Source: Thiocystis violascens DSM 198
Lineage (GTDB): Bacteria > Pseudomonadota > Gammaproteobacteria > Chromatiales > Chromatiaceae
Direction: 5' to 3'
Assembly (NCBI RefSeq): GCF_000227745.2
Contig: NC_018012.1
Location: forward strand, 4,444,501 to 4,508,500
Length of the DNA: 64,000 nt
Both the position numbers and the translations under genes were made by a program. The first letter of the stretch is position 1. Each line of letters starts with the position of its first letter. Below are positions 1 to 64,000 of the stretch, one piece after another. The notes under the pieces are model-generated. The model saw only the letters and a program-made list of their open reading frames with translations. It searched no databases and was not told the DNA's origin.

Positions 1-263
1 CGGCGGCCGGGGAGTCCGACTGGCGAACGCTGATCGACACCTTCGACCGCGAACTGCGGACTCTGAGCTATGGCTATGAGCTGCGTCGCGGGAATGGCAC
101 CTTTGCACCGCCGCGTCTGCGCCTGATGTGCCCAGGCTGGCTGGAGGCGCTCTCGCAGGGCGGCGGCTATCAGGCCAAGCCGAAGATCGTCGGCTACCAA
201 CTCGCCGAGTCGGGGTTGACCGAGCGTCTTGTCTTGCCGGCCGAGCCGGTGGCGCGCGACTGA
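1..263 (+). CDS. C-terminal end of an unrecognised protein (5' truncated)
   Basis: An open frame enters from the left edge (first full codon at base 3) and stops with TGA at 261-263, giving 86 residues. The peptide starts AAGESDWRTL and ends ERLVLPAEPVARD. It is soluble, without membrane segments or a motif I recognise. The stop lies 10 bases before the start of the MFS gene, so the two are probably co-transcribed. Codon usage looks like the neighbours. I cannot assign a function. Confidence 0.6.
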   Translation, partial: AAGESDWRTLIDTFDRELRTLSYGYELRRGNGTFAPPRLRLMCPGWLEALSQGGGYQAKPKIVGYQLAESGLTERLVLPAEPVARD

Positions 264-273
264 TCACGCCGCC

Positions 274-1521
274 ATGCTGACACTGCTGCACACTTTCCGC
301 GAGCGCGACTACCGGCTCTTCTTCGCCGGCCAGGGTCTGTCCCTGATCGGTTACTGGATCCAGAGCACCGCCTTCAACTGGCTGCTCTATCAGTTGACCG
401 ACTCGGCCCTGATGCTCGGCTATCTCACCGCGCTCATCAATCTGCCGGTGCTGCTTCTGCTGCCCTTCGCGGGGTCGCTGGTCGACCGCTTCGAGCGGCG
501 CTGGCTGCTGATCGTCCTGCAGACCCTGTTTGCCATCCTGGCCCTGGCGCTGGCCGTGCTGGCCCATTTCGAGCTGCTGACCCTGCCGCTGATCGTCCTC
601 ATGGGTTGTCTCATGAGCGTGCTGACCGCCTTCGACAGCCCGAGCCGTCAGGCGATCGTGCCGCGTCTGGTGCGCAACCGCGACAATCTGCCCGCGGCCA
701 TCTCGCTGAACTCCATGCTCTTCAATACCGCTCGCGCCATCGGACCGCCGCTGGCGGGCTGGGTCATGGCGCAGACCGGACCCGCGCCCTGCTTTCTGCT
801 CAACGCCCTGAGCTATCTGTTCATGATCGCGGCCCTGCTGCTCATGTGTCTGGCTCCGCCGCTCCAGGGCGCCAAGACGCGCCGGGTTCAGGGCGCCCTG
901 GAAAACCTGCGGTTCATTCTGGCCGCCCCGCCGCTGCGCTATCTGCTCCTGTCCTATACCCTGGTGGCGGTCGCGGCCATGTCGGTCTACGTGATGCTTC
1001 CGGTGTGGGCGGGCGAGGTGATCGGCGGCGGCCCGCAGGGTTTGGGGTGGCTGATGGGCGGCATTGGCGCCGGCGCGTTGATCGGCGCGGCGTTGATCGG
1101 CGCGCAGCGGGAGCCCGCCCGTCTCTGGCCGATGTTCCGGCTTGCGGCGGTGCTGCTCGGGTTGTCGCTGGCCCTGCTGTCCATCGCGCATGGTTTCTGG
1201 CTGGCCATGCTGGCGACCATCCTGCTCGGTCTGGCCTATATCGCGCAGGGCGTCGCCGCCAACACGCTGTTACAGCTCAGTATCGAGGACGATCATCGCG
1301 CTGGAGTCATGGCCTTTTATCTGCTGGCCGTGTTCGGCACCATCCCGGTGGGCAATCTGCTCGGCGGCTGGTTGAGTCAGATGCTTGGACTGCACGGCGC
1401 CGCGCTGGCGGGTGGGATCGCGGTTCTGGCCGTGACGGCCCTGTTCTGGCCGACGAGCACCCGGGTTATCCGTGACCTGGCCGGCTCCAACGGCGCCTTG
1501 GTTCCGTCGCGCGAGCCGTAA
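274..1521 (+). CDS. MFS family transporter, probable exporter
   Basis: A 415-residue polytopic membrane protein of the major facilitator superfamily, most like the MFS_3/EntS-type exporters. About twelve hydrophobic segments run through the whole length. The cytoplasmic loop after the second segment reads GSLVDRFERR, an MFS motif A-like stretch, and the fourth and fifth segments carry DSPSRQAIVPRLV and NTARAIGPPLAG, typical of this subfamily. The ATG at 274 opens the MLTLLHTFRERDYRLFFAGQ N-terminus usual for the family; an upstream TTG at 229 would overlap the preceding gene. Substrate unknown. It converges with the ATP-grasp, patatin and GH3 genes on the other strand, so it may export a product of that cluster, which is inference only. 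Confidence 0.85.
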   Translation: MLTLLHTFRERDYRLFFAGQGLSLIGYWIQSTAFNWLLYQLTDSALMLGYLTALINLPVLLLLPFAGSLVDRFERRWLLIVLQTLFAILALALAVLAHFELLTLPLIVLMGCLMSVLTAFDSPSRQAIVPRLVRNRDNLPAAISLNSMLFNTARAIGPPLAGWVMAQTGPAPCFLLNALSYLFMIAALLLMCLAPPLQGAKTRRVQGALENLRFILAAPPLRYLLLSYTLVAVAAMSVYVMLPVWAGEVIGGGPQGLGWLMGGIGAGALIGAALIGAQREPARLWPMFRLAAVLLGLSLALLSIAHGFWLAMLATILLGLAYIAQGVAANTLLQLSIEDDHRAGVMAFYLLAVFGTIPVGNLLGGWLSQMLGLHGAALAGGIAVLAVTALFWPTSTRVIRDLAGSNGALVPSREP

Positions 1522-1641
1522 CGCACCGGCCGGCCCAGAGATCTGGGCTTCTCGAACAACGGCGCCAGCGTTCCAATCGCCGTTCGCTCGTGACACCGCT
1601 CTGCGGTGTCACGAGATCCAGACTGAAATTCAGGCGCGGCT

Positions 1642-2130
1642 CTACGAGGCTCGGGGCGTCACCACAAAACTTGGCACGATGCTCGCGCCCTGGGAGACAT
1701 TGGTGATGGGTGTCGTGGCCAGGCGCGTCAGGTAACCGACCAGCTCGCCATCGGCGATGAAAATATTCTGATCGGCGTACAGCTCGGCGCCGGGTAGACC
1801 CTCCGCCAGGGTGGGATGGGTTTGCGGAACGAGCGTCACCCGTTGTTGTAATAGCGAACCGCCGCGCCGCGCGGCCTGTTCGAGATGTTCGCGCCATTGC
1901 TCCTGCTCCAGGGTCCAGCCCAGCACAACGTCCGAGCCGCCATAACCGGACACTGGCTTGCAAACCAGTTGTTGGCGCTCGGCAATGGCCCAGGGCAAGA
2001 GGTCGATGCGTTGGCCAGCGGGATCGAGGGTCGAGCCCTCGATGAGCAGGCGCGTCCAGGGGACATGCGCGCGGACCAGCTCACCGACCTCGGCGGGCAA
2101 TCCCAGATCGATCTCGGGATCGCTGATCAC
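1642..2130 (-). pseudogene. C-terminal part of a split ATP-grasp-like protein
   Basis: A 162-codon frame opening with GTG. It begins VISDPEIDLGLPAEVGELV and contains VPWTRLLIEG and QQLVCKPVSGYGGSDVVLG; the latter looks like the lysine and glycine-rich nucleotide-binding segment of an ATP-grasp fold. Its first codon overlaps the stop of the upstream piece in the sequence GTGA. The joined protein (about 455 residues) would read continuously from ...KALFAL into VISDPEIDLG after a -1 shift. This is best read as one gene broken by a single-base frameshift or a sequencing error. Translational coupling of two real polypeptides is the alternative. Confidence 0.6.
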
Positions 2131-3017
2131 AGGGCGAAGAGCGCCTTGTGGCCGAGCAGGGTATTGCGGAAGGCGGTGACCATGCAGACCGCTCCGGCGC
2201 GCACCGCCGCGTAGATGCCTTGCAGGCGTTCGTCTAGTCCGGGGATCAGCTTGATCATCCTCGGCAGGAAAACCCGCACCAGCACCCCGACCGACTCGCC
2301 CCGATGACGCAGCGCGCCATCGGCGAATTCCAGCTCGCCGGGATCGGCGATTCGCGCGCTCAACCCGCTGGCCGCCAAGGCGTCGATGGTGGCCTGGATC
2401 GGGTCGATGAAATCCTTCAATTCACGCGGCACGGCGAAAATCAGCAAGGGATCGCCCTGGCCACCCCAGGCTCGATAGGTGTTGATCAGGCTCTCGCGGA
2501 CCCCCGGAAACACCAGCAGCGGACGGATTTGCCACTCCTGGTCGAAACCGATCCGTTCGGCGACTTGCTGGAACAGGTCGGTCAATTGATCGCCCTGCAG
2601 GATGCCGCCGGGAGTGGGATTGAATTCGATGACCTTCGGGCCGTCCGAGGTCGGCAGCACATCCAGCCGGGCGAGCACGGCCCGCTGTGGATAGCCTGGA
2701 TCGAGCGTGAGCAGGTCGCCGAACTGATCCACCCAGTCACCGAGATAGCGCCGGGCCAGGACCGGATCCCGTTCCAGGTGCTGGCTGGCATGAACCAGTG
2801 CTGTGACCACGGTCCGCGCCATCGCCCGGTCGCGTTCCAACTGCTCCGGCTCCAACAACAGGGGCCGCAGCGTGCGAGCGCAGGGTTGATCCCCGAACAG
2901 CAGTCCCGCGTCGCGTTGCCACTGCTCCAGTCCGGCGATGTTCTCGCCGCTCAGATGACTGGCCGCCAGCAGACGATCCCAGGATTCCTTGGGGGATAAC
3001 GAATGGATGTTTGACAT
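2127..3017 (-). CDS. N-terminal part of a split ATP-grasp-like amide ligase (glutathionylspermidine-synthase-like)
   Basis: A 296-residue polypeptide. The segment VIEFNPTPGGILQGDQ resembles the pre-ATP-grasp region of glutathionylspermidine-synthase-like proteins, and the frame ends ...AFRNTLLGHKALFAL just where homologous architectures continue into the nucleotide-binding half. The ATG at 3017 has an AGGAAAG ribosome site 8 bases ahead, so longer upstream starts are disfavoured. It is third in a minus-strand run after GH3 and patatin, separated from patatin by about 120 bases. Function as an ATP-dependent ligase is inferred from fold resemblance; the substrate is unknown. Without the downstream piece this half should be inactive. 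Confidence 0.55.
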   Translation of the reverse strand: MSNIHSLSPKESWDRLLAASHLSGENIAGLEQWQRDAGLLFGDQPCARTLRPLLLEPEQLERDRAMARTVVTALVHASQHLERDPVLARRYLGDWVDQFGDLLTLDPGYPQRAVLARLDVLPTSDGPKVIEFNPTPGGILQGDQLTDLFQQVAERIGFDQEWQIRPLLVFPGVRESLINTYRAWGGQGDPLLIFAVPRELKDFIDPIQATIDALAASGLSARIADPGELEFADGALRHRGESVGVLVRVFLPRMIKLIPGLDERLQGIYAAVRAGAVCMVTAFRNTLLGHKALFAL

Positions 3018-3136
3018 TCTTGGCTTTCCTGTTGAATGAGATCGCTGCTCGATCGGCGTCATGGGCGATGTGCTGGCTTGCAGCGTCACGGCGCCGTTCG
3101 GTCGAACCGCCCGCCGTGCGCATGGCGTACTGGAAC

Positions 3137-4027
3137 TCAGACCCCGGTCACCGATGACGGCGGAGAGAACGACTGAATGGCCAGGAGGATCTCGCTCTTT
3201 TGCTGTTCCACGACCGCTCGACCCGTTTCGATGATGCGCGGGATATGGTGAACGTCCCACATGTTGATGGGAGTGGCGAAGGGCACCTTGATGATGATGA
3301 TTTCATGGTGGTGCAGGTTGATGGAGAGCGCCAGTTGGAAGCGCGTGATGGCGTCGCCCTGAATCGTATAGTAATTGGACAGACAGGCGGTGTAGCTGTC
3401 GGCCCGATGATCGAGCGGATCATGAAAGATCACGGCGATGATGACATCGATATCGCGTTTCACGGCCTCCAGGACGGGCAACGACGAGGTGTAGTAGCCA
3501 TCGCCCAGCCAGCGGCCGTTCACCTCGATCGGCGGCAGCAGCGGAAAGACGGCGCTTGACGCATAGACCGCGTCGCGCAGCAGGCCCGCTTCGATGATCA
3601 CGCCCTCGCCGGTTTGAATGTCCGTGGCTTGAATCACTGTCTTCGGGTAAAGATCCTCGACCCGGCGATCGCCGAACATCTCGTGCAGCGCGAGCTTGAG
3701 CTTGCGCGGACGAATCAGCCCGGTGCGGGTATTGAATCGGCCGAAGGGCAATTTGGCCATGCCCAGCAAGGCCCTGAAATCGACGGACGAAAACAGACTG
3801 CGGTGTGCCACCTTACCGATCAGTTCGAGAATCTTGTCGGAGTCGTAGCCGGAGCCTCGCAAGGCGCTCATGATGCTGCCGCCGCTGCATCCGACCAGCA
3901 GGTCGACTGGGATGTCCGCCTCATCCAGGAATTCAAAGAGCGGAATGGCGGCCAGGGGCTTGATCCCGCCGCTGGAGAGCACGACGGCGATTTTCGGGCG
4001 CGCGGGTCGATCTTCGGATGAACTCAT
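3137..4027 (-). CDS. Patatin-like phospholipase
   Basis: A 296-residue serine hydrolase with the patatin fold, expected to release fatty acids from lipids or acyl conjugates. The glycine-rich oxyanion segment VVLSSGGIKPLAAI sits at residues 16-29, the nucleophile elbow GCSGGS at 46-51 (Ser48), and the catalytic aspartate in GDGYY at 175-179 (Asp176), giving the Ser-Asp dyad. There is no signal peptide or membrane segment, so it should be cytoplasmic or peripheral. The start lies only 9 bases after the GH3 stop on the same strand, which strongly suggests co-transcription with the adenylating GH3 enzyme. Confidence 0.9.
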   Translation of the reverse strand: MSSSEDRPARPKIAVVLSSGGIKPLAAIPLFEFLDEADIPVDLLVGCSGGSIMSALRGSGYDSDKILELIGKVAHRSLFSSVDFRALLGMAKLPFGRFNTRTGLIRPRKLKLALHEMFGDRRVEDLYPKTVIQATDIQTGEGVIIEAGLLRDAVYASSAVFPLLPPIEVNGRWLGDGYYTSSLPVLEAVKRDIDVIIAVIFHDPLDHRADSYTACLSNYYTIQGDAITRFQLALSINLHHHEIIIIKVPFATPINMWDVHHIPRIIETGRAVVEQQKSEILLAIQSFSPPSSVTGV

Positions 4028-4036
4028 GATGACGCT

Positions 4037-5707
4037 CTACGATTGGATGTCGAGGCAGTAAACGACCCGCCCGCCCGGCGGCAACTCTGGTCCCAGGACG
4101 GAGGGCTTGAACTGGGTGTCGCGCATTCCGGACGCGACCTGATGGTCCACGATCTCGTTGAGCCAGCCCGGATGCATGAGCGAGAGCGCCGTGGGCTTGA
4201 GCATGTCGAGGTCGAGATAGCGCTTGAAGACATGGTTGATGTGGCACAGCCGCTCGTTGAAGCTGGCGAGCAGATGGCGCATGACGGCCTCGTCCGGCGC
4301 CTCTCCGGCCGGCTCGATATAGAGGTGATAGCGCGAGGTCGCCGCCTCGCCCACGACCATGAAATGCATGGGCGTCACCCCGATCTCGCCGCAGGCGGCC
4401 TGCACCGCCGTCAGGATCTGGTTGGCGCTGACCTTCTCGCCCTGCAGATTCATCACGTCGCGTCCCTTGCGCAGGAAGCTGACCAGCGGCGCGCCCGCAT
4501 AAAAGCCGGTCACCTCGACCACATCGTTGATTGAATAGCGATAGAGCCCGCCCGCCGTGGTCAGCAGGATCTGATAGGGCACGCCGATTTCCAGTTCATG
4601 CGCCATGAGTACGCGCGCGTCGGGGCGGCCGGATTCCTCTTCGGGGATGAACTCGAAGAAGTTGGTGTGGATGGTCAGCAGACCGCTGTTGCCTTCGTCG
4701 CTGATCGGGATGGTGATGTGCGCTTCGCTCGCCATGTAACCGGTATCGCGCAGCGTCAGCTCAGGCGAGCACCATTCGTGGAGATGGGGCGCGAACTGCC
4801 CCACGGTTCCGCCCTTCCAGCAGCCGATCAGCTTGAGTTCGGGCCAGTAGTCGCGCGGTTGCAGACGCCCCGCCTGCCCGGCCCGGCGTTCCAATTCGCG
4901 CGCCCGGTTCGGATTGGGCTTGAAACGACGGGACAGGACGGCGCGGATGGCGGCTGGGATATCGTAGTTTTCGGACAGCGTTCCGTCATGGATGTCGCGG
5001 AACAGGTCGGCCTTGCAGGCGTCGGCGCTCTCGAAGAGCTTGAGCAACGCGTTGGGATTGGACCCCGGAATGAAGGAGACCGACTCGGGTACCGCACAGC
5101 GCATCATGGCGTAGCGGCGCGCGCTGAAGTCGTCGATCTCGATGGCGTCGTAGGGATAGGCATATTTGGAGCGCGCCAGCGGGTGGGCGTCGCGGACCAT
5201 CAGCCCGGAAACCGCGCCATAGGGGATGTTGGTGCTGGCTGTGTGTCCATCGACGGCCTTGTTGACGACCGGAAACACCTTGCCCGACAGAAAGCGCGGG
5301 TGGCGTTCCAGGGCGGCGAAGGCCCAGACCTTCTGATTGAGCGCATTGCCCCGCGTGCTCTCGGGCGTGACCGGGATGAGCTTGGGCTTGCCGGTGGTGC
5401 CGCTGGTCTTGTTGAACATACGCGGCAGCGGACCCGCAGTGAGCACATTGGTTTCGCCCGCGATGATCCGGTCGACATAGGGGTCGACGGTCTCCCAACT
5501 CGACACGGGCACCGTCCGCGCGTACTCGGCGGGCGACTGGATGCGCGCGAAATCATGCGTCTGACCGAAAACGGTCGTGGCGTTGCGTCGCAGCCGTTCG
5601 TCGAGCAGGCGCCGCTGGGTTTGTTCCAGGTTGCGACAGCGCCCCATGAAGGAGTGCCAGCGCGCGCGCGTTACCGTCTGCATCAAGGTATAGAGAATGC
5701 CTGACAC
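4037..5707 (-). CDS. GH3 auxin-responsive-promoter family acyl-adenylating enzyme
   Basis: A 556-residue member of the GH3 family, which activates carboxylates with ATP as acyl-adenylates and in plants conjugates them to amino acids. The phosphate-binding motif NKTSGTTGKPKLIPVT is at residues 99-114. The family's second nucleotide motif appears as LYRYSINDVVEVTGF near residue 400, where many members have YRxRVGD. Length matches the family (about 500-600). It is first in a minus-strand run followed by a patatin lipase 9 bases downstream and then the ATP-grasp-like gene. Bacterial GH3 substrates are mostly unknown; a fatty or aromatic acid is plausible given the lipase partner. Confidence 0.88.
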   Translation of the reverse strand: MSGILYTLMQTVTRARWHSFMGRCRNLEQTQRRLLDERLRRNATTVFGQTHDFARIQSPAEYARTVPVSSWETVDPYVDRIIAGETNVLTAGPLPRMFNKTSGTTGKPKLIPVTPESTRGNALNQKVWAFAALERHPRFLSGKVFPVVNKAVDGHTASTNIPYGAVSGLMVRDAHPLARSKYAYPYDAIEIDDFSARRYAMMRCAVPESVSFIPGSNPNALLKLFESADACKADLFRDIHDGTLSENYDIPAAIRAVLSRRFKPNPNRARELERRAGQAGRLQPRDYWPELKLIGCWKGGTVGQFAPHLHEWCSPELTLRDTGYMASEAHITIPISDEGNSGLLTIHTNFFEFIPEEESGRPDARVLMAHELEIGVPYQILLTTAGGLYRYSINDVVEVTGFYAGAPLVSFLRKGRDVMNLQGEKVSANQILTAVQAACGEIGVTPMHFMVVGEAATSRYHLYIEPAGEAPDEAVMRHLLASFNERLCHINHVFKRYLDLDMLKPTALSLMHPGWLNEIVDHQVASGMRDTQFKPSVLGPELPPGGRVVYCLDIQS

Positions 5708-6021
5708 CCTTTCCCCCGCTTCAAGTCTGGTTCATGGATTGAGACCGCGAGCATCCTCGGTGTTGCACGGTCAGTCAACCCGGCTTGGGCGGAATTGCGA
5801 CGCTCCGCTCATGCCTTCGTTGCGCAACGTGTTCGCGCGGTCGGTGGAGCGGCGGATGGTCTAAAGCGGTATGATTCCGGCGGGGCGCGCCCGTTGATCG
5901 CCCGTGGCCGATCTGGTCTCGATGCATCGGACCAGCCGCGGTTATCGCTGCCGCAAGGGGGCAAGCAGCGGCGCGACGGCTTCGCCAGCACTTCAATCAT
6001 TGACGCCGGGAATGACCACGC
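5708..6021. other. Divergent intergenic region, GH3 / STAS operons
   Basis: A gap of 314 bases between two diverging transcription units. It must contain promoters for both the GH3 operon (minus) and the partner-switching operon (plus). I see no credible gene, tandem repeat or strong palindrome in it. Short reading frames present here have neither a ribosome site nor protein-like composition. Confidence 0.5.
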
Positions 6022-6360
6022 ATGAGCATTTTGTCGAGCAAAGAGGCGGGTGTACTGATCGTGATGCCGGGCATCCGGCTGGATACCCAGAGCGCGCCCG
6101 AAACCGATCAGCTGATCGTCGACGCGATCACGCGGGGCGAGACGCGCGTTCTGGTGGATTTCGCCCAGACCGGCTACATTTCCAGCGCCGGGCTGCGGGT
6201 GCTTCTGAAGGCGACCAAGCAGCTCAAGCAATCGGGCGGCGCCTTCGGCTTGTGCAACGCTAACGAGCAGATCCGCGAGGTGCTCGAGATCAGCGGCTTC
6301 GCGACCATCATCGCCTGTTATGCAAGCCTCGATGAGGCGCTGCAAGCCCTGAGCGCCTGA
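6022..6360 (+). CDS. STAS-domain anti-sigma-factor antagonist
   Basis: A single-domain STAS protein of 112 residues, the phosphorylatable antagonist of a partner-switching module. The conserved loop reads GYISSAGLRVLL at residues 51-62, with Ser54/Ser55 in the position phosphorylated in SpoIIAA/RsbV. The unphosphorylated form would bind the kinase encoded next door; the kinase would phosphorylate this loop and the SpoIIE phosphatase further on would reverse it. Its stop overlaps the start of the kinase gene (TGATG), and it heads the whole operon to 12718. No sigma factor gene is present nearby, so the final target is unknown. Confidence 0.9.
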   Translation: MSILSSKEAGVLIVMPGIRLDTQSAPETDQLIVDAITRGETRVLVDFAQTGYISSAGLRVLLKATKQLKQSGGAFGLCNANEQIREVLEISGFATIIACYASLDEALQALSA

Positions 6361-6776
6361 TGTCCGCGCCTTGCCTGCGGCTCGACTTCGTCAACCGTCC
6401 GGATGACCTCAACGCGGCGCTCGACCGGCTTGAGACCTTTCTGGAGTCCGTGCCAGCCAGTCCGAAGCTGACCTATACCGTGCGGCTGGTGCTTGAGGAA
6501 CTGCTCACCAACACCCTCAAGTACGGCTATGACGACAGCGACGAGCATCCTCTGCGCGTCGATTTCGGACTCGGTCCGCCGGCAACCCTGCGGATCGAGG
6601 ACGACGGACACCCCTTCGATCCGACCGCGCAGGCGCCGCCGGCGGCACTCGACGCCGCCGTCGAGGATCGCCCGATCGGCGGTCTTGGTCTGCACATGGT
6701 GCGGTCGCGGACGGCCTCGCTGCGCTATGCGCGTCATGACGGTCTCAACCGGCTCGATGTCGTTTTTCTGGAATAA
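6360..6776 (+). CDS. RsbW-like ATP-binding serine kinase / anti-sigma factor
   Basis: A compact GHKL ATPase domain of 138 residues (HATPase_c_2 type). The N box is LVLEELLTNTLKYGY at about residues 44-58, followed by the G1 box IEDDGHPFDP and the G2 box GGLGLHMV. In RsbW/SpoIIAB systems this protein phosphorylates the STAS antagonist and sequesters a target protein. It starts one base inside the STAS stop, a sign of translational coupling, and is followed after 86 bases by the cognate-type phosphatase. Its sequestered target is not encoded in the window. Confidence 0.9.
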   Translation: MSAPCLRLDFVNRPDDLNAALDRLETFLESVPASPKLTYTVRLVLEELLTNTLKYGYDDSDEHPLRVDFGLGPPATLRIEDDGHPFDPTAQAPPAALDAAVEDRPIGGLGLHMVRSRTASLRYARHDGLNRLDVVFLE

Positions 6777-6862
6777 GCGACGAGAACAGGACACCGTTCG
6801 CTCTGGATGCGCTGTCGCTCCTGTACGCTCGACTCCAGCCTCTCCCGCCCCGGAACCCCGTC

Positions 6863-8929
6863 ATGACAAGCGCACCGAGCAGTGGCCAATCCGTCAATCT
6901 CTTCAAAAACTATAATCGTCTGATCGGCGTTGCCTATACCCTGCTCATCCTCGCGTTGATGGTGTTTTTCGGGTATCTGCTGCACCGCAAGATGCACGAG
7001 GAAATCGATCTGATCCGAGGGCATGTGGCCAGGCATGGCCAGTTCTTCGAGTTCGTGCTGCGCTCTTCGGCCGACCAGCTCGAAACCTTCCGGATGTCGG
7101 CGGGCTCCTCCCAACCCGAACAGTCATCCGCGTCTGGTCCGACGTTGCTCGCGCAACCCCCAGGCGCCTGGCTGCGCGAGGACGCCGACCTCGGCCTGTT
7201 TCATCTGGATGCGCTCCCGGATCGCGATGCGGGCGGCAACCTGGTGGGCGAGGGCCGTCTGCAAACGCGCTCCCCGGAGTTTTATGCCGACCTGAGCACG
7301 GCGCTGCGCCTCAACAGCGAGTGGAGTTCGCTGGTGTTCAACCTGCCGAATGCCGTCCAGGCCCGGTTCGTGTCCATCCACCGCTTTCATGCGGTACTGC
7401 CTTGGGAGCGCTCCGCGGAGCTTCCCTTCGACCCCGAGGTTTACGACGGACCCGTCTGGATCCTGGGCCAGCCGGCGAATAACCCCGACCACGAAAAGTA
7501 CTGGGCGCCGGTGTCCTTCGCGGGCCTGGATCGCGGACTCGTCGCCCCCGTCGCGGCGCCCGTGTATAGCGGTCAGCGTTTCGTCGGGGTGCTCTCGATC
7601 GATACCAGTATCGATTATCTCAACCGCATCAACTCGGATTTCAACTACCCCCTGGGCCTCACTCTGCTGGTCGATCAGCGACAACAGGTGCTGACCCACC
7701 CGGAGCTGTACGCCAAACCGCTGGAGGTCGATACCACGCCAGACCTGGCGAGCGCCCTGCCGCTGGCGCTGATCGGCGAGATCGACCGCTTGCGCCAACT
7801 GCCCTCGGGCCAACCCACGACGATCAATGGATATCTCGTGATCCGCCATGCGCTGATCAGCGCCCCCTGGTCGTTATTCTATGTGGCGCCAGTGTCCGCC
7901 CTCTGGCTGGAACTTGCCTCCGACATGGGCGCGCCCATGGTCGGCGTCCTGCTGGGACTGGCCCTGTTGATGGCGCTCACCTATGTCCTGACCTCGCGCG
8001 AATTCGTCGGCCCAGCCGCCAAGCTGGTTGCGCATATCGCCGCCGAGTCCAATTTCCAGCCCGCCACCATCCCGGTCGTGCCCAGCGGTTGGCGGCCCTG
8101 GTTCGAGACCATCACGCACGCCTTTCACGAGTCGATGCAATTGGTCGCGCTGCGCCAGGAACTGGATATCGCGGCGAAGATGCAGCAGTCCATTCTGCCC
8201 CGGCGCTGGCCCGAGCATCCAGGCTACGTCCTCTGGGGAACCATGCGTTCGGCCAGGGAGGTCGGCGGCGATTTTTACGACCATTTCGAGGTGGCGGACG
8301 GCCTGCGCGGCCTGGCGGTGGCCGATGTGAGCGGCAAGGGGATTTCGGCCGGACTCTTCGGCATGGTCTCCAAGACCCTGCTGCGCTCGGCGGCTACGCC
8401 GGGCGATCTGCCGATCGGCGAGATGATCGCCAAGGTCAACGACAGTCTCGCCGAGGATAACGAGAGCTGCATGTTCGTGACCCTCTTCTATGCCCGGCTC
8501 GATCCGGAGACTGGATGCCTGGACTTCGTCAACGCGGGACATCCGTCGCCCTTGCTGATTCATGCCGATGGCCAGGTGGCTGAACTGGCACTCACCTGGG
8601 GCATGGCCCTGGGCGCGATGGACGGGCTCGACTATGCCGCCTCGTCGGTCCAGTTGCGCTCCGGCGATACGTTGTTGATGTTCAGCGATGGCGTCACCGA
8701 GGCCATGAATGAAGCCTACGAGGAGTTTGGAACCAAACGTTTGTCCGCGCTCTTCGTCGACCAGCCGCCGCCGGATCCGCGCGCGGCGGTGGAACGGGTG
8801 CTGGCGGCGGTGGATCGATTCGCCAACGGGGTCGAGCAGTCCGACGACATCACCTGTGTCGCCTTGCGCTATCGGGGCGCCGATCCCGAGCTGGATGTGC
8901 CGGCGGACACCGCGGAGGCCGCGTCATGA
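6863..8929 (+). CDS. Membrane SpoIIE/PP2C phosphatase with periplasmic sensor domain
   Basis: A 688-residue sensor phosphatase. The first membrane segment is near residues 20-40 (GVAYTLLILALMVFFGYLL), a large extracytoplasmic, probably Cache-like domain spans about 41-350, and a second membrane segment follows near 354-375. The cytoplasmic SpoIIE phosphatase begins around 430 (AAKMQQSILP) and carries the metal-binding motifs GGDFYD (about 466), DVSGKG (about 487), NAGHPSP (about 556), FSDGVTEA (about 609) and DDITCVALRY (about 660). It should dephosphorylate the STAS protein at 6022 in response to an external ligand. It shares an ATGA overlap with the next binding-protein gene, linking ligand binding to the switch. 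Confidence 0.92.
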   Translation: MTSAPSSGQSVNLFKNYNRLIGVAYTLLILALMVFFGYLLHRKMHEEIDLIRGHVARHGQFFEFVLRSSADQLETFRMSAGSSQPEQSSASGPTLLAQPPGAWLREDADLGLFHLDALPDRDAGGNLVGEGRLQTRSPEFYADLSTALRLNSEWSSLVFNLPNAVQARFVSIHRFHAVLPWERSAELPFDPEVYDGPVWILGQPANNPDHEKYWAPVSFAGLDRGLVAPVAAPVYSGQRFVGVLSIDTSIDYLNRINSDFNYPLGLTLLVDQRQQVLTHPELYAKPLEVDTTPDLASALPLALIGEIDRLRQLPSGQPTTINGYLVIRHALISAPWSLFYVAPVSALWLELASDMGAPMVGVLLGLALLMALTYVLTSREFVGPAAKLVAHIAAESNFQPATIPVVPSGWRPWFETITHAFHESMQLVALRQELDIAAKMQQSILPRRWPEHPGYVLWGTMRSAREVGGDFYDHFEVADGLRGLAVADVSGKGISAGLFGMVSKTLLRSAATPGDLPIGEMIAKVNDSLAEDNESCMFVTLFYARLDPETGCLDFVNAGHPSPLLIHADGQVAELALTWGMALGAMDGLDYAASSVQLRSGDTLLMFSDGVTEAMNEAYEEFGTKRLSALFVDQPPPDPRAAVERVLAAVDRFANGVEQSDDITCVALRYRGADPELDVPADTAEAAS

Positions 8930-9795
8930 GTCTTGTCAACCGGATGCGGTTTCCGTGCTGGGTCGTAACGGTCATGCTGGCGCTCTGGTTCAACCTTGCA
9001 GAGGCCGGGGGCGATTTGCTCGCCGAGATTCAAGACCGCGGGACACTCCTGGTCGGGGTCAAGTCGGACGTGCCGTGCTGGGGCGAGTTGGATAAGACCA
9101 GCGGCGAGATCGTCGGCCTGGAGCCGGATCTCGCACGGGATCTGGCCGAGCGACTGGGCGTGGATCTCAAGCTGATTCCGGTTCTGTCGGCCGAACGGGT
9201 CTCGGCGCTGGAAACGCGGCAGGTGGACGTCGTGATCGCCACCCTGAACGCGACGCCGGAGCGCCGCGCCCAGTTGACCCTGGTGTCGCCTTTTTACTAC
9301 GAATCGGGCGCCGGTCTGCTGGCGCGCCGCTCCGAAGGCTTCAAACACTGGTCGGAACTGCGCAACCGGCGGATCTGCTCGCGGCGCGGCTCCTTCTATA
9401 ACCGCCCGATCGCGGTCGAGTACGGCGCGGATATCGTGGCCCTGTACAGCGCCGACATCGCGCTGGCGGCGCTGCGCGACGGACGCTGCGACGGTTTTCT
9501 CGGCGATACCGCCGTGTTCGCGGTCATGTTGCAGGATCGCGAGCTGGCCGCGCGTTATGAGATGATCCTGCCCGCGCTCTATCCGACCGGCTGGGCCGTG
9601 GCCCTGCATCGCGACGCGCGCGGCGGTCGTCTGGAAGCCGCGATCTCCGAGGCCATCGTCCACTGGCACCGGAGCGGCCTGCTGGGTCGACTGGAGGAGA
9701 AGTGGGGCATCCCCCGTTCCGATTTCAGTCGGCGGATGGAAGCCGAGTGGCGCCAGGCAGCGCCTGAATCCGACCCTGAACCTGAAAGCAGATGA
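8926..9795 (+). CDS. Periplasmic substrate-binding protein, SBP family 3 (first of two)
   Basis: A 289-residue solute-binding protein with an N-terminal signal segment (hydrophobic stretch ending near LAEAGG, residues 12-28). The mature part starts LLAEIQDRGTLLVGVKSDVP and contains GLEPDLARDLAERLG and VDVVIATLNATPERR, hallmarks of the polar amino-acid-binding family. No ABC permease or ATPase gene is nearby, so it is probably not an ordinary uptake component. It may present a ligand to the SpoIIE sensor or assist the symporter downstream. The start overlaps the phosphatase stop and its own stop overlaps the next binding protein, both as ATGA. Confidence 0.88.
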   Translation: MSLVNRMRFPCWVVTVMLALWFNLAEAGGDLLAEIQDRGTLLVGVKSDVPCWGELDKTSGEIVGLEPDLARDLAERLGVDLKLIPVLSAERVSALETRQVDVVIATLNATPERRAQLTLVSPFYYESGAGLLARRSEGFKHWSELRNRRICSRRGSFYNRPIAVEYGADIVALYSADIALAALRDGRCDGFLGDTAVFAVMLQDRELAARYEMILPALYPTGWAVALHRDARGGRLEAAISEAIVHWHRSGLLGRLEEKWGIPRSDFSRRMEAEWRQAAPESDPEPESR

Positions 9796-10733
9796 GCCTA
9801 TCCCACCCGAGTCATCTCATGACGCGCTTGCCGAACGCCCTGCCCGGTGCCGTTGCGCTCAACCCGCGCTGGCATTGGGCCATCGCCCTGTTCATCGGGT
9901 TCCTGGCACTGAGTACGGTCAGTCTGGCCGAATCCCCCCGGGCAACGGTCGAGACGCGCCCCGACCCCCTGGTCTCGGTCGCCGATGGCCGACGCATCGC
10001 TCCCGACATTGCCCGCATCGTCGCGCGCGGCGAGCTGGTGGTGGCCATGGCCAACATGGATACCCCGCCTTTTTTCTACCTGCGCGACGGCCGGCTCGTC
10101 GGTCTGGAGGTGGAGATGGCCCGCGATCTGGCGCGCGAGCTTCAGGTCGCGGTACGCTTCAACCGCCAGGCCGGGAGCTTCAACGAGGTGATCGATCTGG
10201 TGGCACGGCAGGAGGCGGATGTCGGCATCAGCAAGCTGTCGCGCACGCTGGCCAGAGCGCAACAGGTACGCTTTTCCGAGCCCTATCTCAGGCTCAAGCA
10301 TGCGCTGGCGTTCAACCGGCTCGCGCTCGCGCAACTCGCCATGGACAGTCCTGTGCAGCGCGTCGTGCGCGATTTCGGCGGCACCCTCGGCGTGATCGCC
10401 GACTCATCCTTTGCCGATTTCGCCGCGCACCATTTCCCTCAGGCCAACATCCAGACCTATCCAGACTGGCCAGAGGCCGTCCGGGCGGTGCGGACGGGCG
10501 AAATCATCGGCGTCTATCGCGACGAATTCGAAATCAAACGTCTGCTGAAAAGCGATCCCACCGCCTCGCTGACCCTGCGCACCGTGACGCTGACGGATCT
10601 CGAGGATACGCTGAGCATCGCCGTCGGCGTGGACGATCCGGTGCTGCTCGATGTCGTCAATCTGTTTCTCGCGCAGCGCGTCAACAAGCTCGATATCGAC
10701 AAGGTTCTGCATGCCGATACGCATTTACGGTAA
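9792..10733 (+). CDS. Periplasmic substrate-binding protein, SBP family 3 (second of two)
   Basis: A 313-residue paralogue-type binding protein. A hydrophobic signal segment lies near residues 26-46, ending LSTVSLAES. The mature region shows RGELVVAMANMDTPPFFY, GLEVEMARDLARELQ, EADVGISKLSRTLARAQ and VRFSEPYL, the usual amino-acid-binding signature with a ligand arginine candidate in the SRTLARA segment. Sequence similarity to the preceding protein is only moderate, so they may bind different ligands. Coupled by ATGA overlap to the gene before it and followed after 9 bases by the symporter gene. Confidence 0.88.
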   Translation: MSLSHPSHLMTRLPNALPGAVALNPRWHWAIALFIGFLALSTVSLAESPRATVETRPDPLVSVADGRRIAPDIARIVARGELVVAMANMDTPPFFYLRDGRLVGLEVEMARDLARELQVAVRFNRQAGSFNEVIDLVARQEADVGISKLSRTLARAQQVRFSEPYLRLKHALAFNRLALAQLAMDSPVQRVVRDFGGTLGVIADSSFADFAAHHFPQANIQTYPDWPEAVRAVRTGEIIGVYRDEFEIKRLLKSDPTASLTLRTVTLTDLEDTLSIAVGVDDPVLLDVVNLFLAQRVNKLDIDKVLHADTHLR

Positions 10734-10742
10734 GTCGCCCTC

Positions 10743-12032
10743 ATGACCCGGCTGAAAAACCTGGCCTTAAACCCTTGGATCATCCTGCTCAGTCTGGCGG
10801 GCGGCCTGACGTTAGGCGCCTATCTGCCCGCGTGGTCGCTGAAGCTGGCGTTCGTGGGTCACGTCTATCTGGATCTGATGAAGATGGTCGTGTTGCCCTT
10901 CATGCTGTCGGCCGTCATCCTCAGCACGCAACGCCTGATCCAGGAAGGCAGCGGCGGCCGGCTCTTTGGGCGGGTATTGTTGGTGTTCGCGGTCTTCGCG
11001 TTCGCCGCCGCCGTCATCGGTGCCGGTACGATGCTGACGCTACGCCCCGGCGCCGATCTACCGCCGGAAACGCTGGACACCTTTGGCGAGATCGTCGGCG
11101 GCGACCTTAACTCCAACAACCTCGCCATGGAACTCAACGGAACGGATCCGCGGCCTCCCGCGACGGGCCTGGAAACGTTGCTGCTCAGTCTGGTGCCATC
11201 CAACATCTTCGCGGCGCTGACCAAGGACGAGACGCTCAAGATCCTGGTGTTTTCCATCCTGCTCGGCATCGCCGTCGGTCAGGTGCCAAGGGATGTCTCG
11301 GACGGTTTCAGCAAGACCCTGGAGACTCTCTATCAGGGCTGTCAGACGATCATGCAGTGGATGAATTATCTGCTGCCGCTGGTGCTGCTGACCATGAGCG
11401 CCGGACAACTGGCCAAGACCGGTGTCGAGCCGTTGCTGGCCATGACGCAATTCGTGGCCGCCTTCGCGCTGGCCTCGGCGCTCCTGCTCCTGCCGGCCAT
11501 CTGGATCATCTGGCAGCGCGGCCCTTTGTCCCTGGGGGCCACGCTCGCCGCGCTGCGCGGACCCTTCGCGCTGGCAATCGCCACGCGCAACAGCGTGATC
11601 TGCATGCCGAGCATGATCTACTCGCTCACCCGGCAATTGGAGTTCGCCCGCGCTCAGGTCGAGCTGCTGGTGCCGCTCAGCGTGTCTCTGTTGCGCATTG
11701 GTCCAATCGTCTATTACGTCTGCGCGACCCTGTTCATCGCCCAGCTTTACGGGCTCGCGCTCGATGCCGGCGAACTCGCGCTGGTCATCACGGCGTCCAT
11801 CCTGGCCGGGTTTGCCTCGGCCGGCATGACCGGTTTGGCGATCGTCTCACTGACCAGCATCACCTGCGGCTATCTCGGGCTACCCTTCGAGGCCGCCTTC
11901 ATCCTGTTTCTGGCGGTCGATCCCATCTGCGACATTCTGCGCACGCTGGTGCTCGTGATCGGCAACACCGCCTCGGTGGCGCTGATCGGCGCGCGTCCCG
12001 CGCGGGTCACGGAGACCGCATGTCTTTCATAG
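10743..12032 (+). CDS. Dicarboxylate/amino acid:cation symporter (DAACS/SDF family)
   Basis: A 429-residue inner-membrane secondary transporter of the sodium/proton-dicarboxylate (glutamate/aspartate) symporter family. Eight membrane segments and two re-entrant hairpins fit the length. Recognisable parts are DLMKMVVLPFMLSAVILS (segment 3), the hairpin region around ATRNSVICMPSM, and the substrate-contacting end SAGMTGLAIVSLTS followed by AVDPICDILRTLVLVIGN, whose Asp-x-x-Arg-Thr recalls the Asp/Arg pair that binds the substrate in GltPh. The NMDGT motif of classical members is not evident, so the substrate may differ. The last 13 bases overlap the racemase gene. Confidence 0.88.
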   Translation: MTRLKNLALNPWIILLSLAGGLTLGAYLPAWSLKLAFVGHVYLDLMKMVVLPFMLSAVILSTQRLIQEGSGGRLFGRVLLVFAVFAFAAAVIGAGTMLTLRPGADLPPETLDTFGEIVGGDLNSNNLAMELNGTDPRPPATGLETLLLSLVPSNIFAALTKDETLKILVFSILLGIAVGQVPRDVSDGFSKTLETLYQGCQTIMQWMNYLLPLVLLTMSAGQLAKTGVEPLLAMTQFVAAFALASALLLLPAIWIIWQRGPLSLGATLAALRGPFALAIATRNSVICMPSMIYSLTRQLEFARAQVELLVPLSVSLLRIGPIVYYVCATLFIAQLYGLALDAGELALVITASILAGFASAGMTGLAIVSLTSITCGYLGLPFEAAFILFLAVDPICDILRTLVLVIGNTASVALIGARPARVTETACLS

Positions 12033-12718
12033 GCGTTCTTGGCGGGATGGGGCCCGCCGCGACAGTCGATTTCATGGCCAAGCTGGTGGCGCTGACGCCC
12101 GCTTGCTGCGATCAGGATCACCTGCCGGTCGTGGTGGTCACGCTGCCTCGGGTACCCGACCGCAGCGCCGCGATTCTCGGGCGCGGCCAGGATCCGCTAC
12201 CCGCTCTCAAGGAAGGCATCGCGCTGCTCAACCGCGCCGACGTGGGTCTGGTCGTCATTCCGTGCAGCACCTCGCATCATTGGTACGACGAACTTAGCGC
12301 GGCAAGCCACGCGCCCATCCTGCACATCGCGCGGGCGGCGGTGTCACGGGTGCCGCGGGGCGAGCGCGCCCTGATCCTGGCCACCCGCGGCGCCCTGGCC
12401 TCGGGCTTTTTCCAGCGCGAACTGGCCGCCTGGGAGACACCCTTCGATATCCCCTCGCCGGATGACGAGCAAGTCCTGGTGGACGATTGCATTCGTTTGA
12501 TCAAGTCCGGGCAGCCCGAACCGGCCGGCGCCTGCCTGGAGCGGGTGCTCGTCAAGGCTCGGACGCGCGGCGCGCGGACGGCGATCCTGGGTTGTACCGA
12601 ACTGCCGCTCGCCGCCGTTTATGCCGAGCGGCATTCATTGGGCTTGATCGACTGCACCCTGGAACTGGCGCGTTGCGCGGTGGAGTACGCCTTGCAACGC
12701 GGCTGGAATTGCGCCTAA
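12020..12718 (+). CDS. Aspartate/glutamate racemase family protein
   Basis: A 232-residue cytoplasmic racemase of the Asp/Glu/hydantoin superfamily, which interconverts L and D amino acids without cofactor through two cysteines. The N-terminus IGVLGGMGPAATVDF is diagnostic. The two catalytic cysteines are Cys82 in VIPCSTSHH, where most members have PCNTAH, and Cys192 in ILGCTELPL. The ATG at 12020 is chosen because it opens directly on the conserved motif; it overlaps the symporter gene by 13 bases. Position suggests that the imported amino acid or its enantiomer is the substrate and perhaps also the signal read by the operon. Confidence 0.9.
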   Translation: MSFIGVLGGMGPAATVDFMAKLVALTPACCDQDHLPVVVVTLPRVPDRSAAILGRGQDPLPALKEGIALLNRADVGLVVIPCSTSHHWYDELSAASHAPILHIARAAVSRVPRGERALILATRGALASGFFQRELAAWETPFDIPSPDDEQVLVDDCIRLIKSGQPEPAGACLERVLVKARTRGARTAILGCTELPLAAVYAERHSLGLIDCTLELARCAVEYALQRGWNCA

Positions 12719-12887
12719 TCCTTGAGATCGAACGACACGAATCCTGGCAGGCATGGGCGCGCGAGCCGCCGCAGACTCAGGACACCTATCAGACGAGGGC
12801 GTATCATCGGCCCAAAGACATTTGAAACGTGTATGCGGTTCAAGTGACGATACGTGCCAACCTATCGATGACAAAAGCGTATTAGAC

Positions 12888-13361
12888 ATGCACATTCATC
12901 TCGTCAGCGTCGGGCGGAGAATGCCGGCCTGGGTCGAGGCGGGCTACGCCGAGTATGCCAAGCGTCTGCCGCCCGAATGCGCGCTGCATCTGGTGGAGAT
13001 CGACCCGCTGCGGCGCGGCAAGGCGACGCCGCCGGCGCTGGCCCGCGAGGACGAGGGCCGGCGCATCCTGAAGGCGATTCCCAAGGGGGCTGGCGTGGCC
13101 GCGCTCGATGTCCAGGGGCAGTGCTGGAGCACCGAGACGCTGGCGCGCCATCTTGGCGACTGGCTGGCCGATGGTCATGACCGCGCACTGCTGATCGGCG
13201 GCCCGGACGGACTCGCGCCGGAGTGTCTGGCGCGGGCCACGCAGCGCTGGTCGTTGTCCGCACTGACCTTTCCGCACCCATTGGTGCGGGTGATCGTCGC
13301 CGAACAGATCTACCGTGCCTGGAGTCTGATTCAGGGTCACCCCTATCATCGTGGACGCTGA
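12888..13361 (+). CDS. rlmH: 23S rRNA (pseudouridine1915-N3)-methyltransferase RlmH
   Basis: A 157-residue SPOUT methyltransferase that methylates pseudouridine 1915 in helix 69 of 23S rRNA of assembled ribosomes; E. coli RlmH has 155 residues. The trefoil-knot signature is present: ALLIGGPDGL near residues 104-113 and LSALTFPHPLVRVIVAEQIYRAW plus the terminal GHPYHRGR, which is almost invariant. The ATG at 12888 gives the canonical MHIHLVSVGRRMPAWV N-terminus. The 169-base gap upstream probably holds its promoter. The gene ends overlapping maf by 11 bases. Confidence 0.96.
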   Translation: MHIHLVSVGRRMPAWVEAGYAEYAKRLPPECALHLVEIDPLRRGKATPPALAREDEGRRILKAIPKGAGVAALDVQGQCWSTETLARHLGDWLADGHDRALLIGGPDGLAPECLARATQRWSLSALTFPHPLVRVIVAEQIYRAWSLIQGHPYHRGR

Positions 13362-13953
13362 ACACCAGATCTATCTCGCCTCCCGCTCGCCGCGGCGGGG
13401 CGAATTGCTGACCCAGATCGGGGTGCGGTTCGCGGCGATCGCCGCCGACATCGACGAGGCGCGTCGACCGGACGAGCCGCCTCATGCCTATGTGCGCCGG
13501 GTGGCGCTGGAGAAGGGGCGGGCGGGGCGCGCCAGTCTGCCGGCGGGCGATGACCGGCCCGTGCTGGCCGCGGATACGGCGGTGATCCGCGCTGACGTTC
13601 TTTTGGGCAAGCCCCGCGATCGCGAGGATGCCGCGCGCATGCTGCGGCTGCTGTCCGGTCGAACCCATCGCGTCCTGACCGCGGTGGCTCTGATCGCGGG
13701 GGCGCGCGAATGGGTCGAAATCAGCGAAAGCCGCGTGACCTTCCGTTTGATCGGCGAGGAGGAAATACAGCGTTATTGGCACACCGGAGAGCCTCTCGAC
13801 AAGGCCGGAGGCTATGGTATCCAGGGCCATGGGGCCTTGTTTGTTGCCGCGCTGGATGGCAGTTACTCGGGTGTGATGGGGCTGCCGCTGTTCGAGACCG
13901 GACGTCTGCTGGAGCGGGCGGGAATCGAACTCCTGCCCGCGCAAGCCGTTTGA
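13351..13953 (+). CDS. maf: Maf-like nucleotide pyrophosphatase (YhdE type)
   Basis: A 200-residue Maf/HAM1-superfamily nucleotide pyrophosphatase, the family that hydrolyses dTTP, UTP and modified nucleotides. The N-terminal motif LASRSPRRGELLTQIG (residues 9-24) is the substrate-phosphate loop; ADTAVIRADVLLGKPRD and GGYGIQGHGALFV provide the catalytic aspartate and the conserved glycine-rich region. The start is GTG at 13351 inside the rlmH end, implying coupled translation. Gene order maf-rng-yhdP-tldD matches E. coli. The coding region stops 30 bases before a heptamer tandem array. Confidence 0.94.
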   Translation: MDAEHQIYLASRSPRRGELLTQIGVRFAAIAADIDEARRPDEPPHAYVRRVALEKGRAGRASLPAGDDRPVLAADTAVIRADVLLGKPRDREDAARMLRLLSGRTHRVLTAVALIAGAREWVEISESRVTFRLIGEEEIQRYWHTGEPLDKAGGYGIQGHGALFVAALDGSYSGVMGLPLFETGRLLERAGIELLPAQAV

Positions 13954-13982
13954 TTCGCCCCCATCCGCCCGATACCCTGACA

Positions 13983-14094
13983 CTGACCACTGACCACTGA
14001 CCACTGACCACTGACCACTGACCACTGACCACTGACCACTGACCACTGACCACTGACCACTGACCACTGACCACTGACCACTGACCACTGACCA
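13983..14094 (+). repeat. Tandem heptamer array, 16 copies of CTGACCA
   Basis: Sixteen uninterrupted, identical copies of the 7-base unit CTGACCA, preceded by one unit lacking a base (CTGACA from 13977) and followed by CT. The array fills the maf-rng gap and ends 22 bases ahead of the rng start. On the opposite strand it reads as repeated WSVVSGQ, which makes long false reading frames. Perfect copies imply recent slippage expansion, so copy number probably differs between strains. Confidence 0.98.
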
Positions 14095-14118
14095 CTCATT
14101 AACCGAGACAACGATTCC

Positions 14119-15573
14119 GTGAGCGAAGAAATCCTGATCAATGTGACACCGCCCGAGACCCGAGTTGCCGTGGTCGAAAACGGCGTGGTGCAGGAGATCA
14201 TCATCGAGCGCGCCGAGCGTAGCGGTCTGGTCGGCAATATTTACAAGGGCCGGGTGTGCCGGGTGCTGCCGGGAATGCAGGCCGCCTTCGTCGATATCGG
14301 CCTGGAGCGCGCGGCCTTTCTGCATGCCTCGGATATTCTCGGCGTCCAGGGCGAGCCGCGCGAGGATCATATCCACGAGCTGGTGCACGAGGGCGATCTG
14401 CTAGTGGTGCAGGTGGTCAAGGATCCGCTCGGCACCAAGGGCGCACGTCTGACCACCAACATCTCGATCGCCTCGCGCTATCTGGTCTGCATGCCCGCGA
14501 TGGCCAGCACCGGGGTGTCTCAGAAAATCGAGGACGATGAGGAACGGCGGCGACTGCGCGACATCCTGCAACGCTATGTCGACGCCCATGAGGGCGAGGG
14601 CGGTTTTATCGGCCGTACCGCCGCCGAGGGGGTGAGCGAGGAGGCGCTGTGCAAGGACATGGCCTTTCTGGCCAAATTGTGGCGTGGCGTGAAGCAGCGC
14701 TGCTCGGTGGTCAACGAAATTACGCTGATCCATGACGATCTCCCGTTGGCGCTGCGCGCGCTGCGCGATCTGGTGACGCCCGAGGTGGAGCGAATCCGCA
14801 TCGACTCCCGCGCCATGTTGGACAAGGCCATCCCCTTCGCGGCCAAGTACATCCCGGAGATCAAGGATCGCATCGACCACTATCAGGGCGCGCGTCCGCT
14901 GTTCGATCTCTACGGCATCGAGGACGAAATCAAAAAGGCGCTGCTGCGCAAGGTGAGCCTCAAGTCCGGCGGTCATCTGGTGATCGACCAGACCGAGGCC
15001 ATGACGACCATCGATGTCAACACCGGCGCCTTCGTCGGACACCGCAATCTGGAAGAGACGATCTTCAAGACCAACCTGGAGGCCGCCCAGGCGATCTGCC
15101 GGCAACTGCGGCTGCGCAATCTCGGCGGCATCATCATCATCGATTTCATCGACATGACCGAGGACGAGCACAAGCGTCAGGTGCTGCGCGCGCTGGAGAA
15201 GTGCCTGGCGCGCGATCATGCCAAGACGCATATCACAGAGGTCTCGTCCTTGGGTCTGGTGGAGATGACGCGCAAACGCACCCGCGAGTCGCTGGAGCAT
15301 GTCTTGTGCGAGCCCTGTCCCTGCTGCGGCGGGCGCGGTTCGATCAAGACCGCCGAGACCACCTGTTACGAAATCTTCCGCGAAATTCTGCGCGAGTCGC
15401 GTCAGTTCGATGTGGAGACGCTGCTGGTGCTGGCCTCGCAGGAGGTGGTCGACCGTTTGCTCGACGAGGAGTCCGCCCATCTGGCCGAACTGGAGTCGTT
15501 CATCGGTCGCCCGATCCGTCTCCAGGCCGAGGCGCTCTACACCCAGGAACAGTATGACGTGGTGTTGATCTGA
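14119..15573 (+). CDS. rng: Ribonuclease G
   Basis: A 484-residue RNase E/G family endoribonuclease (E. coli RNase G has 489), which matures the 5' end of 16S rRNA and cuts AU-rich single-stranded RNA. The S1 RNA-binding domain lies near residues 30-125 (GNIYKGRVCRVLPGMQAAFVDIG). The catalytic DNase I-like region includes TTIDVNTGAFVGH and IIIDFIDM with the magnesium-binding aspartates. The zinc-link cysteines are in CEPCPCCGGRG. The GTG start at 14119 is required by the conserved N-terminus SEEILINVTPPETRVAV. There is no clear ribosome site, and the heptamer array abuts the leader, so expression could depend on the array. Confidence 0.96.
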   Translation: MSEEILINVTPPETRVAVVENGVVQEIIIERAERSGLVGNIYKGRVCRVLPGMQAAFVDIGLERAAFLHASDILGVQGEPREDHIHELVHEGDLLVVQVVKDPLGTKGARLTTNISIASRYLVCMPAMASTGVSQKIEDDEERRRLRDILQRYVDAHEGEGGFIGRTAAEGVSEEALCKDMAFLAKLWRGVKQRCSVVNEITLIHDDLPLALRALRDLVTPEVERIRIDSRAMLDKAIPFAAKYIPEIKDRIDHYQGARPLFDLYGIEDEIKKALLRKVSLKSGGHLVIDQTEAMTTIDVNTGAFVGHRNLEETIFKTNLEAAQAICRQLRLRNLGGIIIIDFIDMTEDEHKRQVLRALEKCLARDHAKTHITEVSSLGLVEMTRKRTRESLEHVLCEPCPCCGGRGSIKTAETTCYEIFREILRESRQFDVETLLVLASQEVVDRLLDEESAHLAELESFIGRPIRLQAEALYTQEQYDVVLI

Positions 15574-15579
15574 GTTTTT

Positions 15580-15598
15580 AGCGGGTTTCAAACCCGCT
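15580..15598. repeat. Perfect short hairpin between rng and yhdP
   Basis: AGCGGGTTT and its complement AAACCCGCT flank a single C, beginning 7 bases after the rng stop. A run of T lies before the stem, and on the plus strand none follows it, so it does not look like an intrinsic terminator for rng. It may act as an RNA processing or stability hairpin between rng and yhdP. Confidence 0.7.
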
Positions 15599-15644
15599 CC
15601 ACGACAGGATATGTCTGGATCTCCGGTGCGAAGGCTATAAACCA

Positions 15645-18600
15645 ATGCGTCGATTCAAACGTCTTTCCGCGTTTTCCCTGACGCTTGGTCTGGCGGCCTT
15701 GATCGCCCTGGCCATGCTGATGTCGGGGGCGCGGTTGGCGTTGCCCTGGTTCGAGGGTTCTCGGGATGCGCTGGAGCAGTCCCTGAGCCAGCGGCTGGGG
15801 TATCGGGTGACGATCGGCACGCTGCATGTGCGGCTCTCCGGTTTTGCGCCGCGCCTGGTTCTCGACCAGGTTCGGTTGTCCGATCCGCGCGCCGGCGCGC
15901 AGGCGCTGCGTCTGAAGACGGTGGAACTGGATCTGGATGTGCTGGGTTACCTGCGCCTGGCGTCACCCCAATTCCGACGCATCACCCTGGTGGGAGCGTG
16001 TCTGACGCTGGAGCGTTCTCGCGATGGCGGGCTGCGGCTCGTCGGGCTGGAGGCGCTGAAGAGCGATGACCCAAGGACGCTTGAGCGATTCCTGGGGCAG
16101 GGACATTTCAACCTCGTCGAGAGCGAGATTCGGTTGATCGATGCCGGGCGGGACGGGGTGCCGCTGCGTCTGACCGAGGTGAACCTGCAACTGCGCAACG
16201 CGGGCCGGAGTCATCGGCTGGATCTGTCCGCGCGTCCCGTCCCGATCGCTCCGGACGTCGCGACGGTTGGTCGCGATTCGACAAGACGCGATGCGTTCGG
16301 CGACGGGGGATGGGCCTCTGACCCGTCTGGCGGGCGAGACGCCCGCCCCCCGGACGGATCGAACGCCGGTTCCACCCAGTTGCAGGTGAGCGCCAAGCTG
16401 TCCGGGCCGCCGACCGATCTCCGATCCTGGAGCGGCCAACTCCATGCCAGCCTCGCCGGGACGGATCTGGGCTGGCTGGCGCCGGCTGAACGGCTGAACG
16501 GATGGACAATCGAGACCGGAAGCGCTCGGCTGGATAGCTGGCATCGGATCCGCGCTGGCCGGCTGGAGCGGTCGCTGCTGCGGGTCGACCTGCTCGGGCT
16601 TTCGCTTCGCCCCGGCTCCGGGGCGTCCGAACCGGCCGGGAATCCCGGCGAGCCTCGGTCGCTTGTTCTGCCGCGTGTGCGTGCGCTGGCGCGCGTCCGG
16701 CCACAAGACTCGGGTTGGCGGCTGGAGGTCGCCGATCTGAATGCCAGCGTCGGCGGCGCCGATCTCTCGGGGCTCGCACTCGATCTGCGGACGAACGGCG
16801 ACGGGGCGGTCTCGCGTCTGGCGCTCGCCGCCGACCAACTGGAGCTTGCCGATGCCGTGGGGATTCTGCGCGCGAGTCCCTGGGGGCTGTCCGAGTCGGC
16901 GGCGCGCCTGGTGGAAGCCCGGCCGCATGGGCGGGTGACCGATCTGCGGTTGCGGGCCGAGGGTCTGCCGCCAAATCGGCAAGACCGGCCGTTGCGCTGG
17001 CAGGCATCGGCGACGCTATCCGAACTCGCGTTCGAGCGGACGGACGCCCTGCCTGGGTTCGCGGGTCTCGGCGCCCGTCTGTCCGCCGATCAGGATGGCG
17101 GCGAACTGCAACTCGGTTCCACTGGATTGTCTCTGGATCTCAGTCCGCTCTTCAGCGAGCGATTGAATCTGGATCAGTTTAGCGGACGGCTGGGCTGGCG
17201 GCGCGATCCCACCGGCCTCTGGCAAGTGTCCGGTCGCGATTTCCATCTGGAGAACGCCGATCTTGCCGGGCAGGCCCGTTTCGATCTGACGTTGCCCCAG
17301 GCGTCCGGTCCCGACAAAGTTAGCAGTCCCTTCCTGGATCTGCGCGCGCGTTTTCACGACGGCGATGCCTCGCATGTCCGGACCTATCTGCCCGTGGGCA
17401 TCATGCAGCCCGACCTGGTCGGCTGGCTGACCGAGTCGATCGTCGCGGGGCGCGTGACCGAGGCCGACCTGGCGTTTCGCGGACCGCTCGCCGACTATCC
17501 CTTTCGCCAGCATCAGGGGCGGTTCGAACTGCTCCTGGCGTTCGAGGATCTACTGCTTGAGTATCAAAAAGGCTGGCCGCCGATCCGATCGGCCGCCGGG
17601 CAGTTGCGGTTTCTCAATCAGGGTCTGGACATCCGGGTCGAGCACGGTCGCATTTACGACAGCGCCTTTACCGACGGAGAGGTGCTGATTCCCGATCTCC
17701 GGGGACTGACACGGATGCGCATCCACGGCGAGGCGCAAGGGCCATTCTCCGACGGTCTGCGCACGCTGGCGGAGACGCCGCTCGCCGATCGTCTGGGCCG
17801 ACTGGCTGGGGTCATGTCGGTCAGCGGTGAGTCGCGGCTCGCGCTCGACATCGATCTGCCTCTGGTCAAGCATGGGCATCTTGGGATCGCGGGACGTCTC
17901 ACCTGGCCCGCGCCGGCAGCCCTGAGCATTCAGGGCACGCCATTGAGCCTGTCGGAGCTAGGCGGCACGCTGCGCTTTACCGAGCAGCGTCTTGACGCCG
18001 AGACGCTGACGGCTCAACTCTGGGGGCATCCGGTTCGCCTGTCCATCGCGACGGAAGGCGCGGACGATCCCGCCAATTCGCGCACCCGAATCGGCGCGCG
18101 GTCGCTTACTCCGGTCAGCGAGTTGGCACGGCGCTTCCCTAGCCCGACGTGGGCAAGCCTGGACGGCGCGCTCGATTGGGATCTGGCGGTGAGCTTGAAG
18201 AATCGCGAGATTGGCGAGGCGTTGCCGACCCTCGACTATCGCCTGTCCTCCCGCTTGCAGGGTCTGTCCATCACGCTGCCGCCGCCACTGGGAAAACCGG
18301 CTCCCGCCGCGCGGGATCTGGAATTGGCCGGAACCCTGACGCCAAGCCAGTCCCTGAAGGTGGCTGGTCATCTTGGCGATCTGGGAGCCAACCTGCGCCT
18401 GGATCTGGGGCTGGACACGCCCCGTCTGACCGGCGCGCATCTGCGGCTTGGCGCAACCTCGGCCCCCGCGTCGGAGCGGGCCGGCGTTTTCCTCGATGGC
18501 GTGCTGAAAGAGCTTGACCTGACGGCCTGGATGGATTGGTTCGAGTCCACGCAATCGCGTGCGAGCGCGGCGTCCGGGGCCGCACGCGCGGATGGCGGGA

Positions 18601-19766
18601 CGCCTGAGGTGGCCGGAGTGCAGCTGCGGATCGACCGTCTGCGTCTGGGCGATGTCGATCTGCACGGGCTGGCGCTCGACATCGCCCCGCCGACGGATGG
18701 CTGGGAGCTTCGGGTGAGCGCCGATGAACTCGTCGGGCGGATTCGATTCCCGCCGACAGTGGAGAGCCGCCCGCTGGATCTGGCACTTGATCGGCTGGAT
18801 TTAAGGCCACTGCTGTCCAGTTCCAAGGACAGCAAACGGACGCGCGTGGCGGACACCAAAGGGTCTCGACCCATGAAACTCCCCGCGTTCGATCTGCGGG
18901 TGAGCGATCTGCTCTGGGGCGATGCCTCGCTGGGCAGGCTCGATCTGGGGCTGCGTCATGATCCGTTGGGGATCCGGCTTCCGCGTCTGATCCTGAATGG
19001 CGGCCTTCTCGATTTGAGCGGCGAGGGCGAGTCGCTGCGCTCCGGCAAACGCGGACACAGCCGGATTGCACTGGCTTTGAAGTCTGTGGATCTGGGGGCG
19101 CTCCTGCGCGTGATCGATGACAAAAGCGCGCTGGAGGCCGGTCAGGTCACGGCGACGCTGCAACTGAACTGGCCGGGTGGATTCGGCGATTTCGACTGGC
19201 CGAAAGCAAACGGCAATATTGCGCTTCAGGTGGGAGAGGGACGGCTTCTGGAGGTGGAGCCAGGACTCGGACGGCTGCTTGGATTTTTGAATTTCGCGGC
19301 ACTGAATCGACGCCTGGCGATGGATTTTACCGATCTCTATGGACAGGGATTCGCCTTTGAAAAAATGGATGGACGGATCAGGCTTGGCGACGGCAAGGCC
19401 GGTTTCGACGGCTTCGTCATCGACGGACCGGCGGGCAAGGTCATGGTCGAGGGTCTCGCCGATCTGGTGGCCCAGCGGTTCGATCAAACGGTGACGGTCG
19501 AACCCAAACTCGGTTCGAGCGTCGCGCTGGCGAGCGCGGTTGCCGGCGGCCCGGTGGTCGGCGCCGCCGTCTATCTGGTCGACCGGGTGGCGGGCAATCC
19601 CATCGATCGTCTCGGTCGCTATCGTTATCGGGTCACCGGACCCTGGAGCGAGCCCGCCTTCACACGCATTGGCTGGGAGCCGCTGATCGGAGCGAGCGTG
19701 ATCGGCGAGGACGCCGAAACGTCGCCGCCCGCACCCGAAAAAAACCTGTTTCTGGATTTGGAATGA
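15645..19766 (+). CDS. yhdP: YhdP-family AsmA-like envelope protein
   Basis: A 1373-residue protein with one N-terminal membrane anchor (residues about 10-31) and a long periplasmic body of repeating beta-strand groove domains, ending in the AsmA-like C-terminal region (GFDGFVIDGPAGKVMVEGLADL, about 1260-1281, then DQTVTVEPKLGSSVAL). E. coli YhdP (1266 residues) carries phospholipids to the outer membrane together with TamB and YdbH. The first domain begins RLGYRVTIGTLHVRLSGFAPRL. Residues about 205-241 form an insert rich in Gly, Asp and Arg that coincides with a palindromic repeat in the DNA. Genome position between rng and tldD is conserved. Confidence 0.92.
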   Translation: MRRFKRLSAFSLTLGLAALIALAMLMSGARLALPWFEGSRDALEQSLSQRLGYRVTIGTLHVRLSGFAPRLVLDQVRLSDPRAGAQALRLKTVELDLDVLGYLRLASPQFRRITLVGACLTLERSRDGGLRLVGLEALKSDDPRTLERFLGQGHFNLVESEIRLIDAGRDGVPLRLTEVNLQLRNAGRSHRLDLSARPVPIAPDVATVGRDSTRRDAFGDGGWASDPSGGRDARPPDGSNAGSTQLQVSAKLSGPPTDLRSWSGQLHASLAGTDLGWLAPAERLNGWTIETGSARLDSWHRIRAGRLERSLLRVDLLGLSLRPGSGASEPAGNPGEPRSLVLPRVRALARVRPQDSGWRLEVADLNASVGGADLSGLALDLRTNGDGAVSRLALAADQLELADAVGILRASPWGLSESAARLVEARPHGRVTDLRLRAEGLPPNRQDRPLRWQASATLSELAFERTDALPGFAGLGARLSADQDGGELQLGSTGLSLDLSPLFSERLNLDQFSGRLGWRRDPTGLWQVSGRDFHLENADLAGQARFDLTLPQASGPDKVSSPFLDLRARFHDGDASHVRTYLPVGIMQPDLVGWLTESIVAGRVTEADLAFRGPLADYPFRQHQGRFELLLAFEDLLLEYQKGWPPIRSAAGQLRFLNQGLDIRVEHGRIYDSAFTDGEVLIPDLRGLTRMRIHGEAQGPFSDGLRTLAETPLADRLGRLAGVMSVSGESRLALDIDLPLVKHGHLGIAGRLTWPAPAALSIQGTPLSLSELGGTLRFTEQRLDAETLTAQLWGHPVRLSIATEGADDPANSRTRIGARSLTPVSELARRFPSPTWASLDGALDWDLAVSLKNREIGEALPTLDYRLSSRLQGLSITLPPPLGKPAPAARDLELAGTLTPSQSLKVAGHLGDLGANLRLDLGLDTPRLTGAHLRLGATSAPASERAGVFLDGVLKELDLTAWMDWFESTQSRASAASGAARADGGTPEVAGVQLRIDRLRLGDVDLHGLALDIAPPTDGWELRVSADELVGRIRFPPTVESRPLDLALDRLDLRPLLSSSKDSKRTRVADTKGSRPMKLPAFDLRVSDLLWGDASLGRLDLGLRHDPLGIRLPRLILNGGLLDLSGEGESLRSGKRGHSRIALALKSVDLGALLRVIDDKSALEAGQVTATLQLNWPGGFGDFDWPKANGNIALQVGEGRLLEVEPGLGRLLGFLNFAALNRRLAMDFTDLYGQGFAFEKMDGRIRLGDGKAGFDGFVIDGPAGKVMVEGLADLVAQRFDQTVTVEPKLGSSVALASAVAGGPVVGAAVYLVDRVAGNPIDRLGRYRYRVTGPWSEPAFTRIGWEPLIGASVIGEDAETSPPAPEKNLFLDLE
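16329..16347. repeat. REP-like palindrome inside yhdP coding sequence
   Basis: GGCGGGCG-aga-CGCCCGCC forms an 8-base-pair stem within codons for SGGRDARPPDG. Short GC palindromes of this type are normally intergenic. Here it lies in frame inside a low-complexity stretch of YhdP, suggesting a repeat that inserted and was tolerated. Confidence 0.7.
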
Positions 19767-19974
19767 GCTTCCGGTTTCGGGGTGGTGGGTCTGGTGGTAT
19801 CGTTCCAACAGTGACGCGGTTCCGGCCGATCCGTCTTGCGCCATTGGCAAGGCCCGGCCATGGCTGGCGCGGCGGGGCCAGGGACTGGCATCCGCGTCAC
19901 TGGAATCGATTCAGCAGCCGATTAACAGCCGGTCCGATCCGCCCTCGCGAGCGTCGGACCGAGCGGTGAGCATC

Positions 19975-20805
19975 ATGACAAAAAAACCCAAGCTCGGCGC
20001 GGTCCAGATGGCGACCGGTCCCAATGTCAACGCCAACCTGTTCGAGGCGGAGCGTTTGATCAAGGAGGCGGTCGACAACGGCGCCAGTCTCGTCGTCCTG
20101 CCGGAGAATTTCGCCTTCATGGGCAAGCACGGCCAGGATCAACTGGCGCTGCGCGAGACCGATGGCGAGGGTCCGCTTCAGTCGTTCCTGTCGCGTCTTG
20201 CCAAACAGCATGGCATCTGGCTGGTCGGCGGGACCATCCCGATGGTCGCAGAGGATTCCGGCAAGGTGCGCGCGGCCTGTCTGGTCTATAACGAACAGGG
20301 CGCGCGGATGGCCCGCTATGACAAGATCCATCTCTTCGATGTCACCCTGCCCGGCGCCGACGAACGTTATCACGAGTCGGCCTCCATCGAGGGTGGCGAT
20401 CAACTGGTGGTGCTGGACAGTCCATTCGGGCGTCTCGGAATTGCGGTTTGTTATGATCTGCGCTTTCCCGAGCTATTCCGCAAGATGCTCGACAGTGGCG
20501 TCGAGGTGCTGGCTATCCCGTCCGCCTTCACCGCCATCACCGGCAAGGCGCACTGGGAGACCCTGGTGCGTGCCCGCGCCATCGAAAATCTGGTCTATGT
20601 CGTCGCTGCGGCACAGGGCGGTTTCCATCTGAACGGACGCGAGACCCATGGACACAGCATGATCGTCGACCCCTGGGGCACGGTGCTGGCGCAGATACCG
20701 CGCGGTCGCGGCTGCATCTGCTGCGCGGTCGACCGCGAGTTTCAGGACTCGGTCCGGCGCAACTTCCCCACCATCGATCACCGGCGTTTGAAATGCGCCT
20801 TTTAA
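19975..20805 (+). CDS. Nitrilase-superfamily amidohydrolase (Nit1-like, probable deaminated-glutathione amidase)
   Basis: A 276-residue carbon-nitrogen hydrolase. The catalytic triad is visible as Glu44 in VVLPENFAF, Lys117 in ARYDKIHLFDV and Cys159 in IAVCYDLRFPELF. The closest well-studied relatives are the Nit1/YbeM enzymes that hydrolyse deaminated glutathione, a repair reaction for transaminase side products. The ATG at 19975 has GGTGAG 5 bases ahead; a GTG at 19966 is possible but lacks a ribosome site. It sits in the conserved slot between yhdP and tldD, after a 208-base gap with no convincing gene. Confidence 0.9.
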   Translation: MTKKPKLGAVQMATGPNVNANLFEAERLIKEAVDNGASLVVLPENFAFMGKHGQDQLALRETDGEGPLQSFLSRLAKQHGIWLVGGTIPMVAEDSGKVRAACLVYNEQGARMARYDKIHLFDVTLPGADERYHESASIEGGDQLVVLDSPFGRLGIAVCYDLRFPELFRKMLDSGVEVLAIPSAFTAITGKAHWETLVRARAIENLVYVVAAAQGGFHLNGRETHGHSMIVDPWGTVLAQIPRGRGCICCAVDREFQDSVRRNFPTIDHRRLKCAF

Positions 20806-20860
20806 TGCTCCTTTTGAGGACGCAGTTTTTAAGGGGGCGGTTGGCAGTTGTTGGAAGCCT

Positions 20861-20928
20861 GTAGGGGCGAAGCGATTTGCCACGTCGGTTGCGCGGATGC
20901 AGGTACGGGCGAATGAATTCGCCCCTAC
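20861..20928. repeat. Inverted repeat in the nitrilase-tldD gap
   Basis: GTAGGGGCGAA at 20861-20871 faces TTCGCCCCTAC at 20918-20928, with 46 bases between the arms. It has the form of the dispersed bacterial intergenic palindromes built on TAGGGGCGA. The rest of the 283-base gap shows no gene; its final part (from 21051) carries one TGACAAC heptamer before tldD. Confidence 0.8.
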
Positions 20929-21088
20929 GGCGATGCCGCGCAACATCCGCGTCGAGCGCATCGATCCGAGCCCTGGAACAGTGGGGGGTGGCGACAATTC
21001 CACACGAATACAATTAATGACACGCCCTGATCACTGCCACCCGTTCACACTGACAACTAAATGACTCATTATCGAGCCCGTTCCGCCT

Positions 21089-22540
21089 ATGAATGACCCG
21101 ATTGCCATTGCCCGCGACAGCATCCTGGCTCCTGCAGGGCTCGTCGAACACGATCTCGACCGTCTGCTGGGCCGACTGACCAGCTCTTGCGTGGATGCGG
21201 CGGATATCTATTTCCAGTCCAGCCGGCTCCAGTCCTGGGTGCTGGAGGACAGCATCATCAAGGATGGCAACTTCAGTATCGAGCAGGGGGCGGGGCTGCG
21301 GGCCGTCAGCGGCGAGAAGACCGGGTTTGCCTATTCCAACGAACTGCAATTCCCGGCCCTCGCGCAGGCAGCCGAGGCTGCGCGGGCGATTGCCCGTGGC
21401 GGTCAGGAGGCCCAAGTCAAGGTCGGCCATGCGCTGGCCGAGCGGCGGCTTTACGCCCCGATCAACCCGATCGAGAGTCTGGCCGATCCGGAAAAGGTCG
21501 CACTCCTGCATCGGGTGGACGAAGAGGCACGCCGTCTCGATCCGCGGGTGCGCGAGGTGACCGCGAGCTTGGTCGCGGCTCAGGATACCGTGCTGGTGCT
21601 CGCCGACGACGGCAGTCTGGCGGCGGACATCCGCCCGCTGATCCGGATGAGCGTGAACGTCATCGTCGAGCAGGACGGGCGGCGCGAGCAGGGGTCCAGC
21701 GGTGGCGGCGCCCGCACGGATCTGGGGTATTTTCTGGCCGAGGATCGCGCCCTGGGCTATGCCCGCGAGGCGGTGCGTCTGGCCCTGACCAATCTGGATG
21801 CCGAGGACGCGCCCGCCGGAACCATGACCGTGGTGCTGGGCGCCGGCTGGCCCGGCGTGCTGCTGCACGAGGCCATCGGTCACGGACTCGAAGGCGATTT
21901 CAACCGCAAGGGCAGTTCGGCCTTCGCCGGGCGTATCGGCGAGCGAGTCGCCGCGCCGGGCGTGACCGTGGTCGACAACGGCACCCTGGCGGGGCGGCGC
22001 GGTTCGCTCAACATGGATGACGAAGGCACCATCACCCAAAACACCGTCCTGATCGAGGACGGCATCCTGCGCTGCTACATGCAGGACAAGCTCAACGCCC
22101 GGCTCACCGGCAGCGCGCCGACGGGCAACGGCCGACGCGAGTCCTACGCCCATCTGCCCATGCCGCGCATGACCAATACCTACATGCTGGCCGGCCAGCA
22201 CGATCCCGCCGAGATCATCGCCTCGGTCAAGAAGGGGCTGTATGCCGTCAACTTCGGCGGCGGTCAGGTCGACATCACCTCCGGCAAGTTCGTCTTCTCC
22301 GCCAGCGAGGCCTATCTGATCGAAAACGGCAAAATCGGCCGTCCGGTCAAGGGCGCGACCCTGATCGGCAACGGGCCGGACGTGCTGACCCGCGTCAGCA
22401 TGATCGGCAACGATCTGAAGCTCGACGAAGGGGTCGGCACCTGCGGCAAGGAAGGCCAGAGCGTGCCGGTCGGGGTTGGTCAGCCGACCTTGCGGGTGGA
22501 TGCGTTGACGGTGGGCGGGACGAGTCAGGATGAAACCTGA
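21089..22540 (+). CDS. tldD: Metalloprotease TldD
   Basis: A 483-residue subunit of the heterodimeric TldD/TldE (PmbA) zinc protease, which degrades unfolded peptides, trims the microcin B17 leader and antagonises the CcdB toxin in E. coli. The active-site motif [11 protein letters not shown] starts at His260, giving the HExxxH zinc ligands of TldD; the C-terminal glycine-rich part ([32 protein letters not shown]) is typical. Length agrees with E. coli TldD (481). Its partner gene pmbA is 23 kb away at 45999, the usual unlinked arrangement. Confidence 0.96.
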
Positions 22541-22550
22541 AAAGAGTCGT

Positions 22551-22684
22551 TGAACCGCAAAGAGCACAAAGAACGCGAAGAATTTCAATTTCTTGACTCG
22601 ATGACGGCAGTCACCCAAAGGGTGATTGGATGCGCATTGCAAGTCCTTGTTTTTATTTGTATCCTTTGCGCTTTTGCGGTTCCA
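22551..22684. repeat. Imperfect inverted repeat of the TTTGCGGTTC type
   Basis: TGAACCGCAAAG at 22551-22562 faces TTTTGCGGTTCCA at about 22672-22684, with related GCACAAAGAACGCGAAG and CCTTTGCGC tracts inside each arm. A close relative of the right arm recurs at 53855-53878. It occupies the gap between the convergent tldD and helicase genes and could form a long, imperfect stem. Confidence 0.65.
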
Positions 22685-22730
22685 AATGCCGGATTGAGGC
22701 GGTGTGACGAGAAACAAAGCGTGCCGATTG

Positions 22731-25700
22731 TTACGCCGGGCGCGCCTCCTCGAACAACGCAGCGGGCATCGGATGCCGCAGTTCCCAAGTCATCTGGATC
22801 GGTCGCTCCCCCTGATAAGCCAGCAGCGATTTGGCCGGACCGAGAAAGAGGAAGGGCGCCGTCTCGCCGTCGATTCGTTTTTGCAGCCGAGCGAAGAACA
22901 GGACCGTATAGCCGCGTTCCTGAAAATGGATGTAGTTCTGTCCAGTGGCGCTGTCTTGCGTGGCGGTCGACTGACTCTCCCAGTGCAGTTGGCTAGGGCT
23001 GATCGGGTAGTCCCGATAGCGGGTGGTCGGCGAGAAATCGCGGTCGTCTTTCTGGAAGGTGACGAGATGAATATACGCCTTCAGATGCCCAGCGTGGATC
23101 ACGCCCTGGCCAACCGGTCCGGTTTGATGAATGCTCGCCAGCCCTAAAGCGGCCTTGATCTCGGCCAGACCGTAAGCACCGTGTCGCTGAAGATCACAGT
23201 CAAAGGGCAGCTCAATTGGCTGTAGCGGAATGGCTTGGTGTGTCCTGCGCCAGGCGGCAATCTCGGCGGCATCGGCGGCGACGCTGGGATTGGCGCGCCA
23301 TTTGGCCAACGACTCGGCGAGCGTCTGCACGCCGATCTCCTCGGCCTTTTTGCCCCACAGCAAATAGTGTAGCGCCGTTGCGCGTGCCTCACCGTCTCGG
23401 GCTGCCGGATCTGCCATATCAGGATGCTTCGATAATTCCTCGATGGCGGCCAGTTGCGCCGGATCGGTTCGCAACACAATCCGCGCTAACGCCTTCTTCG
23501 CCTGGGCCAGATCCGGGTCTGCGGGTGCCGCTTGCCTTGTTGCCAACGCCTTCCATTCTGACCAACTGTGTTTCGCGAGGACCTGGATGGGAGAGAGTCC
23601 GGTGGCCTCAATAAAGCGACCAAAGGTTAGCGGTTCTCTCATTTCCTGGTGCCAGGTCTGGATGGTCTCTGGGATAAAGTGGTTCAGGTGATTGAGCACC
23701 GCACGGATCTTGTTCAGTACCTGCTCCCGCGCTACCCGTTCAAGTTGGATGGAGCAACCGGGCGGCAGGCTGGGGAAATCATTTTCGATCTCGCGGTCGA
23801 TGCGCTGGCGTCGATTCGACAGCAGGGCGGTAAATTTGGTGTCGAGTCGGTAGCGACGATGCGTCTGACCGACGAAGTCGAGCACGGTCAGGCAGTCTTT
23901 TTCGGGTGCGTGACGCAACCCGCGGCCGAGTTGCTGGAGAAACACCGTCAGACTTTCGGTGGGGCGCAGGAACATCACCAGATTGATCTCAGGCACGTCG
24001 ACACCTTCGCTAAGCACGTCGACCGTGAAAAGAAACGGCATTTGACCGTCACGGAAGGCGCGCAGACGCTCGGCGCGAAGCTCAATCGGGGTATCGCCCA
24101 AGAGTTCGGCGGCCTGGTATCCGGCCCGATTGAATTGGTTCGCCATGTACCGGGCATGCTTGACGCCGGCGCAAAAACCGACCGCGCGCACGGTCGAGAG
24201 ATCCGGTTGGTAGCGCTGCAGTGCCTGCAGAATCGTGTCCACGCGTTGGCGGGCGCGAAAGTCATCGCCGGTGAACAGGTTGTCCAACGCGCTGCGATCG
24301 TAGCGTCCGTTGCGCCAGAGCTGATCGTCGCTGAGATCGATGCTGTCGCTGACGCCGAAGTAGTGGAACGGGCACAGCAGTTTTTCTTCCAGTGCTTCGG
24401 GGAGGCGAATCTCCGCCGCGGGCTGATCATCAAAGTCTGGCAGGATGCTGCTGCCGTCCATGCGCTCCGGGGTCGCGGTCAAACCCAGCAACATCTCCGG
24501 CTGCAAATGGTCGAAAAGTGCCCGATAGCTGCTAGCCGTCCCGTGGTGAGCCTCGTCGACGATGATGTACCGGAAATGGTCAGCGCCGAGCCGGTTCCAA
24601 GGCTGTCGGTGATTCAGCGTCTGCACGGATGCAAACACATGCCGGTACTCACTGGGTTCCTGTGCGTTAGCCCAGAGTTCGCCGAAATTCTGATCGCGCA
24701 GCACGGTGCGGAAGCAGCCCAATGCCTGCTCTAGGATTTCCTTGCGATGCACGACAAAGAGCAGCGGCTCCCGGCGGCCAGCGGCCTCGCTGTGACGGCG
24801 ATAGTCCAGCGCCGAGATCACGGTCTTGCCGGTCCCCGTCGCCGACACGATCAGATTGCGGCGCGAGCCGCGCTGGCGGGCGGCGTCCAGGGCTTCAAGG
24901 ATGCGCAACTGAAACGGCCGTGGTGTGATCTCGGCAAAAAATGGCGTGCCGTGGTGCGCGCGCGCCTGATGTGCCGCGATGGCTTGACGGAAGCGGTGGA
25001 AGTCCTGCTTTTCATAGGACTCGAATTCGAGGCTTTCCCAGTAGGCGGAGAATTCGGCAACGAACCGCGCTAGGATCTGCGGCATGTCCTGCGCCGTAAC
25101 TTTGACGGTCCACTCCAGACCCAGGGTCATGGCGGCGTGCGACATGTTGGCGGAGCCAATATAGGCGGTGGAATAGCCGCTTTCGCGTACAAAGTGGTAC
25201 GCCTTGGCATGCAGTCGGGTGCCGCCGGTGTCATAGGAGACGCGGACGCTGATGTTCGGTTGTTGCGCCAACCATTCCAGTGCGGTTGGGTCGCTGGCAC
25301 CCATATAGCTGGTGGAGAGAATACGGATCGGAACCTTGCGTTCGGCGAGCCGCTCGAACGCGGGCATTAGCAACCGTAATCCCGACCATTTGATGAACGA
25401 GATCAGGATATCGACCCTGTCAGCGGTCGCCATCTCGGCGCGCAGTTCGTGCTCCAGTGGTGGGTCATGTCCAAGACCGGTGAGGAGTGTGCTGGTGGCT
25501 AGCGGCGTCTGAGGGCGTGGCAATCGCTCGCTCCCAGCACCAATTGCCGTTAGCAGGGATTTATCGGCTCTGAGCAGACGCTTACGCGCCAGATAGTCGA
25601 GACCGTCGGTGGACGACAAAAGTTCGATGATGCGGTTCAAGAGTGGGATGCGCTGCTCCACGGCGGTGATCCGGAGCGCCTGGACCAGGAGTTGGTTGAT

Positions 25701-25838
25701 CAACTGCGCATAGGCATGTGGCGCCGACTCATCATCGAGCGCACGCAGCACGGGCCTCAACTCGGGCTTGGCGTCGAGCAGTTCACGCAGATCTTCATCG
25801 AGGAGTCGTTCATAGATGCCCGACGGTAGCGAGTTCAA
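22731..25838 (-). CDS. PLD-like nuclease/superfamily II helicase fusion with C-terminal DUF3427 region
   Basis: A 1035-residue multidomain protein. Residues about 115-260 form a phospholipase D-like domain with RLHAKAYHF (His210, Lys212) and GSANMS (228-233), one HKD-type half-site. A DEAD/DEAH helicase follows: Walker A SATGTGKT at 332-339, DEAH at 428-431, and motif VI QQLGRGLRH in the second RecA lobe. The remaining C-terminal 350 residues resemble DUF3427, a domain often attached to such helicases in accessory islands. The start is a TTG that overlaps the upstream DUF29 stop by 4 bases (TTGA), so translation is coupled. A role in DNA restriction or repair is likely by architecture but unproven. 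Confidence 0.88.
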   Translation of the reverse strand: MNSLPSGIYERLLDEDLRELLDAKPELRPVLRALDDESAPHAYAQLINQLLVQALRITAVEQRIPLLNRIIELLSSTDGLDYLARKRLLRADKSLLTAIGAGSERLPRPQTPLATSTLLTGLGHDPPLEHELRAEMATADRVDILISFIKWSGLRLLMPAFERLAERKVPIRILSTSYMGASDPTALEWLAQQPNISVRVSYDTGGTRLHAKAYHFVRESGYSTAYIGSANMSHAAMTLGLEWTVKVTAQDMPQILARFVAEFSAYWESLEFESYEKQDFHRFRQAIAAHQARAHHGTPFFAEITPRPFQLRILEALDAARQRGSRRNLIVSATGTGKTVISALDYRRHSEAAGRREPLLFVVHRKEILEQALGCFRTVLRDQNFGELWANAQEPSEYRHVFASVQTLNHRQPWNRLGADHFRYIIVDEAHHGTASSYRALFDHLQPEMLLGLTATPERMDGSSILPDFDDQPAAEIRLPEALEEKLLCPFHYFGVSDSIDLSDDQLWRNGRYDRSALDNLFTGDDFRARQRVDTILQALQRYQPDLSTVRAVGFCAGVKHARYMANQFNRAGYQAAELLGDTPIELRAERLRAFRDGQMPFLFTVDVLSEGVDVPEINLVMFLRPTESLTVFLQQLGRGLRHAPEKDCLTVLDFVGQTHRRYRLDTKFTALLSNRRQRIDREIENDFPSLPPGCSIQLERVAREQVLNKIRAVLNHLNHFIPETIQTWHQEMREPLTFGRFIEATGLSPIQVLAKHSWSEWKALATRQAAPADPDLAQAKKALARIVLRTDPAQLAAIEELSKHPDMADPAARDGEARATALHYLLWGKKAEEIGVQTLAESLAKWRANPSVAADAAEIAAWRRTHQAIPLQPIELPFDCDLQRHGAYGLAEIKAALGLASIHQTGPVGQGVIHAGHLKAYIHLVTFQKDDRDFSPTTRYRDYPISPSQLHWESQSTATQDSATGQNYIHFQERGYTVLFFARLQKRIDGETAPFLFLGPAKSLLAYQGERPIQMTWELRHPMPAALFEEARPA

Positions 25839-26311
25839 GCGATTCGATCCGTCGATGGTTTTAGGTCTGGTTGTGGCCAGTAATCAGGATCCAGCAATTC
25901 ATCGAGCGTGTAGAGCCGGCGCGTTGGGAACACCTCGTCATCGAGTCCGGTTTCCCGGATCGCGAGGCGGCGCCCGTCGCGCCAGCTGCGGGCAAGCGCG
26001 GTTTCCAGAATGGCGGGGCTTTTCAGACCCGGATTATCCTCGACATGATCGCGCAACCGGTCGCGTTGTTCCTCGATCGTCAATCGCCAGGATCGCTCAT
26101 TCGCTTGCGTGCGTTCCATCTGAAATTGCCATTTCAGCAAATGTCCGATCAGCACGGCCAAGCGGTTGGTCAGTTCCCTGATTTGCGACTTGCCCATGCT
26201 TTCCACCTCGTCGGCAAGGTTCGCGATGTCCAGCGCATCGAACTGGCCCGCCCTGAGCAATGCCGTCTGCTCCTGGGTCCAGGTGAAAAAATCGGTGTTG
26301 TAGCCTGTCAT
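25835..26311 (-). CDS. DUF29 domain protein
   Basis: A 158-residue soluble protein of the DUF29 family, beginning MTGYNTDFFTWTQEQTALLR and containing the conserved DIANLADEVESMGKSQIRELTNRLAVLIGHLLKWQFQ. The family is frequent in cyanobacteria and purple bacteria, often in variable loci, and has no established function. The ATG at 26311 is chosen because the family begins there. Its stop overlaps the helicase start, so the two form a pair. A decayed copy of its 5' end and leader lies at 45764-45948. Confidence 0.85.
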   Translation of the reverse strand: MTGYNTDFFTWTQEQTALLRAGQFDALDIANLADEVESMGKSQIRELTNRLAVLIGHLLKWQFQMERTQANERSWRLTIEEQRDRLRDHVEDNPGLKSPAILETALARSWRDGRRLAIRETGLDDEVFPTRRLYTLDELLDPDYWPQPDLKPSTDRIA

Positions 26312-26525
26312 TTTCGATACCCTGCTTCGCACACGATCGGCGCGACCGTTAAACTCAAGGCTTGCCGACAATCCTCTACAAGTCAAGATTCAACCGCAAG
26401 GGCAGTTACACTTCGCCTGTCCAGTTTCTGAAAGGCTGGATCAACGCGCAACAGGAAGAAAAAAAGGTAGCATGGCCCACTGCCCTTGGAAGGCGAAAAA
26501 CCGAGGGAATCTCGGGAGGACTCCC

Positions 26526-27815
26526 ATGACTCAGAAGCCGAATGATCGCCAAGACTCTTGCGGCCAGCCGCCCTCTTCGACGCACGAGCAATCCGTTCAG
26601 GCCAGTCCGCGCCAGCGCGCCGAGGAACATGGGGATGCGATGGATCGCCCAGCCTTCCAGGCATGGACGCCCGAAGAGACGGAACGGCTGCTCGATGAGT
26701 TGCGCATCTATCGGATCGAGCTGGCGATGCAGAACGAGGAACTCTGTCGGACACGGGAGGCGCTAGAGGTTTCCAGGGCACGTTTTTTCGACCTCTACGA
26801 CCTGGCTCCGCTCGGGTATTTGGAACTCACTGAAACCGGATTGATTCTGGAGGCCAACCGCGCCGCGGCCAGCCTCCTTGAGGCGACGCGAGACAGCTTG
26901 GTCGGCCAGCCCCTGAGCAGTTTCATTCTTCCCGAGGATCAAGACAGCTATTACAGATGCCACGGACAGCTCTGGACCGGGAGCGAAAGACAGTCCTGCG
27001 AACTGCGCCTGCGGCATGCGGACACCGGCTTCCGCTGGATCAGGCTGGAAACCAGTCGCCGACCGATGGCGAAGGGCGAGACGCCCGGATGCCTGGCGAT
27101 CCTGAGCGACATGACCGAACAGAAGAAGCAGGAACAGGATCTGCTGCGATCGAGAACCAAGCTGCGCGCACTGGCGGCCTATCGGGAAAAGGTCAGGGAG
27201 GACGAGCGCGCCCATATCGCCCGGGAACTCCATGACGATCTTGGCCAATACTTGACCGCCCTGCGTCTCGACGCCAATCTGATCGAGATGCTGTTCGCCA
27301 AGGAGAACGCCGAACTGACCAAGCGGGTGGAGGGCATGAAGCAACTGATCGATCGCGTCATCGCCGTGACGCGTAGCGCCATTAGCCGATTGCGGCCCAT
27401 GGTCTTGGATTTTGGCATCCTGTCCGCGGCGGAATGGCTTGTGGCCGATTACCGGAAACGTACGGGAACGCTCTGTCATCTCGACATGCTCGACCCGGAG
27501 CTTGAACTGAACAACGACCAGGCGACCACCGTTTTCCGCATCCTTCAGGAGTCCCTCACCAACGTCGCCCGACATGCCCAAGCCACGTGTGTGGACATCC
27601 GGATGAGGTCGGCCGGCGGCCTGCTCTACCTGAACGTGCACGATGACGGTCGGGGCTTCGACCCGGCCGTGGTGAGAAACAAGAATGCGTTCGGGCTCAT
27701 GGGTATCCGCGAGCGTCTCATCATCTACGGTGGCACGCTGAAAATCGACAGCCAACCGGAACAAGGGACGACCCTCGAGATCGTTCTCCCCATCAAAAGC
27801 GGGCAAGCATCATGA
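26526..27815 (+). CDS. PAS-containing sensor histidine kinase, NarX/HisKA_3 type
   Basis: A 429-residue cytoplasmic kinase. A PAS domain occupies about residues 85-205 (RFFDLYDLAPLGYLELTETG, then a PAC-like stretch ending LAILSDMTEQKKQEQ). The HisKA_3 dimerisation helix contains the phospho-acceptor His236 in ARELHDDLGQ, and the ATPase domain has LQESLTNVARHA, DDGRGFDP and GLMGIRERL. No membrane segments are seen. The ATG at 26526 has a strong GGGAGGA ribosome site at 26513-26519. Its stop overlaps the cognate NarL-type regulator (ATGA). Confidence 0.92.
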   Translation: MTQKPNDRQDSCGQPPSSTHEQSVQASPRQRAEEHGDAMDRPAFQAWTPEETERLLDELRIYRIELAMQNEELCRTREALEVSRARFFDLYDLAPLGYLELTETGLILEANRAAASLLEATRDSLVGQPLSSFILPEDQDSYYRCHGQLWTGSERQSCELRLRHADTGFRWIRLETSRRPMAKGETPGCLAILSDMTEQKKQEQDLLRSRTKLRALAAYREKVREDERAHIARELHDDLGQYLTALRLDANLIEMLFAKENAELTKRVEGMKQLIDRVIAVTRSAISRLRPMVLDFGILSAAEWLVADYRKRTGTLCHLDMLDPELELNNDQATTVFRILQESLTNVARHAQATCVDIRMRSAGGLLYLNVHDDGRGFDPAVVRNKNAFGLMGIRERLIIYGGTLKIDSQPEQGTTLEIVLPIKSGQAS

Positions 27816-28444
27816 TCCGTCTGCTGATCGCCGATGACCACGCCGTGGTTCGCCAGGGGTTGCTCCAGATTCTGGCCTTGAACGAGGATATCCGCGTGGT
27901 CGGCGAGGTGGCGGACGGTTGGCAGGTGATCGACTGGCTGAGAACCGCCGACTGCGATCTGCTGTTGACCGACATGAGCATGCCCGGACCCAACGGGATC
28001 GCATTGGTGAAACGCGTGAAAGAGGAGCATCCCGGATTGCCCGTGCTCGTGCTGACCATCCACGGCGAAAGTCAGATCGCGGCCCGCGTGCTCAAGGCCG
28101 GAGCCGGCGGTTATGTGACCAAGGACAGCGAACCGGCCATCCTCCTGGCCGCCGTGCGTCAGGTGGCGAGCGGTGGGCATTTCGTCTCGTCCGACCTGGC
28201 TCAGCGATTGGTGTTCGAAACGGGTCTGGCGGGCGATGTGCCTCCCTGTGAACGGCTGTCCGACCGGGAGTACGACATTTTTCTTCGGATCGTTCAGGGC
28301 AAGCGTCTGAGCGAGATTGCCGAAGCACTGCATGTGTCTCCCAAAACCGTCAGTACCCACAAAATGCGACTCATGCAGAAGCTGGACGTGAAATCAAACA
28401 CCGAGTTGATGCGTTACGCCATCCAACACGGCCTCATGTCCTAA
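27812..28444 (+). CDS. NarL/FixJ-type response regulator
   Basis: A 210-residue regulator: receiver domain at 1-120 with acidic pocket residues Asp8/Asp9, phospho-acceptor Asp54 in LLTDMSMPGP and conserved Lys near 105 (GYVTKDS), followed by a LuxR-type helix-turn-helix at about 147-205 (LSDREYDIFLRIVQGKRLSEIA, VSPKTVSTHKMRLMQKL). It starts inside the kinase stop, so the pair is translated together. Targets are unknown. It converges with the diguanylate cyclase gene with a 4-base overlap. Confidence 0.95.
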   Translation: MIRLLIADDHAVVRQGLLQILALNEDIRVVGEVADGWQVIDWLRTADCDLLLTDMSMPGPNGIALVKRVKEEHPGLPVLVLTIHGESQIAARVLKAGAGGYVTKDSEPAILLAAVRQVASGGHFVSSDLAQRLVFETGLAGDVPPCERLSDREYDIFLRIVQGKRLSEIAEALHVSPKTVSTHKMRLMQKLDVKSNTELMRYAIQHGLMS

Positions 28445-29514
28445 TCCGGCTCCAGTGCGTTCATCCCATCCTGGCGTTCATCCGTCGCCCTGTCGCCCGC
28501 CTCCGCGTCGATCCAGCAATTGCGGCCGGCGTTCTTGGCGCGATACATGGCCTGATCCGCGCGCTCGACGTACGCATGGAGCGACATTCCTGAGCGATAG
28601 GTCGAGAGTCCGAGACTGATGGTCACCGGCTCGCCAAGCGAGAAATCCTCGCGCGCGACGAGGTCACGCAGTTTCTCGGCGAGTTCGCGGGCCTCGGCCT
28701 GGTCGGTATGGGTCAGGAGGAGCAGGAACTCCTCCCCGCCCCAGCGTACCAGATAGTCGCTTGAGCGGATCGTGCCCGCCACCAGCTCGGCCAGCCGGCG
28801 CAGAACACGATCCCCTGCGCAATGGCCGTGTACATCGTTGATGATTTTGAAATGGTCGATGTCGAAGAGCAGCATCGACAAGCGCAAGCCGTAGCGCGTG
28901 GCCCGTTTCACCTCCTGCTCGAACACGGGTTCGAGGGCATAGCGGTTGAGCAGTCCGGTCAGTGCGTCATGCTCGGCCAGAAAGCAAACGGTCTGCTCGG
29001 CCTGGCGTAGCCGGCGCAGTGGAAAATAGCTGAAGAAGGCCACCGCAAGCGCTCCGACCGCGCCGGCGATCAGCGCCAATGTCAGATTCCGCCAGAGCAG
29101 CGGCCGCAGCGACACGCTGGTGTTCAGATACCCCACGACGACGCCCGCATCCAACAGCGCCGTGCGCTGGCGCAGGGCAGGGGGCGCCGGACGATCCCCA
29201 ACGGCGAGGATCAACCGATCGGCGTCCGCGTTGACGCATTGGCAGATCGAGATCCCCCGCATTTGCGGATGCAGCAGCGTTTGCAGACGGCTTTCCTCAT
29301 AGATCCAGTACGTTGGATTCGGGGCAATCACGCGCTCCATGATCTGATTGGCCGTGACCTCGGACAGGGTGGCGAGGATACCGGCGAGATACTGTTTTTC
29401 GAGAAAATAGTGGACGCTGGGGACGGCGATGACCAGGGCCAGCACCACGGTGGAGAGTCCCCCAAAGAAAAGATTGGCGAAATGTCCCCGGACGAGGCTG
29501 AACAGTGCGCTCAT
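28441..29514 (-). CDS. Membrane diguanylate cyclase (GGDEF)
   Basis: A 357-residue enzyme that would make c-di-GMP. A membrane segment near 15-35 and another near 142-163 enclose a periplasmic sensor domain of about 105 residues. The GGDEF domain starts near 180 (EHDALTGLLNR) and is catalytically complete: FDIDHFK metal site at 217-223 and GGEEF at 259-263. The product-inhibition site RSSD (250-253) lies five residues before the active site, so feedback inhibition is expected. Its start overlaps the stop of the binding-protein gene by 4 bases, suggesting that the binding protein supplies the signal. Confidence 0.93.
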   Translation of the reverse strand: MSALFSLVRGHFANLFFGGLSTVVLALVIAVPSVHYFLEKQYLAGILATLSEVTANQIMERVIAPNPTYWIYEESRLQTLLHPQMRGISICQCVNADADRLILAVGDRPAPPALRQRTALLDAGVVVGYLNTSVSLRPLLWRNLTLALIAGAVGALAVAFFSYFPLRRLRQAEQTVCFLAEHDALTGLLNRYALEPVFEQEVKRATRYGLRLSMLLFDIDHFKIINDVHGHCAGDRVLRRLAELVAGTIRSSDYLVRWGGEEFLLLLTHTDQAEARELAEKLRDLVAREDFSLGEPVTISLGLSTYRSGMSLHAYVERADQAMYRAKNAGRNCWIDAEAGDRATDERQDGMNALEPD

Positions 29515-30347
29515 GGCGCTGGCGTGACGGCCAGGCCGCCGTCGGCCTCGATGATCGCGCTGCCGGGCGTGGAAAACACAAACTCGATGAAGTGCCTGAC
29601 GTCGTCCTCGGGATCCGCGGCCGCCACCAGCGAAAAGACCACCGCCAAGGGATAACGGCCGCTGGCCAGCGTCTCCAGGGTCGGCTCCACGTCATTGAAA
29701 CGCAGGATCTTCAGGTGCGGGGCCTCGCTCAACACCTGTGCGTGCGCCCCATACCCGAAGGCGCCGGGAATCCGCTCGATGGCCAGGACGTTCTCCTGGG
29801 CGGTGAGGGTGATCGTCAGATCCGGACGCTGCAACGCCGCGTCGAGCGCCGCCGCGAGATCGGCGTCGAACTCGCGCAGAATCTGCGTATCCACATCGTT
29901 CGCTGCCCGCAGCACCGGTCGACAGCGACGGCCATCGGACCAGTTGACGCGGGTGCCCCGGTAGATCTCGATCAGGGTCTCGGTCGTCAACCCGCGCTCC
30001 GGGATCGTCTCTTGGGCGATAAAGACGAGCGGCGTGCGCGCATAGCGAAGCACGCGCAGTCCGAGCGCCTGCTCCGATTCCGTTAAGGGACGCGCGGCGA
30101 GTGCGAGATCAAGCTGTCCATCGCTGAGCGCGCGCACGCCGCCACCCGTGCCCAGACTGGGCAAGAGCGTCACTGGACGGTCGGGATGCAGCGCTCGATA
30201 GGCATCGATCAGGTGCCGCATGGTGCCGAGCGCCCCGCCGGTTCCCCCGATCACGAGCGGCTCGGCGCTCAGTGCCCGCGGGACCGCCCCCAGGATCGAG
30301 ATCGCCAGCCACAGGATGCCAAACAGGCGCGCGGTTCCGATGCACAT
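29511..30347 (-). CDS. Periplasmic PstS-like substrate-binding protein
   Basis: A 278-residue secreted binding protein. The signal peptide is residues 1-27 (hydrophobic FGILWLAISILGAV, ending RALSAEP). The mature part begins LVIGGTGGALGTMRHLIDAY and continues with SLGTGGGVRALSDGQLDLALAARPL, typical of phosphate/tungstate-type binding proteins. No transporter genes accompany it; the adjacent, translationally coupled gene is a diguanylate cyclase. The ATG at 30347 fits a standard signal peptide better than the longer upstream frame. Confidence 0.85.
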   Translation of the reverse strand: MCIGTARLFGILWLAISILGAVPRALSAEPLVIGGTGGALGTMRHLIDAYRALHPDRPVTLLPSLGTGGGVRALSDGQLDLALAARPLTESEQALGLRVLRYARTPLVFIAQETIPERGLTTETLIEIYRGTRVNWSDGRRCRPVLRAANDVDTQILREFDADLAAALDAALQRPDLTITLTAQENVLAIERIPGAFGYGAHAQVLSEAPHLKILRFNDVEPTLETLASGRYPLAVVFSLVAAADPEDDVRHFIEFVFSTPGSAIIEADGGLAVTPAP

Positions 30348-30773
30348 TGGCGAATCTCCCAAGATCGACGTCGTGACGGGGAGACAGACCCCGGAAACAC
30401 AGCGAACCGCCCGCCGAGGGCAATCCATCGTCCAGCGATCGCTTGCGCGCCGGCTTGCCGTTTCTCACTGAATGCCGCGTGTCTCGAACGCCATCGCGAA
30501 TCGATGATCGTCGGTCGGAGGCGATCGCCGCGGCCCACCGCGCAAGCCCGAGAGAAGTGTAGGCGGTTTGTTGCTGGTTGCTCCTCGGTTTCTTCCACGA
30601 GATCCGTGACATCGATCGCATCGTCAAGCGCCGGTCGTGGTCGCGCGCGCGTCTGTCAGGGAAACCCGACCGTCGGCGGGAGATTCTCTGACCTCGCAAC
30701 GTCGTCTTGCCTGATCGTTTCCTCGCGGCCCCGGGGGTAAGCTGCAAGTCTTGAAAATCGAGGCGAGATAGCC
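30348..30773. other. Divergent intergenic region upstream of the chemosensory operon
   Basis: A gap of 426 bases between the binding protein/cyclase pair (minus) and the chemosensory operon (plus). It must contain promoters in both directions, but I see no clear consensus boxes. Short frames in it have no family resemblance. GCGAG at 30763-30767 may be the weak ribosome site for the regulator at 30774. Confidence 0.45.
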
Positions 30774-31175
30774 ATGCGAGTCCTGATCGTCGATGACAGT
30801 CCGGCAGTCTGGCGGCGCCTGTTCGACATGCTGGAGGAGTTTCCCAGCGTGTCCCTGCTAGCCTACGCCAATACGCTCGCCGAAGCGCGCCGCTTTCTGG
30901 CTGGCTGTCGGCCGGACTTGTTGGTGCTGGATCTCTCGCTGCCCGACGGCAATGGTCTGGATCTGTTGCAGGGACTGCGCGCGGCCGGAATGGACACCAA
31001 AGTGGCCGTGTTCAGCAACGACCCGGACTTACGGCGACACAGCCTGGACCGGGGAGCCGACTGGCATTTCGACAAATCGTTGGAGTTCCCCCTGTTGCTG
31101 TCCCTGTTGAGCGACCGGGGGTATTGGCGGGAACAGGGCGTCATCGTCGGGAGCCGCGCGCATGTCGAATCCTGA
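30774..31175 (+). CDS. Stand-alone response-regulator receiver protein
   Basis: A 133-residue receiver domain without output domain, so a CheY-like signalling protein. Asp7/Asp8 and phospho-acceptor Asp53 ([11 protein letters not shown]) are present, and Lys near 101 lies in [10 protein letters not shown]. It is the first gene of the chemosensory operon and its end overlaps the first MCP gene by 14 bases. It is distinct from the CheY at 32375, giving the system two candidate outputs or a phosphate sink. Confidence 0.92.
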
Positions 31176-32361
31176 AGCGGGTGGACTAAGCTGGTGGCGG
31201 ATCGCGCTCCCCGCCGCGATGGGATGCCTGGGCGCTGGGGCGGTCATCGCCGCGCCTGCCGTCAACCCGCTGGTTTGGGCCGGCGTTCTGGGCGTGGTCG
31301 GCGCCGCCGGCAGCGTCGCGACCGCCCGCGGGGGACGGATCGCCCGCGCCGCCGCCGTCGCCGCTCAGGCCAAAAGCCTGGCGGAGCGCCCGCCGCCGCC
31401 CGCCGCCGTCGAGGGACTGGACGACCTGTGCGTGCAGGTGCTGCCCATCTGGTGCCGTCAGGTGGAGACCGCCCGGTCCCAGACCGAGGAGGCCATCACC
31501 CGTCTGGCCGAGCGGTTTGCCGGTCTCCATGCGCGACTGGAAACCGCCATGAACGTGTCGCACCAGACGGCGGGCGATCTGGTCGGGGAGGGGACGGGCA
31601 GCCTGTTGGCCATGCTGTCGGACAGCCGTCGGGAACTCGATCAGGTGGTGGTGGCCCTGCGCGCCGCCGCCAAGGCCAAGGAGGCATTGCTCACGCAAAT
31701 TCAGGATTTGTCGGCCTTTACCTCCGACCTTCAAGCCATGGCCGCCGCCGTGGCCAAAATCGCCGGCCAAACCAACCTGCTGGCGCTCAACGCCGCCATC
31801 GAGGCGGCCCGTGCCGGGACGGCGGGACGCGGTTTCGCCATCGTCGCGCAAGAGGTGCGCAATCTCTCGGGGCTCTCGGGTGAGACCGGCAGGAATATCA
31901 GCGACCGGGTGCGGGCCATCAACCAAGCCATCCTGCAAACCCGCCTCACGGCGGAACAGTACGCGGAGCAGGATGCCCGATTGGCGCAGGGGGCCGAGCG
32001 CGCGATCCATGAGGTCGTGGACAACTTCCAGCGCGGCGCGGACGGGTTGTCCAGCTCCGCCAAGGTGCTCCAGCACGAAAACGGCGCCGTTCAGGAAGAA
32101 ATCGCCGAGGTGCTGGTGGCGTTGCAATTCCAGGATCGCGTGAGCCAGATCCTGCGCCAGACCACGGGCGACATGGAGCGCCTGACGACCTATCTGGAAG
32201 AGACCCAGACCCTGCGCGCGCGCGGCGTCAAGTCCGAGGCCATCGATGCGACGCATTGGATGGACGAGTTGTGCCGCACCTACACCACCGCCGAGCAGAT
32301 GGACAATCACGAGGGGGTCCAGTCCTCCTCAAACGAGAGTTCGGATATCACGTTTTTTTGA
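31162..32361 (+). CDS. Methyl-accepting chemotaxis protein with no periplasmic domain
   Basis: A 399-residue receptor. The N-terminus has a close pair of hydrophobic segments (residues about 12-32 and 36-52), leaving almost no external loop, so it should sense membrane or cytoplasmic cues. The signalling hairpin is at about 190-240 ([37 protein letters not shown]). The helical bundle is short compared with its two neighbours. The C-terminus ends NESSDITFF and lacks the pentapeptide tether pattern found on the other two MCPs. Overlaps the preceding regulator gene. Confidence 0.9.
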
Positions 32362-32374
32362 GATGGAGATTGAC

Positions 32375-32743
32375 ATGAGCAAGACCGTCATGATCGTGGA
32401 CGACTCGGCAAGCATTCGCCAGGTCGTCGCCATTGCATTGAAAGGCGCCGGCTACGACGTGGTGGACGCCTGCGACGGGCAGGATGCCCTCGCCAAGTTG
32501 GATGGGCGCAAGATTCACCTTGTCATCAGCGACGTGAACATGCCGAATCTGGATGGAATCTCCTTCGTCAAACAGCTCAAGGCCAATCCTGCCTACAAGT
32601 TTACGCCGGTGATCATGCTGACCACCGAGTCGACGGCGGAGAAGAAGCTCAAGGGCCAGGAAGCCGGGGCCAAGGCCTGGATCGTGAAGCCCTTTCAGCC
32701 GCAGCAGATGTTGAGTGCCGTGGCCAAGCTGGTCTTGCCCTGA
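32375..32743 (+). CDS. cheY: CheY-type response regulator
   Basis: A 122-residue single receiver domain, the classic chemotaxis output regulator. Asp9/Asp10, phospho-acceptor Asp53 (LVISDVNMPNLDG), Thr near 83 (MLTTEST) and Lys near 105 (WIVKPFQPQQM) are all present. The ATG at 32375 has TGGAG 6 bases ahead; a longer in-frame extension upstream is inside the MCP coding region and not real. Lies between the first MCP and the STAS gene. Confidence 0.94.
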   Translation: MSKTVMIVDDSASIRQVVAIALKGAGYDVVDACDGQDALAKLDGRKIHLVISDVNMPNLDGISFVKQLKANPAYKFTPVIMLTTESTAEKKLKGQEAGAKAWIVKPFQPQQMLSAVAKLVLP

Positions 32744-32757
32744 GGCGGGAGAACGCC

Positions 32758-33066
32758 ATGAGCGAGACGAACGGACACCCCGGTCTGCGCCTTGAAGGCG
32801 AGGTGACCATCTACAACGCCATTGAGATCAAGCTGCGCCTCCTGGAGACGCTGGCCCGCGCGGCGAATCCGGAGGTCGATCTGTCCGCCGTGACCGAGCT
32901 GGATACCGCCGGGCTGCAACTGCTCTTGTTGGGCAAACAGGAGGCCGCCCGTCTCGGCAAGACGCTGCGCTATCTGAACCACAGCCCGGCGGTTGTGGAG
33001 ATCCTGGATTTCTGCAACCTGATCGGCCGGTTCGGCGATCCCGTTGTGCTGGTGTCCAACCCTTGA
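32758..33066 (+). CDS. STAS-domain protein of the chemosensory operon
   Basis: A 102-residue STAS domain. The loop that is phosphorylated in anti-sigma antagonists reads TELDTAGLQLLLLGK, so Thr50 stands where Ser is usual. STAS proteins occur just ahead of cheA in several bacterial chemosensory operons, where their role is poorly defined. No partner kinase of the RsbW type is in this operon, though one is encoded at 6360. A ribosome site GGCGGGAG precedes the ATG. Confidence 0.88.
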   Translation: MSETNGHPGLRLEGEVTIYNAIEIKLRLLETLARAANPEVDLSAVTELDTAGLQLLLLGKQEAARLGKTLRYLNHSPAVVEILDFCNLIGRFGDPVVLVSNP

Positions 33067-33076
33067 GGATGCGTTC

Positions 33077-35308
33077 ATGAACATGGACAAGGCACTGGAA
33101 ACGTTCGTCGAAGAGAGTCGGGAACTGCTGGCCGCCATGGAAGACGCCCTGCTGACCTTGGAGACCGCCCCTGACGACGCCGACGCCATCAACGCGGTCT
33201 TCCGCGCCATGCACACCATCAAAGGCTCGGCCGGCATGTTTGGCCTGGAGCACATCGTTGCCTTCGCTCATGTGGCGGAAAGCGTCATGGACCGGGTGCG
33301 GGATAACGCATTGAGGATGGACGACCAACTCGCCGCCCTGCTGCTGGGCTGCGAGGACCATCTCGCCACCCTGATCGAGGGGCTGGCGGACGGACACGAA
33401 ACCATGGATGCCGACCTGGCCACCGCCGACGCCGCTCTGGTGGCTCGTCTGGGGGGCTATCTGGATCCGCCGCCGGCGAGCGAGATCGTGCGGTCCGACG
33501 CGGGCGCCGTCATCCTGGAACGGATGGAAGGGGGCCGGGTGGAGAACGAGACCTGGCACATTTCGGTGCGTTTCGGGCCGGACCTGCTGCGCAACGGCTA
33601 CGATCCCCTCTCCTTCGTGCGTTACCTGGGCACCCTGGGCGAGATCATTCATGTGGAAACCGTGAGTGACGCGCTTCCCGGCGCCGCGGAGATGGATCCC
33701 GAAACCTGCTATCTGGGCTTCGAGATCCGTCTCGCCACCGAGGCGGACAAGACGACCATCGAATCCGCCTTCGAGTTCGTCCAGGCCGATTGCACCCTGA
33801 CCATTCTGTCGCCGCATAGCCAAATCGGCGCCTACCTCCAGCTGATTCAGAACCTACCGGAAGACAACGCGCGTCTGGGCGAAATCCTGGTGGCCTGCGG
33901 CAGCCTGACGGACCGGGAGTTGGCGGAAGGTCTGTTGTTACAGGACGTGGACAATGCCACCGACGACGACACGCCCGCGACCCTCTCGACGCCACCCCTG
34001 GGCGAGATTCTGGTGCGGCGCGAAGTGGTGCGTCAGGAGGTCGTGGACGCCGCCCTGGATAAGCAGCGCCGGTCCCGCGAGGCGAAAAACCGCGAGGCGC
34101 GGGTCATCCGGGTGGACGCCGCCAAGCTGGACGAACTCATCAACCTGGTGGGCGAACTGGTGATCGCCGGGGCGGCGGCGGAGTTACTGGCGCGACGTAG
34201 CCGCAACCGCGGACTGGTCGAGGCCAACACGGCGGTGGGCGGACTGGTGGAGTCCATCCGCGACAGCGCCCTGCGCCTGCGCATGGTGGAGATCGGCGAG
34301 ACCTTCAACCGCTTCCGCCGCGTGGTGCGCGACGTCTCCCAGGAACTGGGCAAGGACATCGAGCTGGTCATCACCGGCGCCGAAACCGAGTTGGACAAGG
34401 CGGTGGTCGAGAGAATTGGCGATCCCCTGATGCATCTGGTGCGCAACGCCATGGATCATGGTATCGAGCCGGCCGAGCGGCGATTGCAGCAGGGCAAGCC
34501 GGCGCAAGGCGCGATCCGGCTCAACGCCTATCACGAATCGGGCAGTATCGTCATCGAAATCAGCGACGATGGCGGCGGCCTGAATCGCGAGCGCGTCCTC
34601 GCCAAGGCCGTGGAGCGCGGCTTGGTTCAGCCGGACCAAGTCCTCGGCGAGCAAGAGATCGACAACCTCATCTTCGAACCGGGTTTTTCCACCGCCGAGC
34701 AGGTGACCAATCTTTCCGGGCGCGGCGTGGGCATGGACGTGGTGCGCCGTAACATCGATGCCCTGCGTGGCACGGTCAGCCTGGACAACCGGCCAGGGAT
34801 GGGCACCACCGTCAGCATCCGTCTGCCGCTAACCCTGGCGATCATCGACGGCTTCCTGGTCGGGGTCGGCGAGTCCGCCTACATCATCCCCCTGGATTGC
34901 GTGGTCGAGTGCCTGCGCTTCGAGACCGCAGCGGTGGGAGAGGGGCACGACTGCCTCAACTTGCGTGGCCGCGTTCTGCCATTTCTGCGCCTGCGCGAAC
35001 TCTTCAAGGTCGGCGGCCAGCCCACTCGCCGTCAGAACATTGTCGTCATTCACTACGCCGGTCAGCAGGTCGGACTGGTGGTGGATCAGTTGATGGGCGA
35101 ATTCCAGACCGTCATCAAGCCGCTAGGACCGTTGTTGAGTCACCTGCGGGGCTTCTTTGCCGGTTCCACCATCCTGGGCAGTGGCGACGTGGCCATGATT
35201 CTGGACATTCATGAGCTGATCCAAGTGGCAACTCAGCGTGAAGGCGGTTTCACAAGCGCGCGCGGGCGAGCGTCGCCAGCCCACTCTGAAACCGATCCCT
35301 CGTCATAG
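33077..35308 (+). CDS. cheA: Chemotaxis histidine kinase CheA with MshEN-like linker motifs
   Basis: A 743-residue CheA. The Hpt domain occupies 1-110 with phospho-acceptor His46 in AMHTIKGSAGMFGL. The region 140-250 is an alpha-beta domain not clearly a standard P2. Then come two 24-residue motifs, RLGEILVACGSLTDRELAEG... at 266-289 and PLGEILVRREVVRQEVVDAA... at 307-330, resembling the c-di-GMP-binding repeat of MshEN domains. Dimerisation (VDAAKLDELINLVGELV), ATPase (VRNAMDHGIE, DDGGGLN, GRGVGMDVV) and CheW-like domains follow in normal order. The ATG at 33077 has a GAGGA ribosome site; an upstream in-frame start lies inside the STAS gene. Confidence 0.94.
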   Translation: MNMDKALETFVEESRELLAAMEDALLTLETAPDDADAINAVFRAMHTIKGSAGMFGLEHIVAFAHVAESVMDRVRDNALRMDDQLAALLLGCEDHLATLIEGLADGHETMDADLATADAALVARLGGYLDPPPASEIVRSDAGAVILERMEGGRVENETWHISVRFGPDLLRNGYDPLSFVRYLGTLGEIIHVETVSDALPGAAEMDPETCYLGFEIRLATEADKTTIESAFEFVQADCTLTILSPHSQIGAYLQLIQNLPEDNARLGEILVACGSLTDRELAEGLLLQDVDNATDDDTPATLSTPPLGEILVRREVVRQEVVDAALDKQRRSREAKNREARVIRVDAAKLDELINLVGELVIAGAAAELLARRSRNRGLVEANTAVGGLVESIRDSALRLRMVEIGETFNRFRRVVRDVSQELGKDIELVITGAETELDKAVVERIGDPLMHLVRNAMDHGIEPAERRLQQGKPAQGAIRLNAYHESGSIVIEISDDGGGLNRERVLAKAVERGLVQPDQVLGEQEIDNLIFEPGFSTAEQVTNLSGRGVGMDVVRRNIDALRGTVSLDNRPGMGTTVSIRLPLTLAIIDGFLVGVGESAYIIPLDCVVECLRFETAAVGEGHDCLNLRGRVLPFLRLRELFKVGGQPTRRQNIVVIHYAGQQVGLVVDQLMGEFQTVIKPLGPLLSHLRGFFAGSTILGSGDVAMILDIHELIQVATQREGGFTSARGRASPAHSETDPSS

Positions 35309-35343
35309 ACGCACCTGATTATGCGGTTTAACAGGACATTCAG

Positions 35344-37533
35344 ATGAAACTCACCCTTTCCAGAAAGATGACCGTCGCCCGAAAAATGGGCCTCCTCGTT
35401 GGCGCGGCCCTGATCGGTATCGGTCTGCTCGCCTTCGTCAGTCACCAGCAGATGAGCAAGGTCTTCGAGGCGGCCAACTACAGCACCGTCAATTCGGTGC
35501 CCAGTCTGGTCGCGCTCGACGATCTGCGTGCGCATTTCTCGACTCTGCGGATCCTCGTCCTGCGTCACATCATCAATACCGACCCGGCCAAAATGGAGGA
35601 GGTCGAACAGACCATCGCCGAGAGCCGGCGCAAGACCGAGGAGGCGTTACGGGCCTATGAGGCCATGATCTCGGACGAGACCGACAGAACCTTCCATCGC
35701 CAGGAGCAGGAACTGTACGCCAAATATCTCGCCTCACTCGAACCCCTGCTGATCCAGTCGCGCGCCAACAACACCGAGAGGGCGCTCGAACTGATGGAGG
35801 AAAACCGCCGTATTGCCAAAGATCTCGGTGCGATACTCGACGAGCATTTCGCCTATAACGTCGATCTGGCCAACAAGGCCGCCGACCTGGCACTCAATAC
35901 CCGCCGCGACGCCACCAACCTGTCGCTGCTCATCCTCGCCCTGACCCTGGTGACAGTCACCTTCATCGGTGTGGTCATTACCCGCAATCTGCTCAAACAG
36001 TTGGGCGGCGAGCCCGATTTTGCCGCCGAGGTGGCCAACCGGATCGCGGCCGGCGATCTCGGCTCACGGATCGACCTCAAGGCCGGCGACACCGGCAGCC
36101 TGATGGCGGCGATGAAGACGATGTCGGAGACCATCCAGCAGATCATCGAGGAGATGAGCCACATGTCCGCCGAGCATGACCAGGGCGACATCGACGCGCG
36201 GATCGATGCCTCCCGCTTCAACGGTTCCTTTCGGGCCATGGCCGAGGGTGCCAATCAGATGGCCGCCGGCCATATCTCGGTCTATCGGGAGTCGATCGGC
36301 TGCGTCAAGGAATTCGGCGAGGGCAACATGGATGCGCCGCTGCAAGCCTTCCCCGGCAAGAAGGCATTCATCAACGAGACCATCGAGCAGGTGCGCGGCA
36401 ACATCAAGGCACTCATCGCCGACACCCGGTTGCTGTCCGATGCGACGCTCAACGGTCAACTCGACCTGCGCGCCGACGCGACCCGTCACCGGGGCGACTT
36501 CCGGCGGATCGTCGACGGGATCAACGGCATGCTGGACGCCGTGGTCAGCCCGGTCAACGAGGTGATGCGAATTCTGAAGCTGATGGAAGACGGACAGTTG
36601 TCGGAGACGATCAAGACGAGCTATCAGGGGCAACTGGAAGAGTTGCGCAACACGGTCAACAACACGGTCGCCAAGTTGGCGCAGACCATGCGCGATGTGA
36701 GCGCCACCGCCGCCGATCTGACCTCGGCGGCCGATCAGGTGAGCATGACCGCGCAGACGCTCTCGCAGGGCGCCACCGAACAGGCGGCTGGCGTGGAGGA
36801 GACCTCGGCCTCGATGGAACAGATGTCCGCCTCGGTCGCGCAGAACACCGAGAACGCCTCCGTCACCGACGGCATGGCGGCCAAGGCCGCGAAAGAGGCC
36901 GCCGAGGGCGGCGTGGCGGTGCGCGAGACGGTCGCGGCGATGAAACAGATCGCGCAGAAGATCGGCATCATCGACGACATCGCCTATCAGACCAACCTGC
37001 TGGCGCTCAACGCCGCCATTGAGGCTGCCCGCGCCGGCGAGCATGGCAAGGGCTTCGCGGTGGTCGCCGCCGAGGTCCGCAAACTGGCCGAGCGCAGTCA
37101 GATAGCGGCGCAGGAGATCGGCGAGGTCGCCGGCTCCAGCGTGGAACTGGCGGAGAAGGCAGGGCGTCTGCTCGACGCCATCGTGCCCGCCATCGCCAAG
37201 ACCTCGGACCTGGTGCAGGAGATCTCGGCGGCCTCCAGCGAACAGTCCACCGGCGTGCGCCAGATCAACAGCGCCATGGATCAGCTCAACCAGACCACCC
37301 AGCAGAACGCCTCGGCCTCCGAGGAACTGGCGGCGACGGCCGAGGAGATGAGCGGTCAGGCCGAGCAGCTCCAGGGGATGATGCGGTTCTTCAAGACGGG
37401 TGCGGAACCGGCGGTCCAGGCGGCGACCGCCAAGGCGAGCCCGCCGGGCCGAACCAGGGCGGTCTCCAAGCCCTTCGGTCATCAGCAATCCGTGGCTTCG
37501 CATGCCCAGAATCCCGAATTCGTGAGCTTCTGA
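35344..37533 (+). CDS. Transmembrane methyl-accepting chemotaxis protein, poly-HAMP type (first of tandem pair)
   Basis: A 729-residue receptor. Membrane segments lie near residues 17-36 and 197-217, with an external four-helix-bundle sensor of about 160 residues between. A run of HAMP-like units follows (about 218-430, for example [20 protein letters not shown] and [21 protein letters not shown]). The signalling tip is [40 protein letters not shown]. The protein ends NPEFVSF, matching the x-aromatic-x-x-aromatic pentapeptide that tethers CheR or CheB. It is paired with the CheW 10 bases downstream; the pair is duplicated at 38192-41375. Confidence 0.94.
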
Positions 37534-37543
37534 GGAGACCGTC

Positions 37544-38143
37544 ATGGGACAGCTCGTACCTGAAGGCAACCGCCGCCCGGAGGCCGACATGACAAGTGGC
37601 GACGCCTATGGCAGCCAGTACCTCACTTTCACCGTGGCTGGTCAGATGTATGGCATCGGCATCCTGACCATCAAGGAAATCATCCAGTACGGCGGCGTGT
37701 GCGGCGTGCCCATGCTGCCCGCGTTCATCCGGGGCGTGATCAACCTGCGCGGGGCGGTGGTGCCGGTGGTGGATCTGTCGGTGCGCTTCCATGGCCAGGT
37801 GGCGCCGACGGGCAAGCGCAACTGCATCGTCATCGTCGAGACGCGGGCGGACGAGGGGGTGCAGGACGTAGGAGTGGTGGTGGACAGCGTCTCGGCGGTG
37901 CTGGACATCGCGGCCGCCGAGATCGAACCCGCCCCGGTCTTCGGCGCCCGGATCAAGACCGACTTCATCCGCGGCATGGGCAAGGTCGACGGGCGCTTCG
38001 TGATCCTGCTCGACGTCGAGCGCGTCCTCGGCACCGAGGGCCTGGTGGCCGTGGCTCGGACGGCCCAGGCCGGGGTGGCGAACGGGGCGTCGGGAATGCT
38101 GACGGCCGAGCCTGAAGGTGGTCATGTCAACGCGCTCGGGTGA
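37544..38143 (+). CDS. cheW: CheW coupling protein (first copy)
   Basis: A 199-residue CheW scaffold linking receptors to CheA. The beta-barrel core starts QYLTFTVAGQMYGIGILTIKEI and includes FIRGVINLRGAVVPVVDLSVRF. Bases 37647-38054 are identical to the second cheW (40936-41343), while both flanks differ, the N-terminal 35 residues and the last 30 being unrelated. The ATG at 37544 has TGAGGAGA 6 bases ahead, shared with the second copy because the preceding MCP tails are also alike. Confidence 0.93.
   Translation: MGQLVPEGNRRPEADMTSGDAYGSQYLTFTVAGQMYGIGILTIKEIIQYGGVCGVPMLPAFIRGVINLRGAVVPVVDLSVRFHGQVAPTGKRNCIVIVETRADEGVQDVGVVVDSVSAVLDIAAAEIEPAPVFGARIKTDFIRGMGKVDGRFVILLDVERVLGTEGLVAVARTAQAGVANGASGMLTAEPEGGHVNALG
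37647..38054 (+). repeat. 408-base perfect direct repeat, copy 1 (inside first cheW)
   Basis: Base-by-base comparison shows 408 identical bases between 37647-38054 and 40936-41343, at a fixed offset of 3289. The identity stops sharply on both sides inside coding sequence. This points to recent gene conversion or a very recent duplication of the cheW core. Confidence 0.95.
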
Positions 38144-38191
38144 GCGTCGCCAACCCACTCTGAAATCCGATCCATCATCATAGGTGCAAGC

Positions 38192-40822
38192 GTGAATCAA
38201 CAGATCTCAAACACCCCCAATCTCCTCGTCGACCGATCCCCGAGATGGAGTCTCAACCAGCTGCGCATCGGTACCAAGCTAAACCTGCTCATCGTGATCG
38301 TGTTGGTGGTACTCGCGGCCATCACGGCGGTTTCACTGTCGATCCTGCGTTCGTCGATGATCCATGAAAAACAGGACAAGCTCCTGAATCTGGTGGAGGT
38401 CGGTCTGACCACCCTGGACCATTACGGCAAACAGGCCGAGAGCGGGGCCATGACCCAGGAGGCCGCCCAGGCCGCCGCCAAGCAGGCGATCAGGGCCATA
38501 CGCTATGAGGAGAGCAACTATCTGTTCGTGATCGGCACGGACTATCGGATGCTGGTTCAGCCGATCAAGCCCGAAACGGAGGAGACGGACGTCTCGAATG
38601 TGAAGGATCCCAATGGCGTGCGCGTCCTGTACGAACTGGTGGAGATGGCCCAGCGTGGCGACCGGGGTTATCTGGAATACCTTTGGCCCCGGCAGGACAG
38701 TCCGAAGCCGGTGGAAAAACTCTCCACAGCGCAACTCTATGCCCCCTGGGGCTGGGTGATCGGTACCGGCGTCTACATCGACGACGTGGACGCGGCCTTC
38801 TGGAAAGTCGCCATGACGCTGGGCGGGATCGCCGCGACCGCCATGGCGGCGCTACTCATCCTCGCCGTCTTCATCACCCGTTCCATCGTGCGTCCGATCG
38901 GTCGCGCGGTCGAGGCTGCCAACCAGCTTGCCGAAGGCGACCTCAGCATGCGGATCGAGGCAACCGGCCGGGACGAAACGGGCCAGTTGCTGCGCGCGGT
39001 ACGCAAGGTCCAGGAGAGCCTACAGGCACTTTCCGCCGACACCCGTCACTTGATTCGGGCGGCGGAGCTGGGCCGGCTTTCCGAGCGCGCCGACGCTGGC
39101 AAGCATGCGGGCGAATACCGCACGATCATGGATGGCATCAACGCCACCCTGGACCGCCTGGTGGGATTTTTGGATCTCATGCCCGCTCCGGCCATGGCGG
39201 TGGACCGCGATTTCAACGTCCAGTACATCACCGAAATGGGCGCCAGGATCGGCAACAAACTCCCGGCGCAGGTACGGGGCACCAAGTGCTACGACCACTT
39301 CAAGACCTCTGACTGCCGCACCGAGCGCTGCGCAGTTGCCCGTGCCATGGCGAGCGGCCAGTTGGCCTCCAGCGAGGCTGATGCCCACCCCGGAGGCCGG
39401 GATCTGGAGATCGACTATACCGGTACCCCGGTGCGTAACCGAAACGGCGACATCGTCGGCGCCTTCGAGTTCATCGTCGATCAGACGGCGATCAAACAGA
39501 GCGCCCGCGTGGCCAGAAAGGTGTCCGACTACCAGCAGGCCGAGACTCTGAAGCTGGTGGCGGGGCTCGGTCACCTCGCCGAGGGCGAGGTGGACTTCAG
39601 CATCGAGACCGCGCCCGCCGATGGCGACACGCAGGCGGTCAAGGAGACCTACGATACCATCGCCACGGCGGTGAATACCTGTGTCGGTGCCATCAAGAGC
39701 GTCATCGCCGACACGGGCACGCTGTCCCAGGCGGCGCTGGCGGGCCAGCTCGACGTGCGCGCGGACGCCGCTCGCCACCGGGGCGACTTTCGCCGGATCG
39801 TCGAGGGGATCAATGCCACGCTGGACGCGGTGATCGGTCCGGTCAACGAAGTCGTGCGCATTCTGGCGCTGATGGAAGCGGGCAACCTCTGCGAGACGAT
39901 CGAGGTTCAGTATCGGGGGCGGCTGCAGGAGTTGCGCGACAGCGTCAACAACACCGTCACCCGCCTAGCGCATACCATGCGCGACGTGCGCGCCACCGCC
40001 GCCGATCTGGCCAGTGCCGCCGACCAGGTCAGCATGACCGCCCAATCGCTGTCCCAGGGGGCCACGCAACAGGCGGCCAGCGTGGAGGAAACCTCGGCCT
40101 CCATCGAACAGATGTCCGCCTCGGTCGCCCAGAACACCGAAAACGCCCTGGTGACCGACGGCATGGCCGCGAAGGCCAGTCAGGAGGCCAAGGAGGGCGG
40201 GGCGGCGGTCAAGGAGATGGTCGGCGCCATGAAACAGATCGCCAACAAGATCGGCATCATCGACGACATCGCCTACCAGACCAACCTGCTGGCGCTCAAC
40301 GCCGCCATCGAAGCGGCGCGCGCCGGGGAGCACGGCAAGGGCTTCGCGGTGGTGGCCGCCGAGGTGCGCAAGCTCGCCGAGCGCAGCCAGGAGGCCGCCC
40401 AGGAGATCGGCGAGGTGGCCAGCTCCAGCGTGGACCTGGCCGAGACGGCCGGGCGCCTGCTCGAGCAGATCGTGCCCGCCATCGCCAAGACCTCGGACCT
40501 GGTGCAGGAGATTTCGGCGGCCTCCAGCGAACAGTCCACCGGCGTGCGCCAGATCAACAGCGCCATGGATCAGCTCAACCAAGCGACCCAGCAGAACGCC
40601 TCGGCCTCCGAGGAACTGGCCGCCACCGCCGAGGAGATGAGCGGTCAGGCCGAGCAGCTCCAGGGGATGATGCGGTTCTTCAAGACCGGCGCGGAACCGG
40701 CGCTCCCGGCGACGCCCGCCAAGGTGAGTGCGGCGGGACGGCCCAAGGCGATGTCCAGCTTCTCAAGCAAGCACCAGGCCGTCGCCTCGCCGACGCTGGA
40801 TCCCGAGTTCGTGAGCTTCTGA
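38192..40822 (+). CDS. Cache-PAS methyl-accepting chemotaxis protein (second of tandem pair)
   Basis: An 876-residue receptor. Membrane segments near 30-52 and 209-229 enclose an sCache-type domain ([37 protein letters not shown]). HAMP follows, then a cytoplasmic PAS-like domain at about 325-430 with three spaced cysteines ([20 protein letters not shown]), then HAMP-like repeats and a signalling tip nearly identical to the previous MCP. It ends DPEFVSF, again a CheR/CheB tether-like pentapeptide. The N-terminal sensor differs completely from the neighbour, so the pair share signalling machinery but sense different cues. Confidence 0.94.
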
Positions 40823-40832
40823 GGAGACCGTC

Positions 40833-41375
40833 ATGGGATCGCTTGCAACCGACATCCGCCCCCCCGTCGGGGAGGCCGGGACGCGCGAGAAAGAGAGCGC
40901 GCACCAGTATCTCACCTTCACGGTGAGCGGGCAGGTGTATGGCATCGGCATCCTGACCATCAAGGAAATCATCCAGTACGGCGGCGTGTGCGGCGTGCCC
41001 ATGCTGCCCGCGTTCATCCGGGGCGTGATCAACCTGCGCGGGGCGGTGGTGCCGGTGGTGGATCTGTCGGTGCGCTTCCATGGCCAGGTGGCGCCGACGG
41101 GCAAGCGCAACTGCATCGTCATCGTCGAGACGCGGGCGGACGAGGGGGTGCAGGACGTAGGAGTGGTGGTGGACAGCGTCTCGGCGGTGCTGGACATCGC
41201 GGCCGCCGAGATCGAACCCGCCCCGGTCTTCGGCGCCCGGATCAAGACCGACTTCATCCGCGGCATGGGCAAGGTCGACGGGCGCTTCGTGATCCTGCTC
41301 GACGTCGAGCGCGTCCTCGGCACCGAGGGCCTGGTGGCCGTGGTACGTGCGACCCAGGCAGCAAGCGGACCATAA
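40833..41375 (+). CDS. cheW: CheW coupling protein (second copy)
   Basis: A 180-residue CheW with core QYLTFTVSGQVYGIGILTIKEI. From Tyr in QVYGIG onward the protein is identical to the first CheW through EGLVAVV, because 408 bases are identical. N- and C-terminal extensions are its own; the C-terminus is 19 residues shorter. It is coupled to the Cache-PAS MCP, whose stop is 10 bases upstream. Confidence 0.93.
   Translation: MGSLATDIRPPVGEAGTREKESAHQYLTFTVSGQVYGIGILTIKEIIQYGGVCGVPMLPAFIRGVINLRGAVVPVVDLSVRFHGQVAPTGKRNCIVIVETRADEGVQDVGVVVDSVSAVLDIAAAEIEPAPVFGARIKTDFIRGMGKVDGRFVILLDVERVLGTEGLVAVVRATQAASGP
40936..41343 (+). repeat. 408-base perfect direct repeat, copy 2 (inside second cheW)
   Basis: The partner of 37647-38054; all 408 positions match. 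Recombination between the copies would delete or duplicate one MCP-CheW unit of 3289 bases. Confidence 0.95.
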
Positions 41376-41472
41376 AGTGGCGCGGTCGCGCGTGCCAGCC
41401 CGGACGAAAATCGGACGGGATGGCCGCGAGTCGCGTCAGGCGAAACGTTCCATCACGAGTGAAGACCGCGCT

Positions 41473-42273
41473 ATGCACACGTCCAGCCTGAGCGATCTGG
41501 AATTCGCTCACTTCAGGAAATTCATTCATGGCATCGCGGGCATTCATCTCGGCCCGGCCAAAAAAACCCTGGTGGCGGGGCGACTGGCGAAACGACTCCG
41601 CTTCCACGGACTGGCCAGCTTCGGCGATTATTATCGCCTGCTGTCCGCCGATCCGGACGAGCGGCAGATCGCCGTGGATCTGCTCACCACCAACGAGACC
41701 TATTTTTTCCGCGAACCGCGTCATTTCGAGCTGCTGCGCGAGCGTCTGCTGCCCAAGCATCCGCCGGGACAGATGTTCCGCGTCTGGAGCGCCGCCTGTT
41801 CCAGCGGCGAGGAAGTCTACACCCTGGCCATGGTCCTGGCGGACGCGTTGGGGGAGGCGCCCTGGGAGGTGCTGGGCTCGGACCTCAGCACCCGGGTGCT
41901 GGAGCAGGCCGACTCCGGCCTCTATTCCCTGGAACGTACCGCCGGGCTGTCCGGGGATCACCTGCGACGCTATTGCCTCAAGGGAATCGGCAGCCAGGAA
42001 GGCCGCTTCGTCGTTTCGTCCTTGCTCCGTGCCCAGGTGCGTTTCGCGCAGATCAATCTGACCGAGCCGTTGCCCGCCATCGGGATGTTTGACGCGATCT
42101 TCCTGCGTAACGTCATGATCTATTTCCAGCCCGAGACCAAACGCCAGGTGGTGGAGCGACTGCTCACCCGGCTGCGACCCGGTGGCTGGCTGTTCGTCGG
42201 CCATTCGGAGAGTCTCCACGGACTGGCGAATGGCCTGGAAGGCGTGGCGCCTTCCGTCTACCGAAAAGCGTGA
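41473..42273 (+). CDS. cheR: Chemotaxis protein methyltransferase CheR
   Basis: A 266-residue SAM-dependent methyltransferase that methylates receptor glutamates. An N-terminal helical domain (FRKFIHGIAGIHLGPAKKTLVAGRLAKRL) precedes the SAM domain with VWSAACSSGEEVYTLAMVLAD, LGSDLSTRVLEQA and FDAIFLRNVMIYF. NETYFFREPRHFELL is the conserved active-site lead-in. The ATG at 41473 starts the family-typical region; the 97 bases after the second cheW hold no other gene. Length matches E. coli CheR (286). Confidence 0.95.
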   Translation: MHTSSLSDLEFAHFRKFIHGIAGIHLGPAKKTLVAGRLAKRLRFHGLASFGDYYRLLSADPDERQIAVDLLTTNETYFFREPRHFELLRERLLPKHPPGQMFRVWSAACSSGEEVYTLAMVLADALGEAPWEVLGSDLSTRVLEQADSGLYSLERTAGLSGDHLRRYCLKGIGSQEGRFVVSSLLRAQVRFAQINLTEPLPAIGMFDAIFLRNVMIYFQPETKRQVVERLLTRLRPGGWLFVGHSESLHGLANGLEGVAPSVYRKA

Positions 42274-42289
42274 CCTCGGAGCGCAACGC

Positions 42290-42808
42290 ATGCAAGACAT
42301 CTATATCCATCCCTGCGAAGTCTGGTTCGGCGGCGGGCGCACCCGCCTGCGCACCACCCTTGGCTCCTGCGTTGCCATTACCCTGTGGCATCCGACTCTG
42401 CACATCGGCGGCATTTGCCATTTCATGCTCTCCCACTCCCCGAGCGTCAGACGGGTGGATCGCGAGGGTTGCTATGCCGATACGGCCATGGAACTGCTGC
42501 AGGCCAAGCTCTGCGCCACGGGTCAGCGACCGGAGGCGTTCGAGGCCAAGCTGTTCGGTGCCGGCAATATGTTCTGCCGCTCGGGACTGTCGTCGAAATC
42601 CATCCCGATCCGGATCCAGGAGCGCAACATCGCCGCCGGGCGCGAGTTGGCCATGCAGTACGGCCATCGCGTGGTCGCCGAACATGTGGGGGGACGGGGT
42701 CATCGCCAGCTCGTTTTCGACCTTGCCACGGGTCTGGCCTGGCTCAAGCACGCGGGAGGATCCTGCGCGGACCACTGCGAGTGCCGCTGCGCGGAGAAAG
42801 CCGCATGA
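42290..42808 (+). CDS. cheD: Chemoreceptor glutamine deamidase CheD
   Basis: A 172-residue CheD, which deamidates receptor glutamines and in some systems binds CheC or CheY. The catalytic residues are visible: Cys27 in [12 protein letters not shown] and His44 in [10 protein letters not shown]; the KLFGAGNMF segment also fits. The C-terminus [17 protein letters not shown] holds four closely spaced cysteines, which is unusual and might bind metal. The ATG at 42290 lies 16 bases after cheR; the stop overlaps cheB by 4 bases. Confidence 0.93.
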
Positions 42809-43899
42809 GCCCATCCGTGAAGGTCATGATCGTGGACGATTCGGCGACCGTGCGACAGGTGCTCTCCAGCCTCCTGGACGCGGAGCCGGACATCGAGGTC
42901 ATCGGCACCGCCGCCGATCCGCTATTTGCCCTGGAGAAAATGAACCGCAACTGGCCGGATGTCATCGTGCTGGACGTGGAGATGCCCCGCATGGACGGCA
43001 TTACCTTCATGAAGAAGCTGATGGCCGAGCGCCCGACGCCGGTGGTGATCTGTTCCTCCCTGACGGAATCGGGGGCGCAGACGACCGTTCAGGCGCTGGC
43101 GGCGGGGGCCATGGACATCATTACCAAACCGCACGTGGGACTGAGAGACTTTCTCACCGGCGCAGGCAAGGAGGTGGCGGCGGCGGTGCGGGCCGCCGCG
43201 AAGGCCAACCTGAAACGCCTGCCACCGATGGTGGCCGCCCCTCCCAAGCATTCCGCCGATGTGGTGCTCGCCGCTCCGGTTCAGGCCATGCACCAGACGA
43301 CCGAGAAAGTCGTCGCGCTCGGAACCTCGACCGGCGGTACCCAGGCGCTGGAAATGTTGCTGACCAGTCTCCCCCGCACCGCGCCCGGCCTGGTCGTGGT
43401 CCAGCACATGCCCGAGAAGTTCACCGCCGCCTTCGCGCAACGTCTAACCAATCTGTGCGAAATCGAGGTACGCGAGGCGAGGCAGGGTGATCGGGTGTTG
43501 CCCGGCCGCGCCCTCATCGCCCCCGGGGGGCGTCATCTGCTGCTTCAGCGCAACGGCGCCCAATATCAGGTGGACGTGGTGGACGGCCCACCCGTGAGTC
43601 GCCATCGACCTTCCGTGAATGTCCTGTTTCGCTCCGCCGCCCGCAGCGCCGGCCGCAACGCCATGGGGATCATCATGACCGGCATGGGCGACGATGGGGC
43701 GTGCGGACTCAAGGAAATGCACGACGCGGGCGCCTGGACCGTCGCCCAGGATGAGGCCACCTGCGTGGTGTATGGCATGCCCAGGGAGGCGGTGAAATTG
43801 GGCGGCGTGGACCGCTCACTGCCGTTGCAGGAACTCGCCGGGGCCATTCTGGCGTTCGCCAACGGCCCGCGATCACGGCCGGGAGAGCCGAGCGTATGA
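42805..43899 (+). CDS. cheB: Chemotaxis methylesterase CheB
   Basis: A 364-residue CheB: receiver domain 1-125 with phospho-acceptor Asp57 ([13 protein letters not shown]), then a linker and the methylesterase domain from about 165. The catalytic triad is Ser175 in [10 protein letters not shown], His201 in VVQHMPEKF and Asp296 in [12 protein letters not shown]. It removes methyl groups from receptors and opposes CheR. Starts in an ATGA overlap with cheD and ends in an ATGA overlap with the GGDEF-EAL gene. Confidence 0.96.
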
Positions 43900-45731
43900 G
43901 GCATCGTGGCCACTGGAGATCCCGTTCGGCAATGTCCTTTTTGCATTGTCTCCTGCGCCGTGACGTAGACGTAGCGGACCAGGCAGACGCCGAACAGACG
44001 TTGTTCAGTGGATCGGAAGATTGCCGGCAGCTGATCGAAAACGCCCCCGAAGGCATCCTGATCATGGACGCCAACGGTCGCTTTCTCTACGTCAACCGGC
44101 ACCTGGCGCTCATGGTGGGCTATCCGGCCAATGACTTGATGGGCCGGGTGTTGGGAGATCTGATCCCCGATCGCCAGCAACGCGACGAATTGTGCCAGTT
44201 TCTCAAGAACCTGCCCCAACGGCTCGATCCCGCCACGGAACAGTGTTTATCGACGCTGTTGCGGCGGCGAGATGGCACGGAGTTTACCGCGGACATTCGA
44301 TTGAACTGGCTGGACAGCGGCGGAAAACCCAGGATCACGGCCTTCGTGCGCGATCTGACGGGTCACCAGCAACAGGCATACCTGCTGCGGACGATGGCGA
44401 CCTACGATGACTTGACCGGGCTGCCCAACCGCATGCAGTTGCCGGAACTCCTGGCCGCCACCTTGTCGGCGTCCGGTGGCGTAAGCGTTGGCGCCGCCTT
44501 GTTGCTGATGGATCTGGACCACTTTCGGCAAGTCAATGACAGTCTGGGCCACGAGTTCGGCGATCTGCTCCTGATGGCCGTGTGCGCTCGGCTGGTCGAA
44601 TGTCTTCCGCCCGGCACGCCCCTAGTGCGCTTTAGCGGCGACGAACTCGTGGCCCTGTTGGAAAACGTGGACCGCGATCAGGTCATTCGGGTGGCCGAGG
44701 ACGTTCGCACGGCACTGGACACGCCGATTCTCATCAACGACTGGGAGTATCGCCAGAGCGTGAGTCTGGGGATCGCCCTCATCCCCTTGGATGGCCAGGA
44801 GTTAAGCCCGTTGGTCCGCAAGGCCGACTTGGCGCTGGGTTGCGCGAAGGCGGCGGGGCGCAATACCTATGAGTTCTACGATGGCCCGGTGGCGGAAAGG
44901 GCGCTGCGCCGCCATCAACTCCATGGCCTGCTGCGTCAGGCGCTGGAGCGGCGGGAATTTCACCTCCATTATCAGCCGCGTGTGGATCTGCTCAGCGGAC
45001 GTATCTCCGGCTGGGAGGCGCTGCTGCGCTGGAACAGTCCCGAGGAGGGGGCGATCGGCCCGGCGGAGTTCATCCCGGTGGCGGAGGAATCGGGGCTCAT
45101 CCTGGGCATCGGCGACTGGGTTCTGCATCACGCCTTGGCGCAACACGCCCACTGGCAAGCCCTGGGGCTTGCGCCAGGCATCATGGCGATCAATGTGTCT
45201 CCCCGTCAGCTTCGCCTTCCGGATTTCACTCAACGCATCGCCGCGGCGCTGGCCCTGAACCGCCTTCAGCCTGGACAACTGGAGATCGAGATTACCGAAA
45301 CCGCCTTGATGGAGGACGTCTCCCATGCAACCCTGCGACTGAACGAACTCAGTCGCCTGGGCGTCAAGCTGGCGGTGGACGATTTTGGCACGGGCTATTC
45401 CTCCTTGGGCTACTTGCGCACCTTTCCCCTCGATCGGCTCAAGATCGATCGTTCCTTCGTGACGCCGCTGGGTAGCGATGCGCATGACGAAGCGATCGCG
45501 CACGCCATCATCGTGCTGGCTCACTCCCTGGACCTGACCGTGGTGGCCGAAGGGGTGGAGACCGAGGCCCAGCTGCGCTATCTGCTGTCGAATCAGTGCG
45601 AAGAGATTCAAGGCTTCTTGTTCAGCCGCCCGCTGCCGGCCGGGGAATGCGAGCGACTGCTGCGCGAGGATCGACGCTTGGCGGTCGATGACAGGGTGTC
45701 GACTGGATCGGTCGCGGTTGGTCGTGATTGA
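43896..45731 (+). CDS. PAS-GGDEF-EAL c-di-GMP signalling protein
   Basis: A 611-residue protein closing the chemosensory operon. A PAS domain is at about 40-160 ([22 protein letters not shown]), GGDEF at about 170-330, EAL at about 345-590. The cyclase active site reads SGDEL instead of GGDEF and no RxxD inhibitory site precedes it, so cyclase activity is doubtful. The EAL domain keeps EALLRW, the [10 protein letters not shown] loop and KIDRSFV, as expected of an active c-di-GMP phosphodiesterase. Translationally coupled to cheB, it links the chemosensory output to c-di-GMP turnover. Confidence 0.94.
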
Positions 45732-45763
45732 GATCCGCTGGGTTTATCGTCTTCCAAGGGCCG

Positions 45764-45872
45764 CCACCTCGTCGGCAGGATTCGCGATGTCCAGCGCGGC
45801 GAACCGCCCCGCCCTGAGCAATGCCGTCTGTTCCTGGGGCCAGGTGAAAAAATCGGTGTTCTAGCCTGTCAT
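45764..45872 (-). pseudogene. Decayed 5' fragment of a DUF29 gene
   Basis: Bases 45764-45948 are clearly homologous to 26203-26386, the start and leader of the intact DUF29 gene. Here the reading frame begins at 45872 as ATG ACA GGC then TAG, where the intact gene has TAC (Tyr4). Only about 35 codons remain before homology stops at 45764. It is a nonfunctional remnant left by a duplication or by loss of a former DUF29 locus. Confidence 0.85.
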
Positions 45873-45970
45873 TTTCGATACCCTGCCTCGCATACCTGCG
45901 GCCCGGCCGATTCATACAAGGCTTGCCGACGTTCCCCGAAAAGTCAGGACTGGCCATGCCAACCGCTGAC

Positions 45971-45991
45971 TGACAACTGACAACCGACAAC
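45971..45991 (+). repeat. Three TGACAAC-type heptamers upstream of pmbA
   Basis: Two TGACAAC units and one CGACAAC unit in tandem, ending 7 bases before the pmbA start at 45999. The unit is a variant of the CTGACCA heptamer that forms the large array before rng, and a single copy also precedes tldD. Confidence 0.8.
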
Positions 45992-45998
45992 TGCCCCT

Positions 45999-47348
45999 AT
46001 GCCCATTACCCCAACCGAAGACACCGCCGAGCGCATGGCGCGCCTGCAAACCATCATCGAAGATCTGCTGAAGGAGGCCAAACGCGAGGGCGCGAGCGCC
46101 GCCGAGGCATCGGTCGGCAGCAGCGCGGGCCTGGAGGTCGCGGTGCGGCTCGGCGAGGTCGAGACGGTGGAGCATACCCGGGATAACGGGTTGGGCATCA
46201 CTGTCTATTTCGGCCATCGCAAGGGCTCGTCCAGTACCTCGGATCTCAGCCCCGGCGCGGTGCGCGATGCCGTCAAGGCCGCCTGCGCCATCGCCACGCA
46301 CACCCAGGAAGATCGCTGCGCCCATCTCGCCGAACCCGAGCTGATGGCGACCGATTTCCCTGAACTGGATCTCTATCATCCCTGGTCGATCGAGGTCGAG
46401 GAGGCCATCGCGCTGGCGGTGGCCTGCGAGGACGCCGCCCGCGATTACGATCCGCGGATCGTCAATTCGGAGGGCGCCAGTCTCTCGACCCAGTTCGGCA
46501 TCCATGTCGCCGGCAACACGCAGGGTTTCATGGGCGGCTATCCGACCACCCGTCACAGTCTCGACTGTGCCGTGATCGGTCAGGAAGGCGACCTGATGCA
46601 GCGCGATTCCTGGTGGACCACCGCGCGCTCGGCGCTGGATCTTGAGCCGGCGCGCCAAGTGGGCGAACGGGCCGCCGAACGGACCGTCGCGCGACTCGGC
46701 GCCCGGCGTCTCGGCACCCAGGAGTCGCCGGTGTTGTTTCGCGCCGATGTCGCGACCGGACTGCTGCGCAGCCTGATGTCGGCGATCAGCGGGGGCAGTA
46801 TCTACCGCCGTTCCAGTTTCCTGCTCGATCATCTGGGCGAGCGTATCTTCCCCGAGTTCGTCCGCATTCATGAAGAACCCCACCTGCCGCGCGGACTCGC
46901 CAGCGCGCCCTTCGACGGCGATTGCGTGGCGACCCGCGCCAAGGATCTGGTCAGCGGCGGCGTGCTGCAAACCTATCTGTTGAGCGTCTATTCCGGCTGC
47001 CGGCTCGGTTTGCCGACCACCGGCAATGCTGGCGGGGTGCGCAATCTGCGTATCGAGATGGGCGACAAGGACCGCGCGGCCATGCTGCGCGAGCTGGGAA
47101 CCGGACTCATGGTCACCGAGTTGATGGGCCATGGCGTCAACGCGGTGACTGGCGACTACTCGCGCGGCGCGTCCGGGTTCTGGGTCGAGAACGGCGAGAT
47201 CCAGTATCCGGTGGAAGAGATCACCATCGCCGGCAATCTCAAGAAGATGTTCGCCGGACTGGTCGCGGTCGGCAACGATTGCGATTTTCCCGGCAGTACG
47301 CGCACTGGCTCCTGGCTGATCGATCGCATGACCATCGCCGGGGAGTAA
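45999..47348 (+). CDS. pmbA: Metalloprotease PmbA/TldE
   Basis: A 449-residue PmbA, the partner of TldD in the heterodimeric peptidase; E. coli PmbA has 450 residues. Characteristic segments are DNGLGITVYFGHRKGSSST near 60, NSEGASLSTQFGIHVAGNTQGF, RRSSFLLDHLGERIF, and the C-terminal MGHGVNAVTGDYSRGASGFWVENG. PmbA lacks the zinc motif that TldD carries and this protein fits that. The yjgA gene often found beside pmbA is absent here; the neighbour upstream is the dead DUF29 fragment. Confidence 0.95.
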   Translation: MPITPTEDTAERMARLQTIIEDLLKEAKREGASAAEASVGSSAGLEVAVRLGEVETVEHTRDNGLGITVYFGHRKGSSSTSDLSPGAVRDAVKAACAIATHTQEDRCAHLAEPELMATDFPELDLYHPWSIEVEEAIALAVACEDAARDYDPRIVNSEGASLSTQFGIHVAGNTQGFMGGYPTTRHSLDCAVIGQEGDLMQRDSWWTTARSALDLEPARQVGERAAERTVARLGARRLGTQESPVLFRADVATGLLRSLMSAISGGSIYRRSSFLLDHLGERIFPEFVRIHEEPHLPRGLASAPFDGDCVATRAKDLVSGGVLQTYLLSVYSGCRLGLPTTGNAGGVRNLRIEMGDKDRAAMLRELGTGLMVTELMGHGVNAVTGDYSRGASGFWVENGEIQYPVEEITIAGNLKKMFAGLVAVGNDCDFPGSTRTGSWLIDRMTIAGE

Positions 47349-47417
47349 TGATCGGCTTGCCGAGTTGGTCATTGAAACGGGTCGGCCATTAAGGCGATTT
47401 CCGTGAAGGATCCTCCC

Positions 47418-47497
47418 GTAGGAGCCCGCTTGCGGGCGACGTGATCCGCCAAGACGCCTTCCATGCGTGCCTCCGTCGCCCGCAAGCGGGCTCCTAC
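47418..47497. repeat. Paired REP-like inverted repeat
   Basis: Two 23-base arms, 47418-47440 and 47475-47497, are exact inverted complements separated by 34 bases. Each arm contains its own GCCCGC-TT-GCGGGC hairpin within GTAGGAGCCCGCTTGCGG. A third copy is at 51055-51077. The remainder of the 343-base pmbA-oxidoreductase gap shows no gene; it should include the promoter of the oxidoreductase operon. Confidence 0.9.
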
Positions 47498-47691
47498 GAG
47501 GTTTGACGCTTGGTCAAGTCATTTCCGGATAGATCCCGTGGGATCCGATCAAGCGGATCCGCGACATCCACGTATCCGTATTTCCCCCTTGTGGTGTCGA
47601 TGCCTGGCGCCAATATTTGGACCAACCATGGACATGCCCCCGGCGTTTCGGGAATGGCGGTCGACGGATCAATCGCGAGGAAAAAAGAACG

Positions 47692-48984
47692 ATGTCAGTG
47701 GAAACCATTGGGGTGGTCGGTGGCGGGATTGGCGGGCTCGGGGCGGCCTGGCTGTTGGATCGACGTTATGCGGTGACGCTGCTGGAGCGCAACGAGTACG
47801 TGGGCGGACACACCCACACGGTGGATGTCGGCGACGCCCGCGCGCCGGCTCCGGTGGATACCGGATTCATGGTCTTCAACCGGCGCAATTATCCCTTGCT
47901 CTGCGGTCTGTTCGCGCATCTCGGGGTCGCGACCTATCCGACCGATATGTCCTTTGCGGCCAGTCTGGACGGCGGACGGATCGAGTATGCCGGGTCGAAC
48001 GTCAATACGTTGTTCGGTCAGCGGCGCAATCTCCTGAACCTCGGCTTTCTGCGGATGCTCACCGAGATCCCGCGCTTCAATGCCGCCGCCAAGGCATTCA
48101 TCGATGCCAACCCTGGCGCGACCCTGACCCTGGGCGAGTTTCTGGCGCGCGGACGCTACTCCGAGCGCTTCGCCAACCATTATCTGCTGCCGATGGCGGC
48201 GGCGATCTGGTCCTGCCCCACGCAGGATATGCGGGCCTTTCCCTTTCTGTCCTTCGCGCGTTTCTTCGCCAATCATGGCCTGCTGGATCTCGCGAATCGT
48301 CCGGAGTGGGAGACGGTGAGCGGCGGTAGCCGAACCTATGTGGACAAAATCCTTTCGCAATTCAAAGGTCAGTGTCGGACGAACGCCGAGGCGCGACGGG
48401 TACGACGGCTGGATCGGGGCGTGGAGGTGGAGACGGTCGCGGGCGAGCGGCTGACCTTCGACGCGGTGGTTCTGGGCTGTCATGCCGACGAAGCGCTGGC
48501 GCTGATCGAATCGCCGACCGAAATGGAGCGCGAGCTGCTGGGCTGCTTCGCGTATCGCGGCAACAAGGTTTATCTGCATACGGATACCAAACTCATGCCG
48601 CGCTGTCGGCGGGTCTGGTCCTCCTGGAATTATCTCCAGCAGCCGGGCGAGGATCCGACCCGTCCGGTGACGGTGACCTATTGGATGAACAGCCTTCAGG
48701 CGCTGCCGGCGGGGCGCGACATTTTTGTCAGCCTGAATCCGCTGGAGGCGCCGCGCGCGGAGAGCGTGATCGCCGAGTTCGACTACGATCATCCGATGTT
48801 CGATCCGAACGCGCTCGCGGCCCAGCGGCGGATGGGCGAGATTCAGGGGCGCGATCGTCTGTGGTTCAGCGGCGCCTGGATGGGCTATGGGTTTCACGAG
48901 GACGGTTTGCGCGCGGCGGTCGAGGTGGCGGCTGGTCTGGGGGTGGAGCCGCCCTGGGAGAACAGCGGAGCGGCCAGCGCATGA
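47692..48984 (+). CDS. FAD-dependent amine-oxidase-like oxidoreductase
   Basis: A 430-residue flavoprotein. The dinucleotide-binding motif VVGGGIGGLGAAWLLDRRY is at residues 8-26 with the following acidic LLERNEYVGGHTHTVD, and the C-terminal FAD segment is DRLWFSGAWMGYGFHEDGLRAAVEVA. This family regularly sits with DUF1365 and a cyclopropane-fatty-acid-synthase-like methyltransferase, as here, and is thought to modify fatty acyl chains. The ATG at 47692 opens on the nucleotide-binding motif with a GAGGAAAA ribosome site. The stop overlaps the DUF1365 start by 4 bases. Confidence 0.92.
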   Translation: MSVETIGVVGGGIGGLGAAWLLDRRYAVTLLERNEYVGGHTHTVDVGDARAPAPVDTGFMVFNRRNYPLLCGLFAHLGVATYPTDMSFAASLDGGRIEYAGSNVNTLFGQRRNLLNLGFLRMLTEIPRFNAAAKAFIDANPGATLTLGEFLARGRYSERFANHYLLPMAAAIWSCPTQDMRAFPFLSFARFFANHGLLDLANRPEWETVSGGSRTYVDKILSQFKGQCRTNAEARRVRRLDRGVEVETVAGERLTFDAVVLGCHADEALALIESPTEMERELLGCFAYRGNKVYLHTDTKLMPRCRRVWSSWNYLQQPGEDPTRPVTVTYWMNSLQALPAGRDIFVSLNPLEAPRAESVIAEFDYDHPMFDPNALAAQRRMGEIQGRDRLWFSGAWMGYGFHEDGLRAAVEVAAGLGVEPPWENSGAASA

Positions 48985-49748
48985 CCCAACCCGCCGCGCA
49001 ACTCCTATTCGGCGACGTCATGCACCGCCGACTCTTCCCGGTCCGCTATCGCTTCGTCTACCGCGTTTTCAGCCTGCTGGTCGATGTCGAGCGGGTTGGC
49101 GAGGCGGCGGCTGGCTCCCGCTGGTTCTCGCACAACCGTTTCAATCTCTTCTCCTTTTACGATGTCGATCACGGGCCGCGTACCGGCGAGCCGCTCAAGC
49201 CCTGGCTCCTGGACCGTCTGCGCCAGCGCGGCCACCACTTCGACATCGGGCGGGTCGAGCTTCAGTGTTTCCCTCGGGTACTCGGGCACGTCTTCAATCC
49301 GATGAGCACCTGGACCTGCTTCAATCCGGCGGGCGAGCCGGTCGCCGTGCTCTGCGAGGTCAGCAACACCTTCGGCGAGTCGCATGGCTATCTGCTGCAC
49401 CAGGACGGCGCCGCCATGACCTGGCCGATTCGCGACGCCCACGCCAAGCAGTTTTATGTGTCCCCGTTCATCGACATGAACGCCGACTACCATTTTCGTT
49501 TTTCCCGCCATCAGGGCCGGCATGACATCGTCATCCGCGAGTATCAGGACGACGCGCTCATGCTGGTGGCCGTGCAACGCGGAACGGAGCGCGAATTTTC
49601 CGATGCGAGCCTGCTGCGGGCCGCGTTTGCCTATCCGTTGCTGACCCTCAAAGTCGTGATCCTGATTCACTGGCATGCCTTGAGGATCTGGCTCGGTGGC
49701 GGGACGTATTACCCGAAACCGGAACCACCGAGAGAGGAGATAAGCTGA
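48981..49748 (+). CDS. DUF1365 family protein
   Basis: A 255-residue protein of DUF1365. The conserved blocks are GDVMHRRLFPVRYRFVYRVF, HNRFNLFSFYDVDHGPRTG, LQCFPRVLGHVFNPMSTWTC and KQFYVSPFIDMNADYHFRF. One hydrophobic segment near the C-terminus (FAYPLLTLKVVILIHWHALRI) may anchor it. The function is not established; the constant association with the flanking oxidoreductase and methyltransferase implies a role in modified fatty acid formation. Overlaps the oxidoreductase by 4 bases and the methyltransferase by 1 base. Confidence 0.92.
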   Translation: MTQPAAQLLFGDVMHRRLFPVRYRFVYRVFSLLVDVERVGEAAAGSRWFSHNRFNLFSFYDVDHGPRTGEPLKPWLLDRLRQRGHHFDIGRVELQCFPRVLGHVFNPMSTWTCFNPAGEPVAVLCEVSNTFGESHGYLLHQDGAAMTWPIRDAHAKQFYVSPFIDMNADYHFRFSRHQGRHDIVIREYQDDALMLVAVQRGTEREFSDASLLRAAFAYPLLTLKVVILIHWHALRIWLGGGTYYPKPEPPREEIS

Positions 49749-50992
49749 TGTCCGCGGAAGAAATTCTGGAAAGTCCCGCGCCAGGCGGATTGAGTCTGGC
49801 CGCCCGGCTGTTTGGCGGCTTCTGTGGTCGCATCGCCTTCGGTCAACTGATGGTGCGTTTTCCGGACGGCACCGCCACGCTCTATCGCGGACGCTTCGAG
49901 GGCGGCGCGGGCGTGCTGGATCTCAAACGCCCCTGGATGCTGGTTTTGCGCCTCTTGACGCGCGGCGAGTTGGGGTTTGGCGAATCCTATGTGGAGGGCC
50001 ACTGGGACACGCCGGATCTGCCCGCGCTGCTCGAAGTCCTCTTGAATAACGAGGAGCACATGCAGTCCGGTTGGCGCGGCATGCGGTGGTCGCGCGCCCT
50101 GGATCGTCTGGTCCATCGCAAGCGCCACAATCATCGACGCAATAGCCGGCGCAACATCGCCCGCCATTACGACCTGGGGAACGACTTCTATCGGCGCTGG
50201 CTCGACGCAAGCATGACCTATTCCTCCGCCCTGTTCGAGGATGCCGGGAGCGAGTCGCTCGAAGCGGCCCAGCAGCGCAAGTACGAGCGTCTGCTCGCGG
50301 CGCTGGGGGCCAAATCCGGTGACCGCATCCTGGAGATTGGCTGTGGCTGGGGCGGCTTTGCCGAGGTCGCCGCCCGACGCGGCATGCAGGTGACGGGCGT
50401 GACACTCTCGCGCGAGCAACTCGACTACGGGCGCCAGCGCATGGCGGCGGCGGGTCTGACGGATTGGGTCGAACTGCGCCTACAGGATTATCGCGATATC
50501 CATGGCCAATTCGATCATGCCGTCTCCATCGAAATGATGGAGGCGGTCGGCGAAGCCTACTGGCCGACCTACTATCAGACCTTGCGGCGACTGGTGCGAC
50601 CGGGCGGGCGGATCGCGCTCCAGGTCATCACCATCAGCGACGATATCTTTCCGATCTATCGAAGCACGCCGGATTTCGTCCAGATTTATATCTTTCCGGG
50701 CGGCATGCTGCCGTCGCCGCAACACATGGTCCAACTCGCCGCGGACGCTGGATTGATCACCCAGGAAACCTGTTGGTATGGCGACGACTACGCCGAGACC
50801 CTGCGTCGCTGGCGCGCGCGTTTCCACGAGGTCTCCGGGGACATCGACGCGCTGGGCTATGACGCCCGCTTCCGGCGTCTGTGGGATTACTACCTCGCCT
50901 ATTGCGAGACTGGCTTTAAAACCGGGGCCATCGATTTGCTCCAGACGGTTCTGGAGGTTCCCACGGAGGATCGGGCCAGCGTCAACGCCTGA
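49748..50992 (+). CDS. Cyclopropane-fatty-acyl-phospholipid synthase-like methyltransferase
   Basis: A 414-residue SAM-dependent methyltransferase that adds a methylene or methyl group across unsaturated acyl chains of phospholipids. An N-terminal domain with ELGFGESYVEGHWDTPDL precedes the SAM fold: YDLGNDFYRRWLDASMTYSSALF, then DRILEIGCGWGGFAEVAARRG and VTLSREQLDYGRQR. The EMMEAVGEAYWPTYYQTLRR segment and FPGGMLPS near the end are CFA-synthase hallmarks. E. coli Cfa has 382 residues. Third gene of the lipid operon. Confidence 0.93.
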   Translation: MSAEEILESPAPGGLSLAARLFGGFCGRIAFGQLMVRFPDGTATLYRGRFEGGAGVLDLKRPWMLVLRLLTRGELGFGESYVEGHWDTPDLPALLEVLLNNEEHMQSGWRGMRWSRALDRLVHRKRHNHRRNSRRNIARHYDLGNDFYRRWLDASMTYSSALFEDAGSESLEAAQQRKYERLLAALGAKSGDRILEIGCGWGGFAEVAARRGMQVTGVTLSREQLDYGRQRMAAAGLTDWVELRLQDYRDIHGQFDHAVSIEMMEAVGEAYWPTYYQTLRRLVRPGGRIALQVITISDDIFPIYRSTPDFVQIYIFPGGMLPSPQHMVQLAADAGLITQETCWYGDDYAETLRRWRARFHEVSGDIDALGYDARFRRLWDYYLAYCETGFKTGAIDLLQTVLEVPTEDRASVNA

Positions 50993-51054
50993 ATCATCGA
51001 TCCGTTCGCGGTGAAGGTGATTTCCGGATATGAGTTTACCAAGCGTCAACGCTT

Positions 51055-51077
51055 GTAGGAGCCCGCTTGCGGGCGAC
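51055..51077 (+). repeat. Single REP-like repeat copy
   Basis: An exact third copy of the 23-base arm found at 47418-47440. The flank before it (TTTCCGGATATGAGTTTACC) resembles the flank outside the other pair, so the repeated unit is longer than the palindrome. It lies in the 461-base gap between the lipid operon and the decarboxylase. Confidence 0.85.
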
Positions 51078-51301
51078 GACGCGCCCATCGCGCAGTTGCC
51101 AGTTGTTTTCCATGGTCTGTTTGGCGCTGTCCGTGATCTCCGGCGCGACCTGGGTGTTGCTCAAGGAGAGGGTGACGAGCCAGCCGTCGTGGAGCGGTCG
51201 CCACAAGGCAAAGAGTTCGGCGCGTCCGTCGAAGACGGGCTCACGCCAGCTTTGGGCGCATCGAATGCGTGGAGGCCGGAACTCACGCGCCTCGGAATCT
51301 C
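51078..51301 (-). pseudogene. Possible gene remnant of unknown family
   Basis: On the minus strand about 74 codons stay open and look protein-like, for example REPVFDGRAELFALWRPLH and DGWLVTLSLSNTQVAPEITD. There is no start codon with a ribosome site; an in-frame stop precedes the fragment near 51302 and it runs into the REP-like repeat at the other end. I do not recognise the family. It could be a coding relic cut by the repeat, or chance. Confidence 0.3.
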
Positions 51302-51308
51302 CTTATCG

Positions 51309-51335
51309 ATTCCACCAATTCCACCAATTCCACCA
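51309..51335 (+). repeat. Three tandem copies of a 9-base unit
   Basis: ATTCCACCA repeated three times without interruption, in the leader of the decarboxylase. It can be read as part of an upstream extension of that gene (FHQFHQFHQ), which I reject as coding. Confidence 0.85.
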
Positions 51336-51453
51336 ATGGGTTTCCAGATATCAGTCAACAGATCGGTGCTGGCATGCGCTCGATCCATTCCAGATGGTGA
51401 TGACCAAGGTTACCATCACGCTCATCCATATCACGACACCCTCTTTACCGCCC

Positions 51454-52884
51454 ATGACCTTCCGCTCGGACCTGGACATCGTCGCCACCGCACTGGATCA
51501 CCAGGTCGCCCGAGCGCGCGCCCGCGCCGTGCCCGTGCTGGCACAACGCCCTCTGGCGACCCTGATCGATGAACTGCGACTCGACCACTTCGCCCGCCAG
51601 GGCGGACTGGAGGGCGCGGCACTGCACGACTTCATGGGGCGTTATCTCAAGACCATCATCAATCTGCATCAGCCCGGCTACCTGGGGCATCAGGTCGCAG
51701 CCCCGCATCCAGGCGCCGCGCTCGGGGCGCTGATCGACGCCCTGACCAACAACCCCATGGCGATCTACGAGATGGGTCCGGGCGCTGCCGCCATCGAATA
51801 CTTCGTCATCAACTGGATGCTGGAAAAGGTCGGTTGGACCCCGGCGCCGCTGGATCTGGAACGGTTGGGCGCGGCCGGTTACGGCGGCGGTGTGCTGACC
51901 CATGGCGGATCGCTGGCGAACCTGACGGCCCTGATCGCGGCCCGCTCGAAGGTGCGGCCCGATGCCTGGCGCGAGGGCAACCGCGATGATCTCGCCCTGC
52001 TGGCGCCGGGCAACAATCACTACAGTATCGAGCGTGCGGTCGGCATCCTCGGATTGGGGACGCGGAACATCTACCAAGTCCCCACCGATGCGCGCGGCGT
52101 CATGGATCCCGACGCGCTTCCCCGGATACTCGCCCAAGTGCACGCGGATGGCCGAACCCCACTGGCGCTGGTCGCCAATGCCTGTAGCACCGCCGTCGGC
52201 GTCCATGATCGGCTGCGACCGCTCGGTGAGTTCTGTCGGACCGAAGGCATCTGGTTCCATGTCGACGGCGCCCATGGGGCATCCGCGCTCCTCTCGCCCG
52301 AGTATCGACACCTGCTGGATGGCGTCGAGCTGGCCGACTCGCTGACCTGGGACGCCCACAAGATGCTGCGCACCTCCGCCGTCTGCGCCGCCCTGCTGGT
52401 GCGCGATCACCGCGCCCTCGACAGCGCCTTCAGCCAAGAGGCGAGCTATCTCTTCCACGACAAGGAACAGCCCGGCTTCGACTTCCTCCCGCGCGCGGTC
52501 GAATGCACCAAGAGCGGGTTGGGGCTCAAGTTCTATCTGGTGCTCGCCGCCCTGGGTGAACGAGGGCTGGCCGATTATGTCGAGCGGCAGTATCGACTGA
52601 CCGCCGATGCCTATCGCCGGATGAGCGGCATCGAGGATCTGGATCTCCCCGTGGCCCCCGAATCGAACATCCTCTGCTTCCGGCTCCCCGGCACCGATGC
52701 GCGCCAACTGGAACTGCGCCGACAACTGCTCGTGGAGGGCGACTTCTATGTCACCTCGACCCAGTTCCAGGGCCAGCGCTATCTGCGCCTCGTCTTCATG
52801 AATCCGGAGACGACCCTGGACGATGTCGAGCGGCTGATCGCGCGCATCCGCCGATTCGTGCGCGAGACACACGGGGCGGGGTGA
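51454..52884 (+). CDS. Pyridoxal-phosphate-dependent decarboxylase, group II
   Basis: A 476-residue PLP enzyme of the glutamate/diaminobutyrate/aromatic amino acid decarboxylase family. The cofactor lysine is Lys303 in TWDAHKMLRTS; HVDGAHGAS (Asp271, His274) contacts the pyridine ring, and GGVLTHGGSLANLTALIAAR is the phosphate-side loop. The ATG at 51454 gives a normal family length; the frame stays open upstream to 51067 but that part covers repeats and low-complexity sequence. The substrate cannot be told from sequence; 2,4-diaminobutyrate, glutamate or aspartate are candidates. Stands alone after a 461-base gap. Confidence 0.88.
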   Translation: MTFRSDLDIVATALDHQVARARARAVPVLAQRPLATLIDELRLDHFARQGGLEGAALHDFMGRYLKTIINLHQPGYLGHQVAAPHPGAALGALIDALTNNPMAIYEMGPGAAAIEYFVINWMLEKVGWTPAPLDLERLGAAGYGGGVLTHGGSLANLTALIAARSKVRPDAWREGNRDDLALLAPGNNHYSIERAVGILGLGTRNIYQVPTDARGVMDPDALPRILAQVHADGRTPLALVANACSTAVGVHDRLRPLGEFCRTEGIWFHVDGAHGASALLSPEYRHLLDGVELADSLTWDAHKMLRTSAVCAALLVRDHRALDSAFSQEASYLFHDKEQPGFDFLPRAVECTKSGLGLKFYLVLAALGERGLADYVERQYRLTADAYRRMSGIEDLDLPVAPESNILCFRLPGTDARQLELRRQLLVEGDFYVTSTQFQGQRYLRLVFMNPETTLDDVERLIARIRRFVRETHGAG

Positions 52885-52967
52885 ATCGCCCATCACGCAG
52901 ATGAAACGCGGGGCGGCCTGGGGATGACCGGATTGGTCGCGTGGAGGACATGGTAGGATCGCCGGCC

Positions 52968-53546
52968 ATGCGCTCCGAAGAATTAGCCGCCCTGGCGGAC
53001 GATCTGACGCCGGTTGACCTCGGGCCGATCCACAATCGGGCGCGCGATGAAGTGATGCGCAAGGGGACGGAGACGGGCAAGGAACATGGCGTGGCGGTGC
53101 TGGCGGATGGGACCGCGGTGTCGTTCGGCGGGGAGTTTGAAAATCGGCTGGATGTGCCAGCTTTTGATGGCGTGCCAGGGTCAGTGACGATTCATCACAA
53201 CCACCCGAGCGGCGACAGTCTCAGCCGCGCGGATCTCAGGCTACTCCTTGAGCGAGGCGAGATCGGACGTGTCGACGCGCACGGGCACCAAGGCGGATGG
53301 TCGAGCTGTGAGCGCGTGGGTGGCCCGCAGTCTGAAATGGCGTCACTGACCACAATCTATGATGTCGCCTCCCGCGCGAATCGGTTGACAGATGAGGCGC
53401 AACGACGCGGAAAGATTCCAGCGGACGCCACGAAAGCAGGCTTGTGGCAAGTCGTGATGGCGCTCATTTTGGAAAGTGAAGGTGTGATTCGCTATGCTCT
53501 CAATAGCGAGTCAATCAAAAATCTTGGAAGGGCGATCCTCAAATAG
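52968..53546 (+). CDS. Unknown protein with JAMM/RadC-like HxHPSG motif
   Basis: A 192-residue soluble protein. Its central part reads SVTIHHNHPSGDSLSRADLRLLL (His77, His79, Ser86, Asp89), resembling the metal-binding HxHPSG...S-x-x-D signature of RadC and JAMM/MPN domains, but with the Ser one residue closer than the classic spacing. Flanking sequence (TGKEHGVAVLADGTAVSFGGE before, and a helical C-terminus) fits the HNHP-containing domains found in phage head-associated and polymorphic-toxin proteins. The ATG at 52968 has TAGGA about 9 bases ahead. A 62-residue gene follows 11 bases later, suggesting a two-gene module. Confidence 0.7.
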   Translation: MRSEELAALADDLTPVDLGPIHNRARDEVMRKGTETGKEHGVAVLADGTAVSFGGEFENRLDVPAFDGVPGSVTIHHNHPSGDSLSRADLRLLLERGEIGRVDAHGHQGGWSSCERVGGPQSEMASLTTIYDVASRANRLTDEAQRRGKIPADATKAGLWQVVMALILESEGVIRYALNSESIKNLGRAILK

Positions 53547-53557
53547 GGCAATTGTCG

Positions 53558-53746
53558 ATGACATACGTTTACGAAGAGCCGTCGAGCCTATCGGTGTCAG
53601 ATTGGGAGGTATTCCGAGACCGGATGATCAAGGAGGTCGCGCGCTATCCGGATCGAGAAGACGCGGCGGAAGCCCTGCGGTTTGCCGAATTCATGCTGAA
53701 CGACATCAAGCAGAACCGGGCGCGTCGACTTAGCGAAGCCGCCTGA
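53558..53746 (+). CDS. Small protein paired with the JAMM-like gene
   Basis: A 62-residue acidic, probably all-helical protein: MTYVYEEPSSLSVSDWEVFR then MIKEVARYPDREDAAEALRF and a basic tail KQNRARRLSEAA. An AGGGCA sequence lies about 10 bases before the ATG at 53558. No family recognised. The close spacing to the preceding gene suggests they act together, for example as effector and immunity or antitoxin protein, but this is inference from arrangement only. Confidence 0.6.
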   Translation: MTYVYEEPSSLSVSDWEVFRDRMIKEVARYPDREDAAEALRFAEFMLNDIKQNRARRLSEAA

Positions 53747-53854
53747 TCGCCGATGTCGTCGGTCTTGAGCGGCCGCACGTAATCCCCGTAGTAGACGATG
53801 ATCTCCAGCAGCGGATTCCAGGGATTGCCCTCGGTGCGCTCACGCTCGACCGAC

Positions 53855-53878
53855 CCTTTGCGCCTTTGCGGTTCCAAT
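53855..53878. repeat. TTTGCGGTTC-type dispersed repeat
   Basis: CCTTTGCGCCTTTGCGGTTC with CCAA following, nearly the same as the right arm of the inverted repeat at 22662-22684. It sits just downstream of the SH3 protein gene, which is read on the minus strand. Confidence 0.65.
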
Positions 53879-53892
53879 TGCCGAAATTAGGC

Positions 53893-54291
53893 TCATGGAC
53901 AGCCCCCCTCGGCGAGAAACTGGCCGGCCACCCAGCCGGTCACGCCCCGATACTCCACCTTGCACCAACGTGGGTTCTGGCGCTCGCGCTCGGCGCGTTG
54001 CTCCGGGTTGAGCGTCGAGAATTCCTTGAAGGTCAGACCACCACGACAGCCGAGATTGCGCAGGCAACTGGCATTCGGCGGGATCTCGCCGACCTTCCGG
54101 CCCGTCGCGGTCGGTTCGGCGCGGAGGTTCAGGACGTCACCCTCGGCTACCTTGACCACCCGGAAGTGATCCGGCCCATCGGCCTCGGCCATCAGAGCGG
54201 CCGAGAAGAATGCCGCCGACAGGAGCAGGCCCAGAATCGTGACGGATCTCTGGCGACGCCCGAGGCGCGAAGATGGGTGATGCCTTTGCAT
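53893..54291 (-). CDS. Secreted SH3-like domain protein
   Basis: A 132-residue exported protein. The basic N-terminus MQRHHPSSRLGRRQRS precedes a hydrophobic core VTILGLLLSAAFFSAALM and a probable cleavage site at MAEA. The mature part is a bacterial SH3 domain: VVKVAEGDVLNLRAEPTATGRKVGEIPPNAS, then WCKVEYRGVTGWVAGQFLAEGG. Cysteines in CLRNLGC and the C-terminus may form disulfides. Such domains bind cell-wall or protein ligands in the periplasm. Longer starts at 54333 or 54357 would add residues before the signal peptide. Confidence 0.82.
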   Translation of the reverse strand: MQRHHPSSRLGRRQRSVTILGLLLSAAFFSAALMAEADGPDHFRVVKVAEGDVLNLRAEPTATGRKVGEIPPNASCLRNLGCRGGLTFKEFSTLNPEQRAERERQNPRWCKVEYRGVTGWVAGQFLAEGGCP

Positions 54292-54394
54292 GATCTTGAT
54301 GTCTCCAGGTGTGAGGAACAGGCACTTGTTCATTTCGTCCGCTCGATAGCCTACCATCCACGGACCTCATGAGCATTCAGGGAACTGAGGATCC

Positions 54395-55372
54395 ATGCGC
54401 GACCAACCCGATCACGCGCTTCAGGCCCGCCTCGACCAGGCATTGCAGGCCCTCCCGCCCGCGACGATCCGCCTGCAACCCGTCGCGGCGGAGAACGCCG
54501 ACGACTGCCGTCTGTGGCGGGCTTGTGAACTCTGCATCTACCTGGACTATCGCAGCGAGACCCCGCCCGACCCGCGCGACCTGTCCGACGCCGACATCCT
54601 CGACTGGAGTCGTCGCGGACTCGCCGCCGACGAGTCGCTGGGCGATCCCGCCGATATGCCATGGTATCGCCCCTATTGGCTCCAGGCGAGCGGGCGCCGC
54701 ATCGGCATCCTGGCGCTTGCGCTCCAGGCGTCGGATTGGGATCGGACGGCGCTGGGGATCGCCAGCCTTTACCTCCTGCCGGGCGAGCGGCGCCAGGGCC
54801 ACGCGACCCGCCTCTTCGCCAATCTCGACCGGATCGCACGGGATCTGGGCCTGCTCGGTCTGCAATTAGACGTCGATTGGGTCTGGCAGCCCGCGGTGCG
54901 CTGCTATCTGCGCAACGGCTTCTCCGTGCGCCATTGGAAGCGCGACCTGCGGCTCGAACGCCGGTGCGCGGAGCCTGGCTACGAGGTGCGTTTCGCGGCG
55001 GACCGCGCGGAGTATCGTCGAGAGGGGGACGCGGCTCCCATCATCCTGGCCCGCCATGGTGGCGATTGGCTGGAATGGCAAACCCATCCGCAGCCAGACG
55101 TCGATCTGCTCCACCCCTCCGCGACCCTGGCGCTCTGGCTGGCGGTCGCCGGTTGGCCCCTGATCCGCGGTCCCGAGACTTGGGCCGAGCGCTCACGCTG
55201 GTGCGATGTCGGGATGCCCGAGGGACTGGCACAGCGGATCACCGTGCTCGAAGCCTACACCCGCCACTGCGGATTCCCCGTGCGCGCCCCGCGCATCCCA
55301 GGGCTGGTCTATCCGAATTGGGACAGCTTTCAGGTTCAAGACCCAACTCCGGCGGCCCGGTCCCAGACGTGA
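54395..55372 (+). CDS. GNAT-family N-acetyltransferase
   Basis: A 325-residue protein with a GNAT acetyltransferase domain in the middle: IASLYLLPGERRQGHATRLF at about 127-146 contains the acetyl-CoA loop (R-x-x-G-x-A type), followed by LQLDVDWVWQPAVRCYLRNGF, the typical end of the fold. About 120 residues before and 140 after are not standard GNAT and may determine the substrate, which I cannot name. Divergent from the SH3 gene with about 100 bases between. The ATG at 54395 lacks a strong ribosome site. Confidence 0.78.
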   Translation: MRDQPDHALQARLDQALQALPPATIRLQPVAAENADDCRLWRACELCIYLDYRSETPPDPRDLSDADILDWSRRGLAADESLGDPADMPWYRPYWLQASGRRIGILALALQASDWDRTALGIASLYLLPGERRQGHATRLFANLDRIARDLGLLGLQLDVDWVWQPAVRCYLRNGFSVRHWKRDLRLERRCAEPGYEVRFAADRAEYRREGDAAPIILARHGGDWLEWQTHPQPDVDLLHPSATLALWLAVAGWPLIRGPETWAERSRWCDVGMPEGLAQRITVLEAYTRHCGFPVRAPRIPGLVYPNWDSFQVQDPTPAARSQT

Positions 55373-55892
55373 CGCTGGAGCCTCGGTCCCTGCTCTCACA
55401 CTGGAGAGACTGTGCAAGTCTTCGCCCTAATTTCCCATCCGTGTTCGATCACTGGGGTGCGCTTGCGAACCCAGCATTTAAGGTGGTTTACGGGAATGAC
55501 TTTACCGGTTTCCGTTCGTCCTGAGCTTGTCGAAGGGCGGGCGGAAATCGCGCTCCGAGGCAGACATTGCATCCGTTCATGGTTCGACCCTTCGACGGGC
55601 TCAGGACTCACCACGAACGGATGCAATGTCACCACGAAAGTGGGTATGCGCTTTTCCGGAAATCGCCTAAGCGGCTTAGGGAGCGGCGGATGCTGGGCTT
55701 CGTCCCTTGTAAGATGAGTTTACCCGCACCAGACCGTTATCCCCCCAGCCGACGAGGAAGACTTGCCCAGTCTCTGGAGCCTGGGAGCCAAGATCAAGCG
55801 GCATGCGCTATAGTGCCGTCATCCAGCCTGAATGCCTTGCGCGACGCCCGACCCGACGGGGATCGAGCGCGCATGGCGACCCCGAGGAACGC
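55373..55892. other. Gap between the GNAT gene and the type III R-M operon
   Basis: A gap of 520 bases without a convincing gene. Its central part is the dispersed repeat listed at 55510-55668. The last 220 bases should hold the mod promoter; a frame open from 55803 in phase with mod is probably leader. Confidence 0.5.
55510..55668 (+). repeat. Left direct repeat flanking the type III R-M genes
   Basis: Starts TTCCGTTCGTCCTGAGCTTG and contains CGCTCCGAGGCAGACATTGC, ATCCGTTCATGGTTCGAC, CACCACGAACGGATGCAATG and TTTTCCGGAAATCGCCT. The same ordered blocks occur at 60165-60386 in the same orientation, with small insertions there. Inside, ATCCGTTC...GAACGGAT forms an inverted repeat. Blocks such as CTTCGACGGGCTCAGG are typical dispersed intergenic repeats. 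Confidence 0.85.
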
Positions 55893-57539
55893 ATGGCCGA
55901 CCCCTACGACGAGTACACCAAGGACGAGTTGATTCGTCTGCTGCGCGAGCGCGACCGCAAGCCGAGATTCGGTCTGCTGTGGGAACGCAACGAGATCGAG
56001 CACGAGCGCGCGATCAACGACGATTTCGTGGCGCTCGACTTGGACGCCGAACTGTCGCATGGCATGGCACCCTTCCGCGATCTCGTCATCGAGGGCGACA
56101 ACTTCGACGCCCTGCGCCTGCTGCGCATGACCCACGCCGGTAAGGTCAAGTGCATCTATATCGATCCACCCTATAACACCGGCAACCGCGATTTCATATA
56201 CAACGATCGCTTCGTCGACCGCGAGGACAGCTATCGGCATTCCAAATGGCTGGAGTTCATGTATCGGCGGCTGCGGCTGGCGCGGGAACTCTTGGCCGAG
56301 GATGGGGTGATTTTCGTCTCGATCGACGATAACGAAATGCTGCATTTGGGCATGCTGATGGACCAGCTCTTTGGCGAAAGCAATCGGGTGGCGGTCTGTA
56401 TCTGGCAGAAAGCCTATGCCCCCAAAAACAGCGCCTTGCATTTCTCGGACGATCACGAATATCTGCTGGTCTATGCGGCCAATCGGGATCTCTGGCGTCC
56501 GAATCCGATGCCACGCACCGCCGCACAGGACAAGGCTTACAAGAATCTCGATAACGACCCACGTGGTCTCTGGAAATCTTCTGACCTCTCGGCGCGCAAT
56601 CCCTATAGTCTCGGCATCTACCCCATCACCTGCCCGTCGGGGCGAGTGATCGACGGCCCGCCTTCGGGTAATTATTGGCGCGTTTCCGAACGAAAACTCA
56701 AGGAATTGGACGCCGACAACCGCATCTGGTGGGGCAAGGATGGCAATAATGTCCCCGCGATCAAACGATTCCTCTCCGATGTGAAGCAGGGTGTCGTGCC
56801 ACAGACCCTATGGAAATATGAGGAGGTCGGTCACACACAGGACGCCAAGAAGGAACTGCTGGACGTGTTGCAATTCGAGGATTCCGCCTCGGTCTTCTCG
56901 ACGCCCAAACCCCTCCGCCTGATCGAGCGCATCCTACGCATCGCTACCAATCCCGGCGATTTGGTGCTGGATTTCTTCGCGGGATCGGGGACGACGGCCC
57001 AAGCCGTGCTCAAGCTCAACGCCGAGGATAACGGCGACCGGCGCTTCATCCTGGTGTCCAGCACCGAGGCCACGGCGGACGCGCCGGACAAGAATCTGTG
57101 CCGCGATGTCTGCGCCGAGCGGGTGCGGCGGGTGATGCGCGGCTATCGCAACCGCAAGGACGAGGAGGTGCCCGCTCTGGGCGGCGCCTTCGGCTATCTG
57201 CGTACCCGGCGCCTCGCCGCCAGCGCCCTGCTGACGATCGACCATGCGCCGGTCTGGAACGCGCTGCAATTGCTGCATCTCGGACACCTGACGCCCTATC
57301 GGCCGGATGAGCCGCTGCAAGTCGCCGAGGGCGACGCGGGCCTGCTGCTGTATCTGCCGAAGGTCTCGGAGACGGCCATCGCCGCCCTGCGCCAGTGTCT
57401 GGAGGCGGCGCCGCGTCTGGCGACGGTCTATTCCTGGCAGGCCGCCCTGCTGCGCCAGCGCATCGCGGACGAGCGGGCGACCTTCGAGCAGATCCCGCAG
57501 TGTCTGGCCACTCGGTTCGGTCTGGCGGGCACGGCATGA
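55893..57539 (+). CDS. mod: Type III restriction-modification DNA methyltransferase (Mod)
   Basis: A 548-residue adenine-N6 methyltransferase of the beta class, in which the catalytic motif comes before the SAM motif. DPPYNTGN begins at Asp91 and DFFAGSGTTAQAV at Asp360. The stretch between (about 100-350) holds the target-recognition region, starting with HSKWLEFMYRRLRLARELL and DGVIFVSIDDNE. The ATG at 55893 is chosen because an acidic Mod-like N-terminus (DPYDEYTKDELIRLLRERD) starts here and a GAGGA site lies 6 bases upstream. It overlaps res by ATGA. The recognised sequence cannot be predicted. Confidence 0.92.
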   Translation: MADPYDEYTKDELIRLLRERDRKPRFGLLWERNEIEHERAINDDFVALDLDAELSHGMAPFRDLVIEGDNFDALRLLRMTHAGKVKCIYIDPPYNTGNRDFIYNDRFVDREDSYRHSKWLEFMYRRLRLARELLAEDGVIFVSIDDNEMLHLGMLMDQLFGESNRVAVCIWQKAYAPKNSALHFSDDHEYLLVYAANRDLWRPNPMPRTAAQDKAYKNLDNDPRGLWKSSDLSARNPYSLGIYPITCPSGRVIDGPPSGNYWRVSERKLKELDADNRIWWGKDGNNVPAIKRFLSDVKQGVVPQTLWKYEEVGHTQDAKKELLDVLQFEDSASVFSTPKPLRLIERILRIATNPGDLVLDFFAGSGTTAQAVLKLNAEDNGDRRFILVSSTEATADAPDKNLCRDVCAERVRRVMRGYRNRKDEEVPALGGAFGYLRTRRLAASALLTIDHAPVWNALQLLHLGHLTPYRPDEPLQVAEGDAGLLLYLPKVSETAIAALRQCLEAAPRLATVYSWQAALLRQRIADERATFEQIPQCLATRFGLAGTA

Positions 57540-60040
57540 GCGCGGCGGTTCTGAAAGGCTATCAGCGGGAGGCGGTCGAGCATGCGCTGGACATCTTTCG
57601 TCATGCCGAATCCCTGTTGCAAGACGCGCCCGATGCCGACAGCCGGCGCGCCATCATCGCCCATCACGGTTGTCTGCTGCTGGAGGCCCCGACCGGCGCC
57701 GGCAAGACCCTGATGGCCGGCGCCATCGCCGAGGGGTTCGCGCGCGCCGATCATCCGCGTCACGCGCGCGTCGTCTGGTTCTGGTTCACCCCCTTCGCGA
57801 ATCTTGTGGAGCAGACCAGGGGCGCGCTGAAACGCGACTTCTCCGGCCTGCGTCTGCGCGATCTGACCCGCGACCGGATTGCTCATGACTGTGCCAGCGG
57901 CGATGTCTTCATCGCGACCTGGTCGGCGGTCGCGGCCAGGAATGCCGAGACACGCAAGCTGCGCCAAAGCGGGGATCTGTCGTTGTCGCTCGATGTCTTC
58001 ATCCCCCTGCTGCGCGAGGCTGGCCTGCGCATCGGCGCGGTGATCGACGAGGCGCACCATACCCTGTTCGCGAAGGCGCCGACCGAAGCCCTGCGCTTTT
58101 ATCGGGAGGTGCTGCAACCCGACTTCACCCTGCTGATTACCGCGACCCCCGACGATGCCGATGTGAAAAAGTTCTGCCGGGAGGTCGGGATCGAGTATCT
58201 GAGTCGGAATCTGGTGGCGCGCCATGAGGCGGTGGAGGCCGGTCTCATCAAGCAGGGGATTCGCTCGATCGCCTATCTCGCCCCGGAGGATCAGAAGACC
58301 CTCGCCGATCTGCCCGCGACGGCCCTGGCCGAAGGCTGGCAGACACACCAGGCCATCAAGCGGCAATTGACCGAATTGGGCGTGCCTCTGACGCCGCTGA
58401 TGTTGGTGCAGGTCGGTAACAGCGGCAAGGCCGGAACCAACGCCATCGAGGAGGCCAAGACGACGCTCCTGCGTCTGGGCGTGCCCGAGGAGGCGATCGC
58501 CTGGTATACCGCCGACGATCCCAATGACGATCTCCAGGCGGCGGCCGTGGATGAGCGCAAGGAGGTGTTGCTGTTCAAGGTGGCGGTCGCCCTGGGCTTC
58601 GACGCGCCGCGCGCCTCCACGCTGGTCTCGCTGCGCGGGGCCAAAGATGTCGGTTTCGGGTTGCAAGTGGTCGGGCGAATTTTGCGGGTGCATCGCCGTC
58701 TGCAAGCCTTTGCGCTGGCTGGCACGCTGCCCGAAGCGCTACGTTTCGGCTATGCCTTTCTCGCCGATGCCGAGAGTCAGACCGGTCTGTTGAGCGCCGC
58801 CGAAAAGATCAACGCCATCAAGACCGAACTGGCCAATGTCTGCCCCTATACGGCACTGGTGCGTGTGGCGGGCACGCCAGAAGTGCAGGTGATCCGCAAT
58901 GGGCAACTGTCGCTGTTGCCCCGGCCGCTCGATCCGCCCGCTTGGCGCGAACTGGACGCACTGGAGCCGGAATCGCCGCTGGCGTCGCTGTCGGCCTGGA
59001 CGCAAACGGAGTTGCTGGGGCTTGGACGTACCGATCAGATGCCTCCTGCCATTGCGGACGATCCGAACGGCCAGAGCTTCCGGCCCGTCATCCCCACGTT
59101 TCCTGACGATGCCGCCCATTCATTGCGCGAGGGAATGCCGAGCGGTTTCATGACCGAGCAACTGCCGTTGAGCACGGATGCCTTGATCGACTGCGTGGGT
59201 GCCCTGCTCGATCTGAGCCCCGAGGTGTTGAGCGCGGGGCTGCGCAAGCGTGTCAAGATCACGCGGCGGACGATCGAGATTTTCGCCGCCAATGATGAGC
59301 ACATCGACCAGATCCAGGGCCGACTCTCCGATGACGAACTGGCGCGCCGTGGGCAAAGAGTTCTGCTCGACGCGCAAGAGGCGCTCGATCCGCGCGATGT
59401 GCGCGACGCCTTGATGAAACGACTGCGCCGCGAATACAACGAGCATCAGGGGTTGGATCTGGCCGAATCGGAGATCGAACGCGCCTTTTATGTGATTTTG
59501 GCGGCCTATCCGAAGCTGCTCACCCAGGCGCTGCGCGCCTGCGCCGCCCGGCACAAAGAAGCGGTCGAGGCGCACCCGCTGCCGCTTTGTATCGAGACTC
59601 CGCCCGCCACTCCGCACTCGCGTCTGAACCTGTACGGCGTCCTGCCGTCGGATCTCAATACGCCTGAGCGCGCCTTCGTTGAGTTGCTGGACGCCGACAC
59701 GTCCGGCACGGTGCGCTGGTGGCATCGCAACCCGCCGCGCAAGCCTTGGTCGGTAGGTCTGGTCATGCCCAGCGGTTATCGTTTCTTTCCCGATTTCATC
59801 GTCGGCGTGAGCGAGCGAACTGGCGGCGAGCGGGTCCGTTTGCTGGAAACCAAGGGCGGTCACATTCTGGACAGCGACGAGACGCTGGAGAAACTCCAGG
59901 CCGAGCACCAGGTCTACGGTCGTCCGATCATGCTCAAGCGCAAGGACGACGGGAATTTCTGGGTGATCGAATATTCGCAACAGCGGGATAAAGCGGAGGA
60001 AGAGCGGATTTTTCGATTGGAATATCTGGGGCAATACTGA
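57536..60040 (+). CDS. res: Type III restriction endonuclease subunit (Res)
   Basis: An 834-residue helicase-nuclease that cuts unmethylated DNA together with Mod. Helicase motifs: Walker A APTGAGKTLMAG near 52, DEAH at 171-174 (VIDEAHHTLF), TATPDD (motif III-like) and QVVGRILRVHRRLQ (motif VI). The C-terminal endonuclease keeps a PD-(D/E)xK pattern: FFPDFIVGV with Asp753 and LLETKGGH with Glu771 and Lys773. All catalytic motifs are intact and the gene is coupled to mod, so the system appears functional. It sits between homologous direct repeats. Confidence 0.92.
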   Translation: MSAAVLKGYQREAVEHALDIFRHAESLLQDAPDADSRRAIIAHHGCLLLEAPTGAGKTLMAGAIAEGFARADHPRHARVVWFWFTPFANLVEQTRGALKRDFSGLRLRDLTRDRIAHDCASGDVFIATWSAVAARNAETRKLRQSGDLSLSLDVFIPLLREAGLRIGAVIDEAHHTLFAKAPTEALRFYREVLQPDFTLLITATPDDADVKKFCREVGIEYLSRNLVARHEAVEAGLIKQGIRSIAYLAPEDQKTLADLPATALAEGWQTHQAIKRQLTELGVPLTPLMLVQVGNSGKAGTNAIEEAKTTLLRLGVPEEAIAWYTADDPNDDLQAAAVDERKEVLLFKVAVALGFDAPRASTLVSLRGAKDVGFGLQVVGRILRVHRRLQAFALAGTLPEALRFGYAFLADAESQTGLLSAAEKINAIKTELANVCPYTALVRVAGTPEVQVIRNGQLSLLPRPLDPPAWRELDALEPESPLASLSAWTQTELLGLGRTDQMPPAIADDPNGQSFRPVIPTFPDDAAHSLREGMPSGFMTEQLPLSTDALIDCVGALLDLSPEVLSAGLRKRVKITRRTIEIFAANDEHIDQIQGRLSDDELARRGQRVLLDAQEALDPRDVRDALMKRLRREYNEHQGLDLAESEIERAFYVILAAYPKLLTQALRACAARHKEAVEAHPLPLCIETPPATPHSRLNLYGVLPSDLNTPERAFVELLDADTSGTVRWWHRNPPRKPWSVGLVMPSGYRFFPDFIVGVSERTGGERVRLLETKGGHILDSDETLEKLQAEHQVYGRPIMLKRKDDGNFWVIEYSQQRDKAEEERIFRLEYLGQY

Positions 60041-60164
60041 CCGCGCCGTTTCTTGTTCCCAGGTTCCGTGTCACTGCCATCAATTAAGCCGATCATGTTT
60101 CGACCCTTCGACGGGCTCAGGGCTCACCACGAACGGCTTAGGCGATTTCCGGGAAAGTCTGTAC

Positions 60165-60386
60165 CGATTTTCCGTTCGCCCTGAGCCCTGAGCCCTTCGG
60201 CTTCGCTCAGGACAGGCTTGCCGAAGGGTCGAAGGGTGAACGGAAAATCGCGCTCCGAGGCCGACATTGAATCCGTTCATGGTTCGACAGGGCTCTCCTG
60301 AGCGAAGCCGAAGGGCTCACCACGAACGGATTTAATGTCACCACGAACGGATGACACCTGGGTATGATCTTTTCCGGAAATCGCCT
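60165..60386 (+). repeat. Right direct repeat flanking the type III R-M genes
   Basis: Same orientation and block order as 55510-55668 (TTTTCCGTTCG, CGCTCCGAGGCCGACATTGA, ATCCGTTCATGGTTCGAC, CACCACGAACGGATTTAATG, TTTTCCGGAAATCGCCT), with extra CTGAGCGAAGCCGAAGGG-type inserts that make it about 60 bases longer. A further partial unit lies just before it at about 60090-60150. Together these fill the 60041-60408 gap, which has no gene. Confidence 0.85.
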
Positions 60387-60408
60387 TAATGGCAGTAGCG
60401 CTGGAGAG

Positions 60409-60489
60409 CTAGATTGGGACATCCGCTTCGTCCGGCACCGACTGGAAAAACCATTTGATGGCGACGCTGGCATCCACCACGTAGCGCAT
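60409..60489 (-). pseudogene. Truncated PIN-domain toxin (VapC) remnant
   Basis: The antitoxin stop overlaps an ATG (TGATG) that opens MRYVVDASVAIKWFFQSVPD followed by EADVPI and a TAG stop, 26 residues in all. This is the start of a PIN ribonuclease: the first catalytic aspartate lies in VVDASVAIKWF. The other 110 or so residues and the remaining acidic ligands are missing, and the sequence runs into the dispersed repeat. The toxin is inactive. Confidence 0.85.
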
Positions 60490-60722
60490 CAGGGACGGCC
60501 ATCCTCGCGGATGGAGCGGAATTCATCCTCGGTCAAACAGGGCGCGTGCTGACGGCGCTCCAGAATCCGATCGATCGCCGCGACATGCCGTTGGTGACGC
60601 TGGGCGCGCTCGACCGCCTCGCGCATCAGATCGGCGATGATGGCGCTCTTGTTCTGGTCCCTGAATGTTTCGTTGAAGGACTGCTTGATCGCTTCTGGGA
60701 CGCTGAAATTGACGGTGGCCAT
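60489..60722 (-). CDS. VapB-like ribbon-helix-helix antitoxin (orphan)
   Basis: A 77-residue protein with a ribbon-helix-helix DNA-binding N-terminus (ATVNFSVPEAIKQSFNETFR, then SAIIADLMREAVERAQR) and an acidic C-terminal tail (LTEDEFRSIREDGRP) suited to neutralise a toxin. It precedes the truncated PIN toxin with a 1-base overlap, the normal vapBC layout. The IS5-family element inserted 52 bases upstream of its start, so it has probably lost its native promoter. Confidence 0.82.
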   Translation of the reverse strand: MATVNFSVPEAIKQSFNETFRDQNKSAIIADLMREAVERAQRHQRHVAAIDRILERRQHAPCLTEDEFRSIREDGRP

Positions 60723-60774
60723 GGACGCTGCTCTTGCGCGCGCGGCAATGTTGATGATTTCAACAAGAGTCTAA

Positions 60775-61968
60775 GAGGGTGTAGACAAAATCAAACCGTT
60801 GTGGTCAACCGCCGCAGCAGGATGCGCGCCTCCGCCAGCCAAACCCAGGTTTCGGAGACCGCTGGCAGACGGTCATGATGCATGATCAATCGACGGGCAC
60901 GCTCATTCCACGCATGGGTGCGCTCGACAACCCAGCGCTTCGGCAGCGGAACGAAGCCGTCGGCGTTGGCGATCACCACTCGGTCAGGCGCCCCGTCCAC
61001 GTGCCAGGAGCCAACGCTTTTGTTGGCTGGATGGCGCACGACTTCCACGCGGATCGCGTGGGTCTGCTCGGTGGTTTGGGCAAATTGACCGGCGTAGGCG
61101 CTATCGACAAACAGCGTGTTGATCTGGGGGTACTTGGCGGCCGCGTCAGCGACGGCGCCCGAGGCGGCATCGCGGTCCTGAAGATTGGCCGCGACCACGC
61201 TCACCGCCAACACGAACCCCAAGGTATCGACCACCAGGCTGCGCTTGCGCCCCTTGACCTGCTTGCCCGCATCAAAGCCGCTCGGTCCACCCTGCGGCGA
61301 GCCGCGGGTCGATTGCGCATCCAGCACCGCCGCCGTCGGCGCGATCTCACGCCCCTCGCGTTCGCGCCATTGCCCCCGCAGTCGATCATGCATCTGCTCA
61401 AACTTCCCAGCCGCACTCCAACGGCGAAACGTCTTGTAGACATTCTGCCAAGGCGCGAAATCGTGCGGCAGCATCCGCCACGCGCACCCCGTGCGCACCA
61501 CGTAGCAACACGCCTCCAGGATGCTCCGGCGCGACACGCGGGGCGGTTGACCCCGCCCGCCCGGCATCTCAAAGAGAGCGGCGACCAAGTCCCACTCCGC
61601 ATCGGTCAGACAACTTGGGTAGCTTTGGTCGGGGTCGTGGCGACGATGCGCATCCGTATACCCATACCGACGCGGCGTTGCGCGCGCTTGCGCCTCGAGA
61701 CCACTCTCGCCCCGGAGGCGCGTGACGCCCGCCTCCCGCAAGGACTTGCGAATCGTTGCTTCATGAGCCTCGATTCCCGTCCGTGCCGCGAGTTCCCGGG
61801 CAATCTCTGACAGCGTGGAGGTCGGGCGATCCGTGACAATTTGACGCAATACCGCTTGCTCCGCCTCGTGAATCTTGGGGGGACGACCAGCTTTCGACAT
61901 CAGCGCACACCAGCTCAGTTGTAGACTGGTATACAAATAGCAGCTCAATTATTTTTGTCTACACCCTC
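60775..61968 (-). mobile_element. IS5-family insertion sequence, 1194 bases, with TAA target duplication
   Basis: The ends GAGGGTGTAGACAAAA (60775-60790) and TTTTGTCTACACCCTC (61953-61968) are perfect 16-base inverted repeats. TAA flanks the element on both sides (60772-60774 and 61969-61971), a TNA target duplication as in the IS1031/ISL2 type subgroups of IS5. The single transposase gene is intact. Element plus target duplication intact implies a recent insertion. Confidence 0.93.
60791..61900 (-). CDS. IS5-family transposase
   Basis: A 369-residue DDE transposase. An N-terminal helix-turn-helix region (SKAGRPPKIHEAEQAVLRQI, TSTLSEIARELAARTG) precedes the IS5-type domain SCLTDAEWDLVAALFEMPGG, ILEACCYVVRTGCAWRMLPHD and PWQNVYKTFRRW. 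Catalytic residues lie in AVLDAQSTRG, LFVDSAYAG and WVVERTHAWNERARRL. The stop codon abuts the inverted repeat. The ATG at 61900 is chosen; a start at 61948 would lie in the terminal region. The extra N-terminal helix-turn-helix makes it longer than many IS5 transposases. Confidence 0.93.
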   Translation of the reverse strand: MSKAGRPPKIHEAEQAVLRQIVTDRPTSTLSEIARELAARTGIEAHEATIRKSLREAGVTRLRGESGLEAQARATPRRYGYTDAHRRHDPDQSYPSCLTDAEWDLVAALFEMPGGRGQPPRVSRRSILEACCYVVRTGCAWRMLPHDFAPWQNVYKTFRRWSAAGKFEQMHDRLRGQWREREGREIAPTAAVLDAQSTRGSPQGGPSGFDAGKQVKGRKRSLVVDTLGFVLAVSVVAANLQDRDAASGAVADAAAKYPQINTLFVDSAYAGQFAQTTEQTHAIRVEVVRHPANKSVGSWHVDGAPDRVVIANADGFVPLPKRWVVERTHAWNERARRLIMHHDRLPAVSETWVWLAEARILLRRLTTTV

Positions 61969-62061
61969 TAAGCGGAGCCGAAACCTGTGTAAATCTGCGA
62001 ATCAAGACGGCGACTCGCTCGGCGAAAACCGCCGAGCGACCGCGCCGGGCGGGCCATCGCG

Positions 62062-62604
62062 TTAGTCGTCGACCTGACAGATCCCATTGGCGCCATGCTT
62101 GCCGGTGTAGCTGAGGGTGACCGAGTCGTCCGGGTCGATGGCGATGGAGAGCGTGATGCCCGCGCCCGTGGCTTCGTAATAGTCCTTGTTGACCTTCTTG
62201 AGCTTCGCTTGTTTGCCATTCAAAAACACGGGTCCGCCCGCGTCGGCGTGCACCTCGATGTCGCCCGGACAGGTGCCGTTAAAAAATGGGACGCCGCTGG
62301 CCGCCTTGCCACCGCCGCGCACGGGTGCGGTCGACTCGTCTTCCACTCGCTCCAAGGCGTCGAACTGGCCTTGCGGTGTCACGAAGCACTTCCAGGCCCC
62401 GGATTCGCTGCCGACGGTCATGAACACGACGGTGGCGGCTTCGCTGCTCATCATGTCGTAGATCGCTACCTCGGATTTTGGCACGCCTGTCTCCTGCGCC
62501 ATTTTCTTCACGCACAGCTTGGCGGCGGGAGAGGCTTTGTCGATCTGGGCCTGGGCGGCGAGCGGCAGGGCGGCGAGCAGGGCGATGGCAAGAATCGGTT
62601 TCAT
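62062..62604 (-). CDS. Secreted protein of unknown function
   Basis: A 180-residue exported protein. The signal peptide MKPILAIALLAALPLAAQAQ is followed by a mature domain with LCVKKMAQETGVPKSEVAIYD, a Trp-Lys-Cys segment (GAWKCFVT) and the C-terminal GDIEVHADAGGPVFLNGKQAKL and YYEATGAGITLSIAID. Cysteines at about 31, 73, 111 and 176 could form two disulfides. No known domain recognised; periplasmic location likely. It lies 40 bases upstream of a TldD/PmbA-family gene's end on the same strand. Confidence 0.78.
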   Translation of the reverse strand: MKPILAIALLAALPLAAQAQIDKASPAAKLCVKKMAQETGVPKSEVAIYDMMSSEAATVVFMTVGSESGAWKCFVTPQGQFDALERVEDESTAPVRGGGKAASGVPFFNGTCPGDIEVHADAGGPVFLNGKQAKLKKVNKDYYEATGAGITLSIAIDPDDSVTLSYTGKHGANGICQVDD

Positions 62605-62644
62605 GGGTTTTCTCCAAGTGACGGGGATGACGCTTGAGGCCCCT

Positions 62645-64000
62645 TCAGGCCCCGCTGAACTGCACGGCTTCGAACACCAGCGTCGGTGTGCGCAGCGCGG
62701 TATAGGGGAAGGGGTCGTTGCCCACTTCCACCAGGCTGGCGAAGAGGGTCTTGAGGTTGCCGGTGACGATCATGCCGACGACGGGCTCGGCGATTTCGCC
62801 GCCACGGATGATATGACCGTTGAGCCCCTGGGAGAAGGCGCCGGTGGTCGGGTCGGCGTTGCCGCCAGCCCAGGCGGTGACCAGCACGCCGTCGCCGACC
62901 GCGCGGACGATCTCCGCGAGCGCGCGCTCGCCGGGCTGGACGATCTGGTTCGAGGGGTCGCCGGTCGTGACCGGCAGCCCGGTCTTGGCCGCATAGTAGG
63001 TGTCGGCGTAGACGGCCTTGGGGACGCCGCGCTCGATCAGGGTCAAGCGGCGATCGGCGATGCCCTCGCGATCATAGGGGTGGGACTCCAGGCCGCGCGG
63101 GCGCAATGGGTCGTCGATGATGGTGAGCTTGTCGCTGAAGGCCTGGATCTCCATCAGCTTGGGCCAGAAGGACTGGCCCTGCGAGATGTTGCTCGCCGTG
63201 GCCGGGGCGAGCAGGTCGCTGACCAGACGCATCGCGGCGCGCGGCTCGACCACCAGGGTGCCCTTCATGGTCGGTCCCTGGCGGCTGCCCAGACGCGCCC
63301 GTGCCCGCGCCAGGGTTTGCTCGCCGATGCGTGCCGTGCTCGGCAGATCGTCCAGATGCAGACAGGCGGCCCCGTCTTCGCCCTCGGCGCGGCGTTCGCT
63401 GCCGCCCTCACGTTCACCTGGCCCGGTGTCCCGCAAGGAGACCTGCTGGAAGAAGCCGACGCTGGTCTTGCCATAGGCACCGCTGAAGCCGTTGGAGCTG
63501 GCGTCGGCGACGAGCTTCCGGCCGTCCTCGACCGAGCAGATGGTGGAGATCAGCGTCGGTTCGCCACGGACGACCGCCTCCAGCTCGCGGCACCAGGCGA
63601 GACGCTGCTCGCGGGTCAGCTCCGCGACGCGCGGATCGACCAGTTGCAGCCCATCGGCCGGGGCGGTCGGAAACAGCTCCGGCGAGGTGATGCGCCGTTG
63701 AGGATCGGCTTGCAACTGCCGGGTGAGCGGCACCGCCTCGCGGATGAAGTCGCGCAGACGCGCCTCGCGCAGGTCGGTGGTCGAATAAACGCCATAACGG
63801 CCATCGACATAGAGCTTCAGTTCCAGCCCCCGTTTGGTGGAGTCCGAGACGGTCTCCGGTTTGCCGTCGCGAAAGGCATAGCTCAGGCCGCGGTCCTGGA
63901 CGGCCGTCGCCCAGGCGTCATTGGCCCCTGCCGCGCGGGCCATCTCGACCGCCTGCTGGGCGAGCTTCAGCAGGGTGTCGGTTGCTGTCGTGTCGTGATT
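62645..64000 (-). CDS. TldD/PmbA-family protein (5' end beyond the window)
   Basis: At least 451 residues of a third TldD/PmbA-family member, open to the right edge (first visible residues NHDTTATDTLLKLAQQAVEM). It resembles PmbA-type subunits: SDSTKRGLELKLYVDGRYGVYSTTDL near the start, VADASSNGFSGAYGKTSVGFF in the middle, and GLNGHIIRGGEIAEPVVGMIVTGNLKTLFASLVEVGND at the end. I see no HExxxH motif, so it is the non-catalytic type and would need a zinc-bearing partner, presumably encoded beyond the edge. Such paralogues occur beside peptide-modification genes in some genomes. Confidence 0.85.
   Translation of the reverse strand, partial: NHDTTATDTLLKLAQQAVEMARAAGANDAWATAVQDRGLSYAFRDGKPETVSDSTKRGLELKLYVDGRYGVYSTTDLREARLRDFIREAVPLTRQLQADPQRRITSPELFPTAPADGLQLVDPRVAELTREQRLAWCRELEAVVRGEPTLISTICSVEDGRKLVADASSNGFSGAYGKTSVGFFQQVSLRDTGPGEREGGSERRAEGEDGAACLHLDDLPSTARIGEQTLARARARLGSRQGPTMKGTLVVEPRAAMRLVSDLLAPATASNISQGQSFWPKLMEIQAFSDKLTIIDDPLRPRGLESHPYDREGIADRRLTLIERGVPKAVYADTYYAAKTGLPVTTGDPSNQIVQPGERALAEIVRAVGDGVLVTAWAGGNADPTTGAFSQGLNGHIIRGGEIAEPVVGMIVTGNLKTLFASLVEVGNDPFPYTALRTPTLVFEAVQFSGA

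Follow-up and report, generated by a model that had tools for sequence, protein, structure and literature searches.

The operon of Thiocystis violascens DSM 198 was composed of seven genes on the + strand at positions 6022–12718 of the window, the 64,000-nucleotide stretch of contig NC_018012.1 that was analysed. The genome (G000) is closed and has a size of 5.02 Mb. The genes encoded a STAS protein, an RsbW-type kinase, a dCache-SpoIIE phosphatase, two binding proteins (SBP1 and SBP2), a DAACS-fold membrane protein (SDF') and a racemase:

6022..6360, + strand: STAS-domain antagonist (RsbV/SpoIIAA-like); PF01740, E 2.5e-16; TIGR00377 above cut-off; phospho-acceptor Ser in YISSAGLR
6360..6776, + strand: RsbW-like GHKL serine kinase (HATPase_c_2); PF13581, E 2.8e-20; N-box ELLTN, lid GGLGL(H)
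6863..8929, + strand: membrane phosphatase (TM, dCache-like periplasmic domain, TM, linker, SpoIIE/PP2C); PF07228, E 7e-48
8926..9795, + strand: SBP1, family-3 amino-acid binding protein (SBP_bac_3) with signal peptide; PF00497, E 1.3e-20
9792..10733, + strand: SBP2, family-3 binding protein (SBP_bac_3), invariant partner of SDF'; PF00497, E 2.7e-17
10743..12032, + strand: SDF', DAACS-fold membrane protein without Na+ sites; PF00375, E 7.9e-56
12020..12718, + strand: Asp/Glu-racemase family enzyme, CuyB (cysteate racemase) subfamily by model; NF052483, 206 bits (cut-off 190)

The preliminary description had reported seven co-directional and mostly overlapping genes, and its boundaries agreed with those found here. 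The STAS and RsbW genes overlapped by 1 base, SpoIIE and SBP1 by 4 bases, SBP1 and SBP2 by 4 bases, and SDF' and the racemase by 13 bases. Gaps of 86 and 9 bases separated RsbW from SpoIIE, which had no earlier in-frame start, and SBP2 from SDF', respectively. A divergent GH3-family gene upstream and rlmH downstream flanked the operon, both outside the unit. All Pfam matches of the operon proteins were far over the cut-off, except that of the extracellular dCache region of SpoIIE. The gene labels given earlier were likewise kept, with the exception of "DAACS symporter", which is corrected by the loss of Na+-site residues described below.

ABC permease or ATPase genes were found neither in the operon nor among its neighbours, so the binding proteins were not part of an ABC uptake system. 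The binding proteins belonged to PF00497 and the membrane protein to PF00375, rather than to the DctP-type SBP and DctQ/DctM of a TRAP system. Neither the Rfam scan nor the tRNA scan gave a match in the window.

Conservation in Chromatiaceae

Among the 96 Chromatiaceae-family genomes searched, a close SDF' was present in six. The SpoIIE orthologue (59–92% identity) was located directly upstream of SBP1 in all five genomes carrying it (G000, G031, G049, G073, and G076), and sister species without SDF' had distant SpoIIE proteins only. The order SpoIIE-SBP1-SBP2-SDF'-racemase recurred in G049, G073, and G076. The STAS and RsbW genes were located upstream in T. violascens and G049. In G073 they followed the racemase in convergent orientation, and in G076 they were split over both strands; despite the changed order and strand, they remained in the locus in all five genomes. 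Because the order recurs in three genomes and STAS and RsbW stay adjacent in three arrangements, the gene order is not due to chance, and a linkage that survives rearrangement argues for a real functional tie between the trio (STAS, RsbW, and SpoIIE) and the transport genes.

In G073 and G076, SBP1 and SBP2 were fused into one protein with two SBP_bac_3 domains, which suggests that they act together. SBP1 was found only in loci with SpoIIE. In T. violacea (G031), the operon was interrupted between SBP2 and SDF', and peptidase-C39 ABC exporter genes adjoined SDF'.

These comparisons support the trio and the binding, transport and racemase genes as a conserved functional unit within a small clade. 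The preliminary description had made its proposal depend on the trio lying beside the transport genes in related genomes, and this association was observed in five of five Chromatiaceae genomes, whereas the trio was absent from the ~88 other SBP-SDF' loci. The trio is therefore a lineage-specific addition.

Partner-switch proteins

The serine motif ISSAGLR of the STAS protein and the N-box (E-x-x-x-N) and GGLG lid of the kinase were kept in five of five orthologues, and the PP2C motifs GGDFYD, ADVSGKG, DGVTEA, and DDIT in all four aligned SpoIIE orthologues. The sequence motifs of an RsbU/V/W-type module, namely the phospho-acceptor Ser, the GHKL N-box, and the PP2C metal aspartates, were all present, and the switch genes look functional.

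SpoIIE contained two membrane segments and a periplasmic domain. The dCache_1 match of this domain was weak (E 2.4e-4, below the gathering score), with values of 6.8e-7 and 1.3e-6 in two orthologues, and the AF2 model of the protein was poor (pLDDT 51.6). When the sensor half of SpoIIE was compared by profile with those of the dCache cyclases found beside the SBP-SDF' pair elsewhere, the similarity was weak (41% probability), and a common sensor half was not adopted.

Partner switches were earlier said to act normally on sigma factors, and the lack of one was pointed out. None of the five loci contained a sigma-factor gene, and no SigB/F/G-type match above the cut-off was found in the T. violascens genome, where the sub-cut-off matches were at the level that any sigma-70 family protein gives. 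The absence was confirmed, but it is not strange in itself, because non-sigma partner switches are established; SiaABC, for example, acts on a diguanylate cyclase (PMC7647112). The operon was not a SiaABCD system, since SpoIIE scored 29.2 bits against the SiaA equivalog (cut-off 700) and the locus contained no GGDEF gene.

In G073, a class III cyclase-PilZ gene was located 6 bases upstream of SpoIIE. This gene was not adopted as a target of the switch, as its homologue has its own conserved place elsewhere in G000; in G073 the operon had probably only inserted downstream of it. The extended N-terminus of the cyclase-PilZ reading frame in G073 was an artefact.

Loss of the Na+ sites in SDF'

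SDF' scored 190 bits against PF00375 (cut-off 27.9), which placed it in the DAACS family. Its AF2 model (pLDDT 76) had the DAACS fold, with a Foldseek TM of ~0.77 to GltPh and ASCT2. The NCBIfam equivalog scores were 115 bits for DctA (cut-off 513) and 104 bits for GltP (cut-off 638), so that SDF' was assigned to neither.

When SDF' was aligned with GltPh, the NMDGT motif of TM7 was replaced by LRxGP, and the serine-rich HP1 tip was altered. Residues N310, D312, N401, and D405 of GltPh corresponded to L, I, L, and N in T. violascens SDF', respectively. N310, D312, and D405 were lost in all 82 close relatives, and position M311 was occupied by R/K in 81 of them; this methionine coordinates Na+ in GltPh/GltTk (PMC8431971). 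The substrate-site residues were largely retained, R397 in 82 of 82 relatives, T398 and D390 in 81 each, and D394 in 69. The 26 ordinary DAACS neighbours kept NMDG and D405, and the substrate-site residues were likewise intact in the ordinary neighbours. Two ordinary DAACS proteins were encoded elsewhere in the T. violascens genome.

The loss of the Na+-site residues makes the label "Na+ symporter" doubtful for SDF', and the label is probably wrong; the protein earlier called a DAACS symporter is not an ordinary one. Other transporter families have Na+-independent members, among them CaiT and ApcT, in which a fixed positive charge takes the place of Na+. By this precedent of charge substitution, SDF' may be either a Na+-independent transporter or a pure sensor.

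The SBP-SDF' pair and its neighbours

A survey of 84,980 species genomes and 800 sampled Gammaproteobacteria/Pseudomonadota genomes gave 94 SDF' loci, a tally biased to close relatives of the query. An SBP gene was located directly upstream of SDF' on the same strand in 91 loci and directly downstream in one; the remaining two were a contig start and a gene fragment. Beside ordinary Na+-type DAACS genes of the same family, an SBP gene was found in none of 25 loci within the 1.5 kb fetched. The sole further DAACS gene with an SBP (G023) encoded a protein whose Na+ sites were also degenerate. The SBP-SDF' pairing was shown to be obligate, and SBP2 and SDF' are the conserved core of the locus. 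Residues R155, D143, and T152 of SBP2, which are residues of the amino-acid pocket, were present in 88 of 88 homologues, and D244 in 86.

About 59 of 93 SDF' loci were inside T6SS-b clusters, between vgrG/PAAR and tssK, where the pair was followed by the racemase and then by a second SDF gene, also without Na+ sites. A gene for a dCache class III cyclase was beside the pair at five loci (L038, L109, L110, L114, and L118), with Limnohabitans and Rhodoferax among the genera concerned. SBP-SDF'-racemase alone, with no sensor gene, was found in two alphaproteobacteria-like genomes (G504 and G716) and several Burkholderiales. In a quick tree, the SpoIIE-linked SDF' proteins formed one clade (SH-aLRT 100), which branched within the part where T6SS loci are frequent (support 88–90, no bootstrap). 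The T. violascens genome has a T6SS ~1.9 Mb from the operon, and no T6SS gene near it. TssK was absent from G049, G073 (2 contigs), and G076 (1 contig), all of which carry the whole locus. A T6SS as the output of the switch was rejected, since three of the five trio genomes are without TssK.

By annotation, the SBP-SDF'-racemase part is already on record from Paraburkholderia phymatum, as part of its T6SS-b cluster; the authors wondered if the symporters sense dicarboxylates, and the symporter genes were not deleted (PMC8356804). In the open-access literature, no paper describing an SBP-dependent DAACS system or this operon was found. The earlier statement that no system of this composition had been described holds for the whole operon but not for the SBP-SDF'-racemase part.

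The racemase

Both catalytic cysteines of the racemase were present (IPCSTSHH and LGCTELP). The score exceeded the CuyB equivalog cut-off, as it did for nine of ten relatives. Cysteate was not adopted as the substrate from this label, as every relative, including those in T6SS clusters, matched the same model; Asp or Glu is equally possible.

Residues R276 and D394 of SDF' were lost together in one freshwater Burkholderiales clade, in which the racemase was also missing. The racemase was present in 62 of 76 SDF' loci with D394 and in 0 of 17 without it, a contrast that reflects few independent events. D394 is the amino-group ligand in GltPh. This co-loss, again through few independent events, fits a racemase acting on the ligand of SDF'.

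Proposed function and alternative explanations

The operon is best read, at a probability of about 0.42, as a periplasmic sensing unit for acidic amino acids in which SDF' serves as co-sensor and the partner switch as output. SBP1 and SBP2 would capture an acidic amino acid, probably of the Asp, Glu or cysteate type and in the L or D form, and hand it to SDF', which may be a Na+-independent exchanger or carrier, or a pure receptor, with an arginine in its Na+ region. SDF' would associate with the dCache-SpoIIE phosphatase and serve as its co-sensor, much like DctA for DcuS, and the ligand state would set the phosphatase activity. SpoIIE would dephosphorylate the STAS serine phosphorylated by the RsbW-like kinase, and the freed partner would act on a target presumably outside the locus. 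The racemase may interconvert the ligand enantiomers after entry. In the closed circuit suggested by the preliminary description, the switch would in turn control uptake or racemisation.

This co-sensor reading is supported by the SBP-SDF' pairing, the loss of Na+ residues with the substrate site kept, the DAACS fold, and the SBP2 pocket. The dCache cyclases, which are other signalling outputs adjoining the pair, the 4-base overlap of SpoIIE and SBP1, and the linkage of STAS and RsbW through rearrangement point in the same direction, as do the precedents of DctA-DcuS (PMC8307970, PMC4280142) and SiaABCD (PMC7647112) and the loss of D394 with racemase absence, the last resting on few independent events. 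It is weakened by the weak dCache match, the poor SpoIIE model, and the 41% sensor-half comparison, as well as by the split of the T. violacea operon between SBP2 and SDF'. Loss of the Na+ sites could also mean a proton-coupled or exchange transporter. Furthermore, no sensor adjoins the pair in T6SS-b clusters, G504, or G716, which fits plain transport.

A somewhat less probable explanation, which gene order alone cannot separate from the co-sensor reading, is that SBP2-SDF' works primarily as a secondary transporter that depends on a binding protein but not on Na+, the DAACS counterpart of TRAP. The racemase would channel its substrate, and the switch would sense through its own dCache domain and regulate uptake, racemisation or expression. 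The sensor-free SBP-SDF'-racemase loci of G504, G716, and several Burkholderiales, together with the retained SBP pocket and R397/D394 of SDF', agree with such a transporter, and TRAP and TTT prove that SBP-dependent secondary transporters exist. However, its coupling-ion residues are gone with no replacement coupling site identified, two ordinary DAACS proteins already serve the genome, and most loci associate with signalling or secretion genes. It is rather unlikely that the trio and the transport genes merely answer to the same amino acid without contact, with the switch controlling an unlinked target (biofilm, second messenger, or metabolism) and the transport genes only feeding on the ligand. 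Partner switches with remote targets are common, and in the four contexts examined the locus had no conserved target gene next to it, but SpoIIE and SBP1 are tightly coupled in translation through their 4-base overlap and SBP1 is restricted to SpoIIE loci, both of which speak against separate roles.

The module could also be what remains of a T6SS-b system, or a satellite of one, with the switch controlling the T6SS, in line with the many loci in T6SS clusters, the position of the SpoIIE clade in the tree, and the distant T6SS of T. violascens. The TssK-free genomes with the whole locus largely refute this, and it is very improbable. An equally small chance is given to a classical switch acting on an unlinked sigma factor, for which the intact STAS, RsbW, and PP2C motifs speak, and against which stand the five loci with no sigma gene and the genome with no SigB/F/G match above the cut-off.

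Beyond the operon, the SBP-SDF' pair resembles a module for sensing or uptake that can be reused in different settings and has been overlooked. A bolder interpretation, which we regard as doubtful, is that SBP_bac_3 and SDF' form a distinct, unrecognised class of binding-protein-dependent membrane systems with the DAACS fold, the coupling Na+ being replaced by a fixed arginine. Bacteria would reuse this system as an interchangeable periplasmic receptor for amino acids that gives input to PP2C partner switches, dCache cyclases, and T6SS-b. If these proposals are true, many genes annotated as "sodium:dicarboxylate symporter" and "amino acid ABC transporter substrate-binding protein" would be two halves of one Na+-independent system that fits no textbook class. 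Partner switches would gain a defined chemical input, and the amino-acid transport genes in T6SS-b clusters would be explained. SDF' would represent a natural SLC1-fold variant that has lost Na+ coupling in the course of evolution, and could help to explain how coupling works in the glutamate-transporter family.

Comparison with known systems

DctA of E. coli is a structural co-regulator of DcuS and an obligate DAACS co-sensor of a membrane sensor (PMC8307970, PMC4280142). The operon resembles DctA-DcuS in combining a DAACS-fold protein with a membrane sensor whose ligand-binding domain is periplasmic, a likeness based here on gene adjacency and precedent. However, DctA is a genuine transporter whose ion sites are intact and which works without a binding protein, and the output of DcuS is a histidine kinase rather than a PP2C switch. 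SiaABCD of Pseudomonas aeruginosa shares a membrane PP2C with an extracytoplasmic domain, a kinase, and a STAS-like antagonist, and has a non-sigma target and a link to carbon supply (PMC7647112). It differs in having no binding proteins, DAACS protein or racemase, and in carrying its target gene, siaD, in the operon.

The Bphy_5989-5992 genes of the P. phymatum T6SS-b (i4a) cluster, encoding SBP, SDF', racemase, and a second SDF, are homologous gene by gene (SDF' 57% in Paraburkholderia; PMC8356804). In contrast to the operon, they are located between vgrG/PAAR and tssK without partner-switch genes, and contain one SBP and a second Na+-site-less SDF. TRAP and TTT are binding-protein-dependent, non-ABC secondary systems, as SBP-SDF' may be, but their membrane subunits are unrelated and their SBPs belong to other families, whereas the operon combines SBP_bac_3 with the DAACS fold. 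Among DAACS/SLC1 proteins (GltPh/GltTk, EAAT, and DctA/GltP), SDF' shares the fold (TM ~0.77) and some substrate-site residues (R397, D394, D390, and T398), and is distinguished by the replaced Na+-site residues, NMDGT and serine-rich HP1 motifs and by its constant SBP partner.

Distribution of the SBP–SDF′ pair

Distant pairs of an SBP_bac_3 binding protein and SDF′, the DAACS-fold membrane protein lacking Na+-site residues, were found in other Pseudomonadota (loci L132–L135 and L147–L152) with about 22–44% identity, and some of them stood alone. Given this spread, the SBP–SDF′ pair is old. In freshwater Burkholderiales (L106, L109–L119), a conserved formyltransferase-like protein of 214 residues adjoined the pair, including in a T6SS context (L111, L113).

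Operon variants and window neighbourhood

The operon of T. violacea was broken between SBP2 and SDF′ (L131, L034/L103), where peptidase-C39 ABC exporter genes adjoined SDF′; the break represents either an island insertion or a contig artefact. In the Chromatiaceae genome G073, an additional gene preceded the SpoIIE gene, and its homologue in the window's genome was located elsewhere, at C1:1030204.

L036 (G073), about 6064–7017: class III cyclase-PilZ gene, 3′ end 6 bases before SpoIIE
Window 3137–4027, −: patatin-like gene, adjoining the GH3-family gene
Window 4037–5707, −: GH3-family adenylating enzyme
Window 13977–14096: tandem repeat, 7-base unit CTGACCA, seventeen copies, 99% match

The GH3-family enzyme showed a relationship to the model for lyso-ornithine lipid synthetase, scoring 99 bits against a cut-off of 620. 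The repeat array was flanked by a Maf-like gene and an RNase G/CafA gene.

Second SDF of the T6SS-b clusters

The T6SS-b clusters (L043–L105) carried a second SDF gene.

L066, 11988–13385: second SDF gene of a T6SS-b cluster (example)

All Na+-site residues were absent from its product (40/40), and arginine replaced the methionine of the NMDGT motif, a Na+ ligand in GltPh/GltTk. The second SDF is another degenerate DAACS subfamily, distinct from SDF′.
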